The notes below the pieces were generated by a model. It was not told the origin of the DNA. It made no database searches and worked only from the letters and a program-made list of their open reading frames with translations. From contig NZ_JAHLYS010000041.1 in the NCBI RefSeq assembly GCF_025128055.1, forward strand, positions 1 to 54,670: a stretch of DNA of 54,670 nt, read 5' to 3'. The translations under genes were made by a program, and so were the position numbers. Below, in pieces: positions 1-54,670 of this stretch. Position 1 is the stretch's first letter; every line of letters starts with the position of its first letter. The DNA is from Synechococcus sp. CS-1329. Its GTDB lineage: Bacteria; Cyanobacteriota; Cyanobacteriia; PCC-6307; Cyanobiaceae.

Positions 1-2
1 TG

Positions 3-74
3 TCTTGCAGAGAGGCCAACGATGCCGAAATCGGGCAGTTTGCGGCTCTGATAGCCGCCGATCCGTCTTTTTGA
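3..74 (+). CDS. Possible C-terminal tail of a gene entering from the left edge
   Basis: The third forward frame stays open from the window edge to a TGA at 72-74. It reads as a plausible acidic/alanine-rich tail ending in ALIAADPSF. Codon third positions look like the host's, but 23 codons is too short to prove coding, and no family can be assigned. If real, it converges on the FAD-linked oxidase that ends at 135, leaving about 60 bp between them. Confidence 0.25.
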   Translation, partial: SCREANDAEIGQFAALIAADPSF

Positions 75-134
75 GCCGGAAATCCACTGATGCCTGTGGA
101 AAACTGGCTCGTGGGCTCGTTTTTCAGCAAACTC

Positions 135-1613
135 CTAAGCCACGCTGCCAGGCCAAGGAGCGCTCGCCCCAGGCCGCTCAGTCCAGCCCAGTAACTTGCC
201 GGGATTGAGCAGACCCGCCGGGTCGTAGGTCTGTTTGGCCGCCACCTGGTCGGCGTCGATCACCCCCAGGCCGCCGTCCTCCACGGTGAGCACATGGGGG
301 TTGAACAGGAAGGCCCCCAGCTGCCGGGCCTGCTCCATCAGCTCCAGCAGCGCCGCCCGGCCTCGCCAGCGCACCAGGGGCAGGGCCGCCAGCCGCTGGC
401 TGCCCTGCTGACGCACGGCCTCCAGGTGCCAGAGCAGATCATCCCCCCAGCGCTGCTTGAGGGCGTCGAGCGCCGGGGCCTCCGGTTGGGGCAGAAGCAT
501 CTGCAGGTAGGTCCAGCTGGGGTCGTGGGCACGCATGTGCAGGGTGGTGTGGTTCCAACAGAGCTCCCGCAGGGGCACGCCCCGGCTGCCCTGCTCCGGC
601 GCCTGCCACACCAGCCGTCCACCCAGGGCCGCCAGCAGCGGCTCCAGGGCCGGCAGGGCATCGGCGGCGGCCAGCAGCAGCAGGCGGTGCCCATCGGCCG
701 CTGGACAAAGGCCCGGGCCATGGCCCCCAGGGCAGGGCAGCTGCCGGGCCACGGCCTCCTCCAGCAGGCAGAGGCCATTGAGCAGCAGGGCGGTGGCGGG
801 CAGGCTGCGGATCGCCGTCAGGGCCGCTCTCCAGCTGCTGAAATCGACCACCAGCTGCTGCCAGGACACCGCCGCGGCCGTGGCCAGCGTCACGGCGGTG
901 AGGATGCCGTTGCTGCCGTAGGCGTGGTTGAGCGGGGCGCTGGCGCTGGCATCGAGCTGAAGCAGACGCGGCTCCGGCTCCACCGTCACCACCTCCAGGC
1001 CCAGCAGGTGGCCGGGATCGCGCAGGAAGCCCCAGCGCACTGAACCGATGCCGCCGGAGCCGCCGGCGATGAACCCCCCCAGGCTGGCGCTGCGGCGGGT
1101 GCTCGGGGTGAGGCGCAGCTCCCGCCCATGGGGGGCCAGCTGCTGCTCCAGATCAGCCAGCAGGCAGCCCGCCTCGGCGGTCAGTACGCCACTGAGGGGA
1201 TCCAGCCGCCGCACCTGGTTGAGGCCGCTGAGGTCGAGCACCACACCCCCGGCCAGGGGGACGCACTGGCCGTAGTTGCCGGTGCCGCTGCCGCGCAGGG
1301 TGAGCGGCACCCCATGGCGGGCGCAGGCTCCCGCCACCAGCCGCACCTGCTCCGAGCAGCTGGCCTTGACCACCAGCTGGGCCTGCCGGTCCTGCAGCAG
1401 GGGCGTCAGCACCGGGGAATAGGAGAAGAAATCGCGGGAGAGCCGCTCCAGCTCAGGCCCGCTGCGGATCAGCACCAGGCCCTGAGCGGCGCCTGAACTC
1501 AGCTCGGCGACCAGTGCCTCCAGCTGGGCGTCGCTGGCGGGCGCCGGCAGGTCGCTCGGCAACTGGCTGGCAACGGCCAGCTCAGCGGGACGGAGGGCTG
1601 GATCGAGGGGCAC
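135..1613 (-). CDS. FAD-linked oxidase (GlcD/FAD_binding_4 type)
   Basis: A 492-aa flavoprotein of the PCMH/VAO superfamily, to which glycolate and D-lactate oxidases belong. The FAD-binding half is visible at about residues 80-220. It includes VVKASCSEQ, the pyrophosphate-loop-like RGSGTGNYG, VLDLSGLNQV and SLGGFIAGGSGGIGS. The C-terminal cap ends in the family signature DPAGLLNPGKLLGW. No Fe-S cluster cysteines follow, so it is a stand-alone dehydrogenase subunit. The substrate cannot be read from sequence; a 2-hydroxyacid is likely from family knowledge. It is the last gene of the minus-strand run, about 50 bp after the amidohydrolase stop, and may share its transcript. Confidence 0.85.
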   Translation of the reverse strand: MPLDPALRPAELAVASQLPSDLPAPASDAQLEALVAELSSGAAQGLVLIRSGPELERLSRDFFSYSPVLTPLLQDRQAQLVVKASCSEQVRLVAGACARHGVPLTLRGSGTGNYGQCVPLAGGVVLDLSGLNQVRRLDPLSGVLTAEAGCLLADLEQQLAPHGRELRLTPSTRRSASLGGFIAGGSGGIGSVRWGFLRDPGHLLGLEVVTVEPEPRLLQLDASASAPLNHAYGSNGILTAVTLATAAAVSWQQLVVDFSSWRAALTAIRSLPATALLLNGLCLLEEAVARQLPCPGGHGPGLCPAADGHRLLLLAAADALPALEPLLAALGGRLVWQAPEQGSRGVPLRELCWNHTTLHMRAHDPSWTYLQMLLPQPEAPALDALKQRWGDDLLWHLEAVRQQGSQRLAALPLVRWRGRAALLELMEQARQLGAFLFNPHVLTVEDGGLGVIDADQVAAKQTYDPAGLLNPGKLLGWTERPGASAPWPGSVA

Positions 1614-1665
1614 AGCAGCGGGGCGGCAAACAGCAGGCGGGAACTCATGCCCGCTTCCGGTCTAG

Positions 1666-3012
1666 TCAGCCGCGCCGGGCCAACCCATGGCCAGGGCCTG
1701 CCGCCATGGCCTCCAGCTGCGCCGCCAGCTCCGGCCTCGCCGGAGCTGGCACCTTCAGCCACTGGCCGGAGCGCAGCACCCGCCGCTGGGGCGGACGGCA
1801 GAGCAGTTCACTCCAACTGGCGGCGGCCAGCACCACCAGATCAGCGGGGCCCCCGCAGCGCAGCACCCCATCCCACTCCAGGCCCATCAGACGGGAAGCG
1901 GCGGTGGTGAAGGGGGCCAGCCCCTGCCGTTGCCAGGGGGCCAGGTGGGCCGCCGGCAGGCAGAAGCGCAACAGCTCAAGGGGGTCGAAATCCCCGCCTG
2001 GGTACCAGGGATCCTGAACGTTGTCGCCCCCCACCGCAACCGTGACCCCGGCGCGCTGCAACTGACGGATCGGTGCCAGGGGCCGGCTGGCCGGGGTGTT
2101 GCCCCCCTCGTGGCCCAGCAACCAGAGGTTGGTGGGGGGCAGGGCCACCACCGCCAGGGAGGCGTCGGCCATGGCTTCGGCCAGCCGGCTCAGGCGGGCT
2201 GCCCCCAACTGAGACATCGAGCAGCTATGGCTGCAGCTGACCGGCACGCCGATGCGGTGGCGACGCACCAGCCTGGCCACCATCGCCACCCCCGCACCGC
2301 CCCCCTCGCCGCTCTCATCGACATGCAGATCCACCGGAGCCCCCAGGCTGTCGGCCAGCTGCAACAGGGCCAGCAGCCCCTCAGCATCGGCTCTGCTGGG
2401 GGCCATGGGCGCACCCAGCACACCCCCCAGCAACACCGTTCCCTGCGGGCCGAGGCTCACCAGCCGGCGGGCGTGGGCCGCGCCAGCCGCCGTGGCCCAG
2501 TGCCGCACCGGCACCAGGGCCACCAGCTGCAGCGCCAGCCGCGGCGCCCAGCGCTGCTGCAGCTCCAGCAGTCCCTGCCATCCCGGCTCGGCGCCAGGGC
2601 CGAGGCTGTCGATATGGCTGCGCACGGCCCTGAGGCCATAGCGCCAGGCCCGCTCCATGGCCCGCTCACCCCGCTCCAGCACCTGCTCGAGGCTGCGGCC
2701 CTGGTGCTCCGCCAGGTTGGCCGCCAGAGCGCCCTGCATCGTGCCCGCCGGGTTGGGATGGCCCTCCCAGCTGAAGGCCTTGTCGAGGTGGGCATGGGGC
2801 TCCACCAGGGGGGTGAGGGCCAGGGGCAGCAGCTCTCCATCGCGGCGGGGGTGGGCCTCGATCGCCGTGATCACGCCGTGCTGATGGCTCAGGCGCACCG
2901 CCACCAGGCCGCCCTCATCAGCCGGGGGCAGGTTGTTGAGCTGGGGATCGATCAGGGCGCGCGGCAGCAGCAGTGGTGGCAGCAGCTCAGGCACCGGTTC
3001 AACCCCGCTCAC
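1666..3012 (-). CDS. Cytosine-deaminase-like amidohydrolase
   Basis: A 448-aa metal-dependent hydrolase of the amidohydrolase superfamily, CodA-like branch. The expected metal and catalytic motifs appear in order: HAHLDK after strand 1 (about residues 73-78), VRSHID, LHVDESG (the HxxE catalytic segment), SCSHSCSM and GGDNVQDP. This is the full set seen in cytosine deaminase and related N-acyl/creatinine-type hydrolases, so the enzyme should be active. The exact substrate (cytosine, another cyclic amide, or an acylated amino acid) is not decided by the sequence. Its start overlaps the DUF4359 stop by 4 bp, indicating translational coupling. Confidence 0.8.
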   Translation of the reverse strand: MSGVEPVPELLPPLLLPRALIDPQLNNLPPADEGGLVAVRLSHQHGVITAIEAHPRRDGELLPLALTPLVEPHAHLDKAFSWEGHPNPAGTMQGALAANLAEHQGRSLEQVLERGERAMERAWRYGLRAVRSHIDSLGPGAEPGWQGLLELQQRWAPRLALQLVALVPVRHWATAAGAAHARRLVSLGPQGTVLLGGVLGAPMAPSRADAEGLLALLQLADSLGAPVDLHVDESGEGGGAGVAMVARLVRRHRIGVPVSCSHSCSMSQLGAARLSRLAEAMADASLAVVALPPTNLWLLGHEGGNTPASRPLAPIRQLQRAGVTVAVGGDNVQDPWYPGGDFDPLELLRFCLPAAHLAPWQRQGLAPFTTAASRLMGLEWDGVLRCGGPADLVVLAAASWSELLCRPPQRRVLRSGQWLKVPAPARPELAAQLEAMAAGPGHGLARRG

Positions 3013-3500
3013 CAGGGGACACCAGCGGCGGAAGCCTTCTCAGGATCGTTGTCGCTGGAGGTGCTGAGGATCTTGAAGCGTCCGGCTGCCGCCACGGTGA
3101 GAACGCGATAAACCGGCAGGTCGAGAAACGGCAGCACCGAGGGGCCACCGATCTGGGTGCGGTAGAGGCTGAACAGTCCGAAATTCTGCCTCCTGGTGTT
3201 GCGGCGGGCCAGGTCACCGAGCACCTTGTGCTGGCTGCGGATCAGCTCAGGACAGTTCTGGATCGCCAGCTGCAGGGGCATGGGCAGACGCTTGGCGCAG
3301 ACCTCTTCCACCGCCAGTTCAGCCAGCTGATCGCCGGCGAAGCCCTCGAACTCCTCCAGCCCCGGATTGGTGAAGGCCAGGGCCGCCCCGGTGACCCCTC
3401 CGCCCAGGGCCAGAACGGTGCCCCAGCGGGCGAGACGAAGCGAAGAGGGGGGCCGCAAAGGGAAGGGTGCAGGGCTGCTTGATACATTGGCAAAGACCAC
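3009..3500 (-). CDS. DUF4359 family small exported/anchored protein
   Basis: The recognisable part begins near LARWGTVLALGGGVTGAALAF, a single N-terminal hydrophobic segment. It is followed by TNPGLEEFEGFAGDQLAEL and a globular region ending near DNDPEKASAAGVPW; this pattern is typical of cyanobacterial DUF4359 proteins. The frame stays open upstream through the antisense strand of tRNA-His, which cannot be protein-coding in practice. I therefore place the start at the first GTG after the tRNA (3500); a TTG nearer the hydrophobic segment is also possible. Function is unknown. The stop overlaps the amidohydrolase start by 4 bp. Confidence 0.7.
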   Translation of the reverse strand: MVFANVSSSPAPFPLRPPSSLRLARWGTVLALGGGVTGAALAFTNPGLEEFEGFAGDQLAELAVEEVCAKRLPMPLQLAIQNCPELIRSQHKVLGDLARRNTRRQNFGLFSLYRTQIGGPSVLPFLDLPVYRVLTVAAAGRFKILSTSSDNDPEKASAAGVPW

Positions 3501-3574
3501 GGCGGGCGTCGCCAAGTGGTTAAGGCAGCGGCTTGTGGTGCCGCCATCCGGGGGTTCGAATCCCCTCGCTCGCC
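3501..3574 (+). tRNA. tRNA-His (GTG anticodon)
   Basis: A cloverleaf can be folded by hand. The acceptor GCGGGCG (3502-3508) pairs with CGCTCGC (3567-3573). The anticodon stem GCGGC/GCCGC encloses loop TTGTGGT with anticodon GTG. The T stem GGGGG/CCCCT encloses TTCGAAT. The extra G at 3501 opposite discriminator C at 3574 is the histidine-specific G-1/C73 identity pair. CCA is not encoded. The gene sits opposite the minus-strand operon, and the end of the DUF1611 gene runs into its complement. Confidence 0.95.
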
Positions 3575-4635
3575 CTGAATGAAGCCAGCAGTCGATCGGC
3601 TGCTGGTTCATCCCTCACCGGATCAGCGCAGGGAAGCCCCAGCTCCTCACTGATGGCGGCACAGGCCTGTTCAGCACGGCTCTGGGCCAGACCGGCGGTG
3701 TTCAGCGCCACAGCCTTCACCCGGGGCGGTGCTGTGCCTGTGGGCCGGCCCAGGGCCGCCAGGCCTTCCAGCACGCTGATCAGCTCAGCGAGCGGTGGCA
3801 GCGACACCTGGGGATGCTTGTTCACATGGTTCTGGCCGGCGCGGTGCACCAGCAGCAGGGCGGTGGGCTGGCTGCCGCGGATGAGGGGCAAGGTGGCGGA
3901 GGAGCCGGGGTGGCAGAGGGAGCCCTGGCCCTCCACAAACAGCAGGCTCTCCTGGCTGCAGGCCGGCTCTGAGGCCACCTGCAACAGGGCCCGCTCCACC
4001 GCGCCGGCGGCGTAATCGACCCGCACGGCATCCAGGGGCACACCCGTGCCGCTGATCAAGATGCCGGCCTGGCCGGTGCCGATGAAACGGGCGTCCGCCC
4101 CGGCCCGCCGGGCGGCGGCGCAGAGTTCCAGGCAGGCGCTCATCTTGCCCACGGCCATGTCGGTGCCCACCGCCAGCACCCGCTTACCCGGCAGAGCAGC
4201 TGCCCGGGCCGCGGCCACCTCCAGGCCGGGGGGCTCCTGGCGCAGATCCCAGATCCACTGCCCAGGGCCGCGCAGGGCGGCCAGCTGCGGATCAGAGGCC
4301 AGGGGTGTGTGCAGCCCGCTGGCCAGGTGCAGGCCGGCCCGCAGGGCCGTTGCCAGATCGGCCTTCAGCTCCGGCGGCAGCTGCCCGCCCGATGGGGCCA
4401 GCCCCACCACCGCCACCGCCGGCTGATAGGTCAGGGCGGCGGTGAGATCAGCCACGATCGGCACCCGCCGCCGGATGCCGGTGATGGCCTCCAGCTCGGC
4501 GCCGGCATGGGCCGGATCCACCACCGCCACCACCGAGCCCTGCCGGTAGCGCAACATCGCCAGGCCCGTCTTGCCTGAGAGGTTGTCGAGGCCGCCGTGC
4601 AGCAGCAGCACCACCGGCGCAGCGGCGCTCAGCAC
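3520..4635 (-). CDS. DUF1611 protein, DgcN-like (putative D-glutamate N-acetyltransferase)
   Basis: A 371-aa DUF1611 protein: an N-terminal Rossmann-like domain (VVLLLHGGLDNLSGKTG) followed by a P-loop-like domain with GTDMAVGKMS at residues 157-166, then FIGTGQAGILISG and EGQGSL. In marine Proteobacteria and haloarchaea, DUF1611 member DgcN acetylates D-glutamate and its neighbour DgcA racemises N-acetyl-D-Glu. The same pairing occurs here, with the two genes overlapping by 7 bp. Assigning that activity is inference from family plus context. The last roughly 17 residues (EGIRTPGWRHHKPLP region) are encoded by the complement of tRNA-His, so the true C-terminus is unusual. Confidence 0.8.
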   Translation of the reverse strand: MLSAAAPVVLLLHGGLDNLSGKTGLAMLRYRQGSVVAVVDPAHAGAELEAITGIRRRVPIVADLTAALTYQPAVAVVGLAPSGGQLPPELKADLATALRAGLHLASGLHTPLASDPQLAALRGPGQWIWDLRQEPPGLEVAAARAAALPGKRVLAVGTDMAVGKMSACLELCAAARRAGADARFIGTGQAGILISGTGVPLDAVRVDYAAGAVERALLQVASEPACSQESLLFVEGQGSLCHPGSSATLPLIRGSQPTALLLVHRAGQNHVNKHPQVSLPPLAELISVLEGLAALGRPTGTAPPRVKAVALNTAGLAQSRAEQACAAISEELGLPCADPVRDEPAADRLLASFRASEGIRTPGWRHHKPLP

Positions 4636-5771
4636 GGCACACCCGCGGCAGCGGCAGCGGCTCCGGGTGCCTCGATCACCCCCAGGCCGGGGCGAGCGGA
4701 GGGCAGGGGACGATCGTCCTGAAGATCAGGGCCCATGAAGGGGTCATCGATCAGGTTCAGGTGGCTGTCGAGGTCGGGCCAGCGCACCAGCGGCAGCAAC
4801 TGAGAGGCCGCACCATTGAGCAGGGCGCTGTCGGAATAACAGCCCAGCATCAGATCCAGCCCGAGGCTGCGGGCGGTCTGAGCCATCAGCAGGGCCTCAC
4901 TGAGGCCGCCGCTCTTGAGCAGCTTGATGTTCACCCCATCCACGTGGGGGGCCAGGCGCAGCAGATCAGCCAGGTTCCAGCAGCTCTCATCGGCCACCAG
5001 GGGAATCGGGCAGCTCAGATCAAGGGCCTCGAAGCTGGCGGCATCGGCGTCGGGGTCGAGCTGGGCAGGCAGCGGCTGCTCCACCAGCACCACCCCCTGC
5101 TCCGCCAGTGAGGGGATCAGCTGCTGAGCCGTGGCCAGATCCCAGCCTCCATTGGCGTCCACCTGCAGCTCACTGACTGCCGCGGCCCCATGGCGCTGGG
5201 CCTGCTCCTGCAGCCGACGGGTCACCGCCTGCACCAGGGCGCGGTCGTGGTCTGGGCCATCTGGGCTGCCCAGCTTCAGTTTCACCCGCTGGGGCCAGCA
5301 GCCCAGGCGCTCCTGCCAGAGATCGAGCCGGGCCAGCACCTGCTCCACCCCCGCCAGGCCGAGGGTGACGCTGGTGGGACTGCAGGCGGCCCTCTCCAGG
5401 CCCCAGAGGCGCCAGAGGGGCTGGCCCAGCCGCTGGCCCCACCAGTCGTGCAGGGCCAGATCGATGGCGCAGCGGGCCGGCGGTGACAGCGGGGCCAGCC
5501 AGGGCTCCAGGGCCTGAAAGGCCGGCAGTTGCGCCGCCAGAGCCAGCCCCTCGGCCGAGGCGAAGCGCGGCAGGAGGGCCTCCAGCTCCGCCGCCACCGC
5601 CTCGGTGCTGTAGCTGCGGTGGCCGGTCTCAAACCCACCGGTTTCGCCGCGCCCCACGAGCCCGTCGTGGTCCAGTTCCACCACCAGCCGCCGCACCGAT
5701 GCCGTGGTGCCCCGGCTGATCGCCAGGGGCACCGCCTTGGTGAGCGTGATCGAGCGAAGGCGTGCCTGCAT
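4629..5771 (-). CDS. Dipeptide epimerase/DgcA-like enolase-superfamily racemase
   Basis: A 380-aa mandelate-racemase/muconate-lactonizing-type enzyme with every barrel active-site residue visible: K164-L-K166, metal ligands D205 (in DANGGW), E231 (in VEQPL) and D261 (in ADES), and K283/K286 in NIKLLKSGG. This set is typical of L-Ala-D/L-Glu epimerases. The downstream DUF1611 partner suggests N-acetyl-glutamate racemisation as an alternative to muropeptide recycling. I chose the ATG at 5769-5771, just before QARLRSITL. Upstream in-frame starts at 5790 and 5819 lie inside or beyond the palindrome and would add the sequence MAETCG. Confidence 0.85.
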
Positions 5772-5808
5772 CCCACAAGTTTCGGCCATGGTCGAAACTT
5801 GTGGGATG
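5769..5808. promoter_or_regulatory. 40-bp near-perfect palindrome joining two divergent start codons
   Basis: The two 17-base arms are CATCCCACAAGTTTCG plus g on the left and its mirror ending TTGTGGGATG on the right, around a central CCATGG. Only one symmetric base pair (g/t next to CCATGG) breaks the dyad. The outer CAT and ATG are the start codons of the epimerase (minus) and miaB (plus). The central CCATGG also gives an in-frame ATG on both strands. It could be an operator dyad, a strong RNA hairpin covering both start regions, or a palindromic repeat that landed between the genes. Confidence 0.85.
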
Positions 5809-7191
5809 ACGGTGACCACCCCAACGCGCGGCAGCTACTGGATCACCACCTTCGGCTGCCAGATGAACAAGGCCGATTCCGAGCGCATGGCCGGAATCCT
5901 TGAAGGCATGGGCTATCAGCCCGGAAGTGGTGAACACAGCGCTGATCTGGTGCTCTACAACACCTGCACGATCCGCGACAACGCCGAGCAGAAGGTCTAC
6001 AGCTACCTGGGCCGCCAGGCCCAGCGCAAACGCACCAACCCCCACCTCACCCTGGTGGTGGCCGGCTGCGTGGCCCAGCAGGAGGGAGAAAGCCTGCTGC
6101 GGCGGGTGCCGGAGCTGGATCTGGTCATGGGCCCCCAGCACGCCAACCGGCTGGAGACCCTGCTGGAGCAGGTGGCCAGCGGCCAGCAGGTGGTGGCCAC
6201 CGGCGAGCACCACATCCTCGAGGACATCACCACCGCCCGCCGCGACAGCGCCGTGTGCGCCTGGGTGAATGTGATCTACGGCTGCAACGAGCGCTGCACC
6301 TACTGCGTGGTGCCCTCGGTGCGCGGTCAGGAACAGAGCCGCAACCCCGAAGCCATCCGCCTGGAGATGGAGGGACTGGCGCAGCGGGGTTACAAGGAGA
6401 TCACCCTGCTGGGGCAGAACATCGACGCCTACGGCCGCGACCTGCCCGGCATCACCCCGGAGGGCCGCCGTCAGCACACTCTCACCGACCTGCTCCACCA
6501 GGTCCACGACGTGGCCGGGATCGAGCGGATCCGCTTCGCCACCAGCCACCCCCGTTACTTCACCGAGCGGCTGATCGAGGCCTGCGCCCAGCTGCCCAAG
6601 CTCTGCGAGCACTTCCACATCCCTTTCCAGAGCGGTGACGACGACGTGCTCAAGGCGATGGCGCGCGGCTACACGGTGGAGCGCTACCGGCGCATCCTCG
6701 AGCGCATCCGTGAGCGCATGCCCGATGCGGCGATCAGCGCCGATGTGATCGTGGCCTTCCCCGGCGAAAGCGACGCCCAGTACCGCCTCACCCTGGCCCT
6801 GATCGAGGAGATCGGCTTCGATCAGGTGAACACCGCCGCCTACTCGCCCAGGCCGGGCACCCCTGCCGCCAACTGGCCCGATCAGCTCAGCGAGGCCGTG
6901 AAGGTGGAGCGTCTGCAGGAGATCAATGCCCTGGTGGAGCGCACGGCGCGCCAGCGCAGCGAGCGCTACCGGGGACGGACCGAGCAGGTGCTGGTGGAGG
7001 GCAGCAACCCCCGCGATCCCAGCCAGTGCATGGGCCGCACCCGCACCAACCGGCTGACCTTTTTCCCGGATCTGGCCCCAGCCTCAGGCCATGGTGAGCA
7101 CCAACGCCGTGTGATCCAGCCGGGGGATCTGGTGAACATACGCATCGAGGAGGTGCGAGCCTTCTCCCTCACCGGCGTGGCGGTGAGCTGA
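5806..7191 (+). CDS. miaB: tRNA-2-methylthio-N6-dimethylallyladenosine synthase MiaB
   Basis: A 461-aa radical-SAM methylthiotransferase that adds the 2-methylthio group to i6A37 of tRNAs reading UNN codons. The N-terminal UPF0004 domain supplies C18 ([11 protein letters not shown]), C54 (NTCTIRDNA) and C88 ([10 protein letters not shown]) for one [4Fe-4S] cluster. The radical-SAM cluster cysteines are C160, C164 and C167 in [22 protein letters not shown] domain occupies the last about 70 residues. The start is set at 5806 because [21 protein letters not shown] matches the family N-terminus. Longer in-frame readings pass through the palindrome and the epimerase gene. Confidence 0.95.
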
Positions 7192-7241
7192 GGCAGGTCG
7201 GGGCTGATACGTTTGGCGCCGATCCGGAACCAGCCGACCCC

Positions 7242-8363
7242 ATGCCCAGCCCCCCCCGCTGCATCGGCCTGGTGTTCGGGGGGGCCTCCGACGAGCATGA
7301 GGTCTCGATCCGTTCGGCCATCACCGTGCTGGGCGGCCTCAGCGCAGGAGAAAATCTTCTCCGCTATGGGGTTCGCCCCTTCTACATCGATCGCTGCGGC
7401 CGCTGGTGGGGCCCTGAGCTGGCCGAGGCCGTGCTCTCCAGCGCTGCACCAGCCACCGGCGAGCAGCTGCGCCGATCCGCCACCGACCAGTCCCTGGGGA
7501 GCAGCGGCTTCCGCGCCCTACCCAGCGAGGCAGAGGGCGTTGATGTCTGGTTTCCGGTGCTGCACGGCCCCAACGGCGAGGACGGCACCATCCAGGGTCT
7601 GTTCACCCTGATGCAGGTGCCATTCGTGGGCTCAGGCGTGCTCGGCTCGGCCCTGGGCATGGACAAACAGGCCATGAAGGCCGCCTTTGCGGCCGCAGGA
7701 CTGCCCCAGGTGCCCTACGCCTCAGTGCAGGCGGCCGAGCTGCGAGAGAACCCCGAGGCGTTGCTGCAGCGGCTGGAGCACGATCTGGGCTATCCCTGCT
7801 TCGTCAAGCCGGCCAACATGGGCTCTTCGGTGGGCATCAGCAAGGCCAGCGACCGCAGTTCCCTGCTGCAGGGGCTGCAGCTGGCCGCCGACCTGGATCC
7901 ACGCCTGGTGGTGGAGCAGGGGGTCACCGCCCGGGAGCTGGAATGCGCCGTGCTCGGCCAGGGGACAGGAGCCCAGGGTGGTCTGAAGGCCTCGGTGGTG
8001 GGGGAAATCTGCTTCTCCGCCGACTGGTACGACTACGAAACGAAGTACACCGCGGGGCTGAGCTCCACCGTGATCCCGGCCCAGCTGCCCGAGGCCGTGA
8101 GTGAGAGCCTGCGCGCCATGGCGCTTCAGGCTTGCGCCGCCGTGGCGGCCGAGGGGCTGGCCCGGGTGGATTTCTTCTACGACGAAGCGGCGCAGCGGCT
8201 CTGGCTCAACGAGATCAACACGCTGCCGGGCTTCACCAGCCAGAGCATGTATCCGATGCTCTGGGCCGCCAGCGGCGTGCCGCTGGCGGATCTCGTGCAC
8301 CAACTGGTGCAGAGCGCGGGAGAATGGGAGCGTGGATCATCTCAAGAGGACCCGGCGGAATGA
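7242..8363 (+). CDS. ddl: D-alanine--D-alanine ligase
   Basis: A 373-aa ATP-grasp ligase that forms the D-Ala-D-Ala dipeptide for peptidoglycan. N-terminal [18 protein letters not shown] is the Ddl signature, followed by [12 protein letters not shown]. The ATP-grasp motifs [22 protein letters not shown] and the metal-binding C-terminal [16 protein letters not shown] are all intact. It lies 50 bp after miaB and overlaps the next gene by 4 bp (ATGA), heading the ddl-unknown-ftsQ-ftsZ cluster. Placement with ftsQ/ftsZ fits coordinated wall synthesis and division. Confidence 0.96.
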
Positions 8364-8770
8364 GTCACGGCTTGCTCTGGCTGCCCCTGCTGGTGGTTTT
8401 TGTGCTGCTCACGGCCCTCGGCTGGCTGGAGCGGCGCCGTCAACGGCTCTTCCATGAGTGGGCGGAGGGATCGGAACTCTCCAAACTCGATGGCTGCGGC
8501 GCAGCGCGGCTCAGCGAGGGGGTCGTCACCTGGAGCACCTTTGAAGCCGGCGTGCTCAAACCCCAGGGATCCTTTGTGATCAGCAAGCTGGAGTTGCTGG
8601 AGCTGATGTCCCTGGGATCGGGTGATGCTCCCCTCACCGACGAAAGCCAGGGCAGCTGCCGGGTGCGGCTGGTGGGCGATGGCCAGCAGGAAGACCTGCC
8701 CTTCTCCGATGCCGAGCGCGCCCGGCGCTGGATGGATGAATTGATGGCCCGCTCCCGTTGTGAACTGTGA
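8360..8770 (+). CDS. Conserved membrane-anchored protein between ddl and ftsQ
   Basis: A 136-aa protein starting at the ATG that overlaps the ddl stop. Residues 4-22 ([19 protein letters not shown]) form one transmembrane segment followed by the basic stretch ERRRQR, so the remainder should be cytoplasmic. The soluble part has no motif I recognise. Its stop overlaps the GTG start of ftsQ (GTGA), so three genes in a row are translationally coupled. The position suggests a role in the division/wall pathway, but that is guilt by association only. Confidence 0.8.
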
Positions 8771-9606
8771 GCCCAGGTCCCCAGGCGCCAGGGGTGGAGC
8801 GCCGGCGGCAGCTGCGGCTGCAGCGCCGGCAGGAGCGGCTGCGCAACGCCTGGCGTCTCGTGGTCTTCTCCGCTGTCGCTGTGGGCCTTGGCTACGGCCT
8901 GCTGCGTCAGGGCTGGACCCTCACGAGCCCATCGCAGGTGGAGGTGAGCGGCAGCGAACGGGTGAGCCGTGAGCAGGCGATCGCCGCCGCCGAGCTGCGT
9001 TTCCCCATGCCCCTGCTGACCCTCGACCCCCGGCTGCTGCGCTCCGAACTCCTCGACGCCCTGCCCGTGGAGCAGGTGGCGGTGCAGCGCCTGATCCTGC
9101 CGCCCCGCCTGCGCATCGAGCTGGTGGATCGACAGGTGGTGGCCCGGGCGGAGCGGCGCACAGCCAAGGGGACCGAACAGGGCTATGTCGATCGCCTGGG
9201 GAACTGGATCAGCAGCAGCCAGCAGGCCCTGGGATCCAGCAGCAGCCAGCCGGAAACCGCCATTCGCGTGCAGGGATGGCAAGCCCGGTTCAAACCCACC
9301 ATCGTCGAGCTGATGGAACGCCGCGACGGCCTGGGCAGCCCCCTGAAGGCCATCCGCTTCGAGCCCGACGGCACCCTCTGGCTGACCACCGGCACCCTTG
9401 GGGAGGTGAAGCTCGGCGGGCCCGACGGCGACCTGAGCCGCCGCCTCGACGTGCTGCGCTATCTCTCCGGAGAGCTGCCCAAGCGGGTCAAGGACCAGGC
9501 GGTGCGCTCGATCGATCTGAGCGACCCTGATCAGCCCGAAGTGGGGATGCCTGCTCCGGCAGCCGATCCAGCCAAGCCCAAACAGCCAGGCCAAGGGGTG
9601 GACTGA
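8767..9606 (+). CDS. ftsQ: Cell division protein FtsQ/DivIB
   Basis: A 279-aa bitopic protein. The basic N-terminus ([16 protein letters not shown]) is followed by one transmembrane helix (about residues 28-46). A POTRA domain starts at [19 protein letters not shown], and the FtsQ beta domain contains [20 protein letters not shown]. FtsQ links cytoplasmic FtsZ assembly to periplasmic septal wall synthesis. It starts at GTG 8767, overlapping the preceding stop. Sequence is poorly conserved in this family, but length, topology, POTRA motif and position upstream of ftsZ agree. The C-terminal [15 protein letters not shown] tail is low complexity. Confidence 0.9.
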
Positions 9607-9737
9607 TTCACTGGTGGCCCCAGCCCCTGCAGGCAGCCATGAACGCAAACCCTCACAGCGCTATTGCGCGAAAATGGGTTGGGTTTTACGCAAAAGTGCC
9701 GCACCGAACAGGATTTTTCAAGCCTGACACCGACATA

Positions 9738-10937
9738 ATGCTGCCTGAGATGAGTGCTATCGGTTCCTTGAGTGACCACTCGACCCCTGGCCAGCACACC
9801 ATCTCCTCCGACGCCCCACCAGGACACTCCTTGACCTCCCCGCCCTCCAGCAACGGCATTGTTCCCAGCCAGAGCGCAAGAATTGAGGTGATCGGAGTTG
9901 GGGGCGGCGGCAGCAACGCGGTCAACCGGATGATCGCCTCCGACCTCGAAGGGGTGGGCTACAGGGTGCTCAACACCGACGCCCAGGCCCTGCTCCAATC
10001 AGCAGCCCAGCGGCGGGTGCAGCTCGGTCAGAAGCTCACCCGGGGCCTCGGCGCGGGCGGCAATCCAATGATCGGTCAGAAGGCGGCCGAGGAATCCCGC
10101 AACGAACTCCAGGAAGCTCTGGAAGGGGCCGACCTGGTGTTCATCGCCGCCGGCATGGGCGGTGGCACCGGCACCGGAGCAGCTCCCATCCTCGCTGAGG
10201 TGGCCCGGGAATGTGGCGCCCTCACCGTCGGCATCGTCACCAAGCCCTTCAGCTTCGAGGGGCGCAAGCGCATGAAGCAGGCCGAGGAGGGCATCGCCCG
10301 GCTGGCGGAGCACGTCGACACCCTCATCGTGATCCCCAACGACCGCCTGCGGGATGCCATCTCCGGCGCGCCCCTGCAGGAGGCCTTCCGCGCCGCCGAC
10401 GACATCCTGCGTCAGGGCGTCAAGGGCATCAGTGACATCATCACTCGGCCGGGCCTGGTCAACGTCGACTTCGCCGATGTGCGCTCGGTGATGACCCTCG
10501 CTGGCACGGCCCTGCTGGGCATCGGTGTGGGCTCCGGCCGCTCCCGGGCCGTGGAAGCGGCTCAGGCCGCCATCAGCAGCCCCCTGCTGGAGGCCGCCCG
10601 CATCGATGGGGCCGAGGGCTGCGTGATCAACATCAGCGGTGGCAAGGACATGACCCTCGAGGACATGACCTCGGCCTCCGAAGTGATCTACGACGTGGTG
10701 GATCCCGACGCCAACATCATCGTGGGCGCAGTTGTCGATGAAAAGCTAGAAGGCGAGATCCACGTGACCGTGATCGCCACCGGCTTTGAGGCGGGCAGCA
10801 CGTATCACGTTGAGCGCCCCCGCGCCACCTTCGCCCCCAGCGCTGAGCTCACCCACACCGAAAGCGAAGCTGAGCAGCGCGGCGCCAAGATCCCGCCGTT
10901 CCTGCTTAACCGTCAGAGCCGCAGCAGCGACAGCTGA
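9738..10937 (+). CDS. ftsZ: Cell division GTPase FtsZ
   Basis: The tubulin-like GTPase that forms the division ring. Visible motifs are [14 protein letters not shown], the tubulin signature [12 protein letters not shown], the T7-loop region [11 protein letters not shown], and the C-terminal conserved peptide IPPFLLNRQ that binds membrane anchors. The frame is open from an ATG at 9639, but that first stretch does not look like protein. Starts at 9738 or 9750 fit better, leaving a variable N-tail of about 40 residues as in other picocyanobacteria. A CATAAT box at 9734-9739 overlaps the 9738 start; if it is a -10 element, the 9750 ATG would be used. Confidence 0.95.
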
Positions 10938-10970
10938 TCGGAAACCACTGCGGGAAGCACTGAATTCAAG

Positions 10971-11066
10971 GGGGTGACCCGGAGTCCACGCCTGCCTGGA
11001 GCATCCCGTGTGGCTGCTCCCTTCCGGTCCTGACCAGATTTGGGCGTCCGGGCCGCGTGGGTCCGA
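10971..11066 (-). ncRNA. ffs: Bacterial small signal recognition particle RNA (4.5S type)
   Basis: The minus strand reads GGTCAGGACCGGAAGGGAGC followed by AGCC, the universally conserved domain IV hairpin with its GGAA tetraloop and the asymmetric loop bound by Ffh. Flanking arms GGACCCACGC and GCGTGG...GGGTC close the long hairpin, about 96 nt in all. Ends are estimated from pairing. It lies between ftsZ and panB, pointing toward ftsZ, and starts about 45 bp from the panB start. Confidence 0.92.
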
Positions 11067-11109
11067 GTCGAGAAGATGGTAGCAATGCAAGCCCGAGAGG
11101 TTCCTGCCT

Positions 11110-11922
11110 GTGCCCCTGAGACCCGGTGATCTGGTGACCCGCAAGCAGGCGGGCCAGCCGATCCTGATGCTCACCGCCTGGGATGCGCTCTCGGCGGCAC
11201 TGGTGGAGGAGGCCGGTGGCGACCTGGTGCTGGTGGGCGACTCCCTGGCGATGGTGGTGCTCGGCCACGCCACCACCCTGCCGGTGACCCTGACGGAGAT
11301 GATTGGTCACACCCAGGCCGTGGCCCGGGGTCTGCGCCGGCCCCTGGCCCAGCAGCCTCTGCTGATCTGTGATCTGCCCTTCCTGAGCTACCAGTGCGGC
11401 GGTGATCAGGCGGTGGCCGCCGCCGGCCGGGTGCTCAAGGAGAGTGCGGCCGCCGCCGTGAAGCTGGAGGGGGGCGAGCCGGAAACCGTGGCCGTGGTCG
11501 ACCGGCTGGTGCGCAGCGGCATCCCGGTGATGGGCCACCTGGGCCTGACCCCCCAGTCGGTGCATCGGCTGGGCTACCGGCGCCAGGCCAGGGATCCCAT
11601 CAGCCAGGAACGCCTGCGCCGCCAGGCGCTGGACCTGGAGGCCGCCGGCTGCTTCGCCCTGGTACTGGAGCACGTGCCGGCGGATCTGGCCGGCAGCCTG
11701 CGGCGGCAGCTGGCCATTCCCGTGATCGGCATCGGCGCCGGCGACGACTGCGACGGCCAGGTGCGGGTGACGGCCGACCTGCTGGGCCTGACCCCCAGCC
11801 AACCGCCCTTCTGCCCACCGCTGCTGGCGGGGCGCCAGCTCTGCGTGGAGGCCCTCAGGGGCTGGCTGCAGGCTGATGGCTCTCCCACCAGGCCAGCAGC
11901 TCCCTCAGCACCGCATTGCTGA
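11110..11922 (+). CDS. panB: 3-methyl-2-oxobutanoate hydroxymethyltransferase
   Basis: A 270-aa TIM-barrel enzyme that transfers a hydroxymethyl group from methylene-THF to ketoisovalerate, the first step of pantothenate synthesis. Motifs include [33 protein letters not shown], the metal-binding [23 protein letters not shown] and [14 protein letters not shown]. The 3' end overlaps the convergent hemW-like gene by 68 bp. A GTG start at 11110 (VPLRPGDL) gives the expected N-terminus. Confidence 0.95.
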
Positions 11923-13108
11923 GGGCCAGCCCCTGGGGATCCGCCAGCCGCCAGCGCCGGCCTTCCACCAGCAGAAGTCCCCGCTGGCGCCAGGGGGCCA
12001 TCAGGGCCTGCAGGGAGCCCTCATCAGCGGCACTCAGGCCCGCGGCGCGGGCGAGCTGCTCCAGGTTCACCCCTTCGCGCCGGCGCAGGCCCACCATCAG
12101 CCACTCATCAAAGGGGGGCTGATGGTGGGCCTGCGCACTGGCGGCATCAGGGGTCTGCAGCCAGGCGGCATAGGCCTCCCGGGTGCGGGGCCTGGCCAGG
12201 CGCTGGCCATAGGGAGCCGAAGTGGCCCCGAGGCCGAACCCCCACCAGCCGGCCCCGCTCCAGTAGACGCGGTTGTGACGCGAGGCGTGCCCGGGCAGGG
12301 CGTAGTTGGAGATCTCGTAGCGGCCGTAGCCGGCACCGCGCAACAGCTCCCCGGTGAGGTCCATCAGGTCGGCCCCCAGATCCGGATCCGGCAGGGGCAG
12401 CTGCCCGCGCTGCTGCAGCCGTTCAAACACGGTCCCGGGCTCCACAATCAGGTCGTAGACGGAGAGATGGGGCGGCTCCAGCTCCAGGGCCTGCTGCAGC
12501 TGCTGCCGCCAGTGGGGCAGATCCTGCTCGGGCAGCCCCTGGATCAGATCCAGGCTCCAGCTGGCCAGCTCACCGGCGGCGCGGGCCTGGCGCAGCCAGC
12601 CGGCGGCCTGGAACAGGTGCCGGCGGCGATGGCGGCGGCCCAGGCGCTCCAGCACGGCGTCGTCGAAGCTCTGGCCGCCCAGGCTCACGCGGTTGATGCC
12701 CAGTGCCAGCATCCCCTCCAGGCGCGGGCGATCGAAGCTGGCCGGATCCATCTCCAGCGTGATCTCTGCGCCGGGGGCGAAGCCGAAGTGCTGGCGCAGG
12801 CCGTCCAGCAGCTGGCCCATCTGCTCGGGGGTGAGCAGCGAGGGGGTGCCGCCACCGATGTAGAGCGTGGAGAGCGGCGCCGGATTGGGCGAGGCGGCGA
12901 TCTCCGCCTGCAGCAGGGGCAGGTAGGCGGCGATTGAGCCGGAATGGGCGCCGTCGGCATGGTCCCCCAGCGGCACCACCGCGAAGTCGCAGTAGAAGCA
13001 GCGGCGGTGGCAGAAGGGGATGTGGAGGTAGGCGGCTCGGGGTGCGGTCACGGCCTGGGGAGCGGTGGGCGAGGTCGGCTTCAGGATTCGCCACATGTCC
13101 GTAGGCAA
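11855..13108 (-). CDS. hemW: HemW-like radical SAM protein (coproporphyrinogen III oxidase-like)
   Basis: A 417-aa radical-SAM protein with [20 protein letters not shown], whose CxxxCxxC cysteines bind [4Fe-4S]. [45 protein letters not shown] and [15 protein letters not shown] follow, all typical of the HemN/HemW branch. The C-terminal HemN_C domain is present ([22 protein letters not shown]). Length and the lack of a long N-terminal extension favour HemW, a heme chaperone, over true HemN oxidase. Convergent overlap with panB is 68 bp. Confidence 0.9.
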
Positions 13109-13191
13109 ATGTACGGATACCTTTCCCGGTCAAATGGGGCTGGATCGGCCATGCTGCGTTGTCCCGGCTCAGGGCAGCCCACAACCCAGCC

Positions 13192-14304
13192 ATGGTGGAC
13201 CCGCTCATCCTGCTGCTGTTCCTGATCTCCGGCGCAGCCACCGGCTGGCTCGGAGTGGATCTGCTGCCGGAGAACCTGCTGCTGCAGGTGACCAACCTCG
13301 AGGGCCTGCGCTGGGTGCTGGGCGGCTTCGGAGCCTTCTTCGGGCTGCTGGCGGGATTCTTCTTTCAGCTGCTGCGACGCCGCCTGATGCGTCAGGTGCG
13401 CTCGATGCCCACCGACCTGCTGGTGAGCCGAGCCGTGGGGCTGATTCTGGGGCTGCTGGTGGCCAACCTGCTGCTGGCGCCGATCCTGCTGCTGCCATTG
13501 CCCTGGGAGGTGATTTTCGTCAAGCCGCTGGCGGCGGTGCTGAGCAACGTCTTCTTCGGGGTGCTGGGCTACAACCTCGCCGAGGTGCACGGGCGCACGC
13601 TGCTGCGGCTGTTCAACCCCGCCAGCACCGAGGCGCTGCTGGTGGCCGATGGGGTGCTGCAACCGGCCACCGCCAAGATCCTCGACACCAGCGTGATCAT
13701 CGACGGACGCATCCGCGGGCTGCTGGAATCGGGCCTGCTGGAGGGGCAGGTGATCGTGGCCCAGGCCGTGATCGATGAGCTGCAGCAGCTGGCCGATTCG
13801 GGCAATGCCGAGAAGCGGGGCAAGGGCCGGCGCGGCCTGAACCTGCTGGCCGCCCTGCGCGAGACCTACGGCCGCCGCCTGGTGGTGAACAGCACCCGCT
13901 ACGAGGGCAACGGCGCCGACGACAAGCTGCTCAAGCTCACCGCCGACACCGGCGGCACCCTGCTCACGGCCGATTACAACCTGGCCAAGGTGGCTGAGGT
14001 ACAAGACCTCAAGGTGATGAACCTGAGCGCCCTGGTGATCGCCCTGCGGCCCGAGGTGCAGCCCGGCGATGCCCTGCAGCTCAAGATCGTGCGCGAGGGC
14101 AAGGAGGCCAACCAGGGGGTGGGCTACCTGGAGGACGGCACCATGGTGGTGGTGGAATCCGCCAGGGCGCGCATCGGTCAGCGCCTGCCCGTGACGGTGA
14201 CCGGAGCCCTGCAGACCCCAGCTGGGCGAATGGTCTTTGCCCGCTGCGACCAGGAGGGGCCGAAACAGCCTGCTGCCGTCCAGCAGCCGACGGGCCCCCG
14301 CTAG
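13192..14304 (+). CDS. PIN/TRAM domain membrane protein (YacL-like)
   Basis: A 370-aa protein. Four hydrophobic helices fill roughly the first 130 residues (MVDPLILLLFLISG onward). A PIN nuclease domain begins at AKILDTSVIIDGRI, with further acidic residues in VIDELQ and LLTADYNLAKVAEV. A TRAM RNA-binding domain at the C-terminus contains IVREGKEANQGVGYLEDGTMVVVE. This order is the family of B. subtilis YacL; RNA cleavage at the membrane is the likely activity but is not proven. The start is taken at ATG 13192, just before the first helix. Confidence 0.88.
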   Translation: MVDPLILLLFLISGAATGWLGVDLLPENLLLQVTNLEGLRWVLGGFGAFFGLLAGFFFQLLRRRLMRQVRSMPTDLLVSRAVGLILGLLVANLLLAPILLLPLPWEVIFVKPLAAVLSNVFFGVLGYNLAEVHGRTLLRLFNPASTEALLVADGVLQPATAKILDTSVIIDGRIRGLLESGLLEGQVIVAQAVIDELQQLADSGNAEKRGKGRRGLNLLAALRETYGRRLVVNSTRYEGNGADDKLLKLTADTGGTLLTADYNLAKVAEVQDLKVMNLSALVIALRPEVQPGDALQLKIVREGKEANQGVGYLEDGTMVVVESARARIGQRLPVTVTGALQTPAGRMVFARCDQEGPKQPAAVQQPTGPR

Positions 14305-14337
14305 GCTCTCCTTCAGGCCCTGTAGAGCGTTTTTCAG

Positions 14338-15012
14338 ATGTCGGTGTCGGCCCCTTACTACGGCGATTCCGCCGTGATGCGCACACCGCCTCCCGATCTG
14401 CCGTCGCTGATGCTGAAGGAGCGGATCGTCTACCTCGGCCTGCCGCTCTTCTCCGACGACGACGCCAAGCGTCAGATGGGGATCGATGTGACCCAGCTGA
14501 TCATTGCCCAGCTTCTCTATCTCGAGTTCGACAATCCCGAGAAGCCGATTTTCTTCTACATCAATTCCACCGGCACCAGCTGGTATTCCGGCGACGCCAT
14601 CGGCTTTGAAACCGAGGCCTTCGCCATCTGCGACACCATCCGCTATGTGAAGCCACCGGTGCACACCATCTGCATCGGCCAGGCCATGGGCACCGCCGCA
14701 ATGATCCTCTCGGCGGGTGCCAAGGGCCACCGGGCGGCCCTGCCCCACGCTTCGATCGTGCTGCACCAGCCCCGCTCCGGCGCCCGCGGCCAGGCCAGCG
14801 ACATCCAGATCCGCGCCCAGGAAGTGCTGCACAACAAGCGCGTGATGCTGCAGATGCTCTCCGACAACACCGGCCGCAGCGTGGAGCAGCTCTCGAAGGA
14901 TTCCGATCGCATGACCTACCTCACTCCGGTGGAAGCCCTGGAGTACGGCCTGATCGACCGGATCCTCACCAGCCAGAAGCAGCTGCCAGTGCCCCTGGTG
15001 GGCTCGGCCTGA
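14338..15012 (+). CDS. clpR: ClpR, catalytically inactive Clp protease subunit
   Basis: A 224-aa ClpP paralogue. The nucleophile position, normally GxAASMG, reads [11 protein letters not shown], so the catalytic serine is absent, while the His motif (IVLHQPRSG) remains. This is the defining ClpR feature. In cyanobacteria ClpR forms a mixed core with ClpP3, the essential Clp protease that partners ClpC. The next gene, 52 bp downstream, is an intact ClpP, matching that complex. Confidence 0.93.
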
Positions 15013-15064
15013 GCCCACCCGTTCGTCTTTCACTCCGTCACCACCCCGTTCCGCACCCACCGCC

Positions 15065-15667
15065 ATGCCCATCGGCACCCCCAGCGTTCCCTATCGCCTG
15101 CCCGGCAGCCAGTACGAGCGCTGGGTCGACATCTACACCCGCCTCGGTGTGGAGCGCATCCTCTTCCTTGGCTCGGAGGTGAACGACAGCGTCGCCAACA
15201 GCCTCGTCGCTCAGATGCTGTATCTCGACTCTGACGACAACAGCAAGCCGATTTACCTCTACATCAATTCCCCGGGCGGATCGGTCACGGCCGGGCTGGC
15301 GATCTACGACACGATCAAGTACGTCAAGTCGGATGTGATCACCATCTGTGTGGGCCTGGCGGCCAGCATGGGCGCCTTCCTGCTGGCGGCAGGCACCAAG
15401 GGCAAGCGCCTGGCTCTGCCCCATGCCCGGATCATGATCCACCAGCCCCTGGGCGGCACCAGCCAGCGCCAGGCCAGCGACATCGAGATCGAGGCCCGCG
15501 AGATCCTGCGCATCAAGGACATGCTCAACCAGAGCCTGGCTGACATGTGCGATCAGAGCCTCGAAAAGATCACCAAGGACACTGACCGCGACTACTTCCT
15601 CAGCGCGGCCGAGGCCAAGGACTACGGCCTGATCGATCGGGTCATCGCCCACCCCAGCGAAGCCTGA
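15065..15667 (+). CDS. clpP: ATP-dependent Clp protease proteolytic subunit
   Basis: A 200-aa serine protease subunit with an intact triad: Ser in [12 protein letters not shown], His in [10 protein letters not shown] and Asp in the following helix region ([14 protein letters not shown]). It sits immediately after clpR and is therefore most likely the ClpP3 partner of the ClpP3/R heteromeric core. GPYLYIN-type strand motifs ([19 protein letters not shown]) are conserved. Confidence 0.95.
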
Positions 15668-15741
15668 TCGGCTGGATCGCCCAGCGCCGGAACCGACCGG
15701 CGCTTACGTAGGCTCGTTGTTTGCCCTGAGCGATTCGCCGG

Positions 15742-16737
15742 ATGGCCCAGCTCTTCTACGACTCCGACGCCGATCTGAGCCTGCTCAACGGCAGAACCGT
15801 GGCGATCATCGGCTACGGCTCCCAGGGCCATGCCCACGCCCTCAACCTCAAGGACAGCGGCGTGGCCGTGGTGGTGGGCCTCTACGACGGCAGCCGCTCG
15901 GCGGAGAAGGCCAGGGCCGATGGCCTCGAGGTGCTGAGCGTGGCTGAGGCCGCTGAGCGCGCCGACTGGATCATGGTGCTGCTGCCCGATGAAACCCAGA
16001 AGGCCGTCTACGACACCGAGATCGCCCCCCACCTCAAGCCCGGCAAGGTGCTGAGCTTCGCCCATGGCTTCAACATCCGCTTCGAGCTGATCAAGCCGCC
16101 GGCGGATGTGGACGTGGTGATGATCGCCCCCAAGGGCCCGGGCCACACCGTGCGCTGGGAATACCAGAACGGCCAGGGGGTGCCGGCCCTGTTCGCCATC
16201 CACCAGGACGCCAGCGGCCATGCCCGCGCCCTGGCGATGGCCTACGCCAAAGCAATCGGCGGCACCCGCGCCGGCATCCTCGAAACCAATTTCAAGGAAG
16301 AAACCGAAACCGACCTCTTCGGTGAGCAGGCCGTGCTCTGCGGCGGCCTCAGTGAGCTGGTCAAGGCCGGCTTCGAAACCCTGGTGGATGCTGGCTACCA
16401 GCCCGAGCTGGCCTACTTCGAGTGCCTGCACGAAGTGAAACTTATTGTTGATTTGATGGTGAAGGGCGGCCTCACCGCCATGCGCGATTCGATCTCCAAC
16501 ACCGCCGAGTACGGCGACTATGTGAGTGGTCCGCGCCTGATCACCGCCGACACCAAAGCCGAGATGAAGCGCATCCTCGGCGACATCCAGGACGGCACCT
16601 TCGCCCGCAACTTCGTGGCCGAATGCGAGGCCGGCAAGCCGGAGATGATCAAGGCCCGCCACCGCGACGCGGCCCATCCGGTGGAGCAGGTGGGCGTGGG
16701 CCTGCGCTCCATGTTCAGCTGGCTGAAGGCCTCCTGA
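15742..16737 (+). CDS. ilvC: Ketol-acid reductoisomerase (NADP+)
   Basis: A 331-aa class I KARI that converts acetolactate to 2,3-dihydroxyisovalerate in valine/leucine/isoleucine synthesis. The Rossmann fingerprint [19 protein letters not shown], substrate/metal motifs [25 protein letters not shown] and the Mg-binding [20 protein letters not shown] are complete. Its product feeds ketoisovalerate, the PanB substrate encoded 4 kb upstream, though no co-regulation is visible. Confidence 0.97.
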
Positions 16738-16763
16738 AGCGGCCTCACCCCAGCCGCCCAGCG

Positions 16764-17825
16764 GTGGGTTCAAAGCTGGGCTCCACCCTGGCCGCCGCCG
16801 CCTGGATGGTGAGCGGCCTCAACCCGTCACCGCTGCTCAACAGCCTGCTGCCGGCCCTGGTCACCCTGCCGGCGCTGCTGCCCCTGATCCGCCGCCCTCT
16901 GGCTGGGGTGTTCCTGCAGCTGCTGGCGGTGATGGTGCTGCTGGGCCTGGGGGCGAGCAGCCACGAGGCCGTGGGTGCCCCGGCTCCCACCACCGCCGTT
17001 CCCGTGCTGCTGGCGATGACTTCGGTGCTGGCCGTGGCGCTCGGCACCCAGATGACGGCCCTGCCCCTGCAGCAGACCCTGCTGGCGGTGCACCAACGGC
17101 CGATGGAACAGCTGCGGCGTGCCGGCGAACTTGGTGCCCTGCTCTTTCCGATCGGCCGCGCCCTGCTCCAGTTCAGCCAGGCCCTGGTGCTGCTGCTGCC
17201 GGTGCTGCCCCTGGCCCGCCAGGCCCGGGCTGGTGGGGGACGCAGCCAGGCTCCCGGGGTTGAAGCCCCGCCTGTCCCGCTGGCGTTCAGCTGGCGCTGT
17301 GCCCTGCAGGGGTTGCTCTTCGGCGGGCTGTTCGGATTGCTGCCCCTGTGGGTGCGTCAGGTGGAAGCCGGCACCTGCCTCGATTTCGGCCTTGTGCTGG
17401 CGGCCTACGGGCTGGGGCGCAGCCTGGGCGGGAACTGGGGCCTGGCTTGGTGGCCGGCGGCGCGGGGCCAGGGGGATGCGCGCCGGGAGGGAGCCTGCCG
17501 CTATCTCGCCATGGCCCTGCTGCTCGGCGCGACCCGCTGGCTGCCGGGCTGGGGGGTGCTGCTGCTGTTCCTGCCCATGGGTGGCCTGGCCCAGGCCAGC
17601 GACCTGGGCCAGGTGCGGGGCCTCGTTCACCTGGAAGACGAGGCTCTGGGCTGGCAGACCCTGGCGCGCTCCGGGGCCATCGGCGGCCTGCTGGGCAGCC
17701 TGGCCATGGGGCTGATGGCCCAGCTGCTCGGCCTGCCCGTGGCCTTGCCCCTTCAGATCGGCCTGTTCGCTGTGGCGGCGCTGGCGCTGCCCCCGGCCCT
17801 GGCACGCGCCCCCCGGCCGGCGTGA
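16764..17825 (+). CDS. Polytopic membrane protein, MFS-like
   Basis: About 353 aa with roughly ten hydrophobic helices. Examples are LLPALVTLPALLPLI, LLAVMVLLGLGAS, LLAMTSVLAVALG, ALVLLLPVLPLA, LFGGLFGLLPLWV, LLLGATRWLPGWGVLLLFLPMGG and a C-terminal pair. Helix spacing resembles a major-facilitator transporter, but no substrate motif is recognisable. I chose the GTG at 16764, 27 bp after ilvC; an ATG at 16806 is the alternative. The stop overlaps the GTG of cbiB (GTGA), so the two are likely co-translated, and a link to corrinoid metabolism is possible but unproven. Confidence 0.7.
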   Translation: MGSKLGSTLAAAAWMVSGLNPSPLLNSLLPALVTLPALLPLIRRPLAGVFLQLLAVMVLLGLGASSHEAVGAPAPTTAVPVLLAMTSVLAVALGTQMTALPLQQTLLAVHQRPMEQLRRAGELGALLFPIGRALLQFSQALVLLLPVLPLARQARAGGGRSQAPGVEAPPVPLAFSWRCALQGLLFGGLFGLLPLWVRQVEAGTCLDFGLVLAAYGLGRSLGGNWGLAWWPAARGQGDARREGACRYLAMALLLGATRWLPGWGVLLLFLPMGGLAQASDLGQVRGLVHLEDEALGWQTLARSGAIGGLLGSLAMGLMAQLLGLPVALPLQIGLFAVAALALPPALARAPRPA

Positions 17826-18931
17826 TCGCGCTGGAGCAGCCGCTGCCGCTCTGGCTGCTGGTGCTGCTGGCCTGTGCCCTGGATCGCCTGTTGGGCGATC
17901 CGATCGGCTGGCCTCATCCGGTGCAGGCGATGGGCTGGCTGATCCAGCGGCTGCGGACTCCCGGCGAGCGCTGGGCGGGGGATCAGCCCCGCCGGCTGCG
18001 CCTGGTGGGCGTGGGCCTCACCACCCTGGTGGTGGGGCTCAGCGGCCTGACGGGATGGGGTGTGGAGCAACTGGCGCTGGCGTCGGCTTCAGCGCTGAGC
18101 CTGCCCGCCCCGCTGGCCTGGCTCGGGCTGCCGCTGCTGCTGGTCTGCCTGGCCAGTGCCCTGGCCGGCGGCAGCCTGGAGAGGGCCGTGCGGGGGGTGC
18201 TGGCCCCGATCGACGGCTTGGGGAGCTCGGCCGCCGCAGCCGTTCCACACCCTGATGACCCCGAACAGCTGGAGGGCCTGGAGGAGGCTCGCCGCCGGCT
18301 GGCCTGGATCGTTGGCCGGGATGTGCAGGGGCTCAGCCGGGCAGAGATGCTGCGCGCCGCGGCCGAGACCGCCGCCGAAAATGCCGTGGATGGGCTGTTC
18401 GGGCCCCTGTTCTGGATTCTGGCCGGGGCCGGGATCTGGGTGATCTTTGGGACCGCTGGCGGGGCTCCGGGCCCCCTGAGCCTGGCCTGGATGTACAAGG
18501 CCGCCAGCACCCTCGATTCGATGCTCGGCTACCGGCGCGGCCGGCTGCGCTGGCTGGGCACCGCCGGCGCCCGCCTCGACGACCTGCTCACCTGGCTGCC
18601 CGCCCGGCTGGTGGCCTTCACGTTGCCGGCCGCTGACGGCCGGCCTGGGCAGAGCCCTGGGCTCGGGCGCGAAGCCCTGCGCCAGGGGCGGGACGATCCC
18701 TCCCCCAATGCCGGGGTGTCGATGGCGGCCTATGCCCTGGCGGCCCGGGCTCAACTGGGGGGCGTGAACCACTACGGCGGCGTGGCCCGAGCCAAACCGA
18801 TCCTGGGCCGAGGCTTTCCGGGGGCCGATCCCAACTCCGTGGGCCTGATCCTGGCGCTGAGCAGCCGCCTTGAGGCCCTCTGGCTGGCCGTGAGCCTGCC
18901 GCTGCTGCTGGCCCTGGGCCAGGTTCAGTAG
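17822..18931 (+). CDS. cbiB: Adenosylcobinamide-phosphate synthase CbiB/CobD
   Basis: A 369-aa polytopic enzyme that attaches the aminopropanol arm to adenosylcobyric acid in cobamide synthesis. Signatures are ACALDRLLGDPIGWPHPVQAMGWLI at the N-terminus, GRDVQGLSRAEMLRAAAETAAENAVDGLFGPLFW and YKAASTLDSMLGYRRGRLRWLGTAGARLDDL. The last, PNAGVSMAAYALAARAQLGG, leads into GVNHYGG. It starts at GTG 17822, overlapping the preceding stop. Its 3' end overlaps the convergent sugar transferase by 7 bp. Confidence 0.95.
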   Translation: MIALEQPLPLWLLVLLACALDRLLGDPIGWPHPVQAMGWLIQRLRTPGERWAGDQPRRLRLVGVGLTTLVVGLSGLTGWGVEQLALASASALSLPAPLAWLGLPLLLVCLASALAGGSLERAVRGVLAPIDGLGSSAAAAVPHPDDPEQLEGLEEARRRLAWIVGRDVQGLSRAEMLRAAAETAAENAVDGLFGPLFWILAGAGIWVIFGTAGGAPGPLSLAWMYKAASTLDSMLGYRRGRLRWLGTAGARLDDLLTWLPARLVAFTLPAADGRPGQSPGLGREALRQGRDDPSPNAGVSMAAYALAARAQLGGVNHYGGVARAKPILGRGFPGADPNSVGLILALSSRLEALWLAVSLPLLLALGQVQ

Positions 18932-19707
18932 GCGCCGCGATCGCGCGGGTAGAGGATCACCCCCACCGTGCGCAGGATGATCGCCAGGTCCAGCAGCACC
19001 GTGCGGCGACGGGCATAGCTGACATCGAGCTTGACGCGGGCGTCGTAGCTGAGGTTGTTGCGGCCCGACACCTGCCAGAGGCCGGTGAGGCCCGGACGCA
19101 CCGCCAGCACTGCATCCATCTGGCGGCCGTAGCGCTCCAGTTCATCCCAGACGATCGGCCGCGGGCCGACCACGCTCATCTGGCCCTTGAGCACGTTGAT
19201 GAACTGGGGCAGCTCGTCGAGGCTGGAGCGACGCAGGAAGACTCCGATCGGGGTGATGCGCGGATCGGCCTTGAGCTTGAAGTCTTTTTTGAACTCCGCC
19301 TTGAGTTCGGGCGACTGCTCCAGGAGCGTTTTGAGGATGCGATCAGCGTCGCGGCGCATGGTGCGGAACTTGATGCAGCCGAAGCCCTTGTAGCCCCGGC
19401 CGATGCGGCGCTGCACATAGAAGACCGGCCCCGGCGAGCTGATCTTCACCAGCACGGCCACCAGCAGCAGCAGGGGGCTGCCGAGGGCCAGCACCGCCAG
19501 AGAGAAGACAATGTCGCCGCTGCGCTTGAGCACCCGGGCACGCTTTGACTGCGCCCGGATCAGCTGTTCGGCCGTGGGCACCGCCGTGGTCATCGAATCA
19601 GCGACCACAAACGGAGGCACCAGCTGCAGAGGCCGGGCAGCAGGAACGGGGCCGGCGGCTTCATAGGCGCTGAGCGACGTACCGGACATCAACGCCCCCA
19701 ATGTCAT
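18925..19707 (-). CDS. Undecaprenyl-phosphate sugar transferase (WcaJ/WbaP type)
   Basis: A 260-aa bacterial sugar transferase (PF02397). A single re-entrant hydrophobic segment (DIVFSLAVLALGSPLLLLVAVLV) is followed by the catalytic domain with VFYVQRRIGRGYKGFGCIKFRTM, LRRSSLDELPQFINVLKGQMSVVGPRP, VRPGLTGLWQVSGRN and DVSYARR. It lacks the N-terminal four-helix CoA-binding-like domain of full-length WcaJ, so it is the short monotopic form. It starts a lipid-linked glycan for exopolysaccharide or O-antigen. The glycosyltransferase just upstream (26 bp gap) probably adds a later sugar. Confidence 0.92.
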   Translation of the reverse strand: MTLGALMSGTSLSAYEAAGPVPAARPLQLVPPFVVADSMTTAVPTAEQLIRAQSKRARVLKRSGDIVFSLAVLALGSPLLLLVAVLVKISSPGPVFYVQRRIGRGYKGFGCIKFRTMRRDADRILKTLLEQSPELKAEFKKDFKLKADPRITPIGVFLRRSSLDELPQFINVLKGQMSVVGPRPIVWDELERYGRQMDAVLAVRPGLTGLWQVSGRNNLSYDARVKLDVSYARRRTVLLDLAIILRTVGVILYPRDRGAY

Positions 19708-19733
19708 GGAACTCTAAAAATTGAATCGTCAAC

Positions 19734-20945
19734 TCACCAGCTCTCGCGGTCACTCAGGCCAGAGGCACAGCGCCGCAGGCGGCGCTGATGCCCCTGCCAG
19801 CGGTGATCCAGAACCGCCTGCAGTCGCTGGCGAAAACGCTCCGGGGAGAAGCGCTCAGCCCACTGACGTTGGCGTTCCGCCGGCAGGCGGTGCCACAACT
19901 GTCCCTGCTCGAAATACTCCAGCGCCTGAACCAGCGACGCAGAACTCTGCTGCTCGAACAACAGGCCGGTGGGATGGGGTGCCTCGGCGCTGAGGCAGCG
20001 GACCGTGTCCAGCAGCCCTCCCTGGCCGAGGCCGATCACCGGAGCGCCGGCGGCCATGGCCTCCACCGGGGCGATGCCGAAATCCTCCAGGCCGGCGTAG
20101 AGATAGGCCCTGCAGCGACCCATCAGGTCGCTCACCCGTTCGGCGGAACAGGCCCCCAGCAGAGTCACCGTGGGGCCGGAGAGGGCCTGCAGGCGGGCCC
20201 GCTCCGGGCCATCGCCCACCACCAGCAGGGGCAGACCAAGGCGGTTGCAGGCCTCGATCACCAGATCCACCCGCTTGTAGGGCACCAGGCGGCAGAGGCA
20301 GAGGTAAAAGTCGTCGCGGGGCAGGTCCCAGCGAAAGCGGTCAACCGCCACCGGCGGATGCAGCACCTGGCTGGAGCGACGCCAGCAACGCCAGATCCGC
20401 CGCGCCGTGAAGCGGGAGTTGGCCAGCAGGTGGTCGACCCGGGCGCTGCTGCTCACATCCCACTGGCGCAGCTGATGCAGCTGCCAGCGCACCCACGGAC
20501 CCAGGGGACCCCGGGCGATGGCGGAACCGGCCAGGTAGGCCTGCATCTGATCCCAGGCGTAACGCACCGGTGTGTGCACGTAACTGATGTGAAGCTGGTC
20601 GGGGCCGGTGAGCACCCCTTTCGCCACCAGGTGGTTGCTGCTGAGCACCAGAGGGTAGCTGGCCAGATCCAGCTGCTCGATCGCCAGGGGCAGCAGCGGC
20701 AGGTACTGCTGCACATGGCTCACCCCCCACGGCAGCCGTTGGATGAAACTGGTCTGGATGCGCCGCCCCTGCAGCCAGCTGCCCGGCCGGGCACTCTCGC
20801 CATCCACCAGGGCAAAGAGGCTGGCGGCGGGGCGGCCCTCGCCCAGCAAGCGATCGATCTGCTGCACCACCAGTTCAGCCCCGCCCACCGAGCGGGGGGT
20901 GAACCACTCATGCACGAGGGCGATCCGGCTTGGAAGTCCTGACAT
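19734..20945 (-). CDS. Glycosyltransferase family 4 (WbaZ-like mannosyltransferase)
   Basis: A 403-aa GT-B glycosyltransferase. The acceptor-domain start SRIALVHEWFTPRSVGGAELVVQQ is typical of WbaZ-like enzymes. The donor domain contains LVVGDGPERARLQAL and the EX7E motif in EDFGIAPVEAMAAGAPVIGLGQGG. The start is at ATG 20945 before SGLPSRIALVHEW; an upstream ATG at 20975 adds ten non-conserved residues. It is co-oriented with the following sugar transferase, suggesting a two-gene surface-polysaccharide unit. Donor sugar is inferred only. Confidence 0.9.
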   Translation of the reverse strand: MSGLPSRIALVHEWFTPRSVGGAELVVQQIDRLLGEGRPAASLFALVDGESARPGSWLQGRRIQTSFIQRLPWGVSHVQQYLPLLPLAIEQLDLASYPLVLSSNHLVAKGVLTGPDQLHISYVHTPVRYAWDQMQAYLAGSAIARGPLGPWVRWQLHQLRQWDVSSSARVDHLLANSRFTARRIWRCWRRSSQVLHPPVAVDRFRWDLPRDDFYLCLCRLVPYKRVDLVIEACNRLGLPLLVVGDGPERARLQALSGPTVTLLGACSAERVSDLMGRCRAYLYAGLEDFGIAPVEAMAAGAPVIGLGQGGLLDTVRCLSAEAPHPTGLLFEQQSSASLVQALEYFEQGQLWHRLPAERQRQWAERFSPERFRQRLQAVLDHRWQGHQRRLRRCASGLSDRESW

Positions 20946-21048
20946 GGCGGCACCGTAGGGCCCGTGCCAGGCCAATCACATCACGAAAACTCTCAGCTGA
21001 TTGCGTGCTCAGGCCTGGATCTGGATGCTGAACGCAGCCCAGCCAGCC

Positions 21049-21291
21049 ATGCCAATTCGCGACCTGCTTGAAGACGCCCTCGAGGAACCCTCGATCGGCC
21101 TCACCCCATGCTTCAGCTGGCATGCCACTCCCGTGGGAATCGCTGCCCTCTGGCGTGCTGGAGCTGCACCCTCCATCCCCCCCTACGAGACCGCCCTCAA
21201 GGAAGGCCTCGACGTGGGGCTGGACCTCAGCCGCGAGGAGCGGGAGTTCCACCAGTTGCGCATGGGCCTGGTGCTTCTATTCCATTCCTGA
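21049..21291 (+). CDS. Small conserved cyanobacterial protein (80 aa)
   Basis: Starts at ATG 21049 (PIRDLLEDALEEPSIGLTPCF); further upstream frame is not protein-like. No transmembrane segment or known motif. Contains a charged C-terminal helix (LDLSREEREFHQLRMGLVLL). It runs just before the DUF6737-like gene, 13 bp apart, so they may be co-transcribed. Function unknown. Confidence 0.55.
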   Translation: MPIRDLLEDALEEPSIGLTPCFSWHATPVGIAALWRAGAAPSIPPYETALKEGLDVGLDLSREEREFHQLRMGLVLLFHS

Positions 21292-21304
21292 TGCCACCGA
21301 AGCG

Positions 21305-21556
21305 ATGAGCGAGCCCCCCGGCGAGCCAACTCCAGTGCCGGGGGAGGTGTCGATCTGGCAGCTCAAACCCTGGTGGTGCCAGCCCTGGTCGATCCTGCTC
21401 ACCGGAGTGCTGCTGATCGCCGGCAGCTGGCTCTGGTTGGGGCTCTGGTGGCTGACGGTTCCACTGGCCGCAGCCGTGCTGCTGTGGTGGTGGCTGTTCC
21501 TGGTGCTGATGCCCAGCCAGCTGGCTAGCCTGTCAGGGTCGGATGACAGCGGCTGA
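21305..21556 (+). CDS. DUF6737-like small membrane protein
   Basis: An 83-aa protein with a short proline-rich N-terminus, then IWQLKPWWCQPWSILLTGVLLIAGSWLWLG and a second hydrophobic segment LTVPLAAAVLLWWWLFLVLMP, forming a two-helix hairpin. The WxLKPWWCQPWSIxLTG block is what I recognise from cyanobacterial DUF6737 proteins. Start at ATG 21305. Role unknown; possibly thylakoid. Confidence 0.75.
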   Translation: MSEPPGEPTPVPGEVSIWQLKPWWCQPWSILLTGVLLIAGSWLWLGLWWLTVPLAAAVLLWWWLFLVLMPSQLASLSGSDDSG

Positions 21557-21679
21557 AGGGGCATTCGGTTGAAATGCAACCGATCCGACAGCATCAGCCC
21601 CAGCCTTTCCGTTGGATGGTGGTCACAGCACGCTGCCGAGGGCGCACACCATTCCGTTCCTTCCCACCCACCAGTCCCC

Positions 21680-21889
21680 ATGAGTTACGAACCCGGTACC
21701 AGTGAATGCCGGCTGCTGATCGACAGCAAGGACCAGATCGAAGCAGTCCTCGCCAACCTCGCCAAGCTGGAGAACACCGATCACATCCGCATGCAGTTGC
21801 TGGCGGTCTACAACCAATTGGAGGGCCTCCACGACCTCAGGCGCAATAAAGAGGCTGCTGCGATCCCCGGCATGGATGGAAGCGCCTGA
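21680..21889 (+). CDS. Small conserved soluble protein (69 aa)
   Basis: Starts at ATG 21680 (SYEPGTSECRLLID). Predicted mostly helical (DQIEAVLANLAKLENTDHIRMQLLAVYNQLEGLHDLRRNK), possibly a small coiled coil. Its 3' end overlaps the convergent gene at 21837-22241 by 53 bp. Upstream, 21565-21583 holds a 7-bp-stem hairpin (TCGGTTG/CAACCGA) without a T tract. Function unknown. Confidence 0.6.
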   Translation: MSYEPGTSECRLLIDSKDQIEAVLANLAKLENTDHIRMQLLAVYNQLEGLHDLRRNKEAAAIPGMDGSA

Positions 21890-22241
21890 GGAATCCCTCC
21901 AGCTCGATCGGTCCGCAGCGTCGCCGCCAGCCCTGCTGAGCCAGCGGATGCCGCCAGGCGGTGATCCGCAACGGCCAGCGCCCCTGGGGCCGGTACACGA
22001 TCAGGTAGCGATAGCGGCAATCACGGCGAAACTCCGGCGAACCCAGCGGTTCCGACTGGCGGTGACAGCGCAGGAACCCGGCCACCAGACCCCCGGGGCC
22101 ATGGCCATCAGCCCGGCAGGCCTCAAGGGCGGCACCCAGCCTCAGGGCGGCCCCGGCTGGATCCCCCTGATGGGGAAGGTAGAGGTGAACAGGTGCCCAG
22201 CCGGGAAAACCCAGAAAGGAATACACCGCGGGGATGTCCAT
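21837..22241 (-). CDS. Conserved hypothetical protein (134 aa)
   Basis: A 134-aa Arg-rich soluble protein beginning DIPAVYSFLGFPGWAPVHLYL and containing RYRYLIVYRPQGRWPLRITAWRHP. I do not recognise a named domain. Its ATG (complement of 22239-22241) overlaps the ATG of the divergent exported protein inside one CCATGG, so neither gene has private upstream sequence. The 3' end overlaps the convergent 69-aa gene. Confidence 0.6.
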   Translation of the reverse strand: MDIPAVYSFLGFPGWAPVHLYLPHQGDPAGAALRLGAALEACRADGHGPGGLVAGFLRCHRQSEPLGSPEFRRDCRYRYLIVYRPQGRWPLRITAWRHPLAQQGWRRRCGPIELEGFLRRFHPCRGSQQPLYCA

Positions 22242-22734
22242 GGCAACAGCTCAAGACGGTCTGCTTCACCAGTGCCCTGGCTGTCCCATCGAGCGCTGGG
22301 GCGGCCGCTCCCTCGGGGCCGTGCTGCTGCTGGCTCTGCTCGGTGGCGCCGGACTGGCCCTGGCCCAGCAGCGCCAAGGCGAGAACCTCGACCTGGCCTC
22401 CCTGTTGCGCGTGGGTGAACCGATTGGCATGGCCGATCAACGCCTGCTGCAGCTGGGCTGGCGGCCCGCCGGGAGCGCCAGCAGCACCGAGCTGGACCGG
22501 GAGCGCTCCAGCACCCCCCTGGCCAGCCTCAGTGGCTGCTCCGGCACCGGGCAGGGCTATTGCCGCTTCGACTACCGGCGCGGCACGGCCAGGCTGGCCG
22601 TGATCACGCTGCCGGCGGCGGGAGGTCTGCAGGGAGAGCCCCGCGTGCTGCGCTGGCTCGATGACACCAGCGGCCGCCGCTGGGGGCAGTGCCAGAGCGA
22701 CTCCTCCGGGGAGTTGATCCCCTGCAGCCCCTAG
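22240..22734 (+). CDS. Exported hypothetical protein (164 aa)
   Basis: Begins ATAQDGLLHQCPGCPIERWGG. A hydrophobic export/anchor segment follows (SLGAVLLLALLGGAGLALAQQ, with a likely signal-peptidase site after ALAQQ), then a soluble domain with four cysteines (SGCSGTGQGYCRF, WGQCQSD, LIPCSP). These suggest disulfides in the periplasm or thylakoid lumen. Start may be 22234 or 22240. No family recognised. Confidence 0.6.
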   Translation: MATAQDGLLHQCPGCPIERWGGRSLGAVLLLALLGGAGLALAQQRQGENLDLASLLRVGEPIGMADQRLLQLGWRPAGSASSTELDRERSSTPLASLSGCSGTGQGYCRFDYRRGTARLAVITLPAAGGLQGEPRVLRWLDDTSGRRWGQCQSDSSGELIPCSP

Positions 22735-22809
22735 GGACGCCGCTGCCGTGAGCGGGAGGATGCGAGCAACCGGGCCGATAGGTTGAGGGGGCTACCGCCA
22801 CCAAGGCCA

Positions 22810-22920
22810 ATGGGTTTGGAGAACAAGCAACGTCCCGCCTGGCTGAACTGGCTGTTCCTGCTGATCTTCCTCTGGAGCAGCTGGCAGCTGGCCGGCTTCT
22901 GGTTTGATCGCCTGAACTGA
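22810..22920 (+). CDS. 36-aa single-helix membrane peptide
   Basis: An ATG at 22810 opens MGLENKQRPAWLNWLFLLIF, then a continued hydrophobic stretch, ending FWFDRLN and TGA at 22918-22920. A single transmembrane helix with aromatic belts and charged ends is clear. It fits the pattern of tiny cyanobacterial membrane or photosystem-associated proteins, but I cannot name it. It stands alone between an exported protein (plus) and a minus-strand gene. Confidence 0.55.
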   Translation: MGLENKQRPAWLNWLFLLIFLWSSWQLAGFWFDRLN

Positions 22921-22942
22921 TCAGCGCTCTGCCGGGCAGGGC

Positions 22943-23269
22943 CTACGCGTCGTCGAGGGCCTGACTGAGCCGCGAGAGCAGGGTGCGGCGGGCCACCTCC
23001 GGCGTCAGCCCCTGGTCGGTGGCCTCATCCACCCAGTCCTGGGCGGCCTGGATCAGGGCCTCCAGGGCCGGCGCTCCCGAGCGCAGGGCCTGGAATGAGG
23101 CCATCAGATCCTGATCGAGGGCCTGGGATGGATCGCCGCAGACGATGTACTGGCGGCCGTCACTGCCCGTGTAGAGCAGGCTGCCCTCGGGCCCGCGCAG
23201 GGGAGCCGTGGCCGGGACGGTCAGGGAGGAGTCCGGCCCCAGGGCCGGATCATCATCGGAGCGGGTCAT
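22943..23269 (-). CDS. Conserved hypothetical acidic protein (108 aa)
   Basis: A 108-aa acidic soluble protein. The middle region (GSLLYTGSDGRQYIVCGDPSQALDQDLMASFQ) and the helical C-terminus (VARRTLLSRLSQALDDA) look like a compact domain, but I recognise no family. It follows ppk2 on the same strand after about 60 bp, so it could be the tail of the regulator-kinase-ppk2 transcript. Confidence 0.6.
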   Translation of the reverse strand: MTRSDDDPALGPDSSLTVPATAPLRGPEGSLLYTGSDGRQYIVCGDPSQALDQDLMASFQALRSGAPALEALIQAAQDWVDEATDQGLTPEVARRTLLSRLSQALDDA

Positions 23270-23328
23270 GGCCAGAGGGCAGTGGAGCAGGTCGGAGATG
23301 TTTCGCTGTGGGCTCAGAGATCGTGGGC

Positions 23329-24405
23329 TCAGGGATAGGCATTGGGGACAAAGAACTGCTCGTTCATCGGCGGGCGGTAGTAATCACCAACAGTTTTACG
23401 CGGAGGCAGCTCAATCGGAGCTGGGGTCATGTCTTCGTAGGGAATCTTCGAGAGCAGATGGCGGATGCAGTTGAGGCGAGCCCGGCGCTTGTCGTCGGCC
23501 TCGACGGTGAACCAGGGCGCTTCCGGAATGTTGGTGTGGGAAAACATCTGGTCCTTGGCCTTCGAGAACTCCACCCAGCGGTCGCGTGACTCCAGATCCA
23601 TGGGTGAGAGTTTCCAGCGGCGAGCCGGATCATCCAGCCGGGAGCGGAAGCGCACTTCCTGCTCCTCGTCGCTGACGGAGAACCAATACTTGAGCAGAAC
23701 GATGCCGGAGCGCACCAGCATGCGCTCGAACTGAGGGGCCGACTGCATGAACTCATCCACCTGCTCATCGCTGCAGAAGCCCATCACCCGCTCCACGCCG
23801 GCGCGGTTGTACCAACTGCGATCGAACATCACGATTTCTCCGGCGGCCGGGAAGTGCTCCACATAGCGCTGGAAATACCACTGGGTGCGCTGCTGATCCG
23901 AGGGCGTGCCCAAGGCCACCACATTGCAGCCACGAGGATTGAGTGGTTCGGTGATGCGCTTGATCGCTCCACCCTTTCCGGCGGCATCACGGCCTTCGAA
24001 GAGAATGACCAGGCGGAAGCCCACGTGCTTCACCCAGTACTGCATCTTCACCAGTTCGACCTGGAGTTTCTCCAGCTCTTTCTCGTAGAACTTTTTGCTG
24101 AGTTTTTGAACCTTGTCTTCGGGGAGCGCACCCAGCTCGTCTTCATGTTCACCAACGAGAAAGGAGGGGTGATAGCGATCGTGCTGACCATTGGCGGGAA
24201 AGCTGGAGTGAGCGCCATCAGAGGAAGACCCCGAGCCGGAATCTCCATGCCTGCCTTTTTTGAGCTTGGTCCCGGTCGAGCCGTGCTTGCCGGCGTGGCC
24301 CTTCTTGCCTTCGCCCTTGCCTTTGCCTTTGCCCATCCAGCTCAGCTCCGAACCCCGTCGATAGCTCCTGTCTAGGGGCGTCTTCGGAAATCGGGTCTCC
24401 GTCAA
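23329..24405 (-). CDS. ppk2: Polyphosphate kinase 2
   Basis: A 358-aa single-domain PPK2 that moves phosphate between polyphosphate and nucleotides. Walker A is EGRDAAGKGG (G138-K144) and Walker B/lid are IVMFDRSWYNRAGVERVMGF; WKLSPMDLESRDRW also matches the family. Residues 24-70 are a Gly/Lys/Ser/His-rich low-complexity extension (GKGKGKGEGKKGHAGKHGS), longer than usual and likely disordered; it might bind polyphosphate. The start overlaps the histidine-kinase stop by 4 bp, so ppk2 is translationally coupled to a two-component system. Confidence 0.93.
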   Translation of the reverse strand: MTETRFPKTPLDRSYRRGSELSWMGKGKGKGEGKKGHAGKHGSTGTKLKKGRHGDSGSGSSSDGAHSSFPANGQHDRYHPSFLVGEHEDELGALPEDKVQKLSKKFYEKELEKLQVELVKMQYWVKHVGFRLVILFEGRDAAGKGGAIKRITEPLNPRGCNVVALGTPSDQQRTQWYFQRYVEHFPAAGEIVMFDRSWYNRAGVERVMGFCSDEQVDEFMQSAPQFERMLVRSGIVLLKYWFSVSDEEQEVRFRSRLDDPARRWKLSPMDLESRDRWVEFSKAKDQMFSHTNIPEAPWFTVEADDKRRARLNCIRHLLSKIPYEDMTPAPIELPPRKTVGDYYRPPMNEQFFVPNAYP

Positions 24406-25766
24406 GCACAGATTGTTGAGGCCCTGACACGACCATCGATCAGGGAATGACCGCTCAGGCTCACGCAGAACCGTCCTGGAGCCTCCTGGGGCGAGGGGGC
24501 CACCAGGGGCTCAGCCCCCAGGCGCAGTTCGCCGCCATGGGTGCGGGCCACCCGCTGGGCGATCGCCAGACCAAGACCGCAGTGGCCGTTGCCGCTGCGC
24601 GCCTCGTCAAGCCGCTGGAAAGGCATCAGCGCCTGCGAGCGCTGACCCTCGGCGATGCCCTCCCCCTGGTCCCACACCTGGATCTCGAAGCCATCCTCCT
24701 GCCAGGCCCGCAGCACGAGCCGCACCGGCGGCTGGCTGTAGCTGAGGGCATTGTCGATCAGGTTGGCCACGGCACGACCCAGGGCGATCGGCTGAACCGT
24801 GGCGGTGACGGGGGCCAGATCCAGCTCCACCGGCTGGCCGTCGTAACGGGCCACCAGCTCCGCCAGCAGCTCCGCCAAAGGCACGCTCACCACATCCTCC
24901 CCGCCGCCGCCGCCGGCAAAGAGCAGGAACTGACCGGTGATCCGCTCGAGGTCATCGAGGTCAGCCCCGGCTTTGGCGCTGGCGGAGGCATCCCCCAGCA
25001 GCGACAGCCTCAGGCGCAGGCGCGTGAGGGGGGTCTTGAGGTCATGGGCGATGCCGGCGAGCATCGTCGCCCGCTCCTGCTCGCTGTCCTGCAGGCGCTG
25101 GAGCATGGCGTTGAAGCGCTGGGCCAGGCGGCGCACCTCGGGGGCGCCCCGCTGGGGCATGGGCTCTGGCTGCGCTTCAAGGCCCACCCGCGCCAGGGCC
25201 CGCTCCAGCTGCTGCAGCGGCCGCTGCACCTCCAGAAGCAGGAACAGGGCCCCTGCCATCACGCTGCCGCTCACCAGTGAAAGGGTGACCAGCAACGGGT
25301 CGGGCGGCCAGCCGAAGCGCGGGCGGATGGGGGCATAGAGCCAGACCGGCTCCAGGGGTGAAGCCAGCTCGATCCAGACGCCACGGGCCGCACCGTGGTT
25401 GGGCACCACCTCGGGGCAGCGGGGCAGCCGGCGGCAGAGCTCCAGCTGCAGCTGATCGGCCTGACGATCCAGGCGCACGTCGTCCCCCTGACCCAGCAGA
25501 CCCCAGCGGCGGGGCCGTCGCGGTGGCTGGCCCACCCCCAGCTGCAGGCCACTGAGCTGGGAGACGGTGGCCGGCGGAAAGCGCTCCAGAGCCAGCTCCG
25601 TGAGCCGCAGATTCAGGGCCACCTGGGGACCCATCTGGGCAATCTGGGCCTGGCCGATCCGGGTGCCCAGCAGCGCCTGGAGCAGCACCAGGCTGAGGGC
25701 CCATCCCCCCAGAAAGAACACTCCAAGGCGCAACGACAGGGCAGCGGAGCGAATCGAGGGGGCCAT
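24402..25766 (-). CDS. EnvZ-like sensor histidine kinase
   Basis: A 454-aa membrane kinase. TM1 is about residues 13-33, a periplasmic sensor spans about 34-157, and TM2 is about 158-179. A HAMP linker is followed by the phospho-acceptor H241 in AGIAHDLKTPLTRLRLR, then the N box RAVANLIDNALSYS, G1 WDQGEGIAEG and G2 GLGLAIAQRVARTHGG. The H box closely resembles EnvZ. It is followed by ppk2 with a 4-bp overlap and preceded by its OmpR-type regulator. The signal is unknown; phosphate or osmotic status is a guess from the ppk2 link. Confidence 0.93.
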   Translation of the reverse strand: MAPSIRSAALSLRLGVFFLGGWALSLVLLQALLGTRIGQAQIAQMGPQVALNLRLTELALERFPPATVSQLSGLQLGVGQPPRRPRRWGLLGQGDDVRLDRQADQLQLELCRRLPRCPEVVPNHGAARGVWIELASPLEPVWLYAPIRPRFGWPPDPLLVTLSLVSGSVMAGALFLLLEVQRPLQQLERALARVGLEAQPEPMPQRGAPEVRRLAQRFNAMLQRLQDSEQERATMLAGIAHDLKTPLTRLRLRLSLLGDASASAKAGADLDDLERITGQFLLFAGGGGGEDVVSVPLAELLAELVARYDGQPVELDLAPVTATVQPIALGRAVANLIDNALSYSQPPVRLVLRAWQEDGFEIQVWDQGEGIAEGQRSQALMPFQRLDEARSGNGHCGLGLAIAQRVARTHGGELRLGAEPLVAPSPQEAPGRFCVSLSGHSLIDGRVRASTICA

Positions 25767-25769
25767 GGA

Positions 25770-26495
25770 TCAGCGGTTGCGGGGCTGGCCGTCGGGAACG
25801 AAGACGTAGCCATAGCCCCAGACCGTCTGGAGATAGCGCGGCCGGCTGGGATCGGGCTCCACCAGCCGCCTCACCCGTGACACCTGCACATCCATGCTGC
25901 GGGTGTCAGTGTCGCTGGCGGGCCCCCGGGCCAGCTCGATCAGACGCTCCCGCGACAGGGGGCGGTGCGGGTGCTGCACGAAGGCGGCCAGCAGGCTGAA
26001 TTCGCCGCTGGTGATCGTCACCGGCTGGCTCTCGCGCTCCAGGGTGCGGGCGGAGAGGTCCAGCACGTTGTTGCCGAAGGTCACCAGTTCGCCATCGGCG
26101 AGGGGGGTGCCGGCCGGCAGGGTGCCGCGGCGGCGCAGCACCGCTTCGATGCGGGCCATCAGCTCCCGGGGCAGGAACGGCTTGGCCAGGTAGTCGTCGG
26201 CGCCCTGTTCCAGGCCGATGATCCGGTCCACGGCTTCGCCGCGGGCGGTGAGCATCACCACGGGCAGATCATCGCTGGCATCACGCAGGCGCCGCAGCAG
26301 GGTGAGACCGTCGTCGCCGGGCAGCATCAGGTCGAGCACCACCAGATCAGGGCGCTGAAACTCCAGGCGGGCCATCAGCTGGCGGCCGTCGGTGAGGCAG
26401 CGCACCTCATAGCCCTGGTCGGTGAGGTAGGTGCCCAGCAACTGGCGCAGTTCGGGGTCGTCATCGACCACCCAGATGGTGTGGGTTCGGCTCAA
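25770..26495 (-). CDS. OmpR-family response regulator
   Basis: A 241-aa regulator. The receiver has acidic DDD at 11-13, phospho-acceptor D55 in VVLDLMLPG, and K in LAKPFLPREL. A winged-helix output domain ends QTVWGYGYVFVPDG, which is strikingly OmpR-like. It heads the regulator-kinase-ppk2 operon (3 bp to the kinase start) and probably controls that operon, though no operator is evident to me. Confidence 0.94.
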   Translation of the reverse strand: MSRTHTIWVVDDDPELRQLLGTYLTDQGYEVRCLTDGRQLMARLEFQRPDLVVLDLMLPGDDGLTLLRRLRDASDDLPVVMLTARGEAVDRIIGLEQGADDYLAKPFLPRELMARIEAVLRRRGTLPAGTPLADGELVTFGNNVLDLSARTLERESQPVTITSGEFSLLAAFVQHPHRPLSRERLIELARGPASDTDTRSMDVQVSRVRRLVEPDPSRPRYLQTVWGYGYVFVPDGQPRNR

Positions 26496-26677
26496 GGCGG
26501 TGGCCGCAGCTGGCCCGACTGTATGGAGCGGAACCCTCCGCGCCCAGGGGTGAGTGAGCGGCGCGCCTTGCCAAAGATGACTGCGCCGCCCCGCAGACAG
26601 GTCCGGTCATGGCTTGCCGCCAGCGGCGGCGGCCCCAGGGGCTGACCAGGCCTGCCTCTGTCCATAAGGTGAGCGCC

Positions 26678-27181
26678 ATGGCGCCATCCTTCAGCTCCAG
26701 ACCCAGGTTCAACCTCGCTGCCGGCCTGGGCCCGCTGAGACTGTGGGTTGCACTGCTGGTGCTGGTGCTGGGCCAGGCCCTGCCGGGGCGCGCCGAGGAC
26801 ACCCGTTCACTGCAGCTGTACCACCAGAGAATGCAGGTCTGGTTCGAGCGGCTCGACCGCAACCGCGATGGCAGGCTGACGCCCCAGGAAAGCCGGGGTC
26901 AGCCCTATCTGGAAACCAATTTTCAGCGGCTGGACCAGCAGGGCCGGGGCTATCTGTTGCCCAGTGACCTCGCCCCCCGTCAGAAGGCCTTGCTGGGGGT
27001 AAGGCTGCGCACAGTGTTTGCCCAGTCGGACCGCAACGGCGACGGTCGGCTCAGCCGTCAGGAAGCACGCTCCTTCCCCTGGCTGTACCGGCGGTTCGCA
27101 CAGATCGACCTCAATCGCGATGGGGCCGTCAGCCTGCAGGAGCTGTGGGAGTCGAGGCGGTCGCTGGCTCCCCGCCCCTGA
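26678..27181 (+). CDS. Exported EF-hand calcium-binding protein
   Basis: A 167-aa protein starting at ATG 26678. A signal peptide (LRLWVALLVLVLGQALPGRAE, cleavage near GRA/ED) is followed by EF-hand loops. Three are canonical: DRNRDGRLTPQE, DRNGDGRLSRQE and DLNRDGAVSLQE. One is degenerate (LDQQGRGYLLPSD). Two pairs of loops would form two EF lobes in the periplasm or outside the cell. Target unknown. Convergent with the membrane protein that ends at 27200. Confidence 0.85.
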   Translation: MAPSFSSRPRFNLAAGLGPLRLWVALLVLVLGQALPGRAEDTRSLQLYHQRMQVWFERLDRNRDGRLTPQESRGQPYLETNFQRLDQQGRGYLLPSDLAPRQKALLGVRLRTVFAQSDRNGDGRLSRQEARSFPWLYRRFAQIDLNRDGAVSLQELWESRRSLAPRP

Positions 27182-27199
27182 TCGGAGCGCCGCACAAGC

Positions 27200-27652
27200 T
27201 CAGCGGTCGGAACGATCCGGCGGCCGGATCCGCACCACCGACCAGGCCAGCCGTGCCAGAGCCACCGGCAGGGCCAGCGCCCCTCCCAGCCACGGCATCG
27301 CCAGGCGCAGCAGGCGGTACACCCCATTGATCAGCAGCAGCATCGCCACGATCGCCAGCCCCAGCAGCAGCAGCACCACCAAGGCCTGCAGCAGGCCCAC
27401 CGTCAGGCTGATGAGCCCCTGGCCGACCTGGCTCAGACCCTGGATCAAAAAGCTGATCACCTTGCTGATCAGCAGCAGTGAATCCCAGCGGCTGGGGAGC
27501 TGCATCAGCAGCAGCAACACGCCGGTCCCAGCCACCCCGTTCAGCAGCGCCATCCCCACCTCCCGCCAGAGGGATCCGCCTCGCCGTTGGCGCGAGAACA
27601 CCTTGCGGGGCGACTGGCCCTGGCGGCCGGTATCCAGCAGGTGAGGTTTCAA
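27200..27652 (-). CDS. Small membrane protein (150 aa)
   Basis: A basic N-terminus (about 30 residues) is followed by hydrophobic segments VGMALLNGVAGTGVLLLLM, ISKVISFLIQGLSQVGQGLISLTVGLLQALVVLLLLGLAIVAMLLLI and LPVALARLAWSVV. An amphipathic, glycine-spaced middle stretch links helices. No family recognised. It follows the 80-aa gene by 12 bp on the same strand. Confidence 0.6.
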   Translation of the reverse strand: MKPHLLDTGRQGQSPRKVFSRQRRGGSLWREVGMALLNGVAGTGVLLLLMQLPSRWDSLLLISKVISFLIQGLSQVGQGLISLTVGLLQALVVLLLLGLAIVAMLLLINGVYRLLRLAMPWLGGALALPVALARLAWSVVRIRPPDRSDR

Positions 27653-27664
27653 AGCGACGACATC

Positions 27665-27907
27665 TCAATCGAGCGTGTAGCCCGCGCCGCGCATCCAACG
27701 CTCGAATTCCAGCAGCACCAGTTCATTGGGACAGTCCACCAGGCTGAGACCCACCACGGTGCAGTCCCCCTGGCCGCCATGGTGGAGCGAGAGATGAAAG
27801 TCCTTGCCGCTGAGGCCACAGACCTCGGGATCACTGCGCACCACCACATCCAGGGAGGCCCCCAGACGATTCACCCGTCGTCGCAGTTCTGACCAGCTGG
27901 TCGTCAT
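27665..27907 (-). CDS. Conserved hypothetical protein (80 aa)
   Basis: A soluble 80-aa protein containing SELRRRVNRLGASLDVVVRSDPEVCGLSGKDF and ending FERWMRGAGYTLD. No motif recognised. Located downstream of the DUF4335 gene and upstream of the small membrane protein, all on the minus strand. Confidence 0.6.
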   Translation of the reverse strand: MTTSWSELRRRVNRLGASLDVVVRSDPEVCGLSGKDFHLSLHHGGQGDCTVVGLSLVDCPNELVLLEFERWMRGAGYTLD

Positions 27908-27970
27908 GGGTTTGTGGTCATGGGGTCGTGGTCATGGCTGTGTCGTCTCCATCGTCAATGGGGAGGGCTC

Positions 27971-28609
27971 CTAGGGGGGAGGGGTGAGCGGTGAGGTGGG
28001 GGTGGCCGCGGGGCTCGCAGCCGGTGTGGCCGTACGCCGCGGTAGGGGCACCATCAGGCCGATGGCGGCGGTGATTGCCAGAGCGGCCAGGCCGGCGGCA
28101 GGGGCGGCCAGGCGCTGGCGCTTGGGCACACGCTCAAGGATCTCGCGGCGCAGCAGAGGGCGGTCGGGGGGCAGGGTCAGCCCCAGCTGAACGCGGGAAT
28201 CAAGCCGGAGCTGATCGAGGCAGCGCACCAGGTCGGCCAGCTCGGCGTCATCGAAGCTGAGCTCCAGGGGCTGGGTGTCGGGCTGGCTGCTGTGCAGACG
28301 CAGGCGGTGGGCCGGACGGTTGCGCAGGCCGCCCCTGGAGGAGGTGATCGGCTCCATCTGCACCGGACCGGTGCTCGCTCCCACCGGACGGGGCACCGAG
28401 CTCACCAGCTGGCGCGCGTAGGGCAGCACCGTGGCCAGCAGGGCGTGGAGATGGTCGCGCTTGCCCTCCAGGGTGGGATGGCCAGCGAGATCCATCTCCC
28501 AGCCCGAGAGGATGCCGATCACCTCGGGGCCGTGGCCGGCGGAGAGGTCAGGCAGTCCATCGATGCGCAGGCGGCAACTGGTCTGCTCGTAGCGATAGCT
28601 GAGTTTCAT
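27971..28609 (-). CDS. DUF4335 domain protein
   Basis: A 212-aa protein with the conserved N-terminus [21 protein letters not shown] middle region ([30 protein letters not shown]) is followed by a C-terminal transmembrane segment ([16 protein letters not shown]) and a Pro/Thr-rich tail. DUF3038 and DUF4335 genes are neighbours throughout cyanobacteria; here they overlap by 4 bp. Role unknown; C-terminal anchoring suggests a membrane-bound partner for the DUF3038 protein. Confidence 0.85.
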
Positions 28610-29187
28610 GCTGCGGCATCCATCAAGCTGGCCTTGAGCCGGTCGAAGCCGCCCCGGCCGGAGCCAAAGGCCAGCCCCTGCACCAGCTGACGCTGCAGCC
28701 TGGGTCCCTCCTGGGGATCCAACAACTTCTGCACGCCACCACGGCGGGGGTTGAGGCGCTCACGCACCAGTTCGTCCAGGCGGGTGCGGAACAGTTGCCA
28801 GCGCTGCTGGGTGGTCGCTTCGGGTTCGGAGGCCGACAGCAGCTGGCGCAGCATCGGGTAGAGGCGCTCAGCCATGGCACAGAGCAGGCTGATCAGGGCA
28901 TCGGTTTCAGCTTCGCTGAGTTCCCCCCGCCGGCAGGCCAGCCTCAAGGGGTTGTAGCAGCGACGCTTCCACAGCTCCACACGGTTGGGGAAGAGCGAGC
29001 CGAAGCCCAGCTGGCTGGCCATCCAGACCATCGCTTCGCCGCCGTTGAGATCGAGCGCCTCGACACTGAGCAGCATCAGGTCGAGGCGCTCCAGCCCCCG
29101 GCGCGAGAGGCGAGCGGCAGGACGTGGTGGCAAGGGCTGCTCCACAGCGGCTGCCGCGGTTGGAGCGGTGATCGTGACGTCGGCCAT
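28606..29187 (-). CDS. DUF3038 domain protein
   Basis: A 193-aa soluble protein. After an Ala/Pro-rich leader it reads [36 protein letters not shown] and [21 protein letters not shown], the DUF3038 core found in cyanobacteria. It is all-helical, with no catalytic motif evident. It forms a translationally coupled pair with DUF4335 and is divergent from apt, with about 50 bp between starts. Confidence 0.85.
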
Positions 29188-29238
29188 GGCTGCGATGATG
29201 CCAGCGCCGACGCCGATCCGTCACCCGATCGCTCTTTT

Positions 29239-29796
29239 ATGGCCCTGAGCAGCGCATCCCCCGAGCCGGGCGAACCCATTGATCTGCGAGGACTGGTCAG
29301 GGATGTGCCTGATTTCCCCAAGCCCGGCATCCTCTTCCGCGACCTCACACCGCTGATGCGCGATCCCGGCGGCTGGAAGGAAGTGATGCGCCTGCTGGCG
29401 GGGGTTTGTGCGCAGCTGCGCCCGGATCTGATCGTGGGCATCGAATCGAGGGGCTTCATCGTGGGCACGGCCCTGGCCACGACGGTGGAACTCGGCTTTG
29501 TGCCGGTGCGCAAACCCGGCAAGCTGCCCGGCCGGGTGCGAGCCGTGGAGTACGCCCTGGAATACGGCCACGACCGGCTCGAGATCCAGCACGACGCCCT
29601 CGCGGGTGGCCCGCGGGTGTTGATCATCGACGACCTGCTGGCCACCGGCGGCACCGCCGCAGCCTGTGCCCAGCTGGTGAACGAAGCCGGCGGCGATCTC
29701 TGCGGCTATGGATTCGTGGCGGAGCTGGCTGGTCTGGGCGGGCGGGGGCGCCTGCCGGGTGAGCATCCCGTGGAATCGCTGATCATTTACGACTGA
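29239..29796 (+). CDS. apt: Adenine phosphoribosyltransferase
   Basis: A 185-aa type I PRTase that salvages adenine to AMP with PRPP. Family motifs are [41 protein letters not shown] and the PRPP loop [16 protein letters not shown]. Start at ATG 29239 directly before [10 protein letters not shown]. The TGA is part of the hairpin at 29794-29820. Confidence 0.95.
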
Positions 29797-29820
29797 GCCC
29801 AGGGGGCCTGCCTGGGCTCA
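29794..29820. terminator. Shared hairpin between convergent apt and DUF2949 genes
   Basis: TGAGCCCAGG (29794-29803) pairs perfectly with CCTGGGCTCA (29811-29820) around a 7-nt loop. The left arm starts with the apt stop TGA, and the right arm ends in TCA, the complement of the DUF2949 TGA. It is a likely bidirectional terminator, though no T tract follows on either side. Confidence 0.65.
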
Positions 29821-30030
29821 GGTCTGCTGGTCCTGCCAGGCCAGCACCTGGTCGAACTGGTCGAGGCTGATCAAGCCGAAGCGCCAGAGGATCACCGGCA
29901 GCGGGGCCTGCTCCTGATCGGCCTGGCGGATCCCCAGCGCCAGGGCGCTCTCGCTCAGACCCTGGTCGTGGCGCAGATAGCGCACCAGAGCGGAGGAGGG
30001 AATCGGCTGGGGGGAGGTGCTGATCACCAT
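29818..30030 (-). CDS. DUF2949 domain protein (70 aa)
   Basis: A 70-aa soluble protein with LVRYLRHDQGLSESALALGIRQADQEQAPLPVILWRFGLISLDQFDQVLAW, the DUF2949 pattern of cyanobacteria. It resembles a helical winged motif, but no DNA binding is established. It lies 16 bp from the end of the UbiH-like gene on the same strand. Confidence 0.8.
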   Translation of the reverse strand: MVISTSPQPIPSSALVRYLRHDQGLSESALALGIRQADQEQAPLPVILWRFGLISLDQFDQVLAWQDQQT

Positions 30031-30046
30031 CGGATCACCTGAGAGC

Positions 30047-31300
30047 TCACTGTGACCAGCGGGAGGGCAGCCGGCAAGGGCCCAGGGTCATGGCCTTGAG
30101 GCTGAGGTGCCTCAGGGATCTGGAGCGGGCCATCAGGTCGAGCGCCAGGCGGCGGCAGCTCAGCAGCAGCGGCTGCCGGTTGGAGAAGATCCGCACCAGC
30201 AGATCAGTGAACAGCAGGGTGAGCAGCACATCGGCCCAGCGGCGGCGACCGTAGGCGGCAGCCACCGCGGCAGGCGGGAGCTCCCCAGCGGCGGCCCGCA
30301 GGGCCTGCCGCTGCAACTCCTCCACATCCCGCCAGCAGAGATTCATCCCCTGGCCGCCCACCGGATGGCAGCGGTGGGCGGCTTCCCCCACCAGGGCCAG
30401 CGAGCCGCGGTGGAAGCGGCGGGCGAGCTCGAGGGCCACCGGAAAGGCCCTGGGCCGCTCCAGCAGCGCCTCGGGCTGCAGGCGCTCTGGCAGGGCGGTG
30501 GCGAGGGCATCGAGGAAGGCCACAGGATCAAGCGCCTCCAGCCGGCCCAGCCGCTCGGCCGGAGCACTCCAGACCAGCTGGGTCGTGCCGTCGCCCAGGG
30601 GCAGCACGGCGAAGGGCCCCTCGCGCCGGAAGAGCTCCCAGGCCTGGTCGGGGGCCGAGCCGCGCAGGCGCACCTGGGCGGTGAGACAGGCCTGTGCGTA
30701 GGGCAGGCGCCAGCGCCGGATCCCCGCCGAGCGCCGGGTGGGAGAGGCGCTGCCATCGGCGGCCACCAGCAGGTCGGGCAGCTGGGGGCCCGCTGACCCG
30801 GAAGATTCGGCGTTGCCCCCAGGAGACGCCACATCCCCCAGGCTCAGGCTGATGCCGGCATGGGCCTCGAGCTGCTCCAGCAGGCGCTGCATCAGCGGCT
30901 GATGCTGGAGGATCCAGCCCACAGCCTCGGCCCCATCGGCGCGGGTCCCGCCGGATCCCACGTCGTCAAGACCGAAACCGATCGCTCGCCCCGCCTCCAG
31001 ATCGCAGAGCCGCAGCGAGCGAAAGGGCACCGCCACCTCCGACAGCAGCTCCCACAGGCCCAGGCGCTGCAGAAACATCCGACTGGAGTGGCTGAGGGCA
31101 TAGGCGCGGCGGCGGGCCTGCAGCTGGGAGCCGCTGAGGGGATCGATGAGCTGCACCCGCCAGCCCGCCTGGGCGAGGGCCAGGGCCGTCAGGGCACCGG
31201 TGGGGCCGCCACCGAGGACGCGGGCCCGGAGCTGGGGCAGGCGATCAGTGCGCCAAGAAGGAGTGGGGGCCGGCACAGGGGCCAGGGCAAGGGCGCTCAT
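30047..31300 (-). CDS. UbiH/COQ6-family FAD monooxygenase
   Basis: A 417-aa aromatic hydroxylase-type flavoprotein. The N-terminal dinucleotide fold reads ARVLGGGPTGALTALALAQAGWRVQLID. A DG-type motif (LLVAADGSASPTRR) and the second FAD motif (LALVGEAAHRCHPVGGQGMNLCWRDVEEL) follow. These place it among ubiquinone/plastoquinone-ring hydroxylases, with UbiH-like as the best guess. The start is ATG 31300 (SALALAPVP); the 58 codons upstream are non-conserved and antisense-like. Confidence 0.88.
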   Translation of the reverse strand: MSALALAPVPAPTPSWRTDRLPQLRARVLGGGPTGALTALALAQAGWRVQLIDPLSGSQLQARRRAYALSHSSRMFLQRLGLWELLSEVAVPFRSLRLCDLEAGRAIGFGLDDVGSGGTRADGAEAVGWILQHQPLMQRLLEQLEAHAGISLSLGDVASPGGNAESSGSAGPQLPDLLVAADGSASPTRRSAGIRRWRLPYAQACLTAQVRLRGSAPDQAWELFRREGPFAVLPLGDGTTQLVWSAPAERLGRLEALDPVAFLDALATALPERLQPEALLERPRAFPVALELARRFHRGSLALVGEAAHRCHPVGGQGMNLCWRDVEELQRQALRAAAGELPPAAVAAAYGRRRWADVLLTLLFTDLLVRIFSNRQPLLLSCRRLALDLMARSRSLRHLSLKAMTLGPCRLPSRWSQ

Positions 31301-31403
31301 GGGCTCAGTGGCAGGCTCAGTGGCGGCCACAACAAAGCCGCAACAGAAAGTCTGCTGCGGCCAGTGGGTGATTGCGATGCGATGGGTGATCAGCCGGCAG
31401 GGC

Positions 31404-31691
31404 TCAACCGATGCCGAGCAGGCCGCGGGTGAAGGCTTCGCCGCCCATGGCGGCTTCGGTGGCCAGCAGGGCAATGAAGCCGAGCATGGCCATGCGGCCG
31501 TTGAGCTTCTCGGCGCGCTCGTGGAAACCCCAGCCGCTCTCGGGGCTCACCACTTCCATGCGGGGCTCGGTGGCGAAGGCATTGAGGCGACCGCCGTCTT
31601 CGGTGGTGACGGTGGCGCCGCGGATGGTGGCGCGCTCACTGGCGGTGATGGGGGAGTCGTTGGAGGGAGCGGTGGCGGTGGCTTGAGCCAT
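31404..31691 (-). CDS. hli: High-light-inducible chlorophyll-binding protein (Hlip)
   Basis: A 95-aa one-helix protein carrying the chlorophyll-binding motif ERAEKLNGRMAMLGFIALL, with the ExxNxR pair that ligates chlorophyll, followed by a C-terminal tail. Hlips bind pigments near photosystem II during stress. The N-terminal about 40 residues are Thr/Ser-rich. The start is ATG 31691, after gacccccATG. Two HLR1-like half-sites lie just upstream (31716-31743). Confidence 0.94.
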   Translation of the reverse strand: MAQATATAPSNDSPITASERATIRGATVTTEDGGRLNAFATEPRMEVVSPESGWGFHERAEKLNGRMAMLGFIALLATEAAMGGEAFTRGLLGIG

Positions 31692-31715
31692 GGGGGTCTC
31701 CGTATCGATGAACAC

Positions 31716-31743
31716 ACTGTAACGCATTATTGCGGAACGTAAA
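31716..31743 (-). promoter_or_regulatory. Possible HLR1/RpaB-type half-sites upstream of the Hlip gene
   Basis: On the minus strand TTTACGTT (31736-31743) and GTTACAGT (31716-31723) each match seven of eight positions of the HLR1 half-site (G/T)TTACA(T/A)(T/A). Their spacing is 20 bp centre to centre rather than the usual 10, i.e. two helical turns. NblS/RpaB control of hli genes through HLR1 is established in cyanobacteria; its use here is inference. Confidence 0.35.
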
Positions 31744-31758
31744 GCCCTGTTCTGTGTT

Positions 31759-32403
31759 TCAGCGCAGCCGCCGCAGGCACAGCTCCTCAAAGGCCGGCCG
31801 CAGCAGGTAGGGGTACTCACCCACCCAGGCCTTGAGCTGCGGGATCCAGGCGTCGCTCATGGCATCGATGCGCGAGAAATCAGGGCGCTCGCTCAGCACC
31901 AGGCCGCGCACGACCATGCCGCGGCGGATCGTCTTGTGCTTCTTCTCCATCGGGAAGCGCACTGAACCCAGGTAGCCGTCGTCGTCTTCCAGCTCCAGCG
32001 ACAGCCAGGTGCGCCGGTTCTCCACCAGCTCCAGCCGGCCGCGCTGATCCGCCTGCTCCTTGCGCTGCTCCACCAGCTCCTTGGTGAACAGGTCCCCCAC
32101 CCGCGCCTCGTAGAGCGCCGCCTTGGGGTAGCGGCGCAGGGTGGCGTTCTTGCGGCCCGCCTCCAGGATTGGGCCCCAGAGCACGTAAAGCAGCAGCACA
32201 AAGCCCGCCACCAGCCAGATCGAGCCGAAGCGATAGGAGAACTGGCTCTGGGCGATCAGCAGCGCGATCACCCCGCCGATCACGGAAATCAGCACCCGCT
32301 GCAGAATTTTCTGGGGGTTGCCGCTGCAGAAACTGAACTGGGGCCCGCTGGCCACCGCCGGAATCAGCCGCTGCAGTTCACCGGGTTTCAGGGGAATGAT
32401 CAT
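31759..32403 (-). CDS. Conserved cyanobacterial membrane protein (214 aa)
   Basis: Begins IIPLKPGELQRLIPAVASGPQF, then two transmembrane helices (RVLISVIGGVIALLIAQ and FGSIWLVAGFVLLLYVLWGPIL). A charged cytoplasmic domain follows, with YEARVGDLFTKELV and LELEDDDGYLGSVRFPMEKKHKTI, ending CLRRLR. Start at ATG 32403, 4 bp after the dapB stop, so the two are likely co-transcribed. No function known to me. Confidence 0.75.
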   Translation of the reverse strand: MIIPLKPGELQRLIPAVASGPQFSFCSGNPQKILQRVLISVIGGVIALLIAQSQFSYRFGSIWLVAGFVLLLYVLWGPILEAGRKNATLRRYPKAALYEARVGDLFTKELVEQRKEQADQRGRLELVENRRTWLSLELEDDDGYLGSVRFPMEKKHKTIRRGMVVRGLVLSERPDFSRIDAMSDAWIPQLKAWVGEYPYLLRPAFEELCLRRLR

Positions 32404-32407
32404 GGCG

Positions 32408-33265
32408 TCAGAGCAGGCGCTCCAGCCCATAGACCAGGCCCTGCAGCTGACGCACCCGGCGCACGGTCAGCAGCACGCCGGGCATGTAAGCGGAGCGCTC
32501 GATCGTGTCATGGCGCAGGGTGTAGGTCTCGCCGGGGGCACCGAACATCACCTCCTGGTGGGCCACCAGCCCCGGCAAGCGCAGGGAATGCAGCCGCAGG
32601 CCACTCTCCCGCTGACCGCCACGGCAGCCCGCCAGCGTCTCGTGCTCCTCTACCTGGGGCGCATTGAAGGTTTTACCCAGCTCCTCGATCAGCTCGGCGG
32701 TTTTCAGGCAGGTGCCGCTGGGGGCATCGGCCTTGCGGTTGTGGTGCAGTTCGGTGAGCTCGGCGAAGTCGTAGAAGCGGGCGGCGGCGGCCGCAGCTTG
32801 CTGCAGCAGCACCATGCCCACAGAGAAGTTGGGGATCACAGCACCGCCGATGCCGGCCTTCTCGGCGAACACCCCCAGCTCCCCCAGTTGCCTGGGGCTC
32901 AGTCCCGTGGTGCCGATCACCGGATGCACGCCATAGGCAATGGCGGCGCGGGTGTGCTCATGGACCACCGAGGGGTGGGTGAAATCCACCAGCACCGCGC
33001 CGGCCCCGGGGCCATCGCCCCGCACCGCCTGGCTGGCCTGGCAGAGACAGCCCTCGAAATCAGCGGTGATCGCCACCTCCAGTTCCCCCAGGCCCAGCTC
33101 CAGGCCCACGTCGGCCCCCTCCTTGTCGGGGGTGGTATCGATGGCGCCGAGCAGGTGGCAATCCGCCGCCGCCAGCACCGCCTGGACCACTTCGGCCCCC
33201 ATGCGACCGAGGGCGCCGGCCACCACCACCGGGATCGAGGCAGGGGACGCGTCGCTGGGGGTCAT
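32408..33265 (-). CDS. dapB: 4-hydroxy-tetrahydrodipicolinate reductase
   Basis: A 285-aa enzyme of lysine/diaminopimelate synthesis. The NAD(P) loop VVVAGALGRMGAEVVQAV, VDFTHPS, GTTGLS, the catalytic block ELHHNRKADAPSGT with its His and Lys, and C-terminal MPGVLLTVRRVRQLQGL are all present. Start at ATG 33265. Divergent from chlH with 142 bp between the starts. Confidence 0.96.
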   Translation of the reverse strand: MTPSDASPASIPVVVAGALGRMGAEVVQAVLAAADCHLLGAIDTTPDKEGADVGLELGLGELEVAITADFEGCLCQASQAVRGDGPGAGAVLVDFTHPSVVHEHTRAAIAYGVHPVIGTTGLSPRQLGELGVFAEKAGIGGAVIPNFSVGMVLLQQAAAAAARFYDFAELTELHHNRKADAPSGTCLKTAELIEELGKTFNAPQVEEHETLAGCRGGQRESGLRLHSLRLPGLVAHQEVMFGAPGETYTLRHDTIERSAYMPGVLLTVRRVRQLQGLVYGLERLL

Positions 33266-33361
33266 GGGCCGGGCATGGCTGTTGCGTGGGGGGAGCCTAT
33301 GGCCTCGATTCCAGCGCCGGCGGCGCTCCTGTAACGCCTTGGGGCGCAAAGTCGCGCGGCC

Positions 33362-33385
33362 GAAGGAGCTTTCGTAAGCTCCTTC
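33362..33385. promoter_or_regulatory. Perfect 10-bp-stem hairpin 22 bp upstream of chlH
   Basis: GAAGGAGCTT (33362-33371) and AAGCTCCTTC (33376-33385) are exact complements around loop TCGT. It lies in the dapB-chlH divergent spacer. As RNA it would sequester a GGAG-like sequence within the chlH leader; as DNA it could be an operator. No T tract follows, so an intrinsic terminator is less likely. Confidence 0.55.
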
Positions 33386-33407
33386 ACATTGCTCAACCCC
33401 AGCGCCG

Positions 33408-36400
33408 ATGTTCACGCAGGTCCGCTCCGCCAACCGCCGGGTCAGCCCCGGCAACGGCGAGGCCCCAGCCGGCAGTGAAGGGCGGGCGGTGATGCGGGCG
33501 GTGTATGTGGTGCTCGAGCCCCAGTACCAGAACGCCCTCACCCAGGCGGCCACCAGCCTCAATGCCACCAACCCGGCCCTGGCGGTGGATCTGAGCGGCT
33601 ACCTGATCGAGGAGTTGCGCGATCCGGAGAACTACGCCGCCTTCTGCGCCGATGTGGCCGAAGCCGATGTGTTCATCGCCTCGCTGATCTTCATCGAAGA
33701 TTTGGCCCAGAAGGTGGTGGAGGCGGTGGCGCCCCACCGCGATCGGCTCAAGGCGGCGGTTGTCTTCCCCTCGATGCCGGAGGTGATGCGCCTCAACAAG
33801 CTCGGCACCTTCTCGATGGCCCAGCTGGGCCAGAGCAAGAGCGCCATCGCCAGCTTCATGAAGAAGCGCAAGGAGGCCAATGGCGCCGGCTTCCAGGACG
33901 CGATGTTGAAACTGCTCAACACCCTGCCCACGGTTCTCAAGTATCTGCCGGTGGAGAAGGCGCAGGACGCCCGCTCCTTCATGCTCAGCTTCCAGTACTG
34001 GCTGGGGGGAACGCCGGACAACCTGCGCAACCTGCTGTTGATGCTGGCCGATAAATATGTGTTCCCCCGGGGTGACAGCGACAGGCCCGCCCTGGAGGTG
34101 GCGGAGCCGGTGGTGTTCCCGGATCTGGGCCTCTGGCATCCCCTGGCGCCGGGGATGTTCGAAGACCTCAAGGAATACCTCAACTGGAACGCCAGCCGCG
34201 CCGACCTGAGCGAGAAGGCCAGGGGTGGTCCGGTGATCGGCCTGGTGCTGCAGCGCAGCCACATCGTCACCGGTGATGAGGCCCATTACGTGGCCGTGAT
34301 CCAGGAGCTGGAATACCGCGGCGCCACGGTGATTCCGGTGTTCTGCGGCGGGCTCGATTTCTCCAAGCCCGTCAAGGCCTTCTTCTACGACCCGCTCGAT
34401 CCCGACCAGCCCATCGTGGACGGGGTGGTGAGCCTCACCGGCTTTGCCCTGATCGGCGGCCCGGCCCGCCAGGACCACCCCCGCGCCATCGAGGCGCTCT
34501 CGAAGCTGAACCGCCCCTACATGGTGGCCCTGCCGCTGGTGTTCCAGACCACCCAGGAGTGGGAGGAGAGCGATCTGGGTCTGCACCCGGTGCAGGTGGC
34601 CCTGCAGATCGCCATCCCCGAACTCGATGGCGCCATCGAGCCGATCGTGCTGTCGGGGCGCGATGACGCCACCGGCAAGGCCCACACCCTGCAGGACCGG
34701 GTGGAGGCCATCGCCGAGCGGGTGATCCGCTGGGCCTCCCTGCGCACCAAGCCCCGCCTCGACAAGAAGCTGGCGATCACGGTGTTCAGCTTCCCGCCCG
34801 ACAAGGGCAACGTGGGCACCGCCGCCTACCTCGATGTCTTCGGCTCCATCCACCGGGTGCTCGAGGAGATGAAGCGCAAGGGCTACGACGTGCAGAATCT
34901 GCCGCGGGATTCCAAAGCGCTGATGGAGGCGGTGATCAACGATCCCGAGGCCCTGCAGGGGGCACCGGAGCTGGCGATCGCCCACCGCATGAGCGTGGAG
35001 GAGTATGAGCGGCTCACCCCCTATTCCGAGCGGCTCGAAGAGAACTGGGGCAAGCCCCCCGGCAACCTCAACAGCGACGGCACCAACCTGCTGATCTACG
35101 GCCGCCACTTCGGCAACGTTTTTGTGGGCGTGCAGCCCACCTTCGGCTACGAGGGCGATCCGATGCGGCTGCTCTATTCGCGCAGCGCCAGCCCCCACCA
35201 CGGCTTCGCCGCCTATTACACCTACCTCGAGAAGGTCTGGGGCGCTGACGCGGTACTGCATTTCGGCACCCACGGCTCGCTGGAATTCATGCCCGGCAAA
35301 CAGATGGGCATGAGCGAAACCTGCTACCCGGATTCGCTGATCGGCGCCCTGCCGAATCTCTATTACTACGCCGCCAACAACCCTTCGGAGGCCACGATCG
35401 CCAAGCGGCGGGGCTACGCCGCCACGATCAGCTACCTCACCCCGCCGGCCGAGAATGCCGGCCTCTACCGGGGCCTGAAGGAACTGGGCGAGCTGGTGGG
35501 CTCCTACCAGCAGCTGCGTGAGAGCAGCCGCGGCGTCCAGATCGTCAACGCGATCGTGGAAACGGCCCGCCAGTGCAACCTCGACAAGGACGTGGTCCTG
35601 CCGGAGGTGGATGCCAGCGAGCTCGACCTCGACGGCCGCGACGGCGTGGTGGGGGCGCTCTACAGCCAGTTGATGGAGATCGAGAGCCGGCTGCTGCCCT
35701 GCGGCCTGCACACGATCGGCAAGCCGCCCACCGCCGAGGAGGCGATCGCCACCCTGGTGAGCATCGCCGCCCTGGAGCGCCAGGAGGAGGGCTACCGCAG
35801 CCTGCCGGCCCTGCTGGCTGAGAGCATCGGCCGCAGCATCGATGCGGTGTACCGCGGCAACGACGCCGGCGTGCTGGCGGATGTGGAGCTCAACCAACGG
35901 ATCACCGAGGCCTGCCGCGCCGCGGTGGCGTCGATGGTGCGGGCGGTGACCGGCAGCGATGGCCGGGTGGATCTCAAGGGCCGCTTCGGCTGGTTCTTCG
36001 CGCTGCTGGAGCGCTTCGGCTACGAGCGCCCCAGCCCCTGGCTGAGCTCCTGCCGCGGCTCCGGCTTTGCCGCCGTGGATGGGGCCGAGCTCGACAAGTT
36101 GTTCGGCTACCTGCGCTTCTGCCTGGAGCAGATCTGCGCCGACATGGAGATGGAGAGCCTGCTGCGGGCCCTCGATGGCGAATACGTGATCCCCGGCCCC
36201 GGCGGTGATCCGATCCGCAACCCCGGCGTGCTGCCCAGCGGCAAGAACATCCACGCCCTCGATCCCCAGGCGATTCCCACCCGCGCCGCCATTGCGGCAG
36301 CCAAGGTGGTGGTCGACCGGCTGATCGAGCGCCAGAAGGCCGAGCAGGGCACCTGGCCGGAAACGATCGCCTGCGTGCTCTGGGGCACCGACAACATCAA

Positions 36401-37430
36401 GACCTACGGCGAATCCCTGGCCCAGATCCTCTGGTTCATCGGCGTGCGACCAGTGGCGGATTCCCTCGGCCGCGTCAACAAGCTGGAGCTGCTCTCACTC
36501 GAAGAGCTGGGCCGCCCCCGCATCGATGTGGTGGTGAACTGCAGCGGCGTGTTCCGCGATCTGTTCATCAACCAGATGGGCCTGATCGATCAGGGGGTGA
36601 AGATGGCCGCCGAGGCCGATGAGCCCCTGGAGCTGAACTTCGTGCGCAAGCACTCCCAGGAGCAGGCCACAGCCCAGGGCATCAGCCTGCGGCAGGCGGC
36701 CACCCGGGTGTTCTCCAATGCCAGCGGCAGCTACTCCTCGAATGTGAACCTGGCGGTGGAGAACAGCACCTGGGAGGAGGAGGGAGAACTGCAGGAGATG
36801 TATCTCTCCCGCAAAACCTTCGCCTTCAACGCCGACAACCCCGGTGAGATGAACCAGAACCGCGAGGTGTTCGAATCGGCGATGAAAACCGCCGATGTCA
36901 CCTTCCAGAACCTGGATTCCGCTGAGATCTCGCTCACCGATGTAAGCCACTACTTCGACTCCGACCCCACCAAGCTGATCGCCGGCCTGCGTGACGACGG
37001 CAAGGCACCCACCAGCTACATCGCCGACACCACCACCGCCAACGCCCAGGTGCGTAGCCTGAGCGAAACGATCAGGCTCGACTCGCGCACCAAGCTGCTC
37101 AACCCCAAGTGGTATGAGGGCATGCTCAATTCCGGCTACGAGGGCGTGCGGGAGGTGGCCAAACGGCTCAACTTCACCCTGGGCTGGAGCGCCACCAGCG
37201 GCGCGGTTGATAACTTCGTGTACGAGGAGGCCAACGACACCTTCATCAACGATGAGGAGATGCGCAAGCGGCTGATGGAGCTCAACCCCCACAGCTTCCG
37301 CCGCATCGTCGGCACCCTGCTGGAAGTGAACGGCCGCGGCTACTGGGAGACCAGCGAGGAGAACATCGCCCAGCTGCAGGAGATCTACCAGGAGATCGAA
37401 GACCGGATCGAGGGCGTCACGGCTCCTTGA
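33408..37430 (+). CDS. chlH: Magnesium chelatase subunit H
   Basis: A 1340-aa porphyrin-binding subunit that, with ChlI and ChlD, inserts Mg into protoporphyrin IX, the committed step to chlorophyll. The CobN/Mg-chelatase domain runs almost full length, with [16 protein letters not shown] at the start, [21 protein letters not shown] in the middle (about residues 620-640) and [25 protein letters not shown] near the end. Length is normal. Start at ATG 33408. The final 14 bp overlap the convergent hydroquinone-reductase gene. Confidence 0.97.
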
Positions 37431-38388
37431 GGGGCACCATCCAGTCGATCATCGGCCCCGCCGGCACCACGCCGGAGGGGTTGATGCTGGGGTGGCTCTG
37501 GTAGTAGTGCCCCTTGATGTGCTGCATGTTCACGGTGTCGGCCACCCCCTGGACGCCGTAGAGCTCCCGCACATAGCGGCTGAGGTTGGGGTAATCGGCG
37601 ATGCGGCGCAGATTGCACTTGAAGTGGCCCACATAGACCGGATCAAAACGCACCAGGGTGGTGAACAGCCGCCAGTCGGCTTCGGTGAGCCGGCTGCCCA
37701 GCAGGTAAGGCTGATCCGCCAGCCGCAGCTCCAGCTCATCAAGGCTGGCGAACAGCGGTTGGATGGCCTCGTCGTAGGCCTCCTGGCTGGTGGCGAAACC
37801 GCAGCGGTAGACGCCATTGTTCACCGTGTCGTAGATGCGCTGGTTGATCCGATCAATCTCCTCCCAGAGGGCTTCGGGGTAGTAGTCGCCGGGGGCGACG
37901 TCAAGGCCATCAAAGGCACTGTTGAACATGCGGATGATCTCCGAGGATTCGTTGTTCACGATCTGCCCCGTCGCTCTGTCCCACAGCAGCGGCACCGTCA
38001 CCCGGCCGCTGTAGTGCGGATCGGTGGCCGTATAGATCTCATGCAGCACCTGAGCGTGGTGAATCGGGTCGGCGATCACGCCATCACCCGGCTGGAAGGT
38101 CCAGCCCTGCTCGCCCATGTACCAGTGCACCACGGAGAGCGACACCATCCGATCCAGCCCCTTGATGCTGCGGAAGATGGCGGTGCGGTGAGCCCAGGGG
38201 CAGGCGTGAGAGATGTAGAGGTGATAGCGATCCGCTTCAGCGGCAAATCCACCGTCGCCGCTGGGGCCGGGCCGGCCATCCGGTGTGATCCAGTGGCGGA
38301 ACTGTGAGCTGGAGCGGATGAAGCGGCCGCCGTTGCTGCTGGTGTCGTACCACTGGTCGTGCCAGACCCCATCAATCAGCAATCCCAC
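37417..38388 (-). CDS. Glutathionyl-hydroquinone reductase (Xi-class GST)
   Basis: A 323-aa GST-fold protein of the YqjG/ECM4 family. The catalytic block [23 protein letters not shown] contains the CPWA cysteine motif, and later [19 protein letters not shown] and the C-terminal Tyr-rich region are conserved. These enzymes reduce glutathionylated hydroquinones using glutathione. It is convergent with, and 14 bp overlapping, chlH. Confidence 0.92.
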
Positions 38389-38517
38389 GCCTGCACTCCA
38401 ACGGCGCCCACCGTACCCAGCGAGGGCCGGTAGGGTCAGTCCCTAAAGCCTCTGCCGCGCCTGGGCGCCAATCCGCTCAGGGCCATCAGTTCAGGGCGGG
38501 GAACCAACGGGCTGGCG

Positions 38518-41657
<3,140 letters not shown>

Positions 41658-41667
41658 AGCGCCCTCT

Positions 41668-42555
41668 CTAGGTGGGGCGGAGGATGGCATCCAGCATCCG
41701 GGCGGTCTGCGCGATCGGGCCCACATCGTGCACCCGCAGCACATCGGCGCCCTGGGTGATCGCCTGGGCGCAGACCGCCGCCGTGCCCCACAGCCGGGCG
41801 CGGGGCCGGGGTTCATCCAGCACCGCGCCGATGAAGCGTTTGCGCGAGGGGCCCACCAGCAGGGGAAACCCGTCGCGGCGCAGCTCGGCGAGCCCGCGCA
41901 GCAGGGCGAGGTTGTGCTCGGTGGTCTTGGCGAAGCCCAGCCCCGGATCCCAGATCAGCTGATCAGCGCGAACACCCGCCGCCAGGGCGTTGTCAGTGGC
42001 ACGCAGCAACTCCTGGCGCACCTCGGCCACCACATCGCTGTAGTGCGCCAGCCCGTCCATGCTGCCGCTGTCGCCGCGGCTGTGCATCAGCACATAGGGG
42101 CAGCCATGCTCCGCCACCACCGCCAGGATCTCGGGATCGCGCCGGCCGCCGCTCACATCATTGATCCAGTGGGCCCCAGCCGCCAGGGCAGCGGCGGCCA
42201 CCGGGGCCCGGAAGGTGTCGATCGAGAGCAGCGGGCCGCCTGGCAGGGCGCAGGCCCTGCCGATCAGCTCCAGGGCCGGCAACAGCCGCTGCAGCTCCTG
42301 CTCGGCGCTGATCACAGCCGCCCCCGGCCGGGTGCTCTGGCCACCGAGATCCAGCAGATCCGCCCCCTGGGCCAGCATCGCCCGGGCCTGAGCCAGGGCG
42401 GCGGCAGGACGATCGAAGCGGCCGCCATCACTGAAGGAATCAGGGGTGAGGTTGATCACCCCCATCACGTAGGTGCGGGTGCCCCAGGCCAGGGCGGCCC
42501 CAGGCTCCATCGATGCACTACTGGAGGCCATGGTCGGCGCTGCCGTTGGCGCCAT
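41668..42555 (-). CDS. folP: Dihydropteroate synthase
   Basis: A TIM-barrel folate enzyme that joins p-aminobenzoate to the pterin pyrophosphate. Motifs are YVMGVINLTPDSFSDGGRF, DLGGQSTRPGA, HWINDVSGG, LIWDPGLGFAKT and LLVGPSRKRFIG. The start is uncertain among ATGs at 42555, 42531 and 42510; the longest is used because GAGG lies just upstream. tRNA-Ser lies upstream on the other strand. Confidence 0.95.
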   Translation of the reverse strand: MAPTAAPTMASSSASMEPGAALAWGTRTYVMGVINLTPDSFSDGGRFDRPAAALAQARAMLAQGADLLDLGGQSTRPGAAVISAEQELQRLLPALELIGRACALPGGPLLSIDTFRAPVAAAALAAGAHWINDVSGGRRDPEILAVVAEHGCPYVLMHSRGDSGSMDGLAHYSDVVAEVRQELLRATDNALAAGVRADQLIWDPGLGFAKTTEHNLALLRGLAELRRDGFPLLVGPSRKRFIGAVLDEPRPRARLWGTAAVCAQAITQGADVLRVHDVGPIAQTARMLDAILRPT

Positions 42556-42639
42556 CCATCCTCAGCCCCCAGCAGCCGCGCCTGGGGTCCATGGGAAACT
42601 GAGCAGGTCGCTGGCCCCTCGGGCCGACGGCAGGCCCCT

Positions 42640-42724
42640 GGAGGGGTGGTCGAGTGGTTGATGGCTCCGGTCTTGAAAACCGGCGAAGGGAAACCTTCCG
42701 CGGGTTCGAATCCCGCCCCCTCCG
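42640..42724 (+). tRNA. tRNA-Ser (TGA anticodon), integration site
   Basis: The acceptor GGAGGGG (42640-42646) pairs with CCCCTCC (42717-42723), with discriminator G at 42724. The anticodon stem CCGGT/ACCGG encloses CTTGAAA, anticodon TGA. A long variable arm (GCGAAGGGAAACCTTCCG region) marks a class II tRNA. The T arm is GCGGG TTCGAAT CCCGC. CCA is not encoded. The tRNA is intact; its 3' 11 bases plus TT form the attachment core repeated at 53274-53286. Confidence 0.96.
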
Positions 42725-42726
42725 TT
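42714..42726 (+). repeat. attL core (13-bp direct repeat, tRNA-Ser 3' end)
   Basis: CGCCCCCTCCGTT, exactly repeated at 53274-53286. It covers the end of the T stem, the acceptor 3' strand, the discriminator and two following bases. This is the usual crossover location for tyrosine integrases that restore the tRNA on insertion. Confidence 0.88.
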
Positions 42727-42835
42727 AAAACAGATTCCTGAGACGGCTGAGAAGGTCCAGAGACCTTGTTGCCTCGTTGGTTCTCAGGGCGTGTTGGTCC
42801 CGGAAAGTCTGCAATGGTCGCCCAAGGTCCAGCAG

Positions 42836-42864
42836 TTGTGTTGGTGCAAGTGTTGGTGTATAAT
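42836..42864 (+). promoter_or_regulatory. Likely integrase promoter overlapping arm sites
   Basis: TTGTGT (42836-42841), a 17-bp spacer and a perfect TATAAT (42859-42864) form a sigma70-type promoter. It lies on top of two arm-type repeats. Transcription would begin near 42871, next to the annotated ATG at 42870. This suggests either a leaderless message or use of the GTG at 42888. Integrase binding here would repress its own gene. Confidence 0.6.
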
Positions 42865-42880
42865 TAGGCATGTTGGTGTA
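42839..42880 (+). repeat. Left cluster of integrase arm-type motifs
   Basis: Three direct copies: TGTTGGTGCA (42839-42848), TGTTGGTGTA (42851-42860) and TGTTGGTGTA (42871-42880), with a weaker TGTTGGTCCC near 42792. The same 10-mer occurs twice at the right end. Paired direct motifs at both ends are typical of arm-type sites for the integrase N-terminal domain. Confidence 0.75.
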
Positions 42881-44111
42881 TTTGGAAGTGACCTTAACTG
42901 ACGCCCAAGTGAAAGCAGCAAAGCCGGCGCTCAAGACTGCAAGGCTCAGCGACGCAGGTGGCCTCCACCTAGAAGTCAACCCTCAAGGAGGTAAGTACTG
43001 GGTCTGGAGGCACCGCTTTCCTCCAATGCGAGCGGGAAAGCCGCAGGATTACCGGATTGGCCCCTATCCAAAAGTTTCTCTGAAAAAAGCCAGAGAGGTT
43101 CGAGACGAGCAAAAGCGAAGACTTTATGAAGAAGGCATTAATCCCTGTTTGGCCAAAAAACAAAATAAAATTGAGAGATACCGACCTGCCCAAGTACTTA
43201 CTTTTGAATCAGTAGCCAGAGAGTGGCACGAAATTAAAACTCAAGGAAAATGGGGCGAACGCCACAGCAATGACGTACTCCAAAAGCTAGTGAGGGATAT
43301 ACTTCCAATGATAGGGCCAATAGAGATAAGAAATATTACGACCCCTGATTGCCTTGGAATTCTTCGGCGAATTGAAAAACGCCAATCGCTAGAGCAAGCG
43401 AAGAGGACACTAGGTGTTGTTTCTCAGGTCTGTGACTATGCTTGTGCTCTGGGGTATTTGTCATCAAACCCAGCACATCCCTTGCGTCGGGAAGCACCTA
43501 TTAAGCAGACAAAAGATAACCATCCTGCTATAAAGTGGGAAGAACTTCCTGAGCTGATTAATGCATTAAATACTAATGAGGTTGGCTCGGATCCGTTGAC
43601 CCGCAATGGTCTTCGACTTTTGATGCTGACGTTTCCTCGAACCAATGAATTAATTGCCGCGGCCTGGGACGAGATCAATTGGACAGAAAAGATATGGACC
43701 GTTCCTGCTGAAAGGATGAAAGGCGCCAGGGGGTCAAGAAAGGAACACTTGATCCCATTATCGGATAAAGCGCTGGAGATATTCAAAGAACTCTACGAGA
43801 TAACAGGGCCTGATGGCTATATCTTCAAGAGCATGCGCACTAAAACGGGATACATGAGCAATAATACCATGAATATGGCGCTAAAAAGAATGGGCTTCGA
43901 CAAGAGAATGTGTGGTCACGGATTTCGCTCGTTTGCCATGACCAATATTCAAGAAAAATTGAAGATTAGTCTCAGGATTGCAAAACGACAGCATGCTCAT
44001 ATAGAGGAGAATAAAGTTACTGCTGCCTATAATCGGGCTGAATACTTGGATGAACGAATTGATATGATGAATAAATGGGCGGCCTTACTAGTTGAACAAG
44101 GTCTAAAATAA
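42870..44111 (+). CDS. int: P4-type tyrosine recombinase/integrase
   Basis: A 413-aa integrase. The N-terminal DUF4102 arm-binding domain reads LTDAQVKAAKPALKTARLSDAGGLHLEVNPQGGKYWVWRHRF with RIGPYPKVSLKKAREVRDE; then comes a core-binding SAM-like domain. The catalytic domain has R257 (FPRTNELIAAAW), H350 and R353 (HGFRSF), H377 (QHAHIE) and Y387 (AAYNRAEYL). All catalytic residues are present, so it should be active. Start may instead be GTG 42888 (VTLTDAQVKAAKP), which fits both the family N-terminus and the promoter position. It sits next to the attL core in tRNA-Ser. Confidence 0.95.
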   Translation: MLVYLEVTLTDAQVKAAKPALKTARLSDAGGLHLEVNPQGGKYWVWRHRFPPMRAGKPQDYRIGPYPKVSLKKAREVRDEQKRRLYEEGINPCLAKKQNKIERYRPAQVLTFESVAREWHEIKTQGKWGERHSNDVLQKLVRDILPMIGPIEIRNITTPDCLGILRRIEKRQSLEQAKRTLGVVSQVCDYACALGYLSSNPAHPLRREAPIKQTKDNHPAIKWEELPELINALNTNEVGSDPLTRNGLRLLMLTFPRTNELIAAAWDEINWTEKIWTVPAERMKGARGSRKEHLIPLSDKALEIFKELYEITGPDGYIFKSMRTKTGYMSNNTMNMALKRMGFDKRMCGHGFRSFAMTNIQEKLKISLRIAKRQHAHIEENKVTAAYNRAEYLDERIDMMNKWAALLVEQGLK

Positions 44112-44312
44112 GAAAACAAGGTTTTAAAAGAATATATATTTACATATACACCTGTCAAGCGCTGTGGCGGTTGAAGTGGTCTGGATGGAGCGGCGTCATC
44201 TTTCCTGGCAGAGGGGGGGGTGCGACGGGCACTTAGATGCTAATGTGCCAAGAGTTGATACCATTTTGCTGGTGAGCAGACCATACTGTGTAACAACTGC
44301 ACCCTTCCAAGG

Positions 44313-45071
44313 ATGAACGGTCTGCTTGCTGCTATGGCGGTTGCAAACCCAGTAATTACCGCTCTGCTGACTGTTGTTGTATTCCTGGAAAAAGATAAGT
44401 TAAAGAAAAGATCCGAAGATATAGAGGCAGCCCTTAAAAATGGCAACGCCGCTATCGTCCAGACTATTGAAGCGCAGAAGCAAGATTTTACCAATATTGC
44501 CGACCGACTAGAGGCACTATCTAAAGACTCTGAAAAGTCAGCAGAGACGTTTATAGGTTTATCTACCGCCCTGACAGAAAGTTCAGCGGTAAGCGCAAAA
44601 GCGCTTGGCGGGGTAACAGAGGGCCTTCAGGCACATGCAACGTCTGTAGCAGGACTCGTTACAGACTTGTCAACCAAGGTGTCCGAGACCAGTGCAACAG
44701 CAATTGCGGACCTTGCTGCAAAGACAGCAGAAGCGATCAAAGTAGTTGCCGATCAAGTCGGAAGGGTAGAGGCAGCGCAAATCGCAAGCAAGGAGGCATC
44801 TACTCAAGCAATTGCGGAACTGGCAGCAAAAAATACAGACTTGTCAACCAAGGTGTCCGAGACCAGTGCAACAGCAATTGCGGACCTTGCTGCAAAGACA
44901 GCAGAAGCGATCAAAGTAGTTGCAGATCAAGTCGGAAGGGTAGAGGCAGCGCAAGCAGAGGCATCAAAGTCATCAGCAGAGTCTGTAGCAAAGTTGACTC
45001 AAGAAATCGCGCAGACAAGTAAATCGATTAAGGAATTACAAGAAACCCTCAAGAGTACTGTGACTCTTTGA
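44313..45071 (+). CDS. Membrane-anchored coiled-coil protein with internal duplication (operon gene 1)
   Basis: A 252-aa protein. Residues about 4-24 (LLAAMAVANPVITALLTVVVF) form one N-terminal transmembrane helix. The rest is a long Ala/Ser/Thr/Glu-rich helix resembling methyl-accepting or phage-tail coiled coils. Residues 117-156 and 175-214 are the same 40-residue unit (TDLSTKVSETSATAIADLAA, then KTAEAIKVVADQVGRVEAAQ), encoded by 120-bp copies differing at one base. It lies 4 bp before gene 2 on the same strand. Likely a membrane sensor, scaffold or effector for the helicase module; this is inference. Confidence 0.85.
   Translation: MNGLLAAMAVANPVITALLTVVVFLEKDKLKKRSEDIEAALKNGNAAIVQTIEAQKQDFTNIADRLEALSKDSEKSAETFIGLSTALTESSAVSAKALGGVTEGLQAHATSVAGLVTDLSTKVSETSATAIADLAAKTAEAIKVVADQVGRVEAAQIASKEASTQAIAELAAKNTDLSTKVSETSATAIADLAAKTAEAIKVVADQVGRVEAAQAEASKSSAESVAKLTQEIAQTSKSIKELQETLKSTVTL
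44661..44954 (+). repeat. 120-bp duplication inside the coiled-coil gene
   Basis: Copy 1 is 44661-44780 and copy 2 is 44835-44954. They are identical except for one base (gttgcCgatc versus gttgcAgatc). The period is 174 bp, exactly 58 codons, so gain or loss of a unit by recombination keeps the reading frame. The near identity implies recent duplication or ongoing homogenisation. Confidence 0.95.
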
Positions 45072-45075
45072 TGAG

Positions 45076-45843
45076 ATGCCTAGAACACTGAGCGAACGCT
45101 ACCTGCTCTATCTAAGGGAAATGAGCAAGAAAGTTGTATTTGGCTCTGGGGCAGTAGGCGATTACTCCCAGGTTCTGATAACAACTACAAGAAAGAAGTC
45201 GCAAAAGAAGTTTCAGCGCATAACAGACCTACGCTTGAGTCAGGTAATAACCAGTGGGACGGAGGGGTATCGCAGGGAACAAGATCAGGAAAAGATCGGC
45301 AACGGAATTTTTTGTGGCGTTGGCATTCTGGCAGGCACCTACACAAAGCGTGTAGGCACCAAAAGCACACTAAGATTAATTGCCGCCCCAACAATTTATG
45401 GTCAGGTTGTCTTTGAAGAAAGTGGCGAAGCGGAGGTTGCAGAGTGGGTTGTGAACTACGATATTGCTACTGCTCTGATAGGAAGAAACGCCGATGAGGA
45501 GGAAGAAGCATACGCAGCATTTGATCCTGAAGCAAATCAAACAGGAGGCCAGATCGTTCAAGATATTGAAGACGTATTGGAAACAGTAACCACAAAGGAT
45601 ATTGGAAGTATCCTAGCAATGTCCGAGAAGTATGTAAGTGGCTTCAAAGATCTGACTGAAACCACCTGTGAGCGAGTAGATACTCCGCTTGAGTGCGTAG
45701 AAGCAGCAATTGATGCCAGAGATAATCTGAAGACTAAAAAGTTCTTCTTCTGTCCAGGTGACTGGGTTTTCTTCGCGCCTGTGCCTCCTGGTCTAAGCAC
45801 ATACAGAGCGTTAGATGACCTTGCCAAGGAGATGGGGCCATGA
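45076..45843 (+). CDS. Helicase-associated protein, possibly the detached N-terminal region (operon gene 2)
   Basis: A 255-aa protein with no catalytic motif. The segment GNGIFCGVGILAGTYTK, then TLRLIAAPTIYGQVVFEESG and WVVNYDIATALIG, resembles the region before the helicase core in COG1112-type SF1 helicases. Its final stretch (GDWVFFAPVPPGLSTYRALDDLAKEM) also looks like the peptide that normally leads into the motor. It overlaps the helicase start by 4 bp (ATGA). I infer a split polypeptide that reassembles with gene 3. The family is otherwise unrecognised. Confidence 0.85.
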   Translation: MPRTLSERYLLYLREMSKKVVFGSGAVGDYSQVLITTTRKKSQKKFQRITDLRLSQVITSGTEGYRREQDQEKIGNGIFCGVGILAGTYTKRVGTKSTLRLIAAPTIYGQVVFEESGEAEVAEWVVNYDIATALIGRNADEEEEAYAAFDPEANQTGGQIVQDIEDVLETVTTKDIGSILAMSEKYVSGFKDLTETTCERVDTPLECVEAAIDARDNLKTKKFFFCPGDWVFFAPVPPGLSTYRALDDLAKEMGP

Positions 45844-48374
45844 AGACACTGGAGCGACTGCTGGAGTCGGTCTTCAGCGGTAAGAAATTTGAATCAGAAC
45901 ACCCGCCAGTACAAGAAGAGCAGATCTTCAAGGTACTAGCGAGACTTCCTTATTCATTATCTAAGTCCCAGCGGACAGCGATTTACCGGGCACTAAGCAA
46001 CGATATTTCTTACATCCAAGGTCCACCTGGGACAGGAAAGTCCTTTACGATTTCTGCCCTTGCAATCGCAGCAAGTGAACTGGGTTTGAAGGTTCTTGTT
46101 GCATCTCAAAAGACTCCCGCAGTAGATATTGTTTATGAGAAAGTCACTGAGGTTCTTGGAGATGCGGCGTGTCTCTACATCTCAGATGACCAGCAGCGAA
46201 AGCAGAACACACGAGGCATCATTGACCGCCTGCTAAGCAAGGCAACCGATTACCAGACAACAAGTGAGGAGAGCGAACTCAAGCGTCTATCGGAGCATGT
46301 AGACACACTCGTGGCAGAACGACTTGATTATGCAAAGCGAATTCAAGAATATGAGTCAGAACTGCGTCGGTACTATGACACGAACCAAGTTGCACAAGAT
46401 TCACGGCAAGTTCTCAAAGAGGACTTTGGTCTACCTGAAATAACAGTAAAGAAAATCAATTTGCTACAAGGCAATGAGAGCAGAGAAAAAGCAAAGGTCT
46501 TACTGAATGAATGCAGAAGCATTCGGGAAGAATCAAGAAAGTTAGGTGGTACCACCACTCTTGAAAAAGGTGTACGACTGAAGATACTTTCTAATGCGGT
46601 ACTACGAGCACTCGACTTTGAAATTGAGTACTATAAGAAGCACCAGGAAGAAGTGCTCGTTAGGTCCTTGACCTACTCATCAAACCTTGCTGATGCTCAG
46701 TCTTTACAGCGAGTAATCAAAGGTCAACCACTAGAAGTTACACGCAGAACATTTGATAGAAGGAATTCAGAGTTATACCCAAAAAATCCAAAAGAATCCG
46801 TACTTGCGCATTATCTAGCGTCACACCACTCGGTCCGCATTAACACACTGCTACAGGGCAGAGAATATAGAGATGCTTTAGATGCCTTTCACCGCAGACT
46901 TAGATGGAAAAATGCCAGAAGAGTGCGATTGGCGAATGCCAAGATTAATTTTGATTTGTTATTTGAAATGTTCCCAATAGTGATGGGAGAGATCAAATCC
47001 CTTCATCCGTACCTACCATTCAAAGAAGAGACTATTGATCTTCTCATATTAGACGAAGCATCTCAGGTCAATCTTGCTGAGATCTTCCCAATCCTATTCA
47101 GAGCGAAGAGATTCTGTATTGTTGGCGATCACAACCAACTTGGTATAAAGGCAGGAGGAGTCATATTCATAAGCAAAGTATTTGAGAAGTTGACCTGGCA
47201 AAAGCAATTTGCTGGTCTTCCTGGATATCCGCTTGATTTCAAATCGGCACAAGAAAGAGACTTGCTTGTATCAGAATCATCCATACTTGATCTGATCAGA
47301 AATGACCTCAATCCAGTAACTGCTGCACCCGTACTGCTAAACGAACACTTCCGTTCGCTGCCAATGCTTGCTGAGTTTACGAGTGAGCAGTTTTACAAAG
47401 ACGAAAGTCCCGAATCGGGACTGCGAATCATGACGGCAGTGCCAGACAAGAAAGCGCTCAATGCTTTTATGGATATAGAGGTCGCAAGCAGACGAGAAGA
47501 GAATTCGCAGATCAACAAGGGCGAGGTTGAGAAGGCATTTGAGGTCATTTTATCCTTTGCAAAACAAGCACCTACTGATTTGACTAAGGAAGTGTTTGGA
47601 ATGCCTCAACTGGTAGGGAAATCAATCTCGTTAGGTGTTGTGTGCTTCATCAGAGACCAAGTAAACTATATGAAAGAGGAAGTTCTGCGTCGGTTGACTG
47701 ATGAACAGCAAGAGCGAATATCTTTAATGATTGGAACTCCAGAGGAATTTCAAGGGAATGAGCGGGATGTGATGATATTCACGCCTGCCATAGACGAAGA
47801 GCAAAAAAGATCAAAAGCATTCATGGAAGACCGCAACCGCTTCAATGTTGCAACCAGCAGAGCAAAATTCTACAAGTACTTTATTCATGGCAAGCTTCCA
47901 TCCAATATGATTCTAATGCAGCAGATGCTGACGAAGATGGGACAAGGTAAGAGTGAAATCAAGGAAATGGACAAGGGTCATCTCCCAATTGGATGGACTT
48001 ACAAGAAGTCTGAATGTGATTCGGACTTTGAGTTGGTAATTGCTGATGTACTGGAAGACCTGATTGTAAGAGAATATCCAAACAGACTGACGCTATACAA
48101 TCAGGTTCGCACCTGCGGATTCAGACTTGACTTCGTGGTATATGACAGAACAAGCAAACGGGCAGTAGGCATTGAAGTTGATGGTAAGTATCACTATCTT
48201 GATAACGGCAGCAGTTATACAGACGAGCATTTAGAGCGGGCAAACGCACTGAAGCGAGCGGATTGGGTCATCAAATACTTGCCGTACTGGAACTGGTTCC
48301 AGGATGGTTGGATTGAGCGTGATGCTGCTGCTGCTAATGAACTACGGCAATTCATTCGCGACTTCTTTAGGTGA
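45840..48374 (+). CDS. SF1 (UPF1/COG1112-like) helicase fused to PD-(D/E)XK nuclease (operon gene 3)
   Basis: An 844-aa protein. Walker A is GPPGTGKS (61-68). A long helical insertion follows (about 100-390). Motif II is DEAS (405-408 in LLILDEASQVN), motif III is FCIVGDHNQLG, motif V is EEFQGNERDVMIF and motif VI is NVATSRAK (669-676). The C-terminal domain has FELVIADVL, QVRTCGFRLDFVVYD with D764, and VGIEVDGKYHY with E779/D781/K783. This is a Vsr/DUF559/MTES_1575-like endonuclease fold. Motor plus nuclease suggests recognition and degradation of foreign nucleic acid. Restriction-like antiphage defence is the likely role, inferred from domains and element context. Confidence 0.92.
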   Translation: MKTLERLLESVFSGKKFESEHPPVQEEQIFKVLARLPYSLSKSQRTAIYRALSNDISYIQGPPGTGKSFTISALAIAASELGLKVLVASQKTPAVDIVYEKVTEVLGDAACLYISDDQQRKQNTRGIIDRLLSKATDYQTTSEESELKRLSEHVDTLVAERLDYAKRIQEYESELRRYYDTNQVAQDSRQVLKEDFGLPEITVKKINLLQGNESREKAKVLLNECRSIREESRKLGGTTTLEKGVRLKILSNAVLRALDFEIEYYKKHQEEVLVRSLTYSSNLADAQSLQRVIKGQPLEVTRRTFDRRNSELYPKNPKESVLAHYLASHHSVRINTLLQGREYRDALDAFHRRLRWKNARRVRLANAKINFDLLFEMFPIVMGEIKSLHPYLPFKEETIDLLILDEASQVNLAEIFPILFRAKRFCIVGDHNQLGIKAGGVIFISKVFEKLTWQKQFAGLPGYPLDFKSAQERDLLVSESSILDLIRNDLNPVTAAPVLLNEHFRSLPMLAEFTSEQFYKDESPESGLRIMTAVPDKKALNAFMDIEVASRREENSQINKGEVEKAFEVILSFAKQAPTDLTKEVFGMPQLVGKSISLGVVCFIRDQVNYMKEEVLRRLTDEQQERISLMIGTPEEFQGNERDVMIFTPAIDEEQKRSKAFMEDRNRFNVATSRAKFYKYFIHGKLPSNMILMQQMLTKMGQGKSEIKEMDKGHLPIGWTYKKSECDSDFELVIADVLEDLIVREYPNRLTLYNQVRTCGFRLDFVVYDRTSKRAVGIEVDGKYHYLDNGSSYTDEHLERANALKRADWVIKYLPYWNWFQDGWIERDAAAANELRQFIRDFFR

Positions 48375-48759
48375 TTAGACATGCCAGTCCGACACCGAAC
48401 CGGATTCCGCTGTGACGATGCAAGTCGTTGTACCAGCTCACGGTCACAACCATCCCACAACCGTAGCCTCCTGGCTGTTACCACGCAACGCTGCCTTGTC
48501 GGCTCCCATCAAGGACTACACATCCTTCGAATGCTGGCCCTCAGTGGCAGGCAGGGAGCCAGGGGTGGCGCGGCAGAGAATTGGTGGTGGCCTGTCCACT
48601 CGAGGGGCTTGTTCGAAGGGTCGCTACTCAGCAGGCTACGTATGCAGACCATTTTTTTCTCGTAGCATTCCTGCATCTTCTGGCTTCCATGCCCCTTAGG
48701 CTTGTTGACCTAAGCTTGTATTATGTGCTTAGATCACAAATAAACTATGTCTACTCAGA
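48375..48759 (+). other. Gene-free spacer after the helicase operon
   Basis: About 385 bp. Short open frames occur on both strands, but their products have no hydrophobic, charged or codon pattern of real proteins. The first part is more GC-rich than the operon, suggesting a patchwork joint. No clear hairpin terminator was found. TTGACC near 48703 could be a -35 element for the following gene, but no good -10 box stands at the right distance. Confidence 0.4.
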
Positions 48760-49146
48760 ATGATCAATGCATCGCTGAACCTCGCCTCGTTGTGCGGAAT
48801 AGCTCTGTTCCTTTGGTGGCTCTTGGCTGTGCCTGCAGCATGTTTTCAAATATGGTTTATACTGACAAGAAGGGCTGATACCTCCCCCGCAGTTGTCGCC
48901 AAGTCATTGCTTACTGCAGCTGTAGGGCTGGGCCGGATTATTGGGCTTCCGGTTGCAGGCTTTATTCTATTCTTTCAAGGCTGGAGGCTTGACCCTATAC
49001 TTCAGTTTGCAGTCATTATCTTGTGCGTTTTACTCGTAGCCGAATCCTCGGCCTCAGTAGCGTCAGACTTTGACCAATGGCGAAGAAGGCTGGGAAGAGC
49101 TGTTGCGGTTATTGGGGTCGATCAGCAGCCAGACGACAATTCATAG
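48760..49146 (+). CDS. Small membrane protein of the element (128 aa)
   Basis: A 128-aa protein with hydrophobic segments at about residues 10-33 (GIALFLWWLLAVPAACFQIWFIL), 50-72 (LLTAAVGLGRIIGLPVAGFILFF) and 78-96 (ILQFAVIILCVLLVAESS). A charged C-terminal tail follows (DFDQWRRRLGRAVAVIGVDQ). No family recognised. It could be a membrane effector or a superinfection-exclusion-type protein, but nothing in the sequence decides this. Confidence 0.6.
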   Translation: MINASLNLASLCGIALFLWWLLAVPAACFQIWFILTRRADTSPAVVAKSLLTAAVGLGRIIGLPVAGFILFFQGWRLDPILQFAVIILCVLLVAESSASVASDFDQWRRRLGRAVAVIGVDQQPDDNS

Positions 49147-49679
49147 ATGAACGCCTATAGCAAACATGTTGCTTACTCCCCAAGCCTTCTAGTTCCTGCA
49201 CGTCTGTTACTCAGCCTATAAGAGTTGAGCTATCGCTCACTCCCGCGGACACCCCCTCTCCTTCGCAACCTATAAAATCATGTGATGTTTGATTGTGTCA
49301 TCGAGGCCTTGGTTATTGCCAGTGCGGACCCCTGAAAGCATAAATGTGTAGTCAATGAATCACGAGGCGTATTTATCCCCAGTCCTTCAAACAGTATTTC
49401 GACGGGTCCAGTATCCACCTCAATCCCTGCCTCATTTTCAGCCTAAGATCCTTCATGGCTTGCAGGTCCAGGGCTGACACCCCTTCCAGGGTTTGGCCTT
49501 TGCTCGGATTGGAGAGTGGACAAGGGTGTAACAGGCGTGTCTGTGAACCAATTGCTCGTTCAGCTTAAGGCCACCTAGAAAAATCCGAAAAATCAGCCGA
49601 GACTGTCAATCTGACTCCAGTCTCGGCAAGGGATCTTAGCCGTATAGACGGTCGAAAAAGGTGATTTTCAGAGGTGCCC
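49147..49679. other. Non-coding stretch with an inverted repeat
   Basis: About 530 bp with no convincing gene on either strand. The notable feature is the perfect 10-bp dyad at 49596-49627. It lies between a plus-strand membrane gene and the end of the minus-strand AlpA-like gene, so both are convergent on it. Confidence 0.45.
49596..49627. repeat. Inverted repeat near the AlpA gene end
   Basis: GCCGAGACTG (49596-49605) and CAGTCTCGGC (49618-49627) are exact complements with a 12-nt loop. There is no T tract immediately downstream on plus, so a factor-independent terminator is uncertain. It might terminate transcription from the convergent genes or bind a regulator. Confidence 0.55.
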
Positions 49680-49871
49680 TTAAGCTACTTGCATCTGAGA
49701 GGTCATCCATTGTTGGATATGAGCCTCTGCCCAAACAACCCGCCTTGGACCAAGCTTGATTTGGGGAGGAAATTCCCCATTTGCCATTTTGGCGTAAATA
49801 GAAGACTTAGAAAGACTAGTCATTGCCTCAACTTCACAACGGCGAAGAAACTTACCGATAGAATTTTGCAT
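49680..49871 (-). CDS. AlpA-family regulator/excisionase
   Basis: A 63-aa winged-helix protein. FLRRCEVEAMTSLSKSSIYAKMANGEFPPQIKLGPRRVVWAEAHIQQWM is the AlpA/MerR-like pattern (L-r-e-v... S-tIY... FP...G.R.v.W...v..W). The start at 49871 is fixed by GGAGG 8 bases upstream; a longer in-frame start at 49916 lacks this. AlpA-type proteins switch on integrase or act as excision factors in P4-like elements, consistent with the integrase here. Confidence 0.88.
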   Translation of the reverse strand: MQNSIGKFLRRCEVEAMTSLSKSSIYAKMANGEFPPQIKLGPRRVVWAEAHIQQWMTSQMQVA

Positions 49872-49936
49872 AATTAACCTCCAAAAAAAAGACAAAAAAA
49901 ATGGGGCCTTGACCAAACCCGGAAAATGATATTCAA

Positions 49937-50155
49937 TTAATTCAAAGCTTGTTTATATTTAAGCTTTGCTTGTAGGTAAGGGTTGGCCAGAGCTAGCGAC
50001 CCCTGTATCATCACCCTGAAATGGCTTGGCCAGGAACTAGATGTACCAGTTTGCTGACTGGCTATCGATTGCTGAGTTGAAGAGGCCAAAGGACTGTATT
50101 GGCTTCTCCGTTGACACAGAGCATGATGCACTAGCTTAAGTCTGTATAGAGGCAC
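49937..50155 (-). CDS. Doubtful small ORF (72 aa)
   Basis: A GTG-initiated frame between the HUH-like gene and the AlpA-like gene, same strand. The product is Ser/Gln-rich, ending LANPYLQAKLKYKQALN. There is no good ribosome site and no recognisable family. It is listed because the stretch is otherwise empty; it may simply be spacer. Confidence 0.22.
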   Translation of the reverse strand: MPLYRLKLVHHALCQRRSQYSPLASSTQQSIASQQTGTSSSWPSHFRVMIQGSLALANPYLQAKLKYKQALN

Positions 50156-50319
50156 CTTCTGCTCAGAAAAAATCCCGCAGAATAATTAGCTTAGATGGAC
50201 CCGCTTGTATAGCTTATTTAAAGGTACTTTTTTTAATGGACAAGAAGATTTAATAAATCTAGTTCTATACGTAATACCACTGTTAGCCAGGGATTCTTCA
50301 TGCATGGACACTCCCGTTA

Positions 50320-50997
50320 CTATTTGCTCCTGCATTCAGAATTCACGCTTTCTGGAACAACCATATTCTCAATGTCGAGAACCAAGTCGCGATCCTGATG
50401 GTTTTGGAATCTAGAAAAATCCTTCAGATTATAAAAAGCATGGCGCTTATAATTCCAAGGAAGAATCACTACTCCCTGATTAAATCTGGATTTATTCTTT
50501 GAAATCCGCTGGGCTTTTGTAGTAAGGTAGAAACCAAGAAGACACTTTATCTCAGTGTTATATGTATCGTAAGGATCAGGACAGCAACCTAGGTGAAGAT
50601 GTGAATGATATCCTATTCCATATCTTGGTCTTGAGTTGCTTTGGTTAATGATCATATTCTGTTTCTCATGAAACCATAATGCCAGTGGCCGTTCAGGATG
50701 TTTTTTTATCTTCCTTTTGTTGCACTTAAGCATTTTCGACAGCAGCATATTATTGATGTACCTAGCTTCATTGACTGCTTCTTCAAAACTACGTACTATT
50801 GGATAGTATTCTATGGTAATAAACCACTTAGGATTACTATACGTTGAATAAAGCTCCTTTAAATACTCCTTGGTTGCATCTAGAATCGATGATGAGTCTA
50901 CTTTATTGTTATGATCCAGTAGACTCTTTTTGGTTGAAACTAGGTGTTTAGATCCTTGAGTCGGTTTAATATTCTTTAAATATAATGGTGTTTCCAT
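50320..50997 (-). CDS. Putative HUH-type replication/relaxase-like protein
   Basis: A 225-aa basic protein. KWFITIEYYP (57-66) resembles Rep motif I. YHSHLHLG gives the His-hydrophobic-His pair H133-L-H135 of motif II. FYNLKDF gives Y189-x-x-K192, a motif III-type catalytic tyrosine. Together these suggest a rolling-circle Rep or mobilisation nicking enzyme. AGGAG 9 bases before the ATG at 50997 supports the start. The region is very AT-rich. The call is motif-based and spacing is somewhat unusual, so confidence is moderate. Confidence 0.6.
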   Translation of the reverse strand: METPLYLKNIKPTQGSKHLVSTKKSLLDHNNKVDSSSILDATKEYLKELYSTYSNPKWFITIEYYPIVRSFEEAVNEARYINNMLLSKMLKCNKRKIKKHPERPLALWFHEKQNMIINQSNSRPRYGIGYHSHLHLGCCPDPYDTYNTEIKCLLGFYLTTKAQRISKNKSRFNQGVVILPWNYKRHAFYNLKDFSRFQNHQDRDLVLDIENMVVPESVNSECRSK

Positions 50998-51421
50998 AAC
51001 TTATTCTCCTTATTAACCTGTGTCTATTGGCTTCTTATCTATTTGGTATTTGAAGGAATCATTTATCTATTCTTTCTTTATTGATGTCTTGGTAATCTTT
51101 AAAATTCTCTGTTTTCTTGATATTATAAAATCCTCTGAGTTATGACTTTTTCTCAGCAAATCAAAATATTGAAAGCAAATATGATACTTGGCCTCTGCTC
51201 TAGTTCTTATATTCTACTTATTTTTCACTCAAGCTTGAACTCCTATCATACAGCTTCCTTTAAATCCTGTCAAGTCTTTTTTCGTTTATGTCTTCACAGA
51301 TAGAATCCAGAATCATATTTAGAATACTATTCCTTTGATGATTTCATCTTCTTCTGTATCGGTTGATACAAATCTAGATCACTCATTAGAGTGCTGAATG
51401 ATGCCACATTTCCCTGCTCCA
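50998..51421. other. AT-rich spacer upstream of the HUH-like gene
   Basis: About 420 bp, the most AT-rich stretch in the window, with no plausible ORF and many T-rich runs on the plus strand. Being next to a Rep-like gene, it is a candidate origin region, but I found no iterons. It is also the likely promoter region for the Rep-like gene. Confidence 0.4.
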
Positions 51422-51553
51422 TCACTTTTTAACCTTCTTGTAATTCCCCCTTATCATTTCCAGTGTGTACTCAACCGGTTTCTTGTGGGCCATTTCAGCA
51501 AGCTCAAGGAGCATTTGATATTCAACAGCTGGAATCGGAATATTCCTGCTCAT
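51422..51553 (-). CDS. 43-aa ribbon-helix-helix-like protein
   Basis: Reads MSRNIPIPAVEYQMLLELAE, then MAHKKPVEYTLEMIRGNYKK and VKK. A short strand (NIPIPA) followed by two helices is the RHH/CopG-like layout. Its ATG overlaps the stop of the upstream 80-aa gene (ATGA), strong evidence that both are translated. Likely a DNA-binding partner or antitoxin-like regulator; function is inferred. Confidence 0.55.
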   Translation of the reverse strand: MSRNIPIPAVEYQMLLELAEMAHKKPVEYTLEMIRGNYKKVKK

Positions 51554-51792
51554 TTACATTCTCCAGAGACATTATCATCACTTAACTTTTTAGCTACATA
51601 TAGATCAACAGATTCCTTCTGTGTTACTGCTTTATGCAGCCTCAGAAGATAGTGTAAAGTGTTGGTTCTTGATGCTCTAATCTCTCTGCAAACAGAGTCA
51701 AACTCATTCAACGTTCTCTTGTGCCTTCTCCCGAAATATAGGCTAATAAAAGTCCCCTCTTCTGCATCTTTAAATAATGGTTTCATTTTCAT
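51550..51792 (-). CDS. 80-aa CopG/RHH-like protein
   Basis: Contains GTFISLYFGRRHKRTLNEFDSVCREIRASRTNTLHYLLRLHKAV: a strand, then a helix-turn-helix pattern like CopG/ParD-type regulators (F-D-x-V...SRTxxLHYLLRL). Coupled by 4 bp to the 43-aa gene. May control plasmid-like copy number or expression of the neighbouring Rep-like gene. Confidence 0.55.
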   Translation of the reverse strand: MKMKPLFKDAEEGTFISLYFGRRHKRTLNEFDSVCREIRASRTNTLHYLLRLHKAVTQKESVDLYVAKKLSDDNVSGECK

Positions 51793-52079
51793 CTATTTCA
51801 CTTACTCTGTATATATTTATAATAGTTTGAATCTCTAGTGAGAAAAGTTGATGGTCATCTATCTACAAGACCATAGATTTAATTATAATATTGCCTCTCC
51901 TCCCACTGACCTTCCGCTAGCAGCCCTCCCCCTTACCAATTTCCTTCACCACCGCAGACATCTCCATCAAGCTCCTGATGGACACTACCATCGCCTTACG
52001 TGAGATCTAGACACGCATGAACGCCCACGCCTTCTCGGCTGTCCACAACCCTGAGCAAGGGCCAGCCAATGGCATGCCA

Positions 52080-52394
52080 TTAGTCATCTTTGCTAGCAAT
52101 ACCAAGTGCTGCAATTAAGAGACTAATCAAAAACCACTGAACTCCCCAAATCATCGGGCTAAAGAACAAGCCGACGCCTCCCCAAATGAACGGGTTTGTT
52201 CCCGTCCAGATCATAGTCCCAATTGGGACACCCAATGGACCACCAAATAGGCCGCTGACACCTCTGACAATCGTCGGGTTCCCCTTCTTGCTGGGGAAGC
52301 TCTCTGGTGCAGTACTGACTCCATACCAACAACCACCAATTGCCAAGGAGGCCATGGCAAGACTTCCAATTACAAAAGAATTTTTATTTGACAC
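52080..52394 (-). CDS. Small membrane protein (104 aa)
   Basis: A GTG-initiated frame beginning SNKNSFVIGSLAMASLAIGGC, which could be a lipobox-like or TM start (AIGGC). Further hydrophobic segments are GVSGLFGGPLGVPIGTMIW and MIWGVQWFLISLLIAALGIA. A weak ribosome site makes the start unsure. No family recognised. Confidence 0.5.
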   Translation of the reverse strand: MSNKNSFVIGSLAMASLAIGGCWYGVSTAPESFPSKKGNPTIVRGVSGLFGGPLGVPIGTMIWTGTNPFIWGGVGLFFSPMIWGVQWFLISLLIAALGIASKDD

Positions 52395-52551
52395 TTATCT
52401 TAGGCAATAAGTACATATCTAGAGTAGTGACTTAAGTATTCACTTAATGTAGCTGTCAATACCATCATGCCGATATTTGCCTGCTCAGCTGGCCTCCAGC
52501 AACCGTTTTGAGCACTGGACGGCACTGAAACAGCCCGAAGCTTATATATGG

Positions 52552-53004
52552 CTACCTTGAAAAGCCAACTCGGTCTGCAGAATAACGAATTGCTTCCTTA
52601 TTGCACCACAATGCTGCCCCAAAGAAGAACACTAGAAACTGCGGAAGAAACTGAATTGCAATAAGGACTATCCCGCCTTTGCCCCTTGCTTTTGTTGCGA
52701 CACTGCCTGCTACTTTGGATTCTATCGGTATTCCTTGGTATCCCATATTCCATAAATGAAATCCTTGAAATATCATTATCACTGAACATCCTGCACCAAC
52801 TAGGGTCAAGATCGCGCCAAACAACTCTAGAGGACTGCCTTTCTTTGAATCTTCAACAATTGATGCGCCAATGCCTAGCCCTAGTGCCGCAATTAGTGCA
52901 ATCCATGCCGCCGTAGCACCATCCATAGGAGTGATTAAAGTGTTATCTCCCCTAACTCTATCTCGCAGCCTAGCTTCCATGTAAATTTCATCCCTCTGAT
53001 TCAT
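52552..53004 (-). CDS. Membrane protein (150 aa)
   Basis: A charged N-terminus (NQRDEIYMEARLRDRVRGD) is followed by three hydrophobic helices: AAWIALIAALGLGIGASIV, LFGAILTLVGAGCSVIMIFQGF and IVLIAIQFLPQFLVFFFGAALW. No family recognised. It is the last gene before the right end of the element. Together with 52080-52394 and 48760-49146 it adds to an unusual number of small membrane proteins in the element. Confidence 0.6.
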   Translation of the reverse strand: MNQRDEIYMEARLRDRVRGDNTLITPMDGATAAWIALIAALGLGIGASIVEDSKKGSPLELFGAILTLVGAGCSVIMIFQGFHLWNMGYQGIPIESKVAGSVATKARGKGGIVLIAIQFLPQFLVFFFGAALWCNKEAIRYSADRVGFSR

Positions 53005-53190
53005 GCACCCTGGGGCTTGACGGAGAGGATTAATGCGTCGTTTTTACGAGGCCAGCAAGGCTGGCGTGTGAGGTGGACTGGCTTTTCTGGACAGCTCCCA
53101 TCGTTAACCTCTGAGGCGAGGCACCTCCGCCAAATGGTCGCTCCCAGGTTCCCGAAGGGTCTCAGCAGGTCCAAGGAGTTCCAAAAAATG

Positions 53191-53212
53191 TGTTGGTGTA
53201 TGTGTTGGTGTA
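53191..53212 (+). repeat. Right pair of integrase arm-type motifs
   Basis: TGTTGGTGTA at 53191-53200 and again at 53203-53212, in the same orientation as the left copies and with the same 12-bp period as the first two there. Supports recognition of both ends by the element's integrase. Confidence 0.8.
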
Positions 53213-53273
53213 AATTCTTTGCGAATCCTGAGACTTATTCCAGGAGCTTCCAGAATGGTCCTGTTTAGAAGGA

Positions 53274-53286
53274 CGCCCCCTCCGTT
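53274..53286 (+). repeat. attR core (13-bp direct repeat)
   Basis: CGCCCCCTCCGTT, an exact copy of 42714-42726. Upstream bases (GGA) differ from the tRNA, so no second tRNA is formed here; the sequence to its right is the original chromosomal flank of tRNA-Ser. Confidence 0.88.
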
Positions 53287-53372
53287 TCCTGCCCGCAGCG
53301 GCTTCATGGCAGCGGCCTGAGGGCAGCCGAATCTGCCGCTAACGTCGGCCCGCTTCTGCCCCGACCATCGCC

Positions 53373-54536
53373 ATGAAACGAACGCGTTGGTTGCTGCCGG
53401 TGCTGCTGCTCTGCGGGCTGCTGCTGGCGATGCTGCCCCTCTGGCCCGCCCCCGGTGCCGCCCAGAACGCCCGCGCGGAGATCCGGGGGGTCTGGGTGAC
53501 CACCAACGACATGACCACCATGCGCGATCGCCCCAAGTTGCGGGCGGCGATGGACCAGCTGCAGGAGATGCACTTCAACACCGTCTATCCGGTGGTCTGG
53601 AATTCCGGCTACGCCATTCACACCAGTGAGGTGACCCGCACGCGCAAGCTTCAATCCTTTTCCTACAGGGGCCTCGAGGGCCAGGACATCATCGCGGATG
53701 TGATCAGTGAGGGCCATGCCAAGGGCATGCTCGTGATTCCCTGGTTCGAATTCGGCTTCATGGCGCCGCCCTTTTCGGAACTGGCACTCCAGCACCCCAG
53801 CTGGCTCACCCAGCGGCGGGACGGCAGCCGCACCTCGATCAGTGCCGCCGGAGAAGTGGTGTGGCTCAATCCCTTCAGGCCGGAGGTGCAGCAACTGATC
53901 ACCGACCTGGTGCTGGAGGTGGTGGGCAACTACGACGGCGACGGCATCCAGTTCGATGACCACATGAGCCTGCCCAATGAGTTCGGTTACGACGAGTACA
54001 CCAAGGCGCTTTATACCAGAGAAACCAAGCGGGCCGTACCGAGCAATCCGATGGATCAGGCCTGGATGAAGTGGCGTGCCGACAAGATCACGGCCTTCAT
54101 GGTGCAGCTGCAGAAGGCCGTCAAAGCCAAAAAACCCACCTCGATCATTTCCGTCTCCCCCAACTACTACGACTTCGCCTACAAGCTGCAACTGCAGGAC
54201 TGGCTGAGCTGGGTGCGGCGAGGCCTCGTTGATGAGCTGATCGTGCAGCTCTACCGACCGGATGTGGCCAGCTTCGCGGCCGAGGTGGCCCGCCCCGAGC
54301 TCGCTGAAACACGCCAGAAGATCCCCACCGCCATCGGCGTGATGACGGGACTGCGCACCAAGCCCGCGCCGATGGCGTTGATCCAGGCCCAGGTGCAGAC
54401 GGCGCGGCAGAGCGGGATGGGGGTGGCCTTCTTCTATTTCGAATCCCTCTGGAATGCCACGGCTGAACCGGCGGAGCTGCGCCGCGAGGGCTTCCTCTCC
54501 CTGTTCCCCAGCCCCGCGCCGCGCCGGCCGCTCTAG
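53373..54536 (+). CDS. Exported GHL10-type glycoside-hydrolase-like protein
   Basis: A 387-aa protein. A signal peptide (WLLPVLLLCGLLLAMLPLWPAPGAAQ) is followed by a TIM-barrel domain opening EIRGVWVTTNDMTTMRDRPKL, with MHFNTVYPVVWNSGYA, VIPWFEFGFMAPP, WLNPFRPEVQQLITDLVLEVV and DGIQFDDHMSLP. These match the GHL10/DUF187 family found in cyanobacteria. Probable substrate is a cell-envelope polysaccharide. High GC and codon use match the chromosome, marking the end of the inserted element. Confidence 0.9.
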   Translation: MKRTRWLLPVLLLCGLLLAMLPLWPAPGAAQNARAEIRGVWVTTNDMTTMRDRPKLRAAMDQLQEMHFNTVYPVVWNSGYAIHTSEVTRTRKLQSFSYRGLEGQDIIADVISEGHAKGMLVIPWFEFGFMAPPFSELALQHPSWLTQRRDGSRTSISAAGEVVWLNPFRPEVQQLITDLVLEVVGNYDGDGIQFDDHMSLPNEFGYDEYTKALYTRETKRAVPSNPMDQAWMKWRADKITAFMVQLQKAVKAKKPTSIISVSPNYYDFAYKLQLQDWLSWVRRGLVDELIVQLYRPDVASFAAEVARPELAETRQKIPTAIGVMTGLRTKPAPMALIQAQVQTARQSGMGVAFFYFESLWNATAEPAELRREGFLSLFPSPAPRRPL

Positions 54537-54670
54537 GAGTTTGTTGCCAATAGAGCATCGAGCCTCTGAGCACGGCGAATCCTGGCCGCGCTGAACCACT
54601 TCATCGCTTCTGAGGCTCTGGTGTTCTGCTGAGCATGCCCATCGATGGGCCTGAATCAGCCCCGGCCACA

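Follow-up and report, generated by a model that had tools for sequence, protein, structure and literature searches.

The window analyzed here, a 54,670-nt stretch of DNA from Synechococcus sp. CS-1329, lies on a contig of a 2.58-Mb genome and contains an integrative element of 10.6 kb seated in a tRNA-Ser gene. The 13-bp core CGCCCCCTCCGTT occurs at the 3' end of tRNA-Ser(TGA) (positions 42639–42725) as attL (42714–42726, forward strand), and its second copy on the same strand forms attR (53274–53286). The GC content of the island bounded in this way (42714–53286) is 0.449, and that of the host DNA to its left is 0.684. The gene that comes next after the tRNA, which ends at 42725, encodes a tyrosine recombinase (integrase; 42870–44111, forward strand) with matches to the Pfam families Phage_integrase (7.1e−14), Arm-DNA-bind_3 (2.3e−21), and Phage_int_M (1.2e−25), and an AlpA-type excisionase/regulator is encoded on the reverse strand at 49680–49916 (Phage_AlpA, 5.7e−20; PHROG excisionase and transcriptional regulator, 1.5e−11). 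Just within both island ends lie repeats of TGTTGGTG(C/T)A (at 42839, 42851, and 42871 on the left and 53191 and 53203 on the right), which resemble integrase arm sites.

The insertion site was surveyed in eight other genomes of the genus. In five of them (G142, G124, G102, G157, and G182), a close relative of the 387-aa gene that is the right neighbor of the island lies 81–85 bp from the tRNA, indicating that the site is empty in these sister genomes. In four of these five, the 30 nt preceding the core were identical to the left flank of the island, and after the core the right flank was the better match, but only narrowly (11–14 vs 6–10 of 30 ungapped positions; 11 vs 10 at L054); the fifth (L055) was judged from the alignment. 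G170 and G076 each carry copies of the tRNA-Ser on two contigs, as if another insertion had occurred at the same site, and G035 gave distant matches only.

The Pfam scan covered 10 window ORFs and showed neither a conjugation gene nor an FtsK/Tra translocase among them, and no packaging or capsid gene matched above chance level among the ORFs scanned (10 in Pfam, 7 in PHROGs). A search of the island against Rfam returned one tRNA and otherwise rows below threshold. Three closely packed genes at 44313–48374 encode products of 252 aa (with a coiled-coil-like repeat), 255 aa (of no known family), and 844 aa (an SF1 helicase with a RAP/MTES_1575 nuclease-like end); this trio resembles parts of defense systems (MkoA and Hhe, with a weak match to ZorA). 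Within the 252-aa gene, a 121-nt direct repeat is present in two copies that are 99% identical (44660–44954).

The rep gene (50320–50997, reverse strand) encodes a 225-aa protein that resembles a single-tyrosine HUH replication initiator. A preceding reading of this DNA, made from the sequence only, had pointed to the motifs H133-x-H135 and Y189xxK192 in this ORF; both lie at these positions, and H131 is a third histidine in the first of them (H131xH133xH135). When the window protein was aligned with nine homologues sharing 25–38% identity with it, the residues invariant in all 10 sequences included H131, H133, H135, Y189, K192, and E111, as well as F59, N83, R103, W181, H186, and N190. A loss of the His or Tyr motifs among homologues was sought and not found, and their invariance at such low identity indicates that the motifs are more than a chance occurrence. 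The catalytic residues were also invariant in a set of seven sequences to which two new homologues had been added. Motif I (UUTU) is present in the window protein as F59-I-T-I62; in the homologues it reads FGSI, FGTI, FITL, FITI, or FVTI, with Ser for Thr in two of them (L003 and L004). The histidines of motif II (HUH; H133 and H135) and the YxxK of motif III (Y189 and K192), which follows motif II, were found in 10 of 10 sequences, the window protein included. The order of the motifs, with HUH at 131–135 and then Tyr189, is that of an initiator, and the permutation of MOB relaxases is absent; PMC6668415 describes the Rep motifs I, II, and III in an order matching that of the window family and the motifs of Mob relaxases as circularly permuted relative to those of Reps.

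No family in Pfam, PHROGs, or NCBIfam explains the 225-aa protein, nor does any PDB sequence. In Pfam it had no match at E-values up to 10, with no SF3 helicase domain, and no Rep-family profile in Pfam or PHROGs matched any of the 10 members. A profile search of the PDB hit 21 dynein light chains and one dysferlin (22 rows in all; best E-value, 0.005); all of these lie before the HUH segment of the profile and were taken as chance. No match to PF11726 (YagK/YfjJ) turned up in the 11 related genomes that were scanned for it.

Structures were predicted with AlphaFold for the window Rep (7 sequences; mean pLDDT, 66) and for the Rep of a relative, L015 (9 sequences; mean pLDDT, 75, with 78 of 222 residues at 90 or above). 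Both models show a strand with motif I, a helix, a strand with the invariant Glu (Glu111), a strand with HUH, a helix, a strand, and a short helix. Tyr189 lies inside the last helix in the window model, the corresponding Tyr192 lies just past it in the L015 model, and in both the catalytic Tyr adjoins a low-confidence stretch (pLDDT <50 in the L015 model). Foldseek gave no match below an E-value of 0.001, the viral library included, and its top PDB rows for both models were unrelated folds; RepB of pMV158 was among the weak rows for the window model. In a second look with VIA-align, adeno-associated virus (AAV) Rep domains occupied the first nine rows for the window model (Z, 7.8 to 6.9) and the first eight for the L015 model (Z, 8.1 to 7.3), with an rmsd of 3.3–3.9 over 116–124 residues. 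The first unrelated rows (efflux-pump and ribosomal domains) had Z values of 6.7 and 7.1 for the window and L015 models, respectively. Unrelated ferredoxin-like folds came within about 1 Z unit of the AAV Rep rows, and VIA-align itself cautions that a Z below 8 may reflect a mere common arrangement. In the viral library (BFVD), the first row was a microvirus replication initiator (Foldseek probability, 0.94; E-value, 0.01), and the rows after it were mostly without a name. The predicted arrangement fits that of HUH/Rep proteins, and a fold unlike HUH was looked for and not found; HUH Reps ranked first by VIA-align and in the viral library, although at modest scores. The fold alone is insufficient for an assignment; taken together with the invariant motifs, these models indicate that the 225-aa protein is likely a Rep-type HUH nuclease.

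Of 200 other genomes of the host family, the Cyanobiaceae, 9 carry homologues of Rep. When 386 genomes of the phylum were searched with a profile, seven had matches, the window's own included, all of them in the host family, and a profile scan of genome_contigs gave eight loci in records named Cyanobium, Vulcanococcus, Synechococcus, and a Synechococcaceae MAG; the sources of the relatives are Cyanobiaceae and further Synechococcus-like records. With a single sequence as the query, genome_contigs and viral_contigs gave no relatives, nor did the profile scan of viral_contigs (IMG/VR) or tblastn with the window and L015 Reps against phages (50,697 phage records) and plasmids, and no free plasmid or phage form of the rep element was found in these scans. 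The gene is single-copy in the window's genome. Among relatives, with the window copy outside the comparison, dN/dS was 0.13–0.34 in five of five pairs, and rep is truncated or interrupted in L020, L021, L032, L033, and L035.

Two small genes on the rep strand lie upstream of rep and overlap by 4 bp: rhh1 (51550–51792), encoding a putative ribbon-helix-helix protein of 80 aa, and rhh2 (51422–51553), encoding one of 43 aa. Their coupling is as the sequence-only reading had described. Its label of RHH-like is plausible from the strand-helix-helix pattern (the segment ISLYFG followed by two helices resembles a ribbon-helix-helix), but profile searches gave no match to an RHH family for the small proteins. 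All 13 other close loci (L014–L021 and L031–L035; L039, from the same genome as L020, was left out) have a relative of rhh1 downstream of rep and in the same orientation. The gap between the two genes is 22–47 nt in 10 loci and longer in L033 (107 nt, measured from an internal stop), L032 (301 nt), and L020 (527 nt). In 10 of the 13 loci, a second small gene overlaps the end of the rhh1 relative by 4 bp, with a GTG start in L031, and relatives of the 43-aa window protein were detected in or beside four loci (L014, L015, L017, and L031). Beside the distant homologues L036–L038, rhh1 was not detected. The linkage of rep with the small genes is conserved. Their order in the window, which the earlier reading had described, is the unusual one: small genes before rep are the exception among the 14 close loci. 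In L020, L021, and L035, the rhh1 gene still adjoins a truncated rep; as islands decay, rep seems to be lost before the small genes. Two further genomes with rhh1 and no rep (L089 and L090) gave no match to the rep profile below an E-value of 0.08 in 13 kb each; the rhh1 relative of L090 (6169–6351) lies in a 13-kb stretch with an integrase-like gene, as judged by eye.

Between rhh2 and rep, a 424-nt spacer (50998–51421) forms the leader of rep on the reverse strand. It is AT-rich, as had been noted before, with a GC content of 0.316 vs 0.449 in the island and 0.684 in the host DNA to the left; 331 of the island's 10,149 windows of this length were as AT-rich or more so. A sigma-70-type promoter, TTGACA-17-TATGAT (51245–51273, reverse strand), matches at 11 of 12 positions and aligns with TATAAT boxes upstream of rep in relatives; promoter-like sites in the spacer were only mildly enriched (11, against a shuffle mean of 6.8 with an sd of 3.0). 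Two CAGAGG boxes follow on the same strand (51192–51197 and 51132–51137), spaced 60 nt apart in the window, 60 in L031, and 59 in L015. CAGAGG was the commonest 6-mer upstream of rep, present in 10 of 11 sequences compared, but the best 6-mer of the shuffles themselves reached 9, and the relatives are not independent of one another. The alignment of the promoter and the spacing of the boxes indicate that the rep leader is conserved in part.

In the spacer, the only match to the hairpin pattern of relatives has a 4-bp stem (51147–51166) and was taken as chance, and no nick site was found. Inside rep, a 9-bp stem with a 15-nt loop (50894–50926, reverse strand; codons 24–34) is a weak candidate for an origin hairpin: its single-stranded DNA fold had a z of −2.77, with 2 of 200 shuffles as good, and a stem of at least 9 bp with a loop of 3–20 nt was present in 20 of 300 shuffles of 50800–51421.

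In 10 aligned relatives, one or two adjacent hairpins occupy the 5' end of the rep frame, starting 19 nt after the ATG in L014, L015, L017, and L031. In L014, for example, the stem-loops are GTTGC-GA-AC-GAA-GT-GA-GCAAC and ATTCAC-GA-GC-AAA-GC-GA-GTGAAT. In the alignment, 92.9% of 140 cells were paired, and 8 of 15 pairs were altered on both sides, as compensatory changes. The covariation score was 0.332 vs 0.003–0.062 in six slid controls and was reached by none of 500 shuffles; the number of further pair types was reached by 70 of 500. Because the structure was drawn from one of the aligned sequences and L016, L032, L033, and L034 are close relatives, these counts represent fewer independent events than cells. 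Helix 2 retains 7 or 8 of 8 pairs in all 10 relatives. Helix 1 retains 6 or 7 of 7 pairs in seven and 4 of 7 in L034, and it is absent from L018 and L019, where another small hairpin is found. G-A steps occur in helix 2 in 8 of 10 relatives (not in L031 or L015) and in helix 1 in 7 of 10.

A strict form of the hairpin motif (stem of 5 or more) was scanned for in 16 other distinct loci and the window island. It was found at rep in nine of the 16 (L014–L018 and L031–L034) and was missing from L019 (where the hairpin is imperfect), the truncated L020, L021, L035, the distant L036–L038, and the window island. The pattern of the second hairpin was present in 5 of 10 genomes: it matched exactly at six sites, each of them at rep, and with a mismatch at one site elsewhere. 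Of the 28 loci that matched the hairpin pattern in IMG/VR, none had a relative of rep or rhh1 by profile. On seven loci, Rfam gave only tRNAs at the gathering threshold. The single-stranded DNA of L014, L015, L017, L018, and L032 folded better than most shuffles (z, −2.0 to −3.0), with helix 1 missing from the best fold of L015, L018, and L032. Synonymous change was not clearly lower in the hairpins (pS 0.31 vs 0.57, 0.28 vs 0.30, and 0.29 vs 0.40 in three pairs). In L032, the frame is broken between the hairpins and the core of the gene, and both hairpins are intact. Just past the two hairpins and near this break, L032 also has a 20-bp perfect palindrome with a 3-nt loop (9757–9799), of which an imperfect version was seen by eye in relatives. 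The hairpins of the relatives are a candidate origin or else an mRNA element; initiators with an origin inside their own gene include those of phiX174 and pT181. Since the relatives' hairpins are absent from the window copy and its small genes are placed differently, this copy may be a drifting or decaying variant.

Related elements occupy other tRNA genes. Four distinct ones (L031, L032, L033, and L039) are flanked by exact 26–33-bp repeats of the tRNA-Cys end, which lie ~6 to 8.4 kb apart. Among these four att-bounded elements, rep is intact only in L031; it has a broken frame or a stop in L032 and L033 and is truncated in L039. For the tRNA-Ser(CGA) elements L014 and L018, att repeats were sought and not found. 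The integrase and AlpA of the window have relatives in L014 and L018, and an integrase of a second type is shared by L015, L031, L032, L033, and L020/L039; the stretches examined for the other six close loci held no clear relative of either. The occurrence of two integrase types across 7 of 13 other loci indicates that the same rep module has been joined to at least two integration modules. The linkage of rep with the small genes and their placement in att-bounded elements fit an integrative plasmid, and the earlier reading of a plasmid-like cassette is supported in part.

The presence of a replication-initiator-like gene with a small-gene partner within an integrative element is well supported. 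With a rep-like gene and two putative DNA-binding proteins in the island, it is probable that the element is circular and self-copying after excision, and we infer that the module most likely serves to replicate the excised circle by the rolling-circle mode: the 225-aa Rep and the small genes would probably constitute the replication module of the element. In such a mechanism, the integrase and AlpA would excise the island as a circle, and Rep would nick one strand at an origin near the 5' end of its own gene, provided in relatives by the hairpins and in the window by the unrelated hairpin or by the leader with its CAGAGG boxes. Rep would stay attached to the 5' end via Tyr189 while a host polymerase copied the circle by rolling-circle replication. 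On pMV158-type plasmids, CopG represses rep transcription and sets the copy number, and the small proteins would act on rep in the same manner. A more specific proposal is that this unnamed HUH initiator family marks out a lineage of rolling-circle plasmids of the integrative kind in Cyanobiaceae. The pair of adjacent hairpins in the first rep codons, most of which have tandem G-A mismatches and three-base loops, would be the origin of these plasmids and would be maintained through compensatory changes; we put this proposal forward tentatively and consider it doubtful in this full form.

The strongest competing explanation concerns the hairpins, which might act at the RNA level, as part of the rep mRNA or as a target of antisense RNA, with the origin elsewhere; we give it somewhat less than an even chance. 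Hairpins placed so soon after the ATG would fold in the mRNA too, and they are preceded by a promoter and a long leader that contains CAGAGG boxes. Nothing decisive speaks against it, and the intact hairpins beside the broken frame of L032 fit either nucleic-acid role, origin or RNA. The element might instead be a phage satellite, whose Rep would fire only upon infection by a helper phage and whose circle would be packaged in helper particles. It is common for satellites to combine an integrase with an AlpA-type regulator and a replication module. Marine families (VEIMEs and tycheposons) and satellites of Cyanobacteria have been proposed (PMC11389934); however, the chance-level matches to packaging and capsid genes and the lack of any relative in IMG/VR contigs or the 50,697 phage records make this explanation rather unlikely.

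Two further alternatives assign another role to the nuclease itself. HUH nucleases act in both replication and mobilization, and the island is small and without a conjugation gene among the 10 ORFs scanned, as would suit a relaxase that nicks the excised circle at an oriT so that the conjugation machinery of a helper can transfer it, with replication secondary or absent. Here, however, HUH precedes Tyr, unlike the circularly permuted Mob order given in PMC6668415, and we regard a mobilization relaxase as improbable. Alternatively, Rep may be a transposase for single-stranded DNA that acts on hairpins, like those of IS200/IS605 or the REP-associated (RAYT) enzymes. For such enzymes, the HUH-then-Tyr order and adjacent hairpins would fit, but their hallmark is dispersed copies of the gene or its hairpins. 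The window's genome has one copy of rep, the second hairpin occurs beyond rep at a single mismatched place in 10 genomes, rhh1 adjoins the close homologues in 13 of 13 loci, and the ends, where found, are integrase att repeats, so that a transposase is very improbable.

Compared with known systems, the rolling-circle module proposed here resembles the pE194/pMV158 and pC194 plasmids in the HUH-then-Tyr order, the small size, the small coupled putative RHH partner, and the AT-rich region beside rep. It differs from them in that no Pfam Rep family matches any of the 10 members and that rep of the window family lies on an integrated element, usually before the small genes. The signature of the pE194/pMV158-like cluster, given as YLxH in PMC6668415, also contrasts with YNLK in the window Rep. 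The actinomycete element pSAM2 is likewise integrative and has its own rolling-circle initiator (RepSA), which nicks a double-strand origin (PMC3218068); unlike elements of this type, the window island has no FtsK/Tra among the 10 ORFs scanned, and the host phylum is unrelated. The pCRESS plasmids, described in PMC6668415, share the three motifs and include Rep elements integrated site-specifically in bacterial chromosomes, whereas the window Rep, compared by description, is only 225 aa long with no helicase domain match. ICEBs1 is an integrative element capable of autonomous rolling-circle replication once activated (PMC4595007), but it has its own conjugation machinery, of which there is none among the window ORFs scanned. 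With pSAM2 (PMC3218068) and ICEBs1 (PMC4595007) described in this way, rolling-circle integrative elements are a known kind. The strand-biased integrative elements of Vibrio (PMC9345347) were considered as a parallel and set aside. In the literature searched, to which the main tycheposon paper does not belong, there was no description of this Rep family.

Tycheposons and other tRNA-linked islands of picocyanobacteria are, like this island, small and integrase-bearing and reside in related hosts. Such small islands at tRNA genes are regarded as important vehicles by which picocyanobacteria exchange genes. A conserved replication module bears on how they persist and spread: it would account for the survival of an excised island through cell division and for its arrival in new hosts, and it points to a concrete candidate origin. 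The Rep family and its intragenic hairpin pair had no match in the libraries searched, suggesting that such elements are probably under-counted, and a rep/origin pair native to these hosts might be of use for vectors. The more distant proteins of L036, L037, and L038, also from genomes of the host family, are HUH-like, their motifs reading HTHMHL or HTHLI for the histidines and YNFK or YLGK for the tyrosine, and these perhaps represent sister families of the same kind of initiator.
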